Shown piece by piece: positions 1-34,138 of a stretch of DNA of 34,138 nt. The stretch is from a virus. The stretch spans positions 1 to 34,138 of IMG/VR virus record IMGVR_UViG_3300023116_000162. The stretch is one strand, 5' to 3'. Every line of letters begins with the position of its first letter. The stretch's first letter is position 1. A model generated the notes under the pieces. That model was given only the letters and a program-made list of their open reading frames with translations. It did not search any database and was not told where the DNA came from. The translations under genes were made by a program, and so were the position numbers.

Positions 1-139
1 CCGATCACGACACCGCATTTTTTCAAGCTGGCGACGTTGTCGATTTTCTACCATTCGGCGACGAAGATAATTCGACGACCGGATTAACTATCGATTCGAT
101 TTCCGGATCGACTTTAACATTTACGGCCGCGCATGGTAT
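1..139. repeat. Terminal direct repeat, left copy (circular overlap)
   Basis: Bases 1-139 match 34000-34138 with two mismatches (6 C versus 34005 G; 133 A versus 34132 C). Each mismatch lies within a few bases of one contig end, which fits sequencing or assembly error at read ends. Joining the copies keeps a long tail gene open across the junction. This is best read as an assembly overlap of a circular or circularly permuted genome of about 33,999 bp, not as a biological terminal repeat. Confidence 0.9.
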
Positions 140-266
140 AAGTACATTAGGAACGATTGAACCGACGGTTTATAATAACGCTTCGAATGATCATAAACTT
201 GATGCGTATTTATCAACCGCTGCCGGTATACTCGGAACTAATGACGACGCAAAGGAATACGCATGA
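1..266 (+). CDS. C-terminal end of tail-tip/hub protein (continues from 31245-34138)
   Basis: This stretch is open in the frame of codons starting at base 3 and ends at TGA 264-266. It is the last part of the large tail protein that starts at 31245 and runs off the right edge. Joining 31245-34138 to 140-266 gives one uninterrupted 1006-aa product. Its last codon and stop overlap the start of the endolysin gene (ATG 263-265). The C-terminal residues are rich in Asp, Thr and Ala and carry no motif I recognise. Confidence 0.85.
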   Translation, partial: DHDTAFFQAGDVVDFLPFGDEDNSTTGLTIDSISGSTLTFTAAHGISTLGTIEPTVYNNASNDHKLDAYLSTAAGILGTNDDAKEYA

Positions 267-955
267 AAAAAGCCGAACTAATCGACGCATTAAAAAAACA
301 ACAATTATTAAACATTAAGCAAAATGAAGAAATTCGACGTTTAGAAAGATCTATAAATCATTTAAAAATTGATTTAGAACAAACATGTTTTGATGAACGC
401 GAATTCGAATATCCACAAAATCAAAACGCTAATGTTTACGAAGCCATTAAACGCGCGTTAACCGAATTCGAATTAAATGTTACGGAACCGGAATACGGCG
501 GAAATTATCAACGTATTACGACATATATAAATAGTTTAGAAGGTATAGCATGGAACGAACCGGAATATACGAAAAACGGTAAATTTTCTTGGTGTGGCGC
601 GTTCGCCGCGTTCGCTTATGGTTCGAACGTTGTTTTTAATACTCGACATAAAATATTCCCGTCGTGTTATCGAATGTATGAAAATTGGTATAATACACCG
701 CGTCGAGTCAAAGAGATTTTAGAGGGTGATATTGTCGTTGTATATACATCGGATAAACGTTCGCCGATATGGGGGAATCATATTACATTAGCTTTGAGTT
801 TACCTGATGAAAACGGAGATTTCGAAACCGTTGAAGGTAACGCAAAAGGAAATGGACCGAACGGCGATCGAATTGAAGGCGTTATTCGTAGAACAAGAAA
901 TTTAAAAAATGTCGCTTTTATTTATCGTCTTTCGAATGAGGATTTTGTATCATGA
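263..955 (+). CDS. Endolysin, Cys-His-Asn amidase/peptidase-like (TIGR02594/CHAP-like)
   Basis: This 230-aa protein probably cleaves peptidoglycan at lysis. Residues 1-45 are charged and predicted helical (Lys/Glu/Leu rich), with no signal peptide. The rest resembles the TIGR02594/NlpC-like fold: SWCGAFAAFAY holds the likely nucleophile Cys111, GNHITLAL the likely His173 and VEGNA a likely Asn193. A GDIVVVY strand precedes the His, as in the family. AAAGGA lies upstream of the ATG. The start overlaps the end of the tail gene by 4 bp, and the stop overlaps the holin-like gene by 4 bp, so the unit looks translationally coupled. Without a signal sequence it would need a holin for export. The catalytic triad is inferred from motif resemblance; the exact cleaved bond cannot be told. 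Confidence 0.75.
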   Translation: MKKAELIDALKKQQLLNIKQNEEIRRLERSINHLKIDLEQTCFDEREFEYPQNQNANVYEAIKRALTEFELNVTEPEYGGNYQRITTYINSLEGIAWNEPEYTKNGKFSWCGAFAAFAYGSNVVFNTRHKIFPSCYRMYENWYNTPRRVKEILEGDIVVVYTSDKRSPIWGNHITLALSLPDENGDFETVEGNAKGNGPNGDRIEGVIRRTRNLKNVAFIYRLSNEDFVS

Positions 956-1137
956 GTAATATGATTAAAAATTTCGGCGGTCGAAAATCTTTTATGTTTT
1001 TGACTACTTTATTTGTAGTTTGTTTATTAGCTGCGTTTAATAAAGCATCAACCGAAATTCTAGGACTTATCGACACTTTATATTTAGTTTATGCCGGCGC
1101 GAACGTTGCCGCAAAAAAAAAGGATGAAAAAAAATGA
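952..1137 (+). CDS. Small membrane protein, holin candidate
   Basis: This 61-aa protein has a short basic N-terminus with GGRKSF, one clear hydrophobic segment at about residues 13-29 (FMFLTTLFVVCLLAAF), a second weaker one at about 36-52, and a very basic tail (AAKKKDEKK). This matches the build of small phage holins that follow or precede endolysins. It overlaps the endolysin stop by 4 bp (ATGA) and the next gene by 4 bp. The function is inferred from topology and position only. It could instead be another small virion-associated membrane protein. Confidence 0.55.
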   Translation: MSNMIKNFGGRKSFMFLTTLFVVCLLAAFNKASTEILGLIDTLYLVYAGANVAAKKKDEKK

Positions 1138-1517
1138 GTAAATACGAAGTTCAAAATCCGATATCCGCCGGCCAATTATTCGGTAATTATAACGCTTCGG
1201 CGGTGAATGATACCGATTGGCATACTTTAACATCGAATGAATTTTATTCGTCTAACGACGGAAGCCAGCTCATAGATAATTTAAAATTTGCGTATATCGG
1301 CGTTTCTTCGTCGTCATCATCGACAGTATCATATATTAAGCTTCGCGCGGCGGATACTCCGACGGACGGCGTCGCAAATAGCGACGGAGTAATCGCGATC
1401 TTAGGAAAATTTTCGATTGATGTTCAAGCATTAGCCGACGCGAATATTACGAGTATCGCATATAAAAAAGCCGCTGGCGGCGATTCATTTTCGTTATATT
1501 GCGGTTTTAATAGATAA
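1134..1517 (+). CDS. Hypothetical structural protein, possibly tail-associated
   Basis: This 127-aa protein is rich in Ser, Ala, Asn and Thr with no membrane segment. It contains a run of seven serines (IGVSSSSSSTVSYIK) followed by a predicted beta-rich half. AAAGGA precedes the ATG, which overlaps the preceding gene by 4 bp. It sits between the lysis genes and the large tail fibre, so a virion decoration or fibre-adaptor role is plausible. I do not recognise the family. Confidence 0.6.
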   Translation: MSKYEVQNPISAGQLFGNYNASAVNDTDWHTLTSNEFYSSNDGSQLIDNLKFAYIGVSSSSSSTVSYIKLRAADTPTDGVANSDGVIAILGKFSIDVQALADANITSIAYKKAAGGDSFSLYCGFNR

Positions 1518-1529
1518 GGATTAAAAATC

Positions 1530-3671
1530 ATGGCTATAGAATTCGATACATTTCCAAGCGCTGGCGGCGGTGGATCCGTCGGCACATTACAACAAGTTAC
1601 CGATCAAGGCGCAACGACGACGACCAATATTCAAACCGCGCAAATTACTTTAACCGGTGATTTACTAGCAAGTTCAAATAATGCGCGAACAATCGGCGAT
1701 GAAACAAATCGTTTTATTACTGCATATTCTGACTTGAACGGTGCGTTAAGATTTAAAGCAAAAAATGATTCTGGGGTCGCATTAGTTAAGGGTCAAGCTG
1801 TATATATTAAAGGCGTTTCCGGAACGGTTCCGACAGTCGATAAAGCACAATCGAACGCAAGCGGAACAATGAACGCCGCCGGCCTTGCTTTAACCGCTGC
1901 CAACGACCAGGCGGAAGTTCAGATTATTACATTCGGAAATTTAAATTCGGTCGATACATCTTCATTTAATGCTGGCGATGTTCTTTATATTAGTTCATCA
2001 ACGGCCGGCGGACTTGTAAATTCAGCGCCGACCGGCGAAAGTAATTTGATTCAAAATATCGGCGTCGTTGTTCGAAGTCATGCGACCGATGGTGTTATTA
2101 AAGTTTCTGGCGCTGGTCGTTCGAATGCAACGCCGAACTTGGATAATAATAAATTATTTCTTGGAAATGGATCGAATCAAGCGGTTTCAACGGCATTAAG
2201 CGCGATTAACTTATCGTCGTTTAATGATGATTTAAACGCGTTAATTTCTACGAATAATTTAAGCGATCTTAACAACGCATCAACCGCGCGAACGAATCTC
2301 GGACTCGGAACCGCTGCAACTCAAGACGTCGGAACGTCGGCGAATAATGTTGTTCAATTAAACGCCAGCGCACAATTACCAGCGGTCGACGGTTCGTTAT
2401 TAACGAATATTACAGCGACAGATAGCACAAAGCTAGCGATCGCGAATAATCTAAGCGATCTTAACAACGTCGCCACCGCGCGAACGAATCTCGGACTCGG
2501 AACCGCCGCAACTCAAGATGTCGGAACAAGTGCGAATAACGTTGTTCAATTAGATGGAACCGCGAAACTTCCGGCGGTCGACGGTTCGCAATTAACGAAC
2601 ATTAGTCCGACCGGCGCTTTGTTAATCACGAATAATCTAAGCGATCTTAATAACGCAACGACAGCGCGAACTAATCTCGGACTCGGAACCGCCGCAACTC
2701 AAGACGTCGGAACGTCGGCGAATAACGTTGTTCAATTAAATGCAAGCGCACAATTACCAGCGGTCGACGGATCATTATTAACGAATATTACGGCGACAGA
2801 TAGCACGAAACTAGCGATCGCAAACAATCTAAGCGATCTTAATAACGTCGCGACGGCACGAACTAATCTCGGACTCGGAACCGCCGCGACTCAAGACGTC
2901 GGAACAAGTGCGAATAATGTTGTTCAATTAAATGGAAGCGCACAGTTACCAGCGGTCGACGGATCATTATTAACGAACATTACGGCGACAGATAGCACAA
3001 AGCTAGCGATCGCGAATAATCTAAGCGATTTAAATAACGTCGCTACCGCGCGAACGAATCTCGGACTAGGTACCGCCGCGACTCAAGACGTCGGAACAAG
3101 TGCGAATAATGTTGTTCAATTAAACGCCAGCGCACAATTACCAGCGGTCGACGGATCATTATTAACGAACGTTACGGCGACAGATAGCACAAAACTAGCG
3201 ATCGCGAATAATCTAAGCGATTTAAATAACGTGGCGACGGCTCGAACGAATCTCGGACTAGGTACCGCTGCGACTCAAGACGTCGGAACGTCGGCGAATA
3301 ACGTTGTTCAATTAGATGGAAGCTCAAGACTTCCGGCGGTTGACGGTTCGCAGCTTACAAATTTACCAAGTTCCGGCGGTGGCTTTACATATCAATCGAT
3401 AACGTCCGCATCATCGCCAGTTTCGGCGGTTGCTAGTTATCATTATTCGGCGGATACGTCCGGCGGTGCGATAACTGTAAATCTTCCGGCTTTAAGTGGC
3501 GTTACTGCCGGAACCGAAATCCGTTTTAAATTAAAAACGGCCGGCAATAATTTAACTTTAGACGGCAATTTAACGGAAACAATCGACGGAAGCGCGACAT
3601 ATATTTTAAGCGTTCAGAATCAAGCCGTAACTTGTGTATCCGACGGCTCCGGAAACTGGGAGATAATCTAA
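1530..3671 (+). CDS. Tail fibre protein with six 64-residue repeats
   Basis: This 713-aa protein has a unique N-terminal region (1-240) with a glycine-rich start (SAGGGGS) and a beta-rich section resembling those of many phage virion proteins. Next come six tandem repeats of about 62-64 residues (about 242-610), each beginning NNLSDLNN and containing ARTNLGLGTAATQDVGTSAN and LPAVDGS.LTN. A beta-rich C-terminal domain of about 100 residues closes it, with DGSATYILSVQNQ and ending SDGSGNWEII. The NLSDLNNxxTARTNLGLG element is a common phage fibre shaft motif. The protein probably trimerises into a fibre that reaches the host surface. AAGGATT lies upstream of the ATG. Repeat number could vary by recombination. 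Confidence 0.8.
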   Translation: MAIEFDTFPSAGGGGSVGTLQQVTDQGATTTTNIQTAQITLTGDLLASSNNARTIGDETNRFITAYSDLNGALRFKAKNDSGVALVKGQAVYIKGVSGTVPTVDKAQSNASGTMNAAGLALTAANDQAEVQIITFGNLNSVDTSSFNAGDVLYISSSTAGGLVNSAPTGESNLIQNIGVVVRSHATDGVIKVSGAGRSNATPNLDNNKLFLGNGSNQAVSTALSAINLSSFNDDLNALISTNNLSDLNNASTARTNLGLGTAATQDVGTSANNVVQLNASAQLPAVDGSLLTNITATDSTKLAIANNLSDLNNVATARTNLGLGTAATQDVGTSANNVVQLDGTAKLPAVDGSQLTNISPTGALLITNNLSDLNNATTARTNLGLGTAATQDVGTSANNVVQLNASAQLPAVDGSLLTNITATDSTKLAIANNLSDLNNVATARTNLGLGTAATQDVGTSANNVVQLNGSAQLPAVDGSLLTNITATDSTKLAIANNLSDLNNVATARTNLGLGTAATQDVGTSANNVVQLNASAQLPAVDGSLLTNVTATDSTKLAIANNLSDLNNVATARTNLGLGTAATQDVGTSANNVVQLDGSSRLPAVDGSQLTNLPSSGGGFTYQSITSASSPVSAVASYHYSADTSGGAITVNLPALSGVTAGTEIRFKLKTAGNNLTLDGNLTETIDGSATYILSVQNQAVTCVSDGSGNWEII
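2253..3366 (+). repeat. Six tandem ~192-bp coding repeats in the fibre shaft
   Basis: The codons for NNLSDLNN recur at 2253, 2445, 2631, 2823, 3015 and 3207, giving intervals of 192, 186, 192, 192 and 192 bp. The 186-bp interval is a variant unit lacking two codons (it reads SPTGALLIT where the others read TATDSTKLAIA). Copies are very similar at DNA level, with scattered synonymous changes, which suggests recent tandem duplication or ongoing gene conversion. Confidence 0.9.
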
Positions 3672-3672
3672 G

Positions 3673-4320
3673 ATGTCACATAATAAAATCACAGTACAAA
3701 ATTTAAATCCGGATTCAAGCGGAAATATTGATTTATCGTCGTTAAATATCGGCGATTTAAATAACGTTACTATAACAACGCCAACAACTGACCAGGTTAT
3801 TAAATACGACGGCGCCAATTATATTAATGCAGATTCTCCGGGCGTAACGGTTGAATATATTCGAATCGGACAAGGCGAAAGTAATGCATATTCAAATAGT
3901 GGAGCCGGGAATTTGAGCAGCGGAACCGAATTAAGAATTTATGATACATCGCCAATTAATACAATCACCGGCGCCACTTTAACGCAATATTTAACATCAA
4001 ACTGGTATCGTTCTTTTACTTTACCCGCCGGAAAATATTTCGTATTGTCTGGATTTAATGTCGAATTTTCAGCAAGTGGCTATATCGCCGCGCAGTTAAT
4101 AAATAATTCAAGTGCTTGGAGATCAATTCGCGCCGTTGTCGGAGATAACGCCGCCAATTTTATCGACGGCGCTTCGACATCGATAACCGGTTTATTTGAA
4201 TTATCAACAAGCGAGACGATAGAATTACAGATTACGAATGCATCAAATGTTGATAGTATCGCTAATCAAGGAAATACAATATCCGAAAATGTATTTCTAT
4301 ATATTCAAAAGGTCGATTGA
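3673..4320 (+). CDS. Fibre-like protein, paralogue A
   Basis: This 215-aa protein begins MSHNKITVQNLNPDSSGNID and has a TTDQVIKYDGANYINADSPG segment at about residues 38-57. The N-terminal 57 residues are related to those of the next gene, while the beta-rich C-terminal domains differ. This pattern of a shared attachment part and a divergent distal part is typical of fibre tips or receptor-binding accessories. GGGAG lies 10 bases before the ATG. It directly follows the long fibre gene. Specific receptor binding is inference. Confidence 0.65.
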   Translation: MSHNKITVQNLNPDSSGNIDLSSLNIGDLNNVTITTPTTDQVIKYDGANYINADSPGVTVEYIRIGQGESNAYSNSGAGNLSSGTELRIYDTSPINTITGATLTQYLTSNWYRSFTLPAGKYFVLSGFNVEFSASGYIAAQLINNSSAWRSIRAVVGDNAANFIDGASTSITGLFELSTSETIELQITNASNVDSIANQGNTISENVFLYIQKVD

Positions 4321-4321
4321 T

Positions 4322-4957
4322 ATGTCGCATAATAAATTATCAATAGATAATCAAGAAGTTTCAAATGTTGGAAATATTCCGATTAACTTATCTAGTTATA
4401 TCTCAGAAACGACACCGTCAAATAATCAAGTTATTAAATTTGACGGTGTAAACTGGATTAATTCAGATTCTCCGGCCGGAACTGGATTTAAAGCGAAAGC
4501 ATCGGTTTTTTTGAATGAAACGGCTATTTTCGGAGGTTCCGGAAGTTATAGCATCGGTAATTATTTAATGATTCAAAAAGCCGGATCAAGAACAAATAAA
4601 ATAGAAGATGTCGACGTCACTTTAAATCCAGCTACCGCGACAAATACAATAAAAAGTAATTCTAATTGGTTAGAATCTATCGATATTCCGGCCGGAACTT
4701 TTCTTTGTATTTGTACGTTAGCAATCGAAAACGGCGATATGAAGGCGCGATGGGAATCGGATTCCGGCGGTTTTAGTCATTATGTGCATGTTTACGCAAA
4801 TAATAATACTTTAAGTAGTTCACTTATTGTCGGTGTTTTAAATACAACTGTCGCGAATACCGTTCGAATCGTGGTAAAAGATCAATCTACCGCCAGCGGT
4901 TTGATTGATGATGGCGATCATCGCGCGTTATCAGTACATATTTTAAAATTAGGATAA
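4322..4957 (+). CDS. Fibre-like protein, paralogue B
   Basis: I start this 211-aa protein at ATG 4322, one base after the upstream stop and preceded by AAAAGG. The frame is open further back to 4238, but that start would overlap paralogue A by 83 bp. The start is supported by the matching N-termini: MSHNKLSIDN here and MSHNKITVQN in A, then NNQVIKFDGVNWINSDSP here and TDQVIKYDGANYINADSP in A. The C-terminal domain is unrelated at a glance to that of A. The role is probably the same, a distal fibre or receptor-binding accessory. Confidence 0.65.
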   Translation: MSHNKLSIDNQEVSNVGNIPINLSSYISETTPSNNQVIKFDGVNWINSDSPAGTGFKAKASVFLNETAIFGGSGSYSIGNYLMIQKAGSRTNKIEDVDVTLNPATATNTIKSNSNWLESIDIPAGTFLCICTLAIENGDMKARWESDSGGFSHYVHVYANNNTLSSSLIVGVLNTTVANTVRIVVKDQSTASGLIDDGDHRALSVHILKLG

Positions 4958-4967
4958 GGATAAAAAA

Positions 4968-5327
4968 ATGTCTTGGATCAAATTAAAATGTTCAAATAAT
5001 ATTTTACGTGGCGACGTTATATCATACGATACATTATTAGATGTTTATACATTAGCTAATAATATGAATTCTCCGATTTATGTCGCTATGAATGACGCCG
5101 AACAAGATTCGGAAAACGTCGGCGTTTATTATGTAAAAGCAAAAATTCAAGGTCAAATAGAAGCGAAGGCAGCTCGCGATATTATCGATCCTGGCGGTTT
5201 TATTGCGATTGAAAACGGCGGCGTTTATGTAGATAATAATATGTCATCATGCGGTATAATCTGGAATAATTTTATCGGAGCATCCGCGCGTGTCGCCGGC
5301 GATCTTGTAACGATTACTTTAAGGTGA
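4968..5327 (+). CDS. Small beta-rich virion protein (decoration-like)
   Basis: This 119-aa protein has a beta-rich pattern resembling small phage decoration proteins: an early GDVISYD strand, PIYVAMNDAE, and a late GGFIAIENGGVYV hairpin. AAGGATAAAAAA precedes the ATG. The composition is soluble and has no membrane segment. It may be a second DUF2190-like cement protein (compare 19638-20024), but here it sits with the fibre genes. The assignment is tentative. Confidence 0.5.
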   Translation: MSWIKLKCSNNILRGDVISYDTLLDVYTLANNMNSPIYVAMNDAEQDSENVGVYYVKAKIQGQIEAKAARDIIDPGGFIAIENGGVYVDNNMSSCGIIWNNFIGASARVAGDLVTITLR

Positions 5328-5331
5328 TTAA

Positions 5332-5616
5332 ATGCAAATATCTATTGATACGATGTTTCATATTATAGGATTGATCGGAACGATTATCGGCGTCATATGG
5401 TATGTATCGAATATTATATCGACGTTAAAAACTGATTTATCAAATTCGAATCAATTAAATTCTATTCAAGATAAACGTATTCAAGAATTAGAAGCGCGAA
5501 TCAATGACACATATAAAAATTGCCGCGATGGACGCGTTAAAATATGGGAGGACGTAAACGCGAGTAAATTAAAAATCGCGAAATTAGAAGGTATTAATAA
5601 ACAAGATACTAGATGA
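5332..5616 (+). CDS. Small membrane protein with coiled coil
   Basis: This 94-aa protein has one transmembrane helix at about residues 8-30 (MFHIIGLIGTIIGVIWYV), followed by a charged helical stretch with RIQELEARI that is likely a coiled coil. AAGGTG lies before the ATG. It is the last gene of the rightward late operon and its 3' end overlaps the tail of the leftward gene 5584-6012 by 33 bp. The topology matches small lysis-associated or XhlA-like proteins. A similar architecture recurs at 6373-6627, but I see no clear sequence homology between them. Confidence 0.55.
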   Translation: MQISIDTMFHIIGLIGTIIGVIWYVSNIISTLKTDLSNSNQLNSIQDKRIQELEARINDTYKNCRDGRVKIWEDVNASKLKIAKLEGINKQDTR

Positions 5617-6012
5617 TGTTATCGCGACGGCTCCGACGCCAATTAAAACATATTTAAATATTTCGGATCGTTTTTTATAAAAATCAAGACTTCTATTTTT
5701 TGATTCAATTTCTTTTTCTAATGCGCGAATGAATAGTTTTTCATCGTCTGGAATCGCGTTACATGTATCATGACATACTTCTAATTGATGTTTACAAATC
5801 GCGATTGTATCATTTAACGCGCTTTTACAATTATTATCGGATGATTCGACAATCGATTTTATTAACGAAAATTCGGTCATGTTAAACGCTAGAAAATTAT
5901 CATTTGAAACATCGCCAGCGCGAAATATCTTCGCAGTTAATATCGAATTGTCTGTTAATTTTATTTGATGCGGTAAAACAGATAAAACAAGCGGAAGTAA
6001 TAAAACATTCAT
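5584..6012 (-). CDS. Cys-containing membrane protein, lysis-accessory candidate
   Basis: This 142-aa protein has a short hydrophobic N-terminus (MNVLLLPLVLSVLP), a central helical region with four cysteines spaced about 4-14 residues apart (NNCKS, AICKH, EVCHDTCN), a charged helix (EKEIESKNRSLDFYKKR) and a C-terminal transmembrane segment (YVLIGVGAVAITSSSILFI). AAGGA lies before ATG 6010-6012. It follows the 107-aa Cys-rich protein after a 9-bp gap, so the two probably act together. The pair is reminiscent of spanin partners, but there is no lipobox and the C-terminal helix is unusual for that role. I do not recognise the family. Confidence 0.55.
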   Translation of the reverse strand: MNVLLLPLVLSVLPHQIKLTDNSILTAKIFRAGDVSNDNFLAFNMTEFSLIKSIVESSDNNCKSALNDTIAICKHQLEVCHDTCNAIPDDEKLFIRALEKEIESKNRSLDFYKKRSEIFKYVLIGVGAVAITSSSILFINTF

Positions 6013-6021
6013 ATTATTTCC

Positions 6022-6345
6022 TTAATCGTTACATTCGAATTGATATTCGAGTTTTTTATAGTTTTCAATCGCTTCTTTTACCTGGTCATTACATAAGGAT
6101 TTACACGTTTTTAATTTACATTCGCTCGTATATTTTGCGAGTTCATCGACATAATATTTTTGATTCTTTTCTTGATCGTCTAAACATTGATTAAGTTTTA
6201 AAATATCATCCTTACATAATGTTTCACGTGAAACATGACCATGATTTCGGCCGATGAAATAAACGAAGATGATTAACGCGAACAAAGCGCCAATCGGAAA
6301 AAGATTATTTTTAAAATCAAAATTTGATAATATGGACTTGAACAT
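6022..6345 (-). CDS. Cys-rich membrane-anchored protein (i-spanin-like topology)
   Basis: I use ATG 6343-6345 (107 aa). A TTG two codons upstream would leave only 3 bases to the AAAGG ribosome site, whereas the ATG leaves 9. The protein has one transmembrane helix (about residues 15-33, FPIGALFALIIFVYFIG), then a probable periplasmic helical domain with six cysteines, including CKLKTCKSLC. This is the topology of an inner-membrane spanin, though the Cys count suggests disulphides. Its gene contains a perfect parS site (6220-6235), encoding VSRET. The start is only 27 bp from the divergent gene at 6373. Confidence 0.55.
   Translation of the reverse strand: MFKSILSNFDFKNNLFPIGALFALIIFVYFIGRNHGHVSRETLCKDDILKLNQCLDDQEKNQKYYVDELAKYTSECKLKTCKSLCNDQVKEAIENYKKLEYQFECND
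6220..6235. promoter_or_regulatory. parS: Perfect chromosomal-type parS site (ParB-binding)
   Basis: TGTTTCACGTGAAACA at 6220-6235 is identical to the consensus parS bound by chromosomal ParB proteins of many bacteria. With flanking A and T it is an 18-bp perfect palindrome (6219-6236). It lies inside the leftward gene 6022-6345, near its 5' end. No ParA or ParB gene is visible in the genome. That ParB of the host binds here is inference. A second near-perfect copy sits at 27675-27690. Confidence 0.8.
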
Positions 6346-6372
6346 TAACAAAAACCTTTCGGAGTTGATAAA

Positions 6373-6627
6373 ATGGAATTTAATACAGTCGCTTCTATTG
6401 TTTCGGTCGCTGGCGTAATCTTCGCGTACTTTTCTTTTTTACGCGAAAAATTAAATCAAGCGGAACAATTCGGCGAATTAAAACAAAAAGTTCGAACGCT
6501 AGAAAATCAAGCTCAAACAAACGAAAATAGATTTCAAACGATCGAAACAAAACTTGATACAATACAAACAACATTAACACAAGTTGATACAAGCTTAAAA
6601 AATTTATTGACAAATAGAAATACATAA
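6373..6627 (+). CDS. Small membrane protein with long coiled coil
   Basis: This 84-aa protein has an N-terminal hydrophobic helix (about residues 5-22, VASIVSVAGVIFAYFSF), then a long heptad-patterned helix with alternating Leu/Ile and Gln/Thr (KQKVRTLENQ, RFQTIETKLDTIQTTL). GGAG lies 8 bases before the ATG. It diverges from 6022-6345 with a 27-bp gap, so its promoter would have to lie within that neighbour. The build is like XhlA or holin-accessory proteins. The function is not established. Confidence 0.5.
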   Translation: MEFNTVASIVSVAGVIFAYFSFLREKLNQAEQFGELKQKVRTLENQAQTNENRFQTIETKLDTIQTTLTQVDTSLKNLLTNRNT

Positions 6628-6673
6628 TAGTTTATTAAAATCGGTTTATTTTTATCATTTGCCTTTTTGTCGT

Positions 6674-6726
6674 TTAAGCCGGTCGACAATACATTTTTAT
6701 ATATTTAAAAATCCGGCTCGGCTTAA
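6674..6726. terminator. Composite hairpin between convergent genes
   Basis: TTAAGCCG (6674-6681) pairs with CGGCTTAA (6719-6726); alternatively AGCCGG (6677-6682) pairs with CCGGCT (6713-6718). Inside is an AT stem ATTTTTA (6693-6699) with TAAAAAT (6706-6712). It lies between the end of the rightward gene 6373-6627 and the end of the leftward gene 6723-7289, the right place for a bidirectional terminator. No clean U-tract follows, so efficiency is uncertain. Confidence 0.45.
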
Positions 6727-7289
6727 CTTAGACTTTCTTGTTCGTCTGTTATACGTTTTACATCATCCGCCGATAAATCCGAACATTCGGCTAATTCATC
6801 CGGCGCGTAAACGCTGCCGAAGATTTCTGGATATACTTCGCGGATTAAACCCATTGTCGCGCGTTTGACTAACATGACCTCCGGCATTGTTTTATAAGAT
6901 CGATTTTTATTAAATAAACCGCGCGTTTTAGCTTGTTCAATCGTGAATGTAAAAGTATGTTCCGGAATATTGAAATCTATTTCGTCGCGTCGCCTGGTCG
7001 CTACTGTCGCGACTTCCGCCGTTCTTTCAACGGTTCGAAAGTATGCACAAATTTTATTTCCGTTTTGATCGGTCCAATTTCTGACAACGCCTTTCGCTGC
7101 GTCGGTGTTTATAGTTGGTTTCATAATGAACGAAGTATTCGCCAGCGTTAACGCGACATTAAAATCGAAGTATTGACCAAATCGCAAAAAACAAGCGATG
7201 TTTTTATCAAAGTCCGCTGGACTATTCGAAAAGATTCGAATCGCTGCGAGTTGAGATTCTTGTAAAATTGCACTGTAATTTATATTCAT
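6723..7289 (-). CDS. RecT-like single-strand annealing protein (putative)
   Basis: This 188-aa protein follows the layout of phage RecT-like proteins: a small-residue N-terminus, a central strand-rich core (FIMKPTINTDAAKG, then KICAYFRTVERT, VATRRRDEIDF and a TFTIEQAKTRGL segment), and a C-terminal helical part MPEVMLVKRATMGLIREVYP followed by GSVYAPDEL. The KRA..LIRE.YP.....G.YxxDE pattern is the one I associate with this group. It would anneal single strands during recombination or replication. No partner exonuclease is visible. It heads the distal end of the leftward early block. The assignment is by motif memory and could be wrong at family level. Confidence 0.6.
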   Translation of the reverse strand: MNINYSAILQESQLAAIRIFSNSPADFDKNIACFLRFGQYFDFNVALTLANTSFIMKPTINTDAAKGVVRNWTDQNGNKICAYFRTVERTAEVATVATRRRDEIDFNIPEHTFTFTIEQAKTRGLFNKNRSYKTMPEVMLVKRATMGLIREVYPEIFGSVYAPDELAECSDLSADDVKRITDEQESLS

Positions 7290-7304
7290 GATATTAACCT
7301 TTCT

Positions 7305-7682
7305 TTATTTCATGAGTATAGAAATCATATATTGAATATGTTCGTTCGAAACGCCTCTAAATTTTGTTTCATACATTTTGATCATTTTATCGAAATCGCG
7401 CGGATCAATTTTCATTTGTTCCGCTGGGAATTCGCCAAGCTCAAACATGATAAAATCGGCGCGATCTTCGATCATCTCTTTTGTAATGATACCCGCGTTT
7501 AATAAATATTGAATGTCTTCGTCTTGTTCTATTTCGATTTGTTTCATCGCTTCGAAAATTGCGCGTAACGTCCAGATATTTAAATCTTTTGTATATCTAC
7601 TAAATGATAATGAAGAATCATCGTCTGATATTAAAGAATGAATCGCTAATGCGATAATAATAACAATAACTAGTATTAACAT
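7305..7682 (-). CDS. Hypothetical protein with N-terminal membrane helix
   Basis: This 125-aa protein has an extremely hydrophobic N-terminus (LILVIVIIIALAIHSLI, residues 2-18) that would anchor it to the inner membrane. A soluble acidic helical domain rich in Met, Ile, Asp and Glu follows. It lies 15 bp upstream of the RecT-like gene in the same leftward unit and 2 bp after the next gene's stop. I do not recognise it. An early membrane-bound host-modifying function is possible but unsupported. Confidence 0.55.
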   Translation of the reverse strand: MLILVIVIIIALAIHSLISDDDSSLSFSRYTKDLNIWTLRAIFEAMKQIEIEQDEDIQYLLNAGIITKEMIEDRADFIMFELGEFPAEQMKIDPRDFDKMIKMYETKFRGVSNEHIQYMISILMK

Positions 7683-7684
7683 GA

Positions 7685-7921
7685 TTAAACCTCAATTAGT
7701 CTCATATAGCTGATTTCGTCGTCTAATTCGCATTCATATAATTCTAATGATGGATTATTCGGCGACGTTAATTCATAGGAATAGCAAGTTAATATTCTAT
7801 TTCGATAAACATATGATTCATGTCTTTCGATATGTACAATTTCATAGATCGCGCCGGTTTCGACGTGTTCGAATTGTTGGCCGGCTGCATAGCCAGGTTT
7901 TAAACGATTCGTTAAATACAT
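7685..7921 (-). CDS. Small hypothetical early protein
   Basis: This 78-aa protein is predicted beta-rich (GAIYEIVHIERHESYVYRN, then CYSYELTSPN) with an acidic C-terminus (ECELDDEIS). The KPGYAAGQQFEHVETG opening looks like a small SH3-like barrel, but that is a guess. It is packed 1 bp after the HTH gene in the leftward early operon. The function is unknown. Confidence 0.55.
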   Translation of the reverse strand: MYLTNRLKPGYAAGQQFEHVETGAIYEIVHIERHESYVYRNRILTCYSYELTSPNNPSLELYECELDDEISYMRLIEV

Positions 7922-7922
7922 T

Positions 7923-8153
7923 TTAATATTCTCCTAAGATGTCCGCGAAATCTTCGATTGAATAAGTAACGCCGCATAATTTCATCATCGCGCGATTTAT
8001 TTCAATCATTGTGCTTAATCTAATAGCTTGATTGTTTAGTTCATGAGTCAACATAGCCGGAGATATATTCAACTCTTTAGCAAGATCTTTAGAACGTAGT
8101 TTTTTTTGTTGTAAATCGTATCGAATACGAAATGAAAATCCGTTCATTGGCAT
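7923..8153 (-). CDS. Cro/CI-like helix-turn-helix DNA-binding protein
   Basis: This 76-aa protein carries an XRE-type helix-turn-helix at about residues 19-45: KDLAKELNISPAMLTHELNN, with the usual Ala in helix 2 and NIS turn. The first of two ATGs (8151-8153) has AAAGGAA six bases upstream, so I use it. It is a single-domain, Cro-sized protein in the leftward early operon next to the divergent control region 8464-8790. It likely binds operators there, the three GTTAAAAAA motifs being candidates. Repressor versus activator role cannot be told. Confidence 0.65.
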   Translation of the reverse strand: MPMNGFSFRIRYDLQQKKLRSKDLAKELNISPAMLTHELNNQAIRLSTMIEINRAMMKLCGVTYSIEDFADILGEY

Positions 8154-8154
8154 A

Positions 8155-8463
8155 TTAATTCCTTTCTAAAATCTTATTTAATTCTTTGATTGATTCTTCC
8201 ATGATTTTAATATCATGTAATTGATAAACCGATTCTAAAATCGATATTATCGACATTTTATTATAATCAGTGTCTAGCATATCCATATAATAATAATATT
8301 CGTTGATTCCTTTCGTATAGATTGTTTTAAATTGAAAATCGAATCGATATTCGTCCGTATCGATAGCCAGTTGATAATCATCAATATGATTGGCGATTTG
8401 TTCGACTGTATAACGTTTGATCGTTGAAGGCTTTAATCGTTTGATTGTTTTTGAATTGTTCAT
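8155..8463 (-). CDS. Hypothetical early protein, first gene of leftward operon
   Basis: This 102-aa protein begins MNNSKTIKRLKPSTIKRYTV with a basic N-terminus. It has a Tyr/Asp-rich middle (YYYYMDMLDTDYNK) and a helical C-terminus (MEESIKELNKILERN). AAAAGGA lies six bases before ATG 8461-8463. It is the promoter-proximal gene of the leftward early unit, one base before the HTH gene. No family is recognised. The position favours an early regulatory or host-interaction role, which is inference. Confidence 0.5.
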   Translation of the reverse strand: MNNSKTIKRLKPSTIKRYTVEQIANHIDDYQLAIDTDEYRFDFQFKTIYTKGINEYYYYMDMLDTDYNKMSIISILESVYQLHDIKIMEESIKELNKILERN

Positions 8464-8545
8464 GATGTTTCCTTTTCATGTTTACCGGCTGCCCGGTTTT
8501 CGTTGTTGATGATTAAGGTATAAGACATATTAAAATTAAATACAA

Positions 8546-8602
8546 GTTAAAAAATTTAATATGTGTTAAAAAAAATAAAAGATGTTAAAAAAGACTTGAA
8601 AC
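8546..8602 (+). repeat. Three direct GTTAAAAAA motifs at exact 19-bp spacing
   Basis: GTTAAAAAA begins at 8546, 8565 and 8584, each 19 bases after the last. Sequence between the motifs is not conserved. Regular spacing in a divergent promoter region points to operators of a phage regulator (the HTH protein at 7923-8153 is the nearest candidate) or to accessory origin iterons. The tracts are A-rich and not palindromic, so each would bind a monomer or an asymmetric complex. Confidence 0.6.
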
Positions 8603-8671
8603 GACGCAAAAAATAATTTAAAACTTTTTTTATGGATTGGCTTTTTTTGCTAGTCGATACATAAAAAAAAA

Positions 8672-8694
8672 CGCCGACGGATAATCCGACGGCG
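8672..8694 (-). terminator. Strong leftward rho-independent terminator
   Basis: Arm 8672-8681 pairs with 8685-8694: CGCCG with CGGCG and CGGA with TCCG, with one A-A mismatch and a 3-base loop. Nine consecutive A residues at 8663-8671 give the leftward transcript nine terminal U residues. On the rightward strand only four T follow (8697-8700), so it is mainly a leftward stop. No leftward gene ends here. It may stop antisense transcripts coming from the deaminase/ThyX unit. Confidence 0.75.
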
Positions 8695-8790
8695 CCTTTT
8701 CGATCAATTAATTTATTATTAGATCGCGATGTTTTGAGTTGAAAAAATGCGATTCAAATCAACCGCGCGAAATAATAAAAAGGGTTTAAC

Positions 8791-9516
8791 ATGAATGAAT
8801 TCGAATTACAAGACAAAATCATTCGATCTAAAAATCTATCAGTACGCGATAGATTTATCATGATCGCAATGTTAAAAAAAGTCGATTGGTCTACCTGGTC
8901 CGGCCAAATCACACAATCATATTTAAATAGATATACTGGCGTTTCGATGTCGACTATCAAAGCAGCTTTAAAGAATCTTGAGTCTATGAAATGGATAACA
9001 AGAACGACTCAAAGAAACGGCGCGCGTAATACTCCGACTATTATAAACATCAACGTCGAACATATATTAAAAGTTCACGGTGTTAAAATGAACGGGTCAA
9101 CTTCAACGGGTGAAAATGAACGGGTGAAAATGAACGGGTCAACTTCAACGGGTGAAAATGAACGGGTGAAAATAAACCACAATACAATAGATATAAACAA
9201 TAATAATAAAACAATAAATATAAACAATAATAATAAAACATATATAACGCGCGCGGAAGCTTTAGAACATACGTCGAATTTATCGTTTAATAATCTTGCT
9301 CATCTTTTAGACGAACGAAATAAGGTCCCGCTTCATATTCTTAACGCTGGTCATAGACGAAGCGAGATCGAACGACGTTTTAATAATTCCGATCTTGTAT
9401 CGAATCAATATAATCAATTCGAACGCGAATCAATATTCGAGAAATTTAAAAAAGATGAAATCGCCGAAGATTTTGAAATTTACGGTCATGATTCTAAGAT
9501 TGTTAAAAGTTGGTGA
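8791..9516 (+). CDS. Replication initiator-like winged-helix protein (O-like), contains origin
   Basis: This 241-aa protein probably binds the phage origin. Residues 1-90 form a helical DNA-binding region with a winged-helix look: SVRDRFIMIAML, then SYLNRYTGVSMSTIKAALKN as helix-turn-helix, and a WITRTTQRNGARNTPT wing. The middle (about 100-152) is low complexity, with NGSTSTGENERVKM twice and an Asn-rich DINNNNKT/NINNNNKT pair. These are the direct translation of origin repeats in the DNA. A helical C-terminus follows and may contact the helicase loader. It is immediately upstream of the DnaC-like gene. The arrangement equals lambda O-P. AAAAAGGG sits six bases before the ATG. Confidence 0.7.
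   Translation: MNEFELQDKIIRSKNLSVRDRFIMIAMLKKVDWSTWSGQITQSYLNRYTGVSMSTIKAALKNLESMKWITRTTQRNGARNTPTIININVEHILKVHGVKMNGSTSTGENERVKMNGSTSTGENERVKINHNTIDINNNNKTININNNNKTYITRAEALEHTSNLSFNNLAHLLDERNKVPLHILNAGHRRSEIERRFNNSDLVSNQYNQFERESIFEKFKKDEIAEDFEIYGHDSKIVKSW
9091..9174 (+). repeat. Origin iterons: six 14-bp direct repeats inside the initiator gene
   Basis: AACGGGT starts at 9091, 9105, 9119, 9133, 9147 and 9161, exactly 14 bases apart. Units alternate between AACGGGTCAACTTC and AACGGGTGAAAATG (last unit AACGGGTGAAAATA). A degenerate seventh copy may precede at 9077. Because 14 is not a multiple of 3, the motif is read in three different frames, so conservation is at DNA level and not for the protein. 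Together with the AT-rich block at 9191-9240 this is a lambda-type replication origin. Binding by the encoded protein is inference. Confidence 0.8.
9191..9240 (+). repeat. AT-rich duplicated block beside the iterons (DNA unwinding element candidate)
   Basis: A 23-bp sequence beginning ATATAAACAATAATAATAAA occurs at 9191-9213 and again at 9218-9240, a 27-bp offset. The stretch 9181-9246 contains almost no G or C. Its placement directly after the iterons matches the unwinding region of lambdoid origins. The 27-bp offset is 9 codons, giving the repeated Asn-rich peptide. The unwinding role is inference. Confidence 0.7.
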
Positions 9517-9518
9517 TT

Positions 9519-10430
9519 ATGAACGATTTAAAAAAATTAGGTGAAGAAGTTAAATTAAAGTCTATGATCATTGCATTCAATGAATTATTAAATGATCCAA
9601 ATCGCATAAAGCCGGAGCCGCCAACATTTAAGGATTGGACGAACTACGATCCAGATTATTATCATTTAAATGGATTATTAAAAACTGGTCGAAATCGAAC
9701 GTTAACGGCGATTGATCCGGCTTGTGGATATTGCGTCGAAGGTTATGAATATATTCGCGACGGTATTCATCCGAACGCTATATCATGTCGTAATTGCGGA
9801 AAATTAAGGAAATCATTAAATCGATTGATTCGCGCTAAGCTGCCGAATGATGCGATTAACGCTTGTATCTCCGATTATGAATTCGATAGTAAAGATCAAG
9901 AAAACGCATTTTATCATTTAATGAACTGGTCGCGCGATTCTATGATTCCGCCGGGTCTATTAATGTATGGCAAGCCCGGAAACGGTAAATCAACGCTATT
10001 ATATATTATAGCTAAACATAAAACCGCCGATGGATATAACGTTAAATACGCGCATCATTATCATACATTTGAACAACAAAAATCATCTTGGAATAAAAAA
10101 AACGGTTCGAATCATTTAGATAATTTTTTATATGGTGTCGATGTTCTTCTATTAGATGAATTCGGCGGTCTTGGCGGCGGAACAAAGAATTATTCGGATT
10201 GGTTTAAAAATACGACGATAGAATTTATTGGTTCGATTTATGAGCGATGGAAAGCTGGTCGAATGGCCGTCGTTATTACTACGAACGTTTATCCGTCGCT
10301 CATGAAGAATACTTTATTCGATAATAATTACGCAGTACTTTCAAGAATGCAAGATATGTTCAAGCATCCGATTGAAATTAAAGGACCGGATCGAAGGCCG
10401 GCGCTTAATCTCCATTCAGCTTGGAAGTAA
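9519..10430 (+). CDS. DnaC-like replicative helicase loader (AAA+ ATPase)
   Basis: From ATG 9519 this is 303 aa; a TTG at 9510 would add three residues. Four cysteines at residues 69, 72, 90 and 93 (CGYC and CRNC) form a likely zinc site before the ATPase core. Walker A is GKPGNGKS at 151-158 and Walker B is VLLLDEFGG at about 209-217. A long insert and VVITTN (sensor 1) follow. This is the DnaC/IstB/DnaA-like build, so it would load host DnaB at the phage origin. The gene follows the initiator with 2 bp between them, and its 3' end overlaps the leftward deaminase gene by 26 bp. No phage helicase is visible, so host DnaB is the expected partner. Confidence 0.85.
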   Translation: MNDLKKLGEEVKLKSMIIAFNELLNDPNRIKPEPPTFKDWTNYDPDYYHLNGLLKTGRNRTLTAIDPACGYCVEGYEYIRDGIHPNAISCRNCGKLRKSLNRLIRAKLPNDAINACISDYEFDSKDQENAFYHLMNWSRDSMIPPGLLMYGKPGNGKSTLLYIIAKHKTADGYNVKYAHHYHTFEQQKSSWNKKNGSNHLDNFLYGVDVLLLDEFGGLGGGTKNYSDWFKNTTIEFIGSIYERWKAGRMAVVITTNVYPSLMKNTLFDNNYAVLSRMQDMFKHPIEIKGPDRRPALNLHSAWK

Positions 10431-10890
10431 ATTCATAAAATTTATCATCCTGGTAAACGATCAAAATATTATTTTGCATTAAATACCGGATACCAGCTTT
10501 CGAATAATTGTTACTAATTGGAACGACGACGCGAGTTATTCCGCAATGATGAATCATCTTCGCGCATGCTAGGCAAGGATTGACCGAAACGAATATCGTA
10601 CAACCGGATAACATGATTCCGCGTCGACTCGCGTTCGCTATGGCGTTTAATTCGGCATGATGACAACCGATTTCGGTTCGTGTTCCGGATTGAACTTTTA
10701 ATCGTTCACGATCGCAGCCGGATCGACCGCAAAATCGACTAGGTGATTTTCGCGGCGGTCCATTAAACCCGGCGGAAATTGGATTATTATTATGATCGAT
10801 GATAAAAGCGCCGACTTTATTTCGCGGACAAATCGACATTTCGGAAATTAAACGCGCGTGTTTCATCCAATGATCAAGCCATTTCGACAT
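10405..10890 (-). CDS. Deoxycytidylate (dCMP) deaminase
   Basis: This 161-aa zinc enzyme converts dCMP to dUMP, the substrate for thymidylate synthesis. The deaminase motifs are clear: HAE at residues 78-80 with catalytic Glu80, and PCLAC at 105-109, so zinc is bound by His78, Cys106 and Cys109. An upstream CGRSGC (about 54-59) and a second His before HAE fit the dCMP deaminase/ComEB group and its extra zinc site. AAAAGG precedes the ATG. It lies 66 bp downstream of thyX in the same leftward unit, so the two form a dTMP pathway. Its end overlaps the helicase loader tail-to-tail. Confidence 0.9.
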   Translation of the reverse strand: MSKWLDHWMKHARLISEMSICPRNKVGAFIIDHNNNPISAGFNGPPRKSPSRFCGRSGCDRERLKVQSGTRTEIGCHHAELNAIANASRRGIMLSGCTIFVSVNPCLACAKMIHHCGITRVVVPISNNYSKAGIRYLMQNNILIVYQDDKFYEFTSKLNGD

Positions 10891-10956
10891 GATAAACCTT
10901 TTTTTTGAATTGAGACTATTTTAAAAGCAACCGTTTAATACTAATGTTTGAAACGA

Positions 10957-11619
10957 TCATTTATCATCATTTACACATAGATCTAAAACAAAATCAAAGT
11001 CCTTGTGATTTTGAATTAAAATTTTTGTCGCGATTGCGAAATCTCGAATTTCTTTTTGTGCATGAAGATCAAGACGAAGATTAAAAAAATGAATTAACGC
11101 ATGTAATGAACAAGTCCAATATGCCGATGAATATAATGATACCGGCAATAACATTCTAGCTTGTTCGCGACATACTCCTAAATCTAATAAACGTTCATAC
11201 GCATATTTCGCATCCTTTAGCAATGTTCTATAAATTTGATTCGCTTCATGTTGATTTAGAATATCGCCGCCGCTGCCTTGCTTAACATTGGGTATATGAC
11301 TTCGAAACGTTTCCGGTTCGTAAAATTCACAATCAAATTTAATATATCTTCCGCTGGCCTCATTCCAAGAACAACCGACTTGATGTTTCATCCATTGACG
11401 AAAAACAAAAATCGGCGCTTTGATATAAAAAGTAAAATGAATATGACGAAATGGCGAAGTATGGTTATTTTCCCATAAATATTTAATTAAATCTTTATCT
11501 CGCAATGATAAGACATCATTTTCGAAATCAGTTTTGTTGAATGATATTCGCGCGGAATCGACAATCTTTTTCGCGCTGCCGAACGAATCAATTAATTTTA
11601 CTTGCGATAATGTTTCCAT
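10957..11619 (-). CDS. thyX: Flavin-dependent thymidylate synthase ThyX
   Basis: This 220-aa enzyme makes dTMP from dUMP with FAD, NADPH and methylenetetrahydrofolate. The signature region is at residues 74-92: RQWMKHQVGCSWNEASGRY, matching the ThyX motif RHRx7S with conserved His79, Ser84, Asn86, Glu87, Arg91 and Tyr92. The two arginines of RHR are replaced by Lys78 and Gln80, which is unusual. An N-terminal helical section with SARISF and a HTSPFRHIHFTF segment also fit. AAAAGG lies before the ATG. It is transcribed leftward from the divergent operator region 11620-11722 with the dCMP deaminase. Confidence 0.88.
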   Translation of the reverse strand: METLSQVKLIDSFGSAKKIVDSARISFNKTDFENDVLSLRDKDLIKYLWENNHTSPFRHIHFTFYIKAPIFVFRQWMKHQVGCSWNEASGRYIKFDCEFYEPETFRSHIPNVKQGSGGDILNQHEANQIYRTLLKDAKYAYERLLDLGVCREQARMLLPVSLYSSAYWTCSLHALIHFFNLRLDLHAQKEIRDFAIATKILIQNHKDFDFVLDLCVNDDK

Positions 11620-11635
11620 AACATAACCTTTTTTA

Positions 11636-11705
11636 TTGACAAAAAAACAAAATTATATAATGATCAATAATGATCAATAATGATCATTATAATTTAAATT
11701 ATAAT
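11636..11705. promoter_or_regulatory. Divergent promoter/operator with three 10-bp TGATCAATAA repeats
   Basis: TGATCA occurs at 11661, 11671 and 11681, exactly one helical turn apart, within TGATCAATAA, TGATCAATAA, TGATCATTAT. A TTGACA is at 11636-11641 and TATAAT boxes are at 11656, 11688 and 11700; ATTATATAAT (11652-11661) gives a -10 in either direction. The 103-bp gap between thyX and the ribbon-helix-helix gene therefore looks like a shared divergent promoter with an operator. Tandem short repeats at helical spacing are typical targets of ribbon-helix-helix repressors. The TTGACA to TATAAT spacer is only 14 bp, so the exact promoter is uncertain. Confidence 0.65.
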
Positions 11706-11722
11706 ATAAAAAAAGGGAAAAC

Positions 11723-11887
11723 ATGAGTAACGAAATTAAAACTAATGTAACCGTTTATCTACCGGTTCCACTGGTAAGAAAGATAAACGACGGAGCGCGT
11801 TTAAATGTTTGTTCGCGATCCGAATTCGTACAACGTATTTTTAACGAATATTTCGAAACTAAAAGCAAAAAGGATAAATCAAAATGA
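11723..11887 (+). CDS. Ribbon-helix-helix (CopG/Arc-type) regulator, 54 aa
   Basis: This short gene reads MSNEIKTNVTVYLPVPLVRK and onward to SKKDKSK. NVTVYLPVPLVRKI is a typical RHH beta strand plus start of helix 1; GARLNVCSRSEFVQRIFNEYF gives the turn and helix 2. GGGA lies upstream of ATG 11723. Its stop overlaps the next ATG by 4 bp. Three 10-bp repeats lie just upstream, so autoregulation and control of thyX are likely. RHH proteins of this size serve as phage repressors, plasmid copy or partition regulators and antitoxins; which applies here is open. Confidence 0.75.
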   Translation: MSNEIKTNVTVYLPVPLVRKINDGARLNVCSRSEFVQRIFNEYFETKSKKDKSK

Positions 11888-12534
11888 ATACTAAAGTAAA
11901 ATCAAAAACAAAAACAATAATTCCCAAATTTACAAATTTATTGAAAATGAAAGGTGCATATGAAGCATTATTTGTTAAAGGTTATATGACAGAATTTAAA
12001 TATAAACTTTATGGAGAATACGAAGCGACCAGTGAAGAAAAATTATGCGCCGGGTTTATCGTAAGTAATAAAATCGAAAGTCATTCAAAAAAAGATAATC
12101 CTTGTTTGATTAAAATCGTACCTTCAAAAAGCGAATATTTAAGTCCGTATAAAATGTCAACAAAAGGCGCGACATTTAATAATAAGATTGATCGAATAAT
12201 TAAATATACTAACGTTACAATCATTATAAATTATAAATATTGGTCTAAATTAGACAATAAACAAAAAGGCGATTTCTTGATTGATCGTTTACCATTTCAT
12301 TTTCCAAGTAGAAAACAAGCATACGATCATATGATGAATGCGAAAAAATCAATTAAAGCTTGGAAAAAATATCAATGGGAAGAAGCTTGGACCGTTGATA
12401 ATAAAGGTAAAAAATGGCCGATTGGAGAATATAAAGAAATCGATTATCCGCCGGTTATTGATTTATCCAAGTTGGACAATAATTTTAAAATAGATCTTTT
12501 AGATCAAGCTTTAACTTTAATCTATGAAAAATAA
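11884..12534 (+). CDS. Hypothetical Lys-rich protein coupled to the RHH gene
   Basis: This 216-aa protein is basic, with 18 or more lysines in its first 90 residues, and soluble. It has an aromatic-rich second half (YWSKLD, then WKKYQWEEAWTV). I do not recognise the family. It overlaps the RHH regulator by 4 bp and precedes SSB by 9 bp, which suggests either a nucleic-acid-related early function or the effector half of a regulator-effector pair. Nothing in the sequence decides between these. It uses fewer CpG codons than the structural genes. Confidence 0.5.
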   Translation: MNTKVKSKTKTIIPKFTNLLKMKGAYEALFVKGYMTEFKYKLYGEYEATSEEKLCAGFIVSNKIESHSKKDNPCLIKIVPSKSEYLSPYKMSTKGATFNNKIDRIIKYTNVTIIINYKYWSKLDNKQKGDFLIDRLPFHFPSRKQAYDHMMNAKKSIKAWKKYQWEEAWTVDNKGKKWPIGEYKEIDYPPVIDLSKLDNNFKIDLLDQALTLIYEK

Positions 12535-12543
12535 CGGTGAATT

Positions 12544-13116
12544 ATGAGTTTAAAAAATGAATATCGTTGTATCGGTCGCCTGGTCGCCGATCCAGAATAC
12601 ATCGAACAAGCTAACAAAACAAAATTTAGAATCGCAATCAATGAACGATATAAACAAGACAAAATCGTTACGTTTATGAATTGTGTAGCATTCGGTAATG
12701 TCTCGAAATATATTCGTGATTATATTAAAAAAGGCGATCTTGTGACATTACGCGGACCGCTGCGAACATATACATACGAAACCCGCGACGGAGAAAAACG
12801 AAATGAAATAAATATTTTGATCGATGAAATTGAAAGATTAACTTATAACGCTTCGAACGAATCGCGATCGAATACAGTAACTAAAAACGAATCAATACAA
12901 GACGATAAACGTTATAAATGGAAATCTGTCGATTGGTCAAATCAAAATATTCCTAAATGGAACGATGCTTTAACGCCAGCGGCGGAACCGCCACCGGTAC
13001 CGACAAAAGAAAATCCTTACGCTTGGCGCGATCATGATCCGGAATATTATAAAAGACGTTCTTACGAACAAAATAAAACGATCATTCCGTCGAGTAACGA
13101 TTATGATCCGTTTTAA
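12544..13116 (+). CDS. ssb: Single-stranded DNA-binding protein
   Basis: This 190-aa protein has an N-terminal OB fold (about 1-100): LKNEYRCIGRLVADPEYIEQ, then FRIAINERY, TFMNCVAFGNVSKYIRDYIK and KGDLVTLRGPLRTYTYE, the classic SSB order. A flexible middle rich in Asn, Pro and Lys follows, and the tip NDYDPF resembles the acidic DxDxPF tail through which SSB recruits replication proteins. It lies downstream of the RHH unit and upstream of the terminase. It would protect single strands at the phage fork and could partner the RecT-like protein. Confidence 0.9.
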   Translation: MSLKNEYRCIGRLVADPEYIEQANKTKFRIAINERYKQDKIVTFMNCVAFGNVSKYIRDYIKKGDLVTLRGPLRTYTYETRDGEKRNEINILIDEIERLTYNASNESRSNTVTKNESIQDDKRYKWKSVDWSNQNIPKWNDALTPAAEPPPVPTKENPYAWRDHDPEYYKRRSYEQNKTIIPSSNDYDPF

Positions 13117-13163
13117 TTTTTTGATAAACTGTATTAGTAAAGACGAATTAAAGGATTTATTAA

Positions 13164-13622
13164 ATGACAGAAAAAGCAAGTCAAACAAGTAACAACGCGC
13201 GCATGCGTAAGGCTCCGATCAAGTACGATCCGAAATATGACATCATCGCAGCGGACGCCAAACAAAACGGAATTCCTAATAAATACATTGCGCAATTATT
13301 AAATATAAATGAATCGACGTTTTACGCATGGATAAAAAATCATGATGGTTTTAGATATGCATTAGAATCAAGTCAAGCGGCTTTCATCGCTGCAAATATT
13401 CAAAAGATTCGCGATTATTGCGAAGAAAAAAAAGATTGGCGCGGTAATGCTTGGCTATTAGCGAAAGCGGATCCGGCGGAATTCGGCGAAAAACAATCAA
13501 TAGATATGAATGTTAATGAAACGGAATCTGGTAAAGACGAAGTTTTAAACATGCTTGAACAATTAAAGAAAAAGCGCGAATCGAATTCGGACATAAAAAA
13601 AGCCGACAATGATGTCGACTAA
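13164..13622 (+). CDS. Terminase small subunit (putative)
   Basis: This 152-aa protein has a helix-turn-helix at about residues 35-58 (GIPNKYIAQLLNINESTFYA, then WIKNHDGF), as in many small terminase subunits that recognise pac or cos DNA. A central helix (ANIQKIRDYCEEKKDW) and a GNAWLLAKADPAEFGEKQ segment resemble the family's middle, and the C-terminus is a charged coil (EQLKKKRESN). AAAGGA lies before the ATG. It is immediately upstream of the large subunit, which strengthens the call. Confidence 0.8.
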   Translation: MTEKASQTSNNARMRKAPIKYDPKYDIIAADAKQNGIPNKYIAQLLNINESTFYAWIKNHDGFRYALESSQAAFIAANIQKIRDYCEEKKDWRGNAWLLAKADPAEFGEKQSIDMNVNETESGKDEVLNMLEQLKKKRESNSDIKKADNDVD

Positions 13623-13677
13623 TTTTATGAAATCTAAAACTATTCTTTGATAAAAAATACCTACGAATAAGAATAAT

Positions 13678-15054
13678 ATGAATAACATAGAATATAATGA
13701 TTTACAATTAGAAATATTTGATCGTATCGAAAAAGGCGAAAGAATTATCGCCGCGCGTTGTGGCTGGGGTTCTGGTAAAACTTCGGCTTTAGTCTTTTCA
13801 TTGTTATTCATATCGCATAAATTGAAAGGCAAAGATACGCTTTTAATAACAGATACGAACAATCGATATAATTCCGTATTACGTCCAGAAATAGAAAAAT
13901 GGCTATCGCCGAAAGGATGGGTTTTTAATCATACGCTTAAACAGTGGATTGATACGAAAACCGGTTCAAAAGTCTATTGTCGATCATACTTTCGACCTAA
14001 TACGCGCGAAGCTACACATAATCCGATTGAAGGTTTAAACATAACGTCCGGCGTCGTCTTGATCGATGAATGCCAAACGTTAACGGTCGAAGTCGCGAAC
14101 AAAGCGTTCGGACGTTTACGCGCCGGACCGAAGCCAGTTATGATTTTAGTTGGTTTACCGGTTATCGATGCATGGTGGATAAAGCTAGCCGAACGCGACG
14201 GATATTCGCCGATCTTTTATTCATCATACGTTAATCAAAATAATCTTTCGGAAGATTGGTTAGAAGCGACGAAAAGTTTACCGCCGGACGAACGCGCGGC
14301 GATGGTAATGAACGAACCGCGTCCGCCGTCCGGCCTGGTATATAATGAATTTAAACCGTCGATTCATGTTATCGATGACTTTGTTTACGATCCGTCAATG
14401 ACCGGCCGAATCGCGATCGACTGGGGCTTTCGGAAGCCGAGCATTTTAATCATAGTATACGATGAATCGCGCCAAGCTTCGATCATTGTAAACGAAATAA
14501 ATCCGCATGAAGTAACGATAGAACAATTAAACGAAATGATTCTATCGATTGCAGTTCCGCGCGAGTTCGCCAGACCAAACGATGATCGAATCTTGATCGA
14601 TTCCGGAGTCGCAGATAAGGCCGGTCGTGCGCGGTCGGATCATTCCGGAACATCGGCGTTTAAACTAATGCGACGTCATCCGGACGCCGGCGGTTTAGGT
14701 CTTCCGTTAAAGTCGACGACGGATCCGATTAGAACGGACGTCTTAAACGGTGTACAAAGATTAAAACGCGCTTTTCATAATAACAAGTATTTGATCATTC
14801 GCGAAGTATGGCAAAAAGGCGAACACGCGAAAGGGAATTCGATTCGAAAAGCATTGTTAACTTATGCTTGGGACAATAACGAAAAACCTAAAAAGGACGG
14901 TCGAGAAGATCCACTCGACGCGCTGCGATATGATTGTATTTTTTATCACTGGTCGGAGTCATTCCGAAAGTATCAAAAACGAACGTCGTCCAAGTTGGAC
15001 AAATCAAAATATAATAATAGTCGTCGGATTCGTCCGAAAACTAAAAAGTTTTAA
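13678..15054 (+). CDS. terL: Terminase large subunit
   Basis: This 458-aa protein is the packaging motor ATPase and nuclease. Walker A is CGWGSGKT at residues 28-35, Walker B is VVLIDE with Asp130-Glu131, and a coupling motif follows around LVGLP. The nuclease domain begins at RIAIDWGFRKP with Asp248 and continues to DRILIDSGVADKAGRA, ending with GREDPLDALRYD near the C-terminus, the usual third acidic cluster. The length is normal for phage terminases. The ribosome site is weak (AAGAAT). It follows terS after 55 bp and starts the virion operon. The packaging type (headful or cos) cannot be decided, though circular permutation would fit headful packaging. Confidence 0.92.
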   Translation: MNNIEYNDLQLEIFDRIEKGERIIAARCGWGSGKTSALVFSLLFISHKLKGKDTLLITDTNNRYNSVLRPEIEKWLSPKGWVFNHTLKQWIDTKTGSKVYCRSYFRPNTREATHNPIEGLNITSGVVLIDECQTLTVEVANKAFGRLRAGPKPVMILVGLPVIDAWWIKLAERDGYSPIFYSSYVNQNNLSEDWLEATKSLPPDERAAMVMNEPRPPSGLVYNEFKPSIHVIDDFVYDPSMTGRIAIDWGFRKPSILIIVYDESRQASIIVNEINPHEVTIEQLNEMILSIAVPREFARPNDDRILIDSGVADKAGRARSDHSGTSAFKLMRRHPDAGGLGLPLKSTTDPIRTDVLNGVQRLKRAFHNNKYLIIREVWQKGEHAKGNSIRKALLTYAWDNNEKPKKDGREDPLDALRYDCIFYHWSESFRKYQKRTSSKLDKSKYNNSRRIRPKTKKF

Positions 15055-15063
15055 AGGGTAAAC

Positions 15064-16017
15064 ATGAGTTTAAAATTTATTGATCTATTTTGCGGTCTTG
15101 GCGGATTTAGAATTGCATTAGAATCTTTCGGTTTAGAATGTGTATTTAGTTCGGATATAGATTTACATGTACAGAAAAATTATAAATATAACTTTAATGA
15201 TAATATACATGGAGATATAACCAACATAAACATAAATGATATTCCGAATCATGATATTTTATGCGCGGGCTTTCCTTGTCAGCCTTTTTCTATTGCAAAT
15301 AAATTTATAAACGGTTTTGAACATACAAAAGGCACTCTTTTTTATAATATTATAAAGATCGCTGAAAAACATAATCCGAAATGTGTTTTTATGGAAAACG
15401 TAGCGAATTTAGAAAAGCATGATCAAGGTAGAACATTAGACATAATTATAAAGTCGTTTCGAGAAATTGGATATTATGTTTATCATAAAGTTTTAAATAG
15501 TGCGGATTATGGCACACCACAAAAACGAAAAAGAATTTATTTAATCGCGATAAAGAAAACAATTATAAAAGCTTTTAATTTTCCGGATCCGATAAAAAAT
15601 TATAATGTTTTGTTGGATTATATCGATCAAAATAACAAGGACGAAAAACTATTAGTCAAAAGAAAATGTTTTATTTATAAACAAGTGAATGATGACGAAA
15701 GATTCAACGATATTAAAAGAATCGGCTTGATTGAAAACAATGAAAAACAAGGCTATAGAATTTATTCGCCGAATGGATTATCGATTACATTTACGGCGAA
15801 CGGTGGCGGTATAGCTGGGAAAACCGGCGCATATTTAATAGACGATATTGTTCGAAAATTATCGATTGATGAATGTTTAAGGATTTTAGGATATCCAGAT
15901 AACTATCATTTTCATAATGATATATCAAACGTACAAAGATATAAAATGATCGGAAATAGTGTATCCATTGATACATTAAAACATATTACTAAAGAAATCT
16001 TGAAAGTTATATTATGA
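15064..16017 (+). CDS. C5-cytosine DNA methyltransferase (orphan)
   Basis: This 317-aa enzyme would transfer methyl groups to cytosine C5. Motif I is FIDLFCGLGGF (residues 5-15), motif IV is GFPCQPFS with catalytic Cys72, motif VI is MENV (110-113), motif VIII is QKRKRIY (153-159) and motif X contains RYKMIGNSV near the C-terminus. All key motifs are intact and the length is at the short end for this family. No restriction endonuclease is adjacent. It sits between terminase and portal and uses more ATA, AAT and TTT codons and fewer TCG/GCG codons than its neighbours, which suggests later acquisition. The likely role is protecting phage DNA from host restriction or marking its own DNA. The target site is unknown. 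Confidence 0.92.
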   Translation: MSLKFIDLFCGLGGFRIALESFGLECVFSSDIDLHVQKNYKYNFNDNIHGDITNININDIPNHDILCAGFPCQPFSIANKFINGFEHTKGTLFYNIIKIAEKHNPKCVFMENVANLEKHDQGRTLDIIIKSFREIGYYVYHKVLNSADYGTPQKRKRIYLIAIKKTIIKAFNFPDPIKNYNVLLDYIDQNNKDEKLLVKRKCFIYKQVNDDERFNDIKRIGLIENNEKQGYRIYSPNGLSITFTANGGGIAGKTGAYLIDDIVRKLSIDECLRILGYPDNYHFHNDISNVQRYKMIGNSVSIDTLKHITKEILKVIL

Positions 16018-16205
16018 ATAATACTGTTCAAACGATAGTTAATCTATCAAATCATTTAATTAAACAACCAGCGGAAAAATTTTCGTTAAATGACTTTATC
16101 GAATCCGTAAAACTTTTTATTGAAATCTCGAATACATTAGTTCATGAACTAGAACTTGACAATCAACGCGATGAAAATCATAATAAAGAAGAAAATCAAT
16201 CATAA
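16014..16205 (+). CDS. Small hypothetical protein
   Basis: This 63-aa protein is predicted all-helical, with a central amphipathic helix (FSLNDFIESVKLFIEISNTL) and a hydrophilic tail rich in Asn, Glu and Asp. It overlaps the methyltransferase stop by 4 bp (ATGA) and ends 11 bp before the portal gene. The coupling suggests it travelled with the methyltransferase. No function is recognised. Confidence 0.5.
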   Translation: MNNTVQTIVNLSNHLIKQPAEKFSLNDFIESVKLFIEISNTLVHELELDNQRDENHNKEENQS

Positions 16206-16216
16206 GGCCGTTTTAT

Positions 16217-17647
16217 ATGAACTATAGACGACGACAACGCGCGCGACATATAAGAGCGTTCGACGCGAATTATCATCAATACGGAATAAGCGGAACGCAA
16301 TTATCCGGCGGCCGAATAAGTGGATACGAACAAAATACAAAACTAATCGGTCGGAACTGGATCGCGGAAGCCGAAGAAATGTTACGTACGGATCCGATAG
16401 TTTTTCGTTGTTGGCATTTATTACGCCAAACATTGCTTTCGGCGACGTGGCGTTTCGAACCTGGTATCGAAGATGATCCGACGGCGGAAATTTACGCGGA
16501 TTATGCGAATGAATGTTTCGGCTTCGACGGTTATTCCGGCCAAATGTCTTTATCGTTTGAAGAACAATTATCATATTTATTACAATTTATTCCAATCGGT
16601 TATCGATACGCGGAAGAAATATATAAATCTGGAAAAGACAAAAACGGAAATCCGCGAATATGGTTATGTAAATTCGCGGATCGCGAACCGTCGTCGCATG
16701 ATCGCTGGCTATCTCGCGACGGTCAAATCTTGGACGGTGTAATTCAAATAATGAATAATGTAAAAGTTAAGCCGGAACCGATACCAGCGAACAAACTTTT
16801 ACTATTAACATTCAATAAAACCGGATCGAATTTCGAAGGAATGGGAATGCTTCGGCCGGCTTGGTTTTTTTGGCGAACAAAACAAAATACATCGACAATG
16901 ATGTCGATCGGCGTTGATCGTTGGGCGATACCGACGCCGCGAGTAACTGTCGATCGTTCGGTCGCAGAAATGCAAGGACTAAGCGACGGCGATATCGATT
17001 CGATGATCGACGACGCGGAAGCGCAGGCCGCCGCATTCGTCGCAGGCGAACAAGCATATCTAATAGAAAACGCGGCGGTTAAATTTGATTCGTACGGCGT
17101 TCAACCGGCGCAAGCTGCCGGACCTTTAGAAGTAATCAAAGAATGCGATAATCAAATCAGTCAAGCCTTTTTCGCTCAATTCTCAAATTTAGGAATAAGC
17201 GACACCGGCGCGCGATCCGTCGGCGAAATACATTTATCTGTATTTAGACGACTCGCGATAAACTTGTGTGATTTGGTCGCCGGGCAAATCAACGGACCGG
17301 ACCGGGCCGGAGGTGGTACCATCGGCCGATTGATTCGTTTCAATTTCGGCGAAGATGACGCGTCGAAGCTTCCGCGTTTAGTTCATCAAGGTTTAGATAA
17401 TGATACATTAGCCGATTCGTTTGAAAAACTAGAACCGCTTGTTCGCGGTGGCATATTAACACCGGACGATAATTTAGAACGATCGATTCGCGGTAAACTT
17501 GGAATCGGTGAACTTCCGGAAATGGCCGAACGTTCACCGTTCGAAAGGTCGGTCGTATCGAATCCGCGTTTACAAAGTGGAAATTATCAATCGGCGTTAT
17601 TAGCGGAACAACTGATTATGCGAAAAAAGCGAAATAACAATGAATAA
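16217..17647 (+). CDS. Portal protein (DUF935/Mu gp29-like)
   Basis: This 476-aa protein is expected to form the 12-fold ring at the head vertex. An RTDPIVFRCWHLLRQTLLSA segment near residues 56-76 followed by WRFEPG fits DUF935-type portals, as does the KLLLLTFNKTGSNFEGMGML region, where such proteins read F...G.P.G.GLLR. Later GVDRWAIPTPRV and a C-terminal helical region around EIHLSVFRRL also agree. The length and position after terminase match. It overlaps the next gene by 8 bp. The Mu-like portal type is by pattern recall, but portal as such is well supported. Confidence 0.85.
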   Translation: MNYRRRQRARHIRAFDANYHQYGISGTQLSGGRISGYEQNTKLIGRNWIAEAEEMLRTDPIVFRCWHLLRQTLLSATWRFEPGIEDDPTAEIYADYANECFGFDGYSGQMSLSFEEQLSYLLQFIPIGYRYAEEIYKSGKDKNGNPRIWLCKFADREPSSHDRWLSRDGQILDGVIQIMNNVKVKPEPIPANKLLLLTFNKTGSNFEGMGMLRPAWFFWRTKQNTSTMMSIGVDRWAIPTPRVTVDRSVAEMQGLSDGDIDSMIDDAEAQAAAFVAGEQAYLIENAAVKFDSYGVQPAQAAGPLEVIKECDNQISQAFFAQFSNLGISDTGARSVGEIHLSVFRRLAINLCDLVAGQINGPDRAGGGTIGRLIRFNFGEDDASKLPRLVHQGLDNDTLADSFEKLEPLVRGGILTPDDNLERSIRGKLGIGELPEMAERSPFERSVVSNPRLQSGNYQSALLAEQLIMRKKRNNNE

Positions 17648-19625
17648 AAAAAGAACGCAAGCTCAAACACCGGCGCCGAAAAAAGACCAGGTAAAAGGCA
17701 GCTCAATAAATAAACCCGGTTCCGCTTCCGGTTCGCGCGGCGGAATTAAAATATCGGAAGCAATCGAAAAGGCATTAGTTAATTTAAGAGATAAACATAA
17801 TGATCGATATAAATCACCATCGAAGCGCGTTGATTTAGGAACATTAAAAGCGGTATACCGTCGCGGCGCCGGTGCGTTTAGTACTTCGCATCGTCCCGGA
17901 ATGAGTCGCGATCAATGGGGTTTAGCGCGTGTTAAGACGTTCTTAAAATTGGCCGGTACTGGCGAACGTAAAAAAGCATATAATACAGATCTTGATTTAT
18001 TGCCGAAAGGTCATCCGCAACGCAGCGAACCGGAAAAGAAAACGGAATCGGTCGCGCTGGCTATTCCTAAGAAATACGAACATATCGATTTTAATCCGCC
18101 GGTCGGCGCACAAAAGGCAGCGGCGAAAGCATTAGAAGAAAGATCTAAACAAACGCCGTCGAATCGCGGTATGACTTCCGTAGGATTGGCGCGTGCGCGG
18201 GACCTGGCGAACGGTCGCAAGTTATCACCGGAAACCGTTAAACGAATGTTCAGTTATTTTTCACGTCATGAAGTCGATAAAAAATCGCCGGATTGGTCGA
18301 ACTGGTCAAAAGGTCGTCAAGCGTGGGAAGGATGGGGCGGCGACGCCGGTTATTCTTACGCGAAACGCGTTGTCGAACAAATGAAGAAAGCGGATAAAAA
18401 AATGCAATCATTACGCGCATATGGCGAAGCGATACAATTAAATGATAATTCGGATTATGATGTTCCGGAATCCTTGACGATCGGCAAGCCATTTAAAACG
18501 TTGGCATACGGTCAAGTATCAAGTAGATTATCCGGCGAAAAGATCGGAAAAGAAATCGATAAAAAATTATTAGAAGAAATCGTACGCGTATTCAAAGAAA
18601 CGCAAGATGAAACGGCCGTAATTATCGATTGGAATCATTCGTCAAGTCCATTTAATAATTCATCTATTGCGCCGCCGGAAACGTCCAACGCGCTTGGAAG
18701 AATTATCGATTTACAAATTAAAGACGATGGACTTTACGCAATACCAGCTTATAACGAAAAAGGTCTTGATATTGTTAAAAGCGCCGGCGGCGTTTTATGG
18801 TCAAGTCCCGAATATATCGACGGCGATGTTTATTCGCGTTCAACCGGCGAAAAAGTCGGATCCGCGCAATTACTCGCTATTACTCTAACGCCGCGACCGG
18901 CGCAATCACAAAACAAAATTGATATTGTTACACTTTCGGAGAATTTAACGATGGACGAACAAATATTAGAATTACAAGCGAAGCTTGAAGAAGCTTTGTT
19001 AAAATTACAACAAAAGGACGCACTTGTTAAAGAGCTTGAATCGAAGTTAAAAGACAAGGAAGAATCATCTTCAATGAATGAGCATTATGACGACGATAAA
19101 AAGAAAATGTCGGAGCATGAAGACGAAGAAAAGAAAAACCAAATGATGGAAGACGAAGACGAAGACAAAGAGAAGATGTCGGAGCATGAAGACGAAGACG
19201 AAAAGAAAAAGAAAATGAACGAAGCGGCGTTATTAAGCGAAGGATTTTCGATTCAAATGTTTAATGAAATGAAACGTGAACTTGATATCGTTCGTGATCA
19301 ATTACATTGTGAAAAGCGCGATAAGGCAGTTCAAGAACTTTTAAACGACGGTCGTATTTCTCCGAATCAAGTCAATCATGCGAAACAAGCATTCGACAAA
19401 AAAGACGAAGTTCCGGCGTTTTGGCAAATGTTAAGCGAAGCGCCTAAAAATTCCGCTGTTAATCTTTCGGAAATTGGTCATAGTGCGACATTAAAAGAAA
19501 CTCAAGAAAAGACTTTAGTACAAAAAATTAAACTTTTGTCTGAAGAAAAAAGCATCGGTTTTGACGAAGCTAGACGTTTATACGCAGCTCAAAATCCGAA
19601 CGAATATTCAAAATCATTTAACTAA
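17640..19625 (+). CDS. Head maturation protease/scaffold fusion (Mu gpI-like, three parts)
   Basis: This 661-aa protein appears to combine three parts. Residues 35-255 contain basic helical modules (RDKHNDRYKSPSKRVDLGTL; SNRGMTSVGLARARDLANG) ending in a Trp/Gly-rich WGGDAGYSYAKRVVEQM block often found attached to phage head proteins. Residues 260-440 resemble Mu gpI-type prohead protease: IDWNHSSSP, LGRIIDLQIKDDGLYA, WSSPEYIDG and LLAITLTPRPA. From about 440 onward there is a coiled coil and an extreme Glu/Asp/Lys region with repeated MSEHEDE, then a helical C-terminus, as expected for a scaffold cut out during maturation. It lies between portal and capsid genes, as such proteins do. Confidence 0.75.
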   Translation: MNKKRTQAQTPAPKKDQVKGSSINKPGSASGSRGGIKISEAIEKALVNLRDKHNDRYKSPSKRVDLGTLKAVYRRGAGAFSTSHRPGMSRDQWGLARVKTFLKLAGTGERKKAYNTDLDLLPKGHPQRSEPEKKTESVALAIPKKYEHIDFNPPVGAQKAAAKALEERSKQTPSNRGMTSVGLARARDLANGRKLSPETVKRMFSYFSRHEVDKKSPDWSNWSKGRQAWEGWGGDAGYSYAKRVVEQMKKADKKMQSLRAYGEAIQLNDNSDYDVPESLTIGKPFKTLAYGQVSSRLSGEKIGKEIDKKLLEEIVRVFKETQDETAVIIDWNHSSSPFNNSSIAPPETSNALGRIIDLQIKDDGLYAIPAYNEKGLDIVKSAGGVLWSSPEYIDGDVYSRSTGEKVGSAQLLAITLTPRPAQSQNKIDIVTLSENLTMDEQILELQAKLEEALLKLQQKDALVKELESKLKDKEESSSMNEHYDDDKKKMSEHEDEEKKNQMMEDEDEDKEKMSEHEDEDEKKKKMNEAALLSEGFSIQMFNEMKRELDIVRDQLHCEKRDKAVQELLNDGRISPNQVNHAKQAFDKKDEVPAFWQMLSEAPKNSAVNLSEIGHSATLKETQEKTLVQKIKLLSEEKSIGFDEARRLYAAQNPNEYSKSFN

Positions 19626-19637
19626 AAGGTTTTTAAA

Positions 19638-20024
19638 ATGGCTTTAAATCAAATCGTAACATCATTTATCGCAGCGGAAGCGATTACCGAATTCGCTATC
19701 GTATCATTGGACGCAGCCGGAAAAGTCGTTATCACTGACTTAGCAACCGACGCGGCGGCCGTCGGCGTTGCGCAACGCGCTTGTAACGCTGGCGATAGCG
19801 TAGACGTCGTTGTTCATGGATTAACTAAAGTAATTGCCAGTGAATCTATTACTTTCGTGACGACTCCGATTTTATCGGCAAATACGGATGGTAAAGTTCA
19901 AGCAACCGATACGGCCGGTCAATATCCGTTATGCCGTGTTATTTCTAATACAAATCAAACAAGCGCATCGGCAGGCGAACAATTATTAGTATTGTTTACC
20001 GGTCCGTCGATTGTATACGCTTAA
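19638..20024 (+). CDS. Capsid decoration/cement protein (DUF2190-like)
   Basis: This 128-aa beta-rich protein has the small decoration pattern: ITEFAIVSLDAAGKVVITDL, then AAAVGVAQRACNAGDSVDVV and a GLTKVIA turn, which matches DUF2190-like capsid cement proteins where each strand pair is followed by GxAxxxxxxGxxVxV. AAAAGG precedes the ATG. Its position directly before the major capsid gene is the normal place for such a protein. It likely trimerises on the capsid surface. Confidence 0.75.
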   Translation: MALNQIVTSFIAAEAITEFAIVSLDAAGKVVITDLATDAAAVGVAQRACNAGDSVDVVVHGLTKVIASESITFVTTPILSANTDGKVQATDTAGQYPLCRVISNTNQTSASAGEQLLVLFTGPSIVYA

Positions 20025-20042
20025 TAAAGAAAGGGTTAAATA

Positions 20043-21056
20043 ATGGCCTCATCATATAGCAATATTCATCCAGTCAATGAGATTTTAAAAGGCATTGTCG
20101 GCGAAGCGATTCAAAGCGATTCCGCGTTAATTGCTGATAAAGTTTTTGAACAAGCGACGATCAAAGTCCCAGCGGCAAGCGGTACTTTTTTAAAAGAAAA
20201 TGCGCGTAATTATCTCGGACTTGGCGCCGGTCTTGATACTCGCCGCGCTCCTGGCGCATCAAGAACACGCGCGAACGGATTCGATCGAAGTAATATTGAA
20301 TTTAAATGCGAAATTCATTCTTTAGAATATAGTATTGCGATGGAAGACATTGAAGATTCACAATATGACGCCGACGAGGAAGCGCGCGCGGCTCGTATGA
20401 TTCTTCGCACTATGAAACTAGATCGTGAAAAACGCGCGGCGGACTTGCTTTTTGATAGTACACAATTCGAAACCGGTACTTGTACCGCTGTTGTTGGCGG
20501 TAAATTCGACGCAGCCGGAACGAAAGCGTTCGAAGGTTTAAGAAAACTTCGCGATACTGTTATGAAAAATGCGCATGGTCTTTATCCAGATACTTTAATT
20601 TTAGGTCATGACGTATTTGAGGAATTGATTGTTAATCCAGATATGCGCCGTTTTCTTGGCGACGTAACCGCCGGATTCGCAAGCGGTGATTTACTTTTGA
20701 ATGATGATGAACTTATGAATCGACTTCGTAACAAATTGAAGATTCAAAATATTTTTGTAGGTTCCGCGCGTCGAGATACTGCCGTAGCTGGCGCGACATC
20801 ATCCGAAGGTTTTATCTGGAATAATGAAACTGTATTCATGGGATGTTTACGTCCGGAAGTCCAACCGATTGTTAATACTAAAAACGTCGTTCGTGGTTTA
20901 CCCGTCGCGGCTCTTAACTTCGAATATAAAGGTTATGAAACTGGCGTTTATGATTCTCCGGATTTTATCTCTCGTAATGTATATATCGGCGAACGTATGA
21001 TTTACAAAGCAATCGACAGTAAACTCGGATTCGTAATGACCGACTGTTTAACTTAA
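20043..21056 (+). CDS. Major capsid protein (HK97-fold, putative)
   Basis: This 337-aa protein has the size and position of a major capsid protein, after protease/scaffold and decoration genes. It contains a long helix (EARAARMILRTMKLDREKRA), a conserved-looking strand pair near GLYPDTLILGHDVFEELIVN (a typical phrase in capsids of this group) and PEVQPIVNTKNVVRGLPVAA. AAAGGG lies before the ATG. There is no N-terminal delta domain of great length, consistent with a separate scaffold. The identification rests on position and these phrases. Confidence 0.82.
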   Translation: MASSYSNIHPVNEILKGIVGEAIQSDSALIADKVFEQATIKVPAASGTFLKENARNYLGLGAGLDTRRAPGASRTRANGFDRSNIEFKCEIHSLEYSIAMEDIEDSQYDADEEARAARMILRTMKLDREKRAADLLFDSTQFETGTCTAVVGGKFDAAGTKAFEGLRKLRDTVMKNAHGLYPDTLILGHDVFEELIVNPDMRRFLGDVTAGFASGDLLLNDDELMNRLRNKLKIQNIFVGSARRDTAVAGATSSEGFIWNNETVFMGCLRPEVQPIVNTKNVVRGLPVAALNFEYKGYETGVYDSPDFISRNVYIGERMIYKAIDSKLGFVMTDCLT

Positions 21057-21069
21057 TATTGAGTTAACT

Positions 21070-21954
21070 ATGAATACCGTTTTATTAGCAGAAAAAAAGG
21101 ACGCGGATAAAATCGCGGTCGAAAATCTTAAAAAGCAAGCTAAAAACCAAAGCGGTATTCGCGCCGAAATTACTTCCGCGAAAGTCGAAGAATTAAAGGC
21201 ACAAATCAAAGCTGAAAATAAAATGAAATCGATTCTTGACGATTCAAGAAAGCGATTTCTAAAATCATTAGAAACCGCTGTTCGTTCGACGGATCCATTA
21301 AGTTTATTGACGTTATCTAACGATCAATTAAATCAATTTATTTTAAATGCAGGATACGGAATCGCGATCGATGAATTTATCGACCAATCCGATAATATCG
21401 CGGATAAAATAAGAAACACTATGTTAAACATTCAACCGGATTTAAAATTAGATACCGTTTCGAATCGTTTAGACATAATGAAAACGGCGACCGTCGAAGC
21501 GTTATTTGATGACGTGATCGTTCCAAGCGTAGCGAATGGCGTTCGCGAGTCTTTAAACGCTATAATTTTAGACGTCCCTATAAAACAAGCCATAAGCGGA
21601 TTAAGTCAAAAAATGAAGTCCGCGACCGGGACGCAATTAACACAAATCAATACTAAATTATCGATGTTCGGTCGAAGCGTTTCCGCCGAAATTGCGAAAG
21701 AAGCGGACATTCGTTATTATTTATATACCGGTCCGCTTGATGGATTAACGCGAGATTTTTGTAAAGCGTTAGTCGATAAAGTCGTTTCTGAAAATCAAAT
21801 GAAACGTTTACGAAATGGTCAAGGCTTACCAGTTAAAACGGCTTGCGGCGGTTATAACTGTCGACATAGCTGGACGCCGGTAACCGAAGGATTTATTCAA
21901 GCGGCTAATTTACAACGCGCGAAAGGCGCCGACATCACGAAAGCGAATCAATGA
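21070..21954 (+). CDS. Minor head protein, Mu gpF-like C-terminal domain
   Basis: This 294-aa protein has a helical N-terminal two thirds and a C-terminal Cys/His region at residues 220-272: DGLTRDFCKAL (Cys231), RLRNGQGLPVKTACGGYNC (Cys259, Cys264) and RHSWTPV. This NGQGLP.K..CGGYNCRH.W.PV ending is characteristic of gpF/head-morphogenesis proteins and may bind a metal. It follows the capsid gene, not the portal gene as in Mu, so the order is rearranged. Overlap with the next gene is 4 bp. It is likely a few-copy internal or connector-associated head protein. Confidence 0.7.
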   Translation: MNTVLLAEKKDADKIAVENLKKQAKNQSGIRAEITSAKVEELKAQIKAENKMKSILDDSRKRFLKSLETAVRSTDPLSLLTLSNDQLNQFILNAGYGIAIDEFIDQSDNIADKIRNTMLNIQPDLKLDTVSNRLDIMKTATVEALFDDVIVPSVANGVRESLNAIILDVPIKQAISGLSQKMKSATGTQLTQINTKLSMFGRSVSAEIAKEADIRYYLYTGPLDGLTRDFCKALVDKVVSENQMKRLRNGQGLPVKTACGGYNCRHSWTPVTEGFIQAANLQRAKGADITKANQ

Positions 21955-22898
21955 AAGCTATTACCGGAATCGATTATTTATTCGAATGGAATTCGCCGGC
22001 GCCGGTCGTTGGTACTCCGTCGATCACGTTTAAAGTTTCATCCGATGTTACTTCGAATATGACTCATTCGCGCGATGATATAAGCGTTACCGCAATCGGC
22101 AACGATCGACGAACGTTAACGATAGCGAGTTCGGTATCTCTCGAATCCGACCAGGTAAACGCATTTTTAAAAACCGCCGGCGATACATTTTATCAAGTAA
22201 AGATCATTCGCATCGTTGGCACGTCCGCAATTTTGGCGGATCCTTTACCGCGCGAAATTGATCTATCGACACCGGCGAATCTTGAGTTCGCTTTATGGTA
22301 TGTCACCGCGTCGGCTGCGAACGTTACGGCGACCAGCGGAACATATCAATACTTAATTTCATATGTCGAAGATCGCGGACAAAATAATTTGTCCAAGTTG
22401 GATAAAGGAATTATTAAAGTAACGCCGCGACCTTTCGACACTGGTTTAAATCATGATATGCTTGTTAATCAATTCGCGAATTTTGCCGATATGATTCCGC
22501 GTCGTCAAAGTGATTTCAAACCACAGATTAAAGCGTCCCTTGATGAAATCGCTTTAATGTTACGCGAAGAATTATCGGCGTCGAATGTAACCGAAGACGA
22601 AATCTTTAATCCGGAATCATTCCGTTTATGTCATATGTATTGTACAGCTGCGCGAATCTATGAAATGATGTTACAATTTGATTCCGCCGAAGTTATGCGA
22701 AATCGTTGTATAGAATTGATGAAACTTGGACTTTCATCGATTGATTTAGATTTGGACGGCGACGGCATAATCGACGACGGAGAAATCAATTTAACAAAAT
22801 CCGGCGGTTCGGCTTCCGACTTCCGCGCAAGTTTCGCAACTAGGACAATTACAGAATACGAAAAGACGTTTACGCCAGCGCGCGGAATGAGACACTAA
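21951..22898 (+). CDS. Head-tail adaptor-like protein with EF-hand loop
   Basis: This 315-aa protein has a beta-rich N-terminal half (about 1-160) and a helical second half (SLDEIALMLREEL, HMYCTAARIYEMMLQFDSA) that resembles head-tail connector (gp6-like) adaptors. Residues 267-278 form a perfect calcium-binding EF-hand loop, DLDGDGIIDDGE, with acidic residues at loop positions 1, 3, 5, 9 and 12. The gene overlaps the gpF-like gene by 4 bp and precedes a tail-completion-like gene. The connector role is inferred from position and helical pattern. Confidence 0.55.
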   Translation: MKAITGIDYLFEWNSPAPVVGTPSITFKVSSDVTSNMTHSRDDISVTAIGNDRRTLTIASSVSLESDQVNAFLKTAGDTFYQVKIIRIVGTSAILADPLPREIDLSTPANLEFALWYVTASAANVTATSGTYQYLISYVEDRGQNNLSKLDKGIIKVTPRPFDTGLNHDMLVNQFANFADMIPRRQSDFKPQIKASLDEIALMLREELSASNVTEDEIFNPESFRLCHMYCTAARIYEMMLQFDSAEVMRNRCIELMKLGLSSIDLDLDGDGIIDDGEINLTKSGGSASDFRASFATRTITEYEKTFTPARGMRH

Positions 22899-22902
22899 AC
22901 AA

Positions 22903-23421
22903 ATGTCTAAGGTAAATTTAAAATTACCGGCTTCGGTATGGTCCGCGAACGATACTAAAAGACTAGCATCTAATACGCTTGCGACGGTTAAATTAAGAAC
23001 GTCGCGCGGTATTAGTTCGACCGGAGCGCCGTTTATCGAATATAGTACGAAACCGCTTTATGTTGCGTTTAAAGGTGCTAGATTGAAACCGAAAGGCGGA
23101 CGCGTTTCGCGAACTGGTAATTCTGTATTTTACAAGGACGGTTATAAACAGTATAAACAAGAAAGTCGAAAGCGTACCGGTAAAGCTGGCGAATCGGCGG
23201 AAGTTGATCTAGTGTTAAGCGGTCAATTAATGAACAATCTAGTTATATTAGAAGCGACGGAAACCCGGTTTCGAATCGGATTAACTAAGCATGTTCAACA
23301 TTACGGATATGACGTACATAAAAAACGACCTTATATCGGTTTAACCGATGATGAAATAAATATCCTGGTCGACGCCGTCGCGATTGATATATCAAATAAA
23401 TTAAGGAAAAAGAAAAAATGA
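22903..23421 (+). CDS. Head-tail joining/virion morphogenesis protein (gpG/gp10-like)
   Basis: This 172-aa basic protein has a pattern shared by HK97 gp10- and Mu gpG-like proteins: a LVLSGQLMNNL phrase, then FRIGLTKHVQHYGYDVHKKRPYIGL, in which a repeated strand and a YG turn precede the RPYIGLTDDE element. It ends in a Lys-rich tail (LRKKKK). It is encoded between the adaptor and the tail terminator genes and overlaps the latter by 4 bp. The RP(Y/F)lGLs phrase near the C-terminus is a strong family mark. Confidence 0.7.
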   Translation: MSKVNLKLPASVWSANDTKRLASNTLATVKLRTSRGISSTGAPFIEYSTKPLYVAFKGARLKPKGGRVSRTGNSVFYKDGYKQYKQESRKRTGKAGESAEVDLVLSGQLMNNLVILEATETRFRIGLTKHVQHYGYDVHKKRPYIGLTDDEINILVDAVAIDISNKLRKKKK

Positions 23422-23882
23422 GTCGCGGCATTATTAAAGCATTAGATAAATTGAAAGACATGATCGAATCTATCCAACCGAAAACGGATTCGCATCATTC
23501 TTTTATTTGCATCGATGACGGTTCCGGTTTGACATCAAATATAAATGATAGATCATTCGCACAACGCGAATTCATGTTCGATATGATATCCGCGCCGATG
23601 GACGACGGAACGACCGGGTTAAGCGGACGAAAGCGCGTAACGATAGAATTAAACGTTCGATATTCGATCATAAAAGAATATGGCTTTAAAATGCGAATCA
23701 TGACCGAAGATTCATCTTATTTGATTGATAAATTGAAAGGTCCGGATTATGATTTTAATACGACCGGAATCGTTTCGTTAATTCCGGGTCAAAGTAGACT
23801 AGAAAATATAACCGATCAAACCGGCGAAATTATCGGCTTTATGCTTATTTTACCGTTCGATCTTCTTTATTTGGAGAATTAA
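23418..23882 (+). CDS. Tail terminator-like protein (putative)
   Basis: This 154-aa protein has alternating helix and strands (GIIKALDKLKDMIESI; RKRVTIELNVRYSI; MLILPFDLLYLEN), consistent with the small alpha/beta fold of tail terminators that cap the tail tube. It sits directly before the major tail protein, the usual position, and overlaps the joining protein by 4 bp. There is no motif of its own that proves the call. Confidence 0.55.
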   Translation: MSRGIIKALDKLKDMIESIQPKTDSHHSFICIDDGSGLTSNINDRSFAQREFMFDMISAPMDDGTTGLSGRKRVTIELNVRYSIIKEYGFKMRIMTEDSSYLIDKLKGPDYDFNTTGIVSLIPGQSRLENITDQTGEIIGFMLILPFDLLYLEN

Positions 23883-23885
23883 AAA

Positions 23886-25184
23886 ATGGCAGTTACTCAT
23901 AGATCGATTGGCGTCGCCGTCGAAACTTTATTCGGATCATTAGATACAAATACAAATTTACCGTCCGAATCCGGCTTAACATATATTTCTATTCCTTGCG
24001 AACGCGATCCGGTTGTTCTTAATGGTGAGGTTCCGATTTCCGAACGCTTGGATACTCGCGACGGTTCGTATTTTATACCGCCGGAAATTGATACAGTTTT
24101 ATCCGGTGGAAATAACGTACAACGTCGAACCGGAACGGTTACCATTCGACTTGATTTAACGACAATCGGATCAAGCGCGGCGGATTATAGTTCAAATTAT
24201 TTAGGTTATCTTTTAGGCGCATTTTTCAAAACTAAAGTATCGTCCGTAACTTCCGCGACGGTTTCAACGATTACAAGTACTAATGCGTTTCAAGTTGTTT
24301 CCGGCGGTCCAACAGCGACCGATGTAGGAACATTGATATCTAGTGAATTAAAAGGCCGCGTCGAATATTCAGCAATTACAGACGACGCCGACGGAAGTTC
24401 AGATATTACAATTTCACCGGCTTTTAGTGCGAACTTTACAGGAACGCCAGATATTCGCGGGACACAAACCTGGTTCCCTGGTTCAAGAACGAACACCGGC
24501 GAACGCGAACATTCATTATCTTTTAGAATCGACGGCGTTAACTTCCAAGAATTTTATTTCGGTTGCGTCGGTGAATCACTGAACATTAGTTTAGACAATG
24601 GGCGACTTATGGCCGAAATGACATTTCAAGCGGCACATATTAAAAATGAAAATGGAAGCGCGACCGGACCAATCGAACCCGTATATAATAACGGCGCTCC
24701 GCCATTTTTCCGTAATTCTTACGTTATTGTTTCGGATTCTTCGCCGACATCTTTAACTAATGCGTCGACCGGTGATAAACTTGGACAAATACAACTTGAT
24801 TGTGAAGATTTCACATTAAGTTATACTAATACTTTAACGCCGCTTGGCCATAGCGAATCAATCATCGCAATGTCAGATATGGAAATTACTGATATTGATA
24901 TTGAGTTGACTTTAACGCTATCCACTGTTAACACTACATTAAATAACGATTATATTCGTCGCGTTGTTCGTCAAGTGCTAGTCGGTACCGGTCCAACTGG
25001 CGACGGTCTAGGATGCGCGATCATGATTCCGGCTGCTCAATTAGCTAATGATCCGGCTAAATATGACGTATCCGGTAATGATATCGTTCGTCAAACATTA
25101 ACATATAAACAAAGTAGATTCGGCGGCGATGTCATCGAAACCGGCGCCGGTAATTCTCCGTTTAGATTAGCATTAGGAATTTAA
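23886..25184 (+). CDS. Major tail tube protein (putative)
   Basis: This 432-aa beta-rich protein begins with VTHRSIGVAVETLFGSLD and contains RTGTVTIRLDL, LSFRIDGVNFQEFYFGCVGE and DFTLSYTNTLTPLGHS, the strand pattern of siphovirus tail tube proteins (the FxxGCxGxxLxIxxxNGxxxxxxF phrase is common in them). It is longer than the usual 200-250 aa, so extra decorating domains are probable. It precedes the tail chaperone and tape measure genes, as expected. GGAG lies before the ATG. Confidence 0.75.
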   Translation: MAVTHRSIGVAVETLFGSLDTNTNLPSESGLTYISIPCERDPVVLNGEVPISERLDTRDGSYFIPPEIDTVLSGGNNVQRRTGTVTIRLDLTTIGSSAADYSSNYLGYLLGAFFKTKVSSVTSATVSTITSTNAFQVVSGGPTATDVGTLISSELKGRVEYSAITDDADGSSDITISPAFSANFTGTPDIRGTQTWFPGSRTNTGEREHSLSFRIDGVNFQEFYFGCVGESLNISLDNGRLMAEMTFQAAHIKNENGSATGPIEPVYNNGAPPFFRNSYVIVSDSSPTSLTNASTGDKLGQIQLDCEDFTLSYTNTLTPLGHSESIIAMSDMEITDIDIELTLTLSTVNTTLNNDYIRRVVRQVLVGTGPTGDGLGCAIMIPAAQLANDPAKYDVSGNDIVRQTLTYKQSRFGGDVIETGAGNSPFRLALGI

Positions 25185-25188
25185 TAAA

Positions 25189-25698
25189 ATGGCGTTGCAT
25201 TTTCTTACATCTTCAGAACAAACTATCGATGTCGTTTCGACTTGCGATAATTCGGTAAAAATTGATGAATCAAAATATTTTGATTATCTTAATACCGGCG
25301 ACATTAGTTTATTAGAATTAAAAGACGATGCGACAATATTTAAATTAAAACCATTAACGCCAGAAGATCGCGAAAACGCAGAAATCGCCGCCGGTGCTTT
25401 AACACGTTCCGAACTTGGACGATTTTTATTTGTAAATTCGCCAAACGACGAAAAAGAAAAAGCGATTTATCATCATGCTTTGAATGAAGATGAGCGAAAA
25501 GCATATTCAGAATATGCGGCATATATTGGACGCGTTACTATTGAAATGATTAAAAAATCATTAGTAGAAATCAACGGCGAATCCGCTTCGTTCGATATGA
25601 TTCAATCGATTAGACCGGACCGCGATCGATTACAGACTATTACCGAATTATCGATTCATGTACAAAGAATTTCTTTGATCGGTGATTTGGGAAAATAG
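25189..25698 (+). CDS. Tail assembly chaperone, short form (gpG-like)
   Basis: This 169-aa acidic helical protein is placed between tail tube and tape measure genes, the standard slot for gpG-type chaperones that coat the tape measure during tail assembly. It contains FKLKPLTPEDRENAEIAAGA and a long Glu-rich helix. The zero-frame product ends GDLGK then TAG (25696-25698). Its last codons are G GGA AAA, a slippery heptamer, so a fraction of ribosomes would make the longer fusion described separately. Confidence 0.7.
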   Translation: MALHFLTSSEQTIDVVSTCDNSVKIDESKYFDYLNTGDISLLELKDDATIFKLKPLTPEDRENAEIAAGALTRSELGRFLFVNSPNDEKEKAIYHHALNEDERKAYSEYAAYIGRVTIEMIKKSLVEINGESASFDMIQSIRPDRDRLQTITELSIHVQRISLIGDLGK

Positions 25699-26108
25699 CT
25701 ATCGCTTCGGCCGTATGGGTACCATTTTCCGCTGGTCGAAGCTGGTCATGTGAACAATGCGAAAAGAATCCAACGTTACGGCGTCAACGTGGTAATTGTG
25801 GAAGCGCGTTTAAAAAAGGCTTGCCACAATCGGCGGAAGATGAAAACGGCGTTTACGTTTACGGATATCGAATCGCGCCGAACTCCGGCGAATCATATTC
25901 CGATTTAAAAATTCGTCATTGTCCAATTTCAAACATGAATCGATTATCGTCTGTTATTAACAATTATCAAAAATTTAAAAAAGGAATTGTGCAAATAAAA
26001 GACATATATAAAAATCCGACGATCGCGATTATTGAATGTTTTGATTTATTAGATTATAATCAAAATCTAATGATTGCGCGTAAACATGAGCAAATGAAAG
26101 ATATGTAA
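25189..26108 (+). CDS. Tail assembly chaperone, -1 frameshift fusion (gpGT-like)
   Basis: A -1 shift at GGGAAAA (25689-25695) continues reading at ATA 25695 to the stop at 26106-26108, giving about 306 aa. The added 137 residues start IAIASAVWVPFSAGRSWSCE and contain CEQCEKNP and later NCGS, a possible four-Cys metal site, then a helical C-terminus. The downstream frame has no convincing start of its own: a TTG at 25821 would drop the Cys-rich part and lacks a ribosome site. Stop codon TGA at 25683 in the -1 frame shows entry must occur between 25686 and 25698. The fusion ends 1 bp before the tape measure ATG. Confidence 0.8.
25689..25742 (+). promoter_or_regulatory. Programmed -1 ribosomal frameshift signal
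   Basis: The slippery heptamer G GGA AAA is at 25689-25695 in the zero frame. After an 8-base spacer comes a 9-bp stem: GCTTCGGCC (25704-25712) pairs with GGTCGAAGC (25734-25742) with one G-U pair and a 21-base loop. Heptamer type, spacer and stem are all within the known range of -1 frameshift sites, and lambda G-GT uses the close relative GGGAAAG. The zero-frame stop directly follows the heptamer. Confidence 0.85.
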
Positions 26109-26109
26109 T

Positions 26110-28215
26110 ATGGCGAACGGCGGAACAATAGAAATAGACGTCGAATTAAGCGGCGCGAAAGACATAACCGAAGAATTTGAATCAATCGGTAACGCTGGCA
26201 AAAAATTAGCGTCATCAATGGGAAATACTAACGAAAAACTAGGCGAAGGAATCGACCAGGTCGGCGAAACGGTTTCCGGATTATTAAATTCTTTTAGAGA
26301 TTTGGGAAAAACAATCGGAAAAGTCGGAAAAACCGGCGGTGTCTCTTTTACTGGTTTAGTATCGCGTTTCGCTGGCGTTGTCGGCGCAGCATACGCAGCT
26401 TACGAAACATTTAATTTATTATCGGGCGCAGCGCAAGAAGCCGAAGAAAATACAGCAAATATGGCAGCGGCGGCGGCGGATTTAGAATCGAAATTGGAAG
26501 CATTATCAGAAAACGGAGTAATTCCAACTTCGGACCAATTACAAAAATTTTCGATTGCTACATTACGCGCACAATTCGCAAAAGAAAAGTTACAAAAACA
26601 ACTTGAAAAATTTTCGAAAGCTGCAATCAAAGATTATGAAGCAACGCAACGACTAGAAAAAGCTACCGAAGCATTATCGAAAGCACAAAACGCCGCCGTT
26701 CGTAATGAACGCGCGTTAATAGAAGCACGCGCAGAATTTCAACGCGCGACCGTCGCAAGTACAAAAGCAAATATCGCGTTTCAAAATTCCGTCGGTAAAT
26801 TAAGAAAAGAACAAGAAAAAGTTGACGCTGGAATAGAAAAATCCGGCAAGATGTTAAAAGCATTAGAAGAAACAAGCGCGGAATCATTACAAAGCAAAAT
26901 TAAAGAAAATGCGGCAAAATTAGAAGGTTTAGTTTTAGGCGAATTAGAAACTAGATTAAGCGAAGATCAATTTAAGTTAAAATCATTACAAGTTAAAGAA
27001 GATACAAAATTACAATTATTACAAGCCGAAAGAAACAAAGATAATCGCGACGCCTTAATGAAACAAAATGATGATTTGGCGATCGCGATAAACTTGATTG
27101 ATCAAGAACGCGCAGTTACGCGGCGAACAATGTTCGAACGTATGAAGTTGATGGAAGAAATCGAAGAAAAAAAGAAATCAGCGCGCGAAAAAGATAAACA
27201 AAATGCCGAACGTGCGAGAATGAGCGCCGAACGCGAAAGACAAAGACAAGCCCAGATAGAAATGCAAAAAGTCGCAGAACGCGCGCGTATCCAACAACTA
27301 ATTATTGAAAATCAAAAGGATTCGGAACAAAAACAAATTAAACTCGCTGTACTTCGATATAATACGGCGTTACAACTCGCGAAAGATAATAATAATCAAA
27401 GAATTATCGCGGAACTTGCATTTCAAAATGAATTAAAATCAATTCGTAAAACATTCCAAGCGGAACAAGATTCGCAACGTTTAGCAAGATTAGAAGCGAA
27501 TAAACAATTCGCATATGAAACCGCCGAATTCAATATTCAACAAATCGAAAACGAATTCGAACGCGAAAATCTTTTACTAGCTTTACAATATGCGCAACGT
27601 TTAGACGCTGCGAAAAATAATCAAGAACAAATAACAGAATTAAATAGAAGATTCGCAATCGAAAGACAAAATCTTGTTTCACGTGAAACCGATATCGTTA
27701 ATCAAAAGTTATCTGGCTTTTTTGGAAATATGGGACGTGGATTCGCCGAAGCGGCAGTCGGTGCGATCATGTTCGGCGATTCATTCAAACAAGCGACCGC
27801 GCAATTATTACAAACACTAGCGAAACAAGCCGGTGTCGAATCATTGATCGAATTCGCGAAAGCTGCCGCATTTTCTATTACCGCGCCACCGTTGGCGGCG
27901 GCACATGCGAAAGCCGGAACAATATTCGCAGCGGCAGCGGTGGCCGCCGGTGGCGCGGCTTCGGTTATGGGTGCCGGTGGCGGTGGCGGTGGCGGTGGCG
28001 GTGGCGCGGGTATTAGCGGAAATATTTCGCCGTCCGGATCACCTCAAACATCAAATATGATAGAACGCGAACAAGCGACCGAACAAACATTAGTATTTAA
28101 TGTTAACTTTTCCGGCGCCGTCGTATATGATACAAAGAAAGCGGCGGAACAAGCGTTAGCCGATCGCATTACAAAAATAATGAAACAACAACGACGCGGA
28201 AAACCAAGAGTTTAA
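26110..28215 (+). CDS. Tape measure protein
   Basis: This 701-aa protein sets tail length. The N-terminal 70 residues include a helical start (DITEEFESIGNAGKKLASSM); a hydrophobic Gly/Ala stretch at about 80-105 (VSRFAGVVGAAYAAYETFNL) follows. Long charged coiled coil spans about 115-500, rich in Ala, Glu, Lys and Gln. Then come a hydrophobic Ala-rich zone (IEFAKAAAFSITAPPLAAAH) and a run of glycines. A 701-aa helical tape measure would suggest a tail near 100 nm by the usual 1.5 angstrom per residue rule. The gene holds a near-perfect parS site (27675-27690) coding VSRET. Confidence 0.85.
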   Translation: MANGGTIEIDVELSGAKDITEEFESIGNAGKKLASSMGNTNEKLGEGIDQVGETVSGLLNSFRDLGKTIGKVGKTGGVSFTGLVSRFAGVVGAAYAAYETFNLLSGAAQEAEENTANMAAAAADLESKLEALSENGVIPTSDQLQKFSIATLRAQFAKEKLQKQLEKFSKAAIKDYEATQRLEKATEALSKAQNAAVRNERALIEARAEFQRATVASTKANIAFQNSVGKLRKEQEKVDAGIEKSGKMLKALEETSAESLQSKIKENAAKLEGLVLGELETRLSEDQFKLKSLQVKEDTKLQLLQAERNKDNRDALMKQNDDLAIAINLIDQERAVTRRTMFERMKLMEEIEEKKKSAREKDKQNAERARMSAERERQRQAQIEMQKVAERARIQQLIIENQKDSEQKQIKLAVLRYNTALQLAKDNNNQRIIAELAFQNELKSIRKTFQAEQDSQRLARLEANKQFAYETAEFNIQQIENEFERENLLLALQYAQRLDAAKNNQEQITELNRRFAIERQNLVSRETDIVNQKLSGFFGNMGRGFAEAAVGAIMFGDSFKQATAQLLQTLAKQAGVESLIEFAKAAAFSITAPPLAAAHAKAGTIFAAAAVAAGGAASVMGAGGGGGGGGGGAGISGNISPSGSPQTSNMIEREQATEQTLVFNVNFSGAVVYDTKKAAEQALADRITKIMKQQRRGKPRV
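27675..27690. promoter_or_regulatory. parS: Second parS-like site (15 of 16 match)
   Basis: TGTTTCACGTGAAACC matches the chromosomal parS consensus TGTTTCACGTGAAACA except for the last base. The 14-bp core GTTTCACGTGAAAC (27676-27689) is a perfect palindrome. It lies inside the tape measure gene. It is 21,455 bp from the first site in one direction and about 12,544 bp in the other on the closed circle. Confidence 0.75.
27976..28005 (+). repeat. Hexanucleotide tandem repeat (GGTGGC x5) in tape measure gene
   Basis: Five perfect copies of GGTGGC lie in a row, coding a glycine run in the tape measure protein. The period is a multiple of three, so slippage would change the number of glycines without a frameshift. 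GC content here is far above the genome average. Confidence 0.85.
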
Positions 28216-28216
28216 A

Positions 28217-29425
28217 ATGTATTCGAATCCAGCTCCGAATTTTTGTTTAATGACCGGTTTAAATATGTCGAATTTCGGTTCGCACGTCGCGACGCGTTCC
28301 GCGAATAAAGTCCAAAGTGTTTGGTATTCGAATTACGAAGATATGATTTCCTTTTTAAACGGGCGCGGTATGAAATCCGGGCTTGATTTATCTTCTCAAT
28401 TATTATCATCTTCGACATTCGGTTCGGCTTGGCATATTGGCATAAATGCAAATGATCAAGTCGAAATTTCTTCGGATGCTCCGTTTCGAATTCGTTATTA
28501 TTCAACAACGCCGATTGTTAGTTCTAGCGATGTTTTAGGATTCGGAAATACTTTTATTCATTACAGCGGCGGCGCGACAATCGGATCGCCTTTATTAAGT
28601 TACGCAGCGACGGCGCCAAACGAATGGATACGCGGCGAAATTATCGCGTTCGCATACGAAATAGAACAAGTCGGCGGAAGTGGATCATTTTTATTTAATT
28701 TTATTGGCGGCGCTCAAGACTTGATTATCGCTTGTAGAGTTCGCGGAAACGGTGACATCGACGACGGTTCGAACACATTAGAACAAGCAGATATAACGGC
28801 CGTTTCTGGTAGTGATACGCGATGGTATATTGATAATCAAGGATATGTCGTTAATTCATCTTTATCGGTTTCCGCGTTAACTTGGAATGATACCAGCTTT
28901 CGCGATTTTTTAGGATTTACCGGCAATGAAACAACGACGTCAATAAACGGATATACAGTTTTAAAAGCTTCGAACTTTTGTTCATCGGTCTTAGTACCAA
29001 CAAGACCATATCAAGCATTTCATAATGGGGTTGAAAATGTTAGTGAATTTCGACGAAAAATATCCGGCGGTTATACTTCCAATACTATTGGTAATTATAC
29101 TTTTAATCAACTGGCTTTTGACTTGGATGCGCGTTTAGATTCAATCGATCTATATCAACATTTTATAAATAAATTTATTCCATTATGCGCCGCCGGCGAA
29201 AGAATTAACTTTTACCAGGTACTCGGAGACTCAAGACGAATGTTAATCGAAGCCGACGCGAACGCCGAACAACCGGCGCATGATTTAATATATACATCAT
29301 CGCGAAACGGCTTCGAAGGTCGAATTCGCGCATCGATGATTACAAGTGATTATAATCTAGTATTTCCGCGAAATATGCGCCGACGTGTTCCGATATCAAT
29401 GCGATTTGAGAGTTTAAATGAGTAA
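28217..29425 (+). CDS. Tail tip protein 1 (unrecognised)
   Basis: This 402-aa protein starts 1 bp after the tape measure stop. It is mixed alpha/beta with an early Asn/Ser-rich segment (NYEDMISFLNGRGM), strand-rich middle and an Arg-rich C-terminus (FPRNMRRRVPISMRFESL). The slot after the tape measure is normally occupied by the distal tail protein or other tip components. I see no motif proving which. It overlaps the next gene by 8 bp. Confidence 0.6.
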   Translation: MYSNPAPNFCLMTGLNMSNFGSHVATRSANKVQSVWYSNYEDMISFLNGRGMKSGLDLSSQLLSSSTFGSAWHIGINANDQVEISSDAPFRIRYYSTTPIVSSSDVLGFGNTFIHYSGGATIGSPLLSYAATAPNEWIRGEIIAFAYEIEQVGGSGSFLFNFIGGAQDLIIACRVRGNGDIDDGSNTLEQADITAVSGSDTRWYIDNQGYVVNSSLSVSALTWNDTSFRDFLGFTGNETTTSINGYTVLKASNFCSSVLVPTRPYQAFHNGVENVSEFRRKISGGYTSNTIGNYTFNQLAFDLDARLDSIDLYQHFINKFIPLCAAGERINFYQVLGDSRRMLIEADANAEQPAHDLIYTSSRNGFEGRIRASMITSDYNLVFPRNMRRRVPISMRFESLNE

Positions 29426-30539
29426 TTCATATAACGTTAATAGTATTCTATGCGATCCAGCTTCGACAGTCGCCGGCCGAAAGGTAACTTTTGAAACCCC
29501 GGAACGTATGTCGAACGCTTTAAATTATGCGTTCGCCGCTGGTAATTGCGAAAATGTTTTATCTCATGCGTTCGCCGATCGCGTTTTTATTACGGATCAA
29601 ATAACATACACAGAAATGGCAGAATATCGAATTCCGCTTGTATCGCTTGAACATGACGAAATAGAATTCATCGTCAATTATCGAACGCATGGATCGGTAA
29701 CAAATTGTAATTTAAGATTTACGTTAACAATCGGCGCTACTTCGTTTACATCAATATTAAGTTTAAGCGCAACGACGAACGGTTTCGCGAATAATGATAT
29801 AACGATAACATATCCAAGCGGAAATTATTATTACGGCACTTTAAAAGTAGAATTACAAGCGAATTCAGCATCGGAAATAGAAATCTTTTCGATTATGGCA
29901 TATTTTAAGCCGTTGAATTCACCAATCGCAGCCGGCCGAAAAACACAATATAATACATCAACATATATAACGCCGTTCGGAACGACTAGAACAACCGCGC
30001 AAAATGCTTTTACGTCGCGTTTCGCTCATAATATGATTGATAGTATTAAAGAAATTAGAAAACGACTTAAATCATTAATTACCTGGTCCGGCGTTTATAA
30101 TACATCGTCGACATTATATCCGAACGCGGACGAAGCCGCGACCAGCGTTATTTATATCGGTGTCGGTCATATGAATATTTTAAACGCGTTTCCGCTTTTA
30201 CCGTCCGGTTTTGAAAACTTAGATTTCAATAAATTAGAATTACATGTTCGCGCGATTGGCGACGTCGATTTTACATTTTTCGGCCAATCGTTAAGCATCA
30301 ATCAAGCTACATCAACAAGTATCGGCTGGTATACGTTTGATTTAGAAATCGATAACGCTGAATTATTGCAAATGTGCGATACTAGACTTCCGTATTATAA
30401 CGCCACTTTCGATCAAGTCGAAGAAAACCGCGATAATTTAATTTCATTAAGCAACGCGCGCGCGAATCGTTATCCGCCGGCTTTATCCGGACAAGGTACC
30501 GACGGAACGATCATCGGCTTGTCATTGTTCGGAGTATAA
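29418..30539 (+). CDS. Tail tip protein 2 (unrecognised)
   Basis: This 373-aa beta-rich protein begins MSNSYNVNSILCDPASTVAG and includes ERMSNALNYAFAAGNCENVL, a phrase partly echoed in the next gene (SSMSNALNQLNYVKFLN), so the two may be related. Its C-terminus is hydrophobic and glycine-rich (DGTIIGLSLFGV). It overlaps the upstream gene by 8 bp. Position suggests a baseplate or tail-tip structural role. No family is recognised. Confidence 0.55.
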   Translation: MSNSYNVNSILCDPASTVAGRKVTFETPERMSNALNYAFAAGNCENVLSHAFADRVFITDQITYTEMAEYRIPLVSLEHDEIEFIVNYRTHGSVTNCNLRFTLTIGATSFTSILSLSATTNGFANNDITITYPSGNYYYGTLKVELQANSASEIEIFSIMAYFKPLNSPIAAGRKTQYNTSTYITPFGTTRTTAQNAFTSRFAHNMIDSIKEIRKRLKSLITWSGVYNTSSTLYPNADEAATSVIYIGVGHMNILNAFPLLPSGFENLDFNKLELHVRAIGDVDFTFFGQSLSINQATSTSIGWYTFDLEIDNAELLQMCDTRLPYYNATFDQVEENRDNLISLSNARANRYPPALSGQGTDGTIIGLSLFGV

Positions 30540-30543
30540 TAAA

Positions 30544-31248
30544 ATGTTAATATCTACCGCTTACGCATTGTTACCAGATAAAAAGTCATGTAATAATGGC
30601 GAAATTCTTTATGGTTCCGCCGTTTCTTCAATGTCGAACGCGTTAAATCAATTAAATTATGTTAAATTCTTAAATCGTACAAATTATCCGATTATGCGTT
30701 CGGCTTATTCTCAAGCTCATGTCGTAAATGGTCGCGATTATATGAACACGCGTATATCTGAAAGCGACGGAAGAATTACAAAAGGATATGTCGAAAGTCA
30801 TAAGCTAATAAGCGCGACTCGACTTGTTTCGTCTTGGATCGGCGTAATCTGTCAATATGAAAGCGGCACAACTTCGCAAGACTCCGGAAACGCGGAATTT
30901 TCGCCGGTTATCGAAATCGAAGTCGGTTTATTAAATGATTCCGGTTCCGGTTATTCACAAATCGCAATCGTTGATTACGGGATTCGATTCGATTCATCCG
31001 ATTCGATGTTTCTAACAAGCGAAACTGCGTCGCAATATTCCCAAACGTTTACAGTCGATTCCGGTTATATTATACCAGCGTCAACGCCAACAAATACGCA
31101 ACCGGAAGCGCCAAGACCGCTATATATTCCGGAAACCGTCGGAGCGTATCAAGCGCGCGGCGAACGCGTTGTTTTTAATATTTCATGCGAAGATTGTAAA
31201 TTAAAAAGCTTTTCAACATTCGATTTATATAGAGCTGAATTATCATGA
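30544..31248 (+). CDS. Tail tip protein 3 (unrecognised)
   Basis: This 234-aa protein is soluble, strand-rich and Ser/Tyr-rich. It shares the MSNALN phrase near residue 32 with the preceding protein and has two Cys close together near the C-terminus (SCEDCKL). It overlaps the large hub gene by 4 bp (ATGA). Likely a tail-tip component by position only. Confidence 0.55.
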   Translation: MLISTAYALLPDKKSCNNGEILYGSAVSSMSNALNQLNYVKFLNRTNYPIMRSAYSQAHVVNGRDYMNTRISESDGRITKGYVESHKLISATRLVSSWIGVICQYESGTTSQDSGNAEFSPVIEIEVGLLNDSGSGYSQIAIVDYGIRFDSSDSMFLTSETASQYSQTFTVDSGYIIPASTPTNTQPEAPRPLYIPETVGAYQARGERVVFNISCEDCKLKSFSTFDLYRAELS

Positions 31249-34138
31249 GTATAACGAACGATAACGCGCGTCGAGTTTTTGCGCTTGAAATTGCCGGCTT
31301 GATATATCGATATCATTCGATCAAGCCACCGGCAACGACTAATTTAAATTCGCTTATGATTGCCGGCATTTCATACGATGATAGCGAAGCGATAATTTCC
31401 GTCGGTACGTTTAATAGTTCTATTGATCCAGCCGGCGGCGTCGCGGAATATGGATCGGTTTCGATTGAATTATCGATTCTTAAAAATGGATTAAATAGCG
31501 ATCCTGGCGTTGTATTTGGTCGCATTGGTAAACGTTCGGATAATATCAATCGCGCAAATTTAGAAAGCGACATTACTTTTGATGCATTACCACAAACCAT
31601 AAATTTAGATTCGGATTTATCTTCGTTATCCGTTCCGCGTTTAATGCATGTCGGCGCGGAAACTTTTAAAGTAACTTCTTTTACATCGTCATCTATGACG
31701 ATATCAAATCGCGCGGTCGGCGATAGTCAATATCAATCACATAGAATAGATTCAAGGTCTTCTATGATTCCATTCGTTGAGGATCAAATATCAACTTTTC
31801 GCGGTCGACGTTGTAAACTATACGTCGCAAATCAAGACAGCGGCGGAAATGTCGGCGATTATACTTGTATTATATCCGGATTTATAGAATCGTCGCCATA
31901 CGTCGAAAACAATTCGACAATTAACTTGTCTATTATGCCGTTAACCGCGCTTTTAGATACTGAATTAAGCGACCAGCGCGGCACGTCTACATTTTTATTA
32001 CAAGATAAGCATTATTTTTTTAAAGGAAGATCTAATTCTTTCGAATTTGGTTCGGCATTTCGTAATAATTATATTATGCGTTTAGATAATGCACAACAAA
32101 ACGCAATCGATAACACAAAAACAGATATTGATTTAATGTATCCGTCCTATCCACTTGAACAAATATATGATGTTAATCGTCCGAACGGTCAAGATCAACA
32201 AGCGAGTTTACATCATCCGCGTTATCCGTTTATTCTTGGAAGTACATTCGAGCATAAAATTTATCCAACTTCAATTTCTGTTAATCCATCAACGGGTAAA
32301 GTTTTAATTACAGTTGATCATTCAATAACCGGAGCGACGCCGCAATCGACTTTAATATCAAAAATAAATAGTGACCCATACCGCGCGTATATCGAACCGC
32401 GTGGAGAAATAAAACGATTCAAATTAGCCGAAGATAGTCTAGTTGATTGGCCGGAAATTATAAATACAAAATTATCTACGATAACAACGCATACAACAAC
32501 CGACGGCGCATTTTCTACGTTTAGAATTCGTAATAATCAAGTTCGCGGTATAACATTATCAGATCATAGAAATAATCATGAAGGTTTATTGCATTTTTGG
32601 TATTCATCATCCTGGTATCGAATAAGCCGAAATTATAAATATAGGTATTGGAAAAATGACCAAATAGAAAGTAATGTTCGTTTATCAAATGTTTTACGCG
32701 TTTTTTATCCGCTTGATTTTTGGAATGATGGATCAAAACCGAATTATGCCGGAAATTCAAATTTAATTAGAACGATAGAATTTCCGAACGAAAGGTCGAC
32801 ATCATCATTTATAGATGTCAATATTTCGCCGGCTTATAAGCAAGCAAACGAACCCGGTATTTTATGCGAAAATTCTTTAAATTTGCCAACTTTCGCGACG
32901 GCTGGCGTTTATTACGGAATTCAAGTCGATACTTATGATTATGAAAGACAACGATTAAAAACGCTATATTATCAAGCTACACATGAGGAAGCTTTATCGA
33001 CGGGTGTTTTAATTCATTTAAGACAAAATCGAGAAAATGTTAATGAAGGTCATTTCGGCGATTGGATCGGAAACGAACGAACAATCGTTAAACGTGGCGT
33101 TTCGGAATATTTTGTTTCGCCGGCGGAAATCATGTTAAAAATATTACAATCCGGCGGCGGTGGCAATAACGGAGATTATGATAATTTAGGATTCGGATTG
33201 TCTATACATGAAGATAATATCGATATCGATTCATTCTTAAAAAACGGAACGCGCCAAATCGAATGGCTATCGCGCGGTTTTTCTGTCGATGATTTTAATC
33301 CGCGCGATTTCTTCGACTCATTATTAAAATCAATCGGTTGTATTTTGATCATGAAACGAAGTTCGGCCGGTGTGCCTAAAATCACATTACAATCAATCGG
33401 AACCGAAAGCGAAAGATTTATATCTGCGACGATTAACGCCGGCGATTGGCTAGTTGATCCGCCGCCGATATGGTCGACTTATGACGATATTGTTACACAA
33501 GTCGAAATAGATTATGACTGGAATAATGACGATAATAAATTTCAAGAAAAAGTCATTTTTAACAACCAGGAATCTATAAATAGATACGGTGGTGAAAAGT
33601 CAAAAATAAATATTCAATTATATGGATTAAGATCGATTGATATTGGCAGCGGTGCCGGCGATGCTTTTAATTATTTTCTTCCGATTGCGTCGCGAATTTT
33701 TAACACGTTAAGCGATCCGATGAGATTATGGAAGGGTGAAATCGGAACCGGTCAATCAATATTTTTAGATGTCGGATCATATGTTAAATGTAGTTCACCG
33801 CATTTTAAAGACATTGGCGACGAATACGGCGTTATCGATAAAATCGGAATGATAAAATCTATCAATCAAGAACTTATGTCCGAGGGTTGCGAAATCGAAA
33901 TCGTTCGCACTGGAATAAATGTTACAAATTGGAATTCGAGTTTACTTGTAACTTTTGTTTCATCATCTAATCAGTTAACAGTATCAACAAATACTTATTC
34001 CGATGACGACACCGCATTTTTTCAAGCTGGCGACGTTGTCGATTTTCTACCATTCGGCGACGAAGATAATTCGACGACCGGATTAACTATCGATTCGATT
34101 TCCGGATCGACTTTAACATTTACGGCCGCGCCTGGTAT
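31245..34138 (+). CDS. Large tail-tip/hub protein (runs across the circular junction to 266)
   Basis: From ATG 31245 the frame is open to the window edge and, joined at base 140, to TGA 264-266, giving about 1006 aa, the second-longest coding sequence after none in the tail: it is the longest gene here. The N-terminus (RRVFALEIAGLIYRYHS) and repeated beta-strand segments (DSAVISVG-like and FLDVGSYVKCSS, then YGVIDKIGMIKSINQELMSE near the C-terminus) fit a central baseplate or tail-hub protein that follows smaller tip genes and precedes lysis genes. No peptidase motif was noticed. Tail-hub identity is inferred from size and order. Confidence 0.65.
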   Translation, partial: MSITNDNARRVFALEIAGLIYRYHSIKPPATTNLNSLMIAGISYDDSEAIISVGTFNSSIDPAGGVAEYGSVSIELSILKNGLNSDPGVVFGRIGKRSDNINRANLESDITFDALPQTINLDSDLSSLSVPRLMHVGAETFKVTSFTSSSMTISNRAVGDSQYQSHRIDSRSSMIPFVEDQISTFRGRRCKLYVANQDSGGNVGDYTCIISGFIESSPYVENNSTINLSIMPLTALLDTELSDQRGTSTFLLQDKHYFFKGRSNSFEFGSAFRNNYIMRLDNAQQNAIDNTKTDIDLMYPSYPLEQIYDVNRPNGQDQQASLHHPRYPFILGSTFEHKIYPTSISVNPSTGKVLITVDHSITGATPQSTLISKINSDPYRAYIEPRGEIKRFKLAEDSLVDWPEIINTKLSTITTHTTTDGAFSTFRIRNNQVRGITLSDHRNNHEGLLHFWYSSSWYRISRNYKYRYWKNDQIESNVRLSNVLRVFYPLDFWNDGSKPNYAGNSNLIRTIEFPNERSTSSFIDVNISPAYKQANEPGILCENSLNLPTFATAGVYYGIQVDTYDYERQRLKTLYYQATHEEALSTGVLIHLRQNRENVNEGHFGDWIGNERTIVKRGVSEYFVSPAEIMLKILQSGGGGNNGDYDNLGFGLSIHEDNIDIDSFLKNGTRQIEWLSRGFSVDDFNPRDFFDSLLKSIGCILIMKRSSAGVPKITLQSIGTESERFISATINAGDWLVDPPPIWSTYDDIVTQVEIDYDWNNDDNKFQEKVIFNNQESINRYGGEKSKINIQLYGLRSIDIGSGAGDAFNYFLPIASRIFNTLSDPMRLWKGEIGTGQSIFLDVGSYVKCSSPHFKDIGDEYGVIDKIGMIKSINQELMSEGCEIEIVRTGINVTNWNSSLLVTFVSSSNQLTVSTNTYSDDDTAFFQAGDVVDFLPFGDEDNSTTGLTIDSISGSTLTFTAAPG
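34000..34138. repeat. Terminal direct repeat, right copy (circular overlap)
   Basis: This is the second copy of bases 1-139. Base 34138 corresponds to base 139, so the sequence continues at 140. Both mismatches would be missense in the tail gene: Asp here versus His at codon 6-8, and Pro here versus His at codon 132-134. Because the error near each end is probably local, the Asp of this copy and the His of the left copy are the likelier true residues. Confidence 0.9.

Follow-up and report, generated by a model that had tools for sequence, protein, structure and literature searches.

Chromosomal-type parS palindromes within genes of a phage without recognisable ParA and ParB, and in other viral contigs

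Gene content of the phage and its two parS sites

The stretch of DNA analysed here (the window) is a 34,138-bp IMG/VR record, a metagenomic contig in which genes are recognised for terminase, a Mu-type portal, a protease, a tape measure protein, SSB, an O-like replication protein, a DnaC-like loader, RecT, a ThyX-type thymidylate synthase, dCMP deaminase and a C5 cytosine methylase. A 964-aa open frame leaves its right end (31245-34136; also 1-262), and in relatives the corresponding neighbours are separated by a gap of about 3 kb, which suggests that the record is an almost complete genome in circularly permuted form. The tail-fibre-like gene at 1530-3671 contains several near-identical internal repeats (NNLSDLNNVATARTNLGLGTAATQDVGTSANNVVQL...), as do many phage fibres. 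Searches of isolated phages with a window segment at the nucleotide level, or with the terminase protein, returned no match, and the portal is only about 25% identical to those of actinobacteriophages and others. An Rz-like spanin homologue (5332-5616, plus strand; PHROG 739, E 2.8e-6) points tentatively to a host that has an outer membrane. The sole match in a scan of a genome collection was a 15-kb contig binned in a MAG called Rhodospirillaceae, and this single binned contig was not accepted as proof of the host.

Two parS-type sites lie in this genome, at the places given by the original prediction. The first, at 6220-6235, is a perfect chromosomal-type site, its 16 bp (TGTTTCACGTGAAACA) being identical to the consensus parS of ParB biochemistry and of the ParB–parS co-crystal, which has a core of 14 bp (PMC7383237); it is embedded in an 18-bp perfect palindrome (6219-6236), and it matches the co-crystal oligonucleotide GATGTTTCACGTGAAACATC over 18 bp (PMC7383237). 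The second, TGTTTCACGTGAAACC at 27675-27690, carries one mismatch at the outermost base and keeps the 14-bp core GTTTCACGTGAAAC intact (27676-27689). Besides the sites at 6220 and 27675, no further match was found in the window at three mismatches or fewer, a loose threshold at which 0.28 matches are expected in the shuffled window sequence, and the hexamer CACGTG occurs just twice in the window, each time as the core of one of these sites. Chromosomal parS differs in its setting, since the window sites are placed in coding DNA of a phage genome and not near oriC. Both are in coding frames, as had also been proposed, and each is translated VSRET: the first in a small membrane-protein-like gene (6022-6351, minus strand, 109 aa), where this peptide sits after a hydrophobic stretch, and the second in the tape measure protein gene (26110-28215, plus strand). 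A methylase recognition site and a phage repressor operator were also considered for the palindrome and found no support.

Markov models of order 1-3 built from the window give an expectation of 8e-7 to 1.1e-5 exact sites, and of 1.4e-4 to 6e-4 sites with one mismatch or fewer, the latter in agreement with the earlier estimate of about 0.0004. In 3000 synonymous redraws with the window proteins fixed, one exact site appeared in 25 runs, and a 14-bp core was present in 5% of the redraws and never twice in the same one. The claim that two such sites are not due to chance is thus borne out by both approaches. The proposed lack of partition genes holds as well: with positive controls, profile searches found no match to ParB_N (PF02195) in the window or in 23 relatives, and none to AAA_31 (PF13614, ParA-type) in the window, and in 16 family genomes no ParA-type ATPase was found above the cut-off, with one record below it. 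Phage_integrase (PF00589), the profile of integrases of the tyrosine type, had no match in the window and 15 relatives.

Distribution of parS among relatives and its effect on protein sequence

Relatives were gathered with the terminase, the tape measure protein, the 109-aa protein and the reductase described below as queries, which yielded more than 100 related contigs. Exact parS is present in G005, G028 and three fragments (L249, L251 and L257), and G026/L204, near-identical to the window, retains the tape measure site. The search of related genomes, which the original prediction had suggested, thus showed exact parS in some of them at other places, and about 17 of some 20 near-complete relatives (contigs >31 kb) have no site at two mismatches or fewer. 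Because most relatives lack it, the site is, on the contigs compared, optional in this phage group and not a conserved trait, and its function would therefore be either dispensable or host-specific. The exact sites occupy three unrelated positions, every one between the lysis genes and recT, in a segment bordered on the left by the Rz-like spanin gene and on the right by the gene for the RecT-like annealing protein (6723-7289, minus strand). Of 300 permuted palindromes with the base composition of parS, none had an exact match in 1.03 Mb of relatives. A further palindrome, TGCTTCACGTGAAGCA, was observed in G133 (L434) at 12319-12334; it is perfect, differs from parS by two symmetric changes, lies in a frame reading ASREA in what appears from sequence to be the terminase small-subunit region, and is possibly a host-specific parS variant.

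In relatives, a class II (adenosylcobalamin-dependent) ribonucleotide reductase (RNR) gene is found between the genes corresponding to those at 6627 and 6723. The window is without the reductase at 6627-6723, and carries parS in the adjoining small gene instead. Four contigs (G005/L248, L249, G028/L250 and L251) have parS at about codon 500 of the RNR, where it is translated GSVSRETS, and the remaining RNR relatives read [IL]TRE[DS][DS] or other residues there. The RNR of G004 and that of G005 share 97% identity in protein and 93% in DNA; parS is present in G005 only, G004 reads ITRESS at this codon, and the stretch around parS is the one of lowest similarity in their alignment. In L257, an exact parS is located instead near the start of the RNR, with DKDVSRETW against GRESW or GRETW in homologues, and the position around codon 500 is an ordinary LTREDD. 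When the three distinct parS-bearing RNR genes are aligned, 65% of the columns are identical in all three, and the longest identical run, 23 nt (GGAAGTGTTTCACGTGAAACATC), consists of parS and seven flanking bases. G005 and G028 share a tract of 23-25 bp at the RNR site, and a single event, carried from one to the other by recombination, may thus account for both of their sites.

Outside the reductase, homologues of the 109-aa protein have FIPKEK, FIPADV and similar at the position of the first window site, and tape measure homologues have NRET, NSET, TNES and others at that of the second. Since the latter already read NRET or NSET, the second window site taken singly is weaker evidence than the first. 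From these comparisons, parS appears often to arise where the protein nearly has R-E-T, the protein being altered to complete the palindrome. Relatives keeping VSRET after loss of the palindrome, which would have refuted the original prediction, were not encountered; FIPKEK, NRET and ITRES were found instead, and homologues without the palindrome are also without VSRET, which agrees with the proposed constraint of a DNA signal on the protein. Because of this joint absence, of the coincidence of the longest identical RNR run with parS, and of the outcome of the synonymous redraws, the sites show signs of having been selected as DNA and not as protein.

parS in other viral contigs and in the phi29 family

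In a scan of the viral collection, exact parS was present in at least 120 contigs, compared with 5 contigs in the whole collection for the matched palindrome TTGTTCACGTGAACAA and 94, both strands counted, for TGTTTCACGAGAAACA, a one-base variant that is not palindromic and likewise encodes VSRET; the excess over this variant is only at least 2.5-fold, a lower bound. As none of the five family parS contigs known from other searches was among the matches listed, these probably reflect under half of the viral collection (0.55^5 = 0.05), and the true number of viral contigs with parS is, by this rough reckoning, likely to be above 250. A ParB_N match was obtained in 2 of the 88 parS contigs tested (88 of the at least 120 matches listed), the other 86 being without ParB, and the sites fall within genes as different as those for primase, head-tail connector, scaffold, tail fibre, endolysin and DarB-like antirestriction protein. 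Two or more exact sites were found in 17 of 120 parS contigs among the matches listed, versus 0 of 94 for the variant. Some parS records may be host DNA misassigned as viral. Three to five exact sites inside a few kb are observed in L018, L045, L054, L064 and L011, contigs that may be either genuine phages with several sites or stretches of a chromosomal origin taken for viral DNA. In L044 (6704-6779), a 437-aa protein contains the tandemly repeated peptide NVSRETSFNF, and two parS copies stand there 60 bp apart. A search of the available literature found no paper on phages with host-type parS and without ParB.

The closest known case is that of phi29, a virulent phage whose genome entrapment in spores was reported to depend on host Spo0J (ParB) (Meijer et al. 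2005, as cited in PMC9437464). The phi29 genome (L330) carries four TGTTCCACGTGAAACA-type sites, at 10445, 15903, 17243 and 18760, and exact parS is found in the phi29-family phages B103, Goe1 and Chedec 11; the Bacillus phage Goe1 was also among the viral parS matches listed. The TGTTCCACGTGAAACA-type sites fit the B. subtilis consensus TGTTNCACGTGAAACA. Each of the phi29-family genomes L330, L331, L332, L333 and L334 has 2-4 parS-type sites, several at matching places (the endolysin gene and the connector/lower-collar junction). The window phage resembles phi29 and its relatives (PZA, B103, Goe1, Chedec 11) in that all are small phages with host-type parS on the genome and no phage-encoded ParA or ParB recognised or annotated, and in that several of the phi29-family sites are inside genes, the one in the endolysin linker of Goe1 reading VSRET. 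It differs in belonging to an unrelated lineage (Mu-type portal, tape measure) and in having relatives most of which are without sites; moreover, the Rz-like spanin hints at an outer-membrane host, which would make spores unlikely.

Two other types of system are comparable in part. Phage-plasmids with their own ParABS, such as P1 and the mycobacteriophages with parABS, also use ParB–parS for extrachromosomal inheritance, but they encode ParA and ParB and have their own parS, whereas the window phage has neither parA nor parB. In the co-option of host regulators through LexA, Spo0A or CtrA sites (PMC9437464), phages likewise carry sites for a host protein that they do not encode; here, in contrast, the protein would be a centromere-binding one and the sites are within open reading frames.

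Candidate roles of host ParB on the phage genome

Once bound to parS, ParB closes into a CTP-dependent clamp that spreads into the flanking DNA and engages host ParA and SMC. The window sites are, on balance, likely to be cis-acting parS centromeres kept so that host ParB loads onto the phage genome, and the phage probably recruits host ParB, because relatives have acquired parS at other places. Loading of host ParB onto the phage DNA at parS would follow from known ParB biology and from the phi29 case. Its most likely use would be the placing and partitioning of phage DNA alongside the host chromosome during delayed lysis, that is, in a carrier or pseudolysogenic state, as has been described for phi29 in sporulating Bacillus. 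The gain to the phage may be partition, positioning, compaction or titration.

The same sequence evidence would also fit a decoy, in which parS on the replicating phage titrates host ParB and thereby stalls host segregation or frees resources, the phage itself not being partitioned. During replication, parS on the phage copies would come to outnumber the few chromosomal sites, and such a role needs no dedicated positions, in keeping with the varying positions of the sites; nevertheless, the loss of ParB is mild in many species, which makes the benefit doubtful, a pair of sites on each genome is a small number for titration, and phi29 indicates retention of DNA instead (PMC9437464), so that titration as the main purpose is considered unlikely. 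Regulation, in which ParB would spread from parS and, at an early stage of infection, repress or insulate the phage genes nearby, is suggested by the confinement of the exact sites, in three different positions, to the lysis–recT segment, and ParB of Pseudomonas aeruginosa has been reported to repress promoters adjoining high-affinity parS (PMC5521831). The sites, however, are not at promoters but inside the coding frames of genes unrelated to one another, and the second window site lies 12-21 kb off, in the gene for the tape measure protein, which leaves a regulatory role rather improbable.

A coincidence, by which proteins favour VSRET and their codons happen to form the palindrome, is already disfavoured and has very little probability: RET or RES is indeed present in RNR and tape measure homologues, and one core or more arose in 5% of the redraws, but VSRET is not kept by homologues, it recurs in unrelated proteins with identical codons each time, two cores never arose in the redraws, and the permuted palindromes had no exact match in relatives. 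Recognition of the palindrome by another protein, such as a phage repressor or a replication or methylation factor, is highly improbable too, for although the phage encodes a C5-cytosine methylase, an O-like replication protein and small genes without assigned function, the site matches the ParB consensus exactly (PMC7383237), is found again in phage groups of other descent, among them Bacillus phages that lack those genes, and has no apparent phage-encoded reader common to these groups.

With recruitment of host ParB as the preferred reading, phi29 already provides a case of a phage that lacks ParAB and uses the ParB of its host, and the newest part is the excess of parS across ParB-less phages. 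The broader proposition, that phages without partition genes repeatedly evolve exact host parS inside genes, bending the protein, and that this is a widespread route to handling by host ParB, and thence by ParA and SMC, far beyond phi29 spore entrapment, seems to us evenly poised between right and wrong. A DNA signal appears to shape phage protein sequence. If host ParB does load, chromosome-segregation proteins would count among the host factors of phages in general, and would no longer be a curiosity of Bacillus sporulation; carrier-state or partitioned infections by phages called virulent could then be predicted from sequence through these sites, which would also give a handle on pseudolysogeny.

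Follow-up and report, generated by a model that had tools for sequence, protein, structure and literature searches.

The locus examined here raises the question of whether two adjacent reading frames, lying immediately upstream of a tape measure gene in an uncultured tailed virus, are two genes encoding two proteins or a single gene with two products. It was found in a stretch of 34,138 bases, the whole of which was analyzed and is referred to as the window (IMG/VR virus record IMGVR_UViG_3300023116_000162), in which portal, terminase, major head and tape measure genes are present. The original prediction, made from the nucleotide sequence, was that a slippery heptamer and a stem-loop at the end of the first frame allow ribosomes to shift into the -1 frame and to make a tail chaperone with a C-terminal extension. 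The short product is referred to as G, the extension as T and the fusion as GT.

Results

Gene layout

The gene directly after G was recognized as the tape measure gene from its match to PHROG 1538 (Table 1). On the other side, the 432-residue gene is also the neighbor of G in loci L003-L005. Its product had no family match, and the designation as a probable tail tube gene follows from position only.

Several other features of the window were recorded. A tandem array of 192-bp units (2250-3352, 5.7 copies, 84% match) lies within the open reading frame 1530-3671, which encodes a protein with repeats of the form NLSDLNNxxTARTNLGLGTAATQDVGTSANNVVQL; it is perhaps a tail fiber and had no Pfam match. 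A 42-bp tandem repeat (9077-9177, 2.4 copies, 94% match) within the open reading frame 8791-9516 encodes repeated VKMNGSTSTGENER. A ThyX-type thymidylate synthase (PF02511) adjoins a dCMP/cytidine deaminase (PF00383) at 10405-11619 on the minus strand, opposite to the structural genes, and a C-5 cytosine DNA methylase (15064-16017; PF00145, E 5e-86) is found between the terminase and portal genes.

Table 1. Positions in the window of the proposed frameshift cassette and the genes around it.
Feature	Position	Strand	Basis
Probable major tail (tube) protein gene	23886..25184	+	position only
Gene G, zero-frame product of 169 residues, tail assembly chaperone fold	25189..25698	+	ORF, model, alignments
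Putative slippery heptamer, G GGA AAA	25689..25695	+	sequence and relatives
T part, -1 frame, 137 codons and stop; four invariant Cys	25695..26108	+	
Zero-frame stop TAG, directly 3' of the heptamer	25696..25698	+	
Spacer, 8 nt	25696..25703	+	
Stem 5' arm, 10 bp including the closing G.U	25704..25713	+	
Stem 3' arm	25733..25742	+	
Tape measure protein gene	26110..28215	+	PHROG 1538, E 1.2e-5

The candidate slip site in the window

The reading frame of G ends in TTG GGA AAA TAG, placing the heptamer in X XXY YYZ phase. The -1 frame entered at base 25695 is open up to the TAA at 26106-26108, and the fusion GT would have 306 residues. The coordinates and counts of the original prediction were reproduced for the heptamer, the 8-base spacer, the stop and the 137-codon -1 frame. 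The stem had been described as 9 bp long; nine pairs, one of them G.U, do form between 25704-25712 and 25734-25742, but the fold adds a tenth pair, the closing G.U at 25713/25733, so that nine is one too few when this pair is counted. The total minimum free energy was -20.4 kcal/mol.

Taken alone, the window is only suggestive as evidence for a frameshift site, because its hairpin is weak (z -1.58, with 17 of 200 dinucleotide shuffles folding as well) and the plus strand contains GGGAAAA at four places. A second in-phase G GGA AAA was noticed within the tape measure gene at 26304-26310; its -1 frame is open for 34 codons, and it is probably there by chance.

K169, after which trypsin would cleave, is the residue at the G/T junction, and the tryptic peptide there, without an initiator Met, would be IAIASAVWVPFSAGR. 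The sequence GDLGK-IAIAS, which had been proposed for detection of the fusion by mass spectrometry, is thus split at the junction Lys and a different protease would be needed to span it.

Conservation of the heptamer and the stop codon

Relatives were gathered in IMG/VR through the similarity of their proteins to T or G, and never through the heptamer. The search gave 277 loci including the window, some of them one contig found twice, with 154 distinct junction sequences (the window and 153 others) in 93 groups. In the alignments of 47 members, identity to the window fell as low as 36% (T) and 41% (G). All 154 distinct sequences have an X XXA AAR heptamer, which is GGGAAAA in 148, GGGAAAG in five and CCCAAAA in one. 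The zero-frame stop followed the heptamer directly in 145 of the 154 (TAG in 137, TGA in seven and TAA in one) and lay two codons further on in the remaining nine. When the search was made with the G protein only, 78 of 79 loci had the heptamer and 77 also had the Cys motif in the downstream -1 frame. In one locus, L171, the stop within G comes earlier, and the heptamer is still present. Conservation in the 153 other distinct sequences puts the site far beyond chance. The sole match in a GTDB genome, L084, lies beside bacterial metabolic genes and was rejected as a chance match.

A sequencing error in the IMG/VR record, or decay of the gene, was considered as the cause of the break between G and T, since an indel may occur in a single metagenome assembly. 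The same break accompanied by the heptamer was found in 154 distinct sequences and in many metagenomes; this explanation is already refuted by the relatives, and its residual probability is negligible.

Conservation of the stem-loop

The folding of 47 representatives was compared with shuffles that preserve the -1 protein and codon usage, giving a mean z of -2.33. Of the 47 representatives, 94% have 6 bp or more of unbroken stem at a spacer of 8, vs. 14% in synonymous-codon controls, and the position at which the stem starts showed a peak exactly 8 bases past the heptamer. The covariation score was 0.253 vs. 0.170 for shuffles, a value reached by 0 of 500 shuffles. On a single fixed register the covariation was only partial, with 72% of the cells paired, because the 3' arm is found at varying distances in different lineages. 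The test for a stem at the spacer was judged better than covariation on a fixed register. One clade (L073 and L083) was a candidate for having lost the stem, which was rejected when a longer stretch was folded and a longer stem appeared, starting near +6. An upstream stimulator resembling a Shine-Dalgarno sequence was not convincing (mean z -0.5 vs. synonymous shuffles). Relatives without the heptamer and stem, which the original prediction had named as evidence against itself, were looked for, and both elements proved to be conserved.

Reading frame downstream of the heptamer

Divergence at the three zero-frame codon positions changed from 0.39/0.20/0.61 immediately upstream of the heptamer to 0.17/0.59/0.44 immediately downstream. 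The codon position that varies freely is displaced by one base at the heptamer, which is what translation of the -1 frame would produce. The comparison of relatives supports the proposal that the two apparent genes are joined as a G/GT-type pair, very probably by a -1 frameshift.

Other means of joining G and T were weighed against the same data. Slippage of RNA polymerase might be suspected from the run of four A at the site, but it needs longer runs, of over 7 A or 8 T (PMC3711429), and would need neither the GGG nor a stem at 8 nt. Readthrough of the stop codon would be accommodated in the window, where the zero frame is open for about 70 codons past the TAG; however, that frame closes early in most relatives, and the codon-position signature past the TAG is that of the -1 frame and not of the zero frame. 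That either process joins G and T is extremely improbable.

A further possibility was that ribosomes terminate at the end of G and restart at the ATA contained in ATAG or at the TTG at 25821, so that T would be a protein in its own right. As start codons, ATA, ATT and ATC are rare alternatives, and among the 153 distinct relatives ATG is the first -1 codon in seven and the second in one, which would allow coupled restart in these eight. At this first codon, ATA accounted for 60 of the 66 Ile cases where 14.3 were expected, an excess which indicates that the zero-frame stop itself is under selection. The first -1 codon is nevertheless GTA in five distinct relatives and ACA in one, and the more distant stop of nine distinct sequences also speaks against restart. 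Moreover, restart has no need of the heptamer or of the stem, both of which are conserved. The TTG at 25821 would be picked by gene finders, but a start there would shorten T by its first 42 residues, among them the invariant W17, C19, C22, R32, G33, N34 and C35 of the CxxC...RGNC part. The structural model of T is confident from the first residue (pLDDT 94). No ATG, GTG or TTG was present upstream in the -1 frame among the 153 distinct relatives, and in 118 of them the -1 frame upstream of the site is closed within three codons. The original warning that a gene call at 25821 would be wrong is borne out by the loss of the conserved CxxC...C segment and by the lack of an upstream -1 start codon. 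Restart as the source of T is very unlikely.

Two sets of loci depart from the usual arrangement near position 3001. In L035, L043, L062, L067 and L068, ATT or ATC replaces ATA and the zero-frame stop lies two codons past the heptamer. In L078, L079, L081 and L199, TGA or TAA follows the heptamer and ATG is the first or second -1 codon; in these four, coupled restart could add to frameshifting.

Identity of G and T

Sequence profiles of Pfam, PHROGs and the PDB gave no usable match to G or T. For any of the 47 members, no described sequence family was found below E 0.001 in Pfam or PHROGs; one member had a PHROG tail assembly chaperone as a match, at E 0.038. The identity of G depends on fold and gene order, since no significant sequence match to the described chaperone families was obtained. 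The model of G (pLDDT 89) was compared by VIA-align with 929 chains. The two best matches were the HK97 gp13 family (PDB 2ob9; Z 5.9, a moderate score in a range where chance matches also arise; 85 residues aligned at 3.0 Å) and Bacillus YqbN (PDB 3klu; Z 5.3; 95 residues aligned at 4.4 Å), followed by a chain at Z 4.1. The likeness to both is one of structure, with an identity of about 10%. Furthermore, among the 50 best matches of the G model in BFVD, those with a functional name were tail assembly chaperones (best E in BFVD 1.4e-3, likewise moderate), including both forms from Arthrobacter phage Molivia. The fold of the model and the tape measure gene downstream suggest with good confidence that G is a tail assembly chaperone. 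The designation as a tail chaperone in the original prediction has thus gained support from the fold, through the VIA-align matches and the BFVD names.

In T, four Cys are invariant (C19, C22, C35 and C76) and the CxxC...C segment is conserved, in agreement with the Cys-rich segment noted earlier in the -1 frame. On the basis of these invariant residues, the four-Cys site is possibly a metal site. Foldseek comparison of the T structure with the PDB returned nothing below E 2, and the highest VIA-align score was Z 3.2, for the C-terminal helices; such failed matches do not prove a new fold. A literature search on Cys-rich or zinc-binding chaperone extensions yielded no paper on one, as judged by titles and the first part of abstracts.

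Discussion

The slippery heptamer of G/GT in phage lambda is GGGAAAG, and five distinct relatives of the window carry this very sequence. In the lambda model, many copies of gpG and few of gpGT are on the tape measure protein, and T recruits the tube protein (PMC5009743). The locus described here resembles lambda G/GT in having its predicted -1 frameshift late in the gene that precedes the tape measure gene, with an X XXA AAR site and a short product accompanied by a low-level fusion (PMC5009743; predicted here). It differs in that the zero-frame stop of the window is at the slip site, leaving G with no residues of its own beyond it, that a stem at 8 nt is conserved, and that T is a four-Cys domain; no sequence similarity to the lambda proteins was found. 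In HK97-like members, frameshift rates of 6-7% were measured (PMC3711429). GGGAAAA slip sites are known in the actinobacteriophages TM4 and Bush (cluster GA), and in Bush the heptamer is stated to sit in the tail chaperone gene (PMC4626039, PMC11749239). The heptamer is identical here, whereas G and T had no match, even at E 1, in a translated search of INPHARED phages. Moreover, the stop is on average 26 nt past the slip site in the SEA-PHAGES data (PMC10885494), compared with 0-2 codons in the window and its relatives. The lambda-type G/GT frameshift is already known; this locus departs from it in the stop at the slip site, in the strictness with which the stem is kept at 8 nt and in proteins of unrelated sequence.

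A -1 frameshift fits better than restart, stop-codon readthrough, slippage of the polymerase or a sequencing error, and the sequence comparisons make it very probable that programmed -1 ribosomal frameshifting sets the ratio of the two tail assembly chaperones, G and GT. The heptamer, the stop, the stem, the -1 coding frame and the chaperone fold of G are shown by comparison; we infer slippage in cells, the slippage rate and the assembly roles of G and T. Most ribosomes on gene G would end at the TAG and release G, while a minority would be paused by the stem-loop 8 nt downstream. The paused ribosomes would step back one base, from GGA to GGG and from AAA to AAA, so that base 25695 is read again and translation continues in the -1 frame to give GT. 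If assembly proceeds as with lambda gpG/gpGT, the tape measure protein would be coated by G in many copies, and the few molecules of GT would use their T domain to recruit the tail tube protein.

A more far-reaching reading is that T is an undescribed tail-initiation domain built on four metal-binding or redox-sensitive Cys and, at the same time, that the slip site is a distinct and unusually strict frameshift design, with an adjacent stop, a fixed 5' arm and a wandering 3' arm. This combination is rather doubtful. If T does have such a four-Cys metal or redox site, tail assembly in this virus group would be dependent on metal or redox state.

The gene call is corrected by this reading, in that the locus would be one gene with two products and not two genes. 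Two unnamed protein families, absent from Pfam, PHROGs and INPHARED, thereby receive a likely function. In addition, a single frameshift cassette becomes available in about 150 natural versions, among which the influence of the stem, the stop position and the heptamer could be compared. A widespread group of uncultured tailed viruses would join the users of the lambda-type frameshift, with chaperones that have no recognizable sequence kinship to known ones.

Follow-up and report, generated by a model that had tools for sequence, protein, structure and literature searches.

Described parS systems and the two sites in the window

Bacterial parS sites follow a consensus quoted in PMC10197239, and in Caulobacter the chromosomal sites can sit within genes (PMC5815017). 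When a low-copy plasmid in Caulobacter carried a strong parS, it was segregated instead of the chromosome, and viability went down about 1000-fold (PMC5815017). Among mobile elements, SGI1 has been proven experimentally to stabilize itself through the ParABS system of an IncC plasmid, by means of two parS mimics that it carries (PMC10954446). Mycobacteriophage RedRock encodes its own ParA and ParB and has eight direct 8-bp repeats per locus (PMC7157519), and work with an engineered lambda-parS and CFP-ParB demonstrated that an infecting phage genome is loaded with ParB made available in the cell (PMC13190303). What is known already comprises phage centromeres alongside the phage's own ParB, and parS mimicry aimed at a plasmid by an integrative mobilizable element. 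We found no report of naturally parS-bearing, ParB-less phages in the open-access literature, preprints not included, which is not proof of their absence.

The DNA analyzed here, called the window, is a 34,138-nt IMG/VR virus record. It contains two sites with three or fewer mismatches to parS and no third. The primary site, TGTTTCACGTGAAACA (6220 to 6235, no strand assigned), matches the consensus perfectly, lies in an 18-bp perfect palindrome at 6219 to 6236, and is housed by a lysis-region gene for a small membrane protein of 109 aa (6022 to 6351, minus strand). This gene is spanin-like by position and layout; a family assignment was sought for it and none was found. The second site, TGTTTCACGTGAAACC (27675 to 27690, no strand assigned), agrees with the consensus at 15 of 16 positions, its sole mismatch being the last base, and keeps the 14-bp core GTTTCACGTGAAAC unbroken (14/14). 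It is situated inside the 701-aa tape measure protein gene (26110 to 28215, plus strand), which was recognized by PHROG tape measure matches at an E value of 1e-5. Both sites are 16-bp near-palindromes matching TGTTTCACGTGAAACA with no more than one or two mismatches, which is how a parS site was defined. An identical terminal A-to-C change (TGTTCCACGTGGAACC) is found in parS1 and parS4 of P. aeruginosa, to which ParB binds only slightly less tightly than to perfect sites (PMC4368675). The second site encodes VSRET, residues 523 to 527 of the tape measure protein, and the primary site encodes VSRET on the minus strand in the 6022 to 6351 open reading frame (ORF). Thus, the sequence scan bore out the first-pass annotation, which had described a second site with an intact core and only its terminal base off consensus, and translation of both sites likewise supported its statement that two different genes encode the same peptide in the same phase. 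An overlap of 139 bp (98.6% identity) between the two ends of the window is consistent with a genome of about 34.0 kb that is circular or terminally redundant; on a circular map, 21.5 kb would separate the two sites in one direction and 12.5 kb in the other.

The sites thus belong to the same sequence class as chromosomal parS, with the core intact, but differ in being carried by a phage genome without a ParB or ParA gene and, for the second site, in lying within a virion gene. No match to ParB_N (PF02195) was obtained in the window at E values up to 10 or in 15 family records, which rules out a ParB of the phage's own, and neither ParA AAA_31 (PF13614) nor the tyrosine-family integrase domain (PF00589) matched in the window. 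Like P1 and RedRock, the window has centromere-like sites on phage DNA; however, those phages encode ParA and ParB and use site types of their own, whereas the window lacks both genes and its site is of the widespread chromosomal type. On the tyrosine-integrase test the window does not class as an integrating temperate phage either. SGI1 offers another likeness, being a mobile element that lacks a complete Par system and has two copies of another replicon's parS; the window has two parS sites, which may correspond to those of its host, and no detected ParB or ParA. The difference is that SGI1 is an integrative mobilizable element working with a plasmid ParB, whereas here the element is a phage and the parS is of the chromosomal type. 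With lambda-parS the window has in common a parS on a phage genome, which is an artificial labelling tool there and a natural site here. Genes for an O-like/DnaD-like replication initiation protein and a DnaC-like helicase loader (8791 to 10430, plus strand) point to autonomous replication. Separately, a 713-aa ORF at 1530 to 3671, probably a tail fibre gene, holds long near-tandem repeats at 2250 to 3352, with a unit of about 190 bp and 83 to 87% identity.

The tape measure site, chance and relatives

The expected number of copies of the 14-bp core was 1.3e-4 under a uniform model, 9e-6 under a Markov-3 model and 2.1e-4 under an amino-acid and codon model. When synonymous codons were shuffled with all proteins kept (n = 2,000), one core appeared in 92 shuffles and two cores in none. 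Against an expectation of about 2e-4 cores, and with two cores in none of the 2,000 shuffles, the sites exceed chance, and the pair is very unlikely to be a chance event.

The relatives of the tape measure gene bear on the second site individually. The IMG/VR scan retrieved 13 of them. One contig (L003) is 99.99% identical to the window across 15.2 kb and retains the site, and so brings no independent information; the palindrome is absent from the other 12, which are 44 to 56% identical and include two partial genes. Silent conservation of the palindrome, which the first-pass annotation had suggested looking for, is therefore rejected at 44 to 56% identity, and the site appears specific to the window phage and its near-identical contig. 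Conservation of position or sequence among relatives, which would support a parS site without defining it, does not hold for this site. At the alignable position, the relatives carry peptides of forms such as LNRETD, VNSETD and ITNES, so few changes would be needed to reach VSRET; this agrees with the earlier suggestion that a parS can be placed where the peptide is tolerated. By the same alignment, the tape measure peptide already resembled VSRET, so that fewer improbable steps were required to create the second site than the primary one.

The second site could, then, be a chance palindrome or a neutral codon accident, leaving 6220 as the sole functional parS. The 12 site-less relatives fit such an accident, as do the LNRETD and VNSETD peptides already present in homologues; VSRET once encoded, the window's codon use alone yields the core in 2.4% of cases, and the two parS-bearing family members described below manage with one site each. 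Against it stand the approximately 2e-4 cores expected per genome and the survey of other phages given below, and we consider the accident unlikely.

Moving parS sites in the phage family and the coding phase

The same family provided an explanation for the lack of conservation. Two members, G002 and G005, have one perfect parS 16-mer each, inside a ribonucleotide reductase gene, and have none in the spanin-like gene that houses the window's primary site. The reductase was named from its sequence, and we presume that it probably belongs to the B12-dependent class. At the parS position the reductases of G002 and G005 read VSRET, whereas the other eight homologues read (I/L)TR(E/D). The reductase of a third member, G067, is 97% identical to that of G002 and has no parS. 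Nucleotide differences between the two genes peak at the site: of all 48-nt windows along the 2,019-nt gene, those with the most differences cover it, and none of 5,000 codon shuffles matched this density of differences. G002 and G005 also have an exact stretch around parS in common, and the sites of both may have originated from one short transfer. In the spanin-like gene, 11 of 11 homologues have GF(I/V)P where the window has GHVSRET, F(I/V)P having been replaced by HVS. Judging from these alignments, a perfect parS arises in different genes of one family and costs conserved residues. Such overwriting of conserved residues is what one would expect of selection on the DNA sequence and not on the peptide.

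The gene order around these sites is related. A RecT-like annealing protein gene (PHROG RecT; 6723 to 7289, minus strand, in the window) adjoins or lies near parS in each of the three family members that bear one: G002, G005 and, at the primary site, the window. In G002, G005 and G067 the reductase gene sits between the spanin-like gene and recT, and the window lacks it (6022 to 7289); there, the primary parS occupies the neighbouring spanin-like gene. No acceptable parS was found in eight of the larger family records (31 to 38 kb), indicating that the trait is gained and lost and is not essential to these phages. The first-pass annotation had proposed that absence of the palindrome from close relatives would speak against function. 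The absence was found, in 12 relatives, but it does not refute function, because the family's undoubted, perfect parS sites are equally mobile.

One may also suppose that the VSRET peptide was under selection and that the palindrome was its by-product, since VSRET occurs at both window sites and at those of G002 and G005. The peptide's hosts are, however, three unrelated protein families in which nearly all homologues lack it, and VSRET is each time spelled with precisely the parS codons, where 2.4% would be expected for each window site. Moreover, parS often occurs in the FHVK phase or away from long ORFs. One of its three phases, TGT TTC ACG TGA, carries a stop, leaving VSRET and FHVK as the open ones, so that two sites should agree in phase in about half of cases or more. 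In the viral-contig matches listed, with 146 perfect sites, VSRET outnumbered FHVK by 58 to 15 in ORFs of at least 80 codons. We accordingly regard selection on the peptide as scarcely credible. Because TGA closes one phase and VSRET is generally favoured in the others, the shared phase of the two window sites is weak evidence for function, and the coincidence was dropped as an argument.

parS in other phages and the probable role of host ParB

Perfect parS occurred in at least 120 IMG/VR stretches, compared with 5 for a palindrome scramble of the same composition, and the exact variant TGTTTCACGTGAAACC likewise occurred in at least 120 compared with 5 for its matched scramble, whereas Markov models predicted 8 to 21 per 50 Gb for parS, TGTTTCACGTGAAACC and both scrambles alike. 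This enrichment of TGTTTCACGTGAAACC argues against the second window site being an accident. A form with a central mismatch, TGTTTCACATGAAACA, was intended as a negative control but failed as such, being itself present in at least 120 stretches against about 27 to 29 predicted per 50 Gb, so that the usable controls are the same-composition scrambles, with 5 each. The abundance of TGTTTCACATGAAACA means that enrichment is not confined to sites expected to bind well; this form may be a clade-specific ParB site or the site of another factor. It was seen in diverse viral contigs, for example L327 to L445, where the 121 sites among the matches listed fell into 99 flank clusters.

Of the larger parS-bearing viral records among the matches listed, part of which may be host DNA, 17 of 44 had more than one site at two or fewer mismatches, and multiplicity this common also weakens the case for an accidental second site. 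TerL was found in 17 of the 44, with a ParB_N match, below threshold, in 1 of these 17. One record with several sites, G015 (L190, G015:16500-26500), carries, within the N-terminal part of TerL, a parS with one mismatch that is read in the VSRET phase, and has two perfect parS elsewhere in the genome, outside long ORFs; in its sequence layout it is a close parallel to the window phage. In other phages, parS or its terminal variant was located inside TerL, portal and scaffold genes, again in the VSRET phase. In proteins of phrog_28737 (L261, L484 and L288), an acidic N-terminal region holds the parS core, read in the VSRET phase; in a distant cultured relative, Pelagibacter phage HTVC027P, the site lies elsewhere, between genes. 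Of 12 named phages, HTVC027P was the one that carried a parS, a one-mismatch intergenic site, and ParB_N was not found in it. In L032 (3 to 4064), an ORF of 1354 aa that matches the PHROG 'ParB C-terminal domain' has a perfect parS inside its own coding sequence.

Could the palindrome be something other than parS, such as the operator of another phage or host regulator, or a methylation or restriction signal? The phage does encode a C5-type DNA methyltransferase (15064 to 16017, between the terminase and portal genes) and a Cro/CI-like HTH protein (7923 to 8153), and the parS reading is built on sequence comparison. Nevertheless, the sites are identical over 15 to 16 bp to the published bacterial parS consensus (PMC10197239), lie inside diverse genes and not at promoters, and recur as the same sequence in unrelated phages, which makes an operator or methylation signal highly improbable.

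Since the phage encodes no ParB, the ParB involved must be that of the host. We infer that it binds the window sites and that the phage benefits. The reading that we favour, and think likely, is that 27675 is a genuine secondary parS for a host chromosomal ParB, with 6220 as the primary site, and that the phage exploits the host ParABS system. Host ParB would recognize both sites, load as CTP-bound clamps and slide to flanking DNA, making the phage genome a cargo of host ParA and perhaps also a place where SMC loads. As non-coding room is scarce in the genome, parS would have come to lie within genes, in the VSRET phase, and such sites would quickly appear, move and vanish in evolution. If ParB binds, then loading at two places, as the first-pass annotation envisaged, follows; the bridging of the genome by the two sites that it also raised is possible in principle and speculative.

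The benefit would most likely be tethering or partitioning of an extrachromosomal phage genome, with titration, which would draw ParB off the host origin, a possible effect or an alternative benefit. In its strong form the latter would be a takeover, in which host ParB is bound just as in the favoured reading but many phage copies titrate it from the host origin and block segregation or division. The roughly 1000-fold viability loss caused by a strong plasmid parS in Caulobacter (PMC5815017) is consistent with a takeover, as is the lack of a tyrosine-family integrase match in the window. With one or two sites per genome, however, the dose for titration would be low, and partitioning and titration are not separable from sequence; we regard a takeover as possible but rather doubtful.

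The proteins gave few indications of the host. The tape measure protein and the last tail ORF had no protein relatives among 50,697 phage records, and the relatives of the portal protein were distant and of mixed hosts. A relative of the last tail ORF, 56% identical, is carried by a 5.6-kb contig (L167) in a MAG labelled as a Sulfolobales archaeon, where it was probably mis-binned.

Beyond this phage, exploitation of host ParABS by parS sites may, on balance, extend to many diverse ParB-less phages, a generalization that we hold somewhat less firmly than the favoured reading of the window. The sites would be in coding sequences, often of virion genes (terminase, portal, scaffold and tape measure) and in the VSRET phase, would be repeatedly gained and lost, with two or more in some genomes, and would be loaded with host ParB clamps during infection or an extrachromosomal carrier state. 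This wider pattern of chromosomal-type parS in the coding sequence of ParB-less phages is more interesting than the single site at 27675, and a parS in coding sequence is a signature searchable in any phage genome. If the pattern holds, host ParB ChIP peaks are predicted on infecting phage DNA, and phages that borrow the ParB of the host chromosome via sites in virion genes would link phage biology to bacterial chromosome segregation and suggest a possible means of persistence for phages that have neither an integrase nor Par genes.
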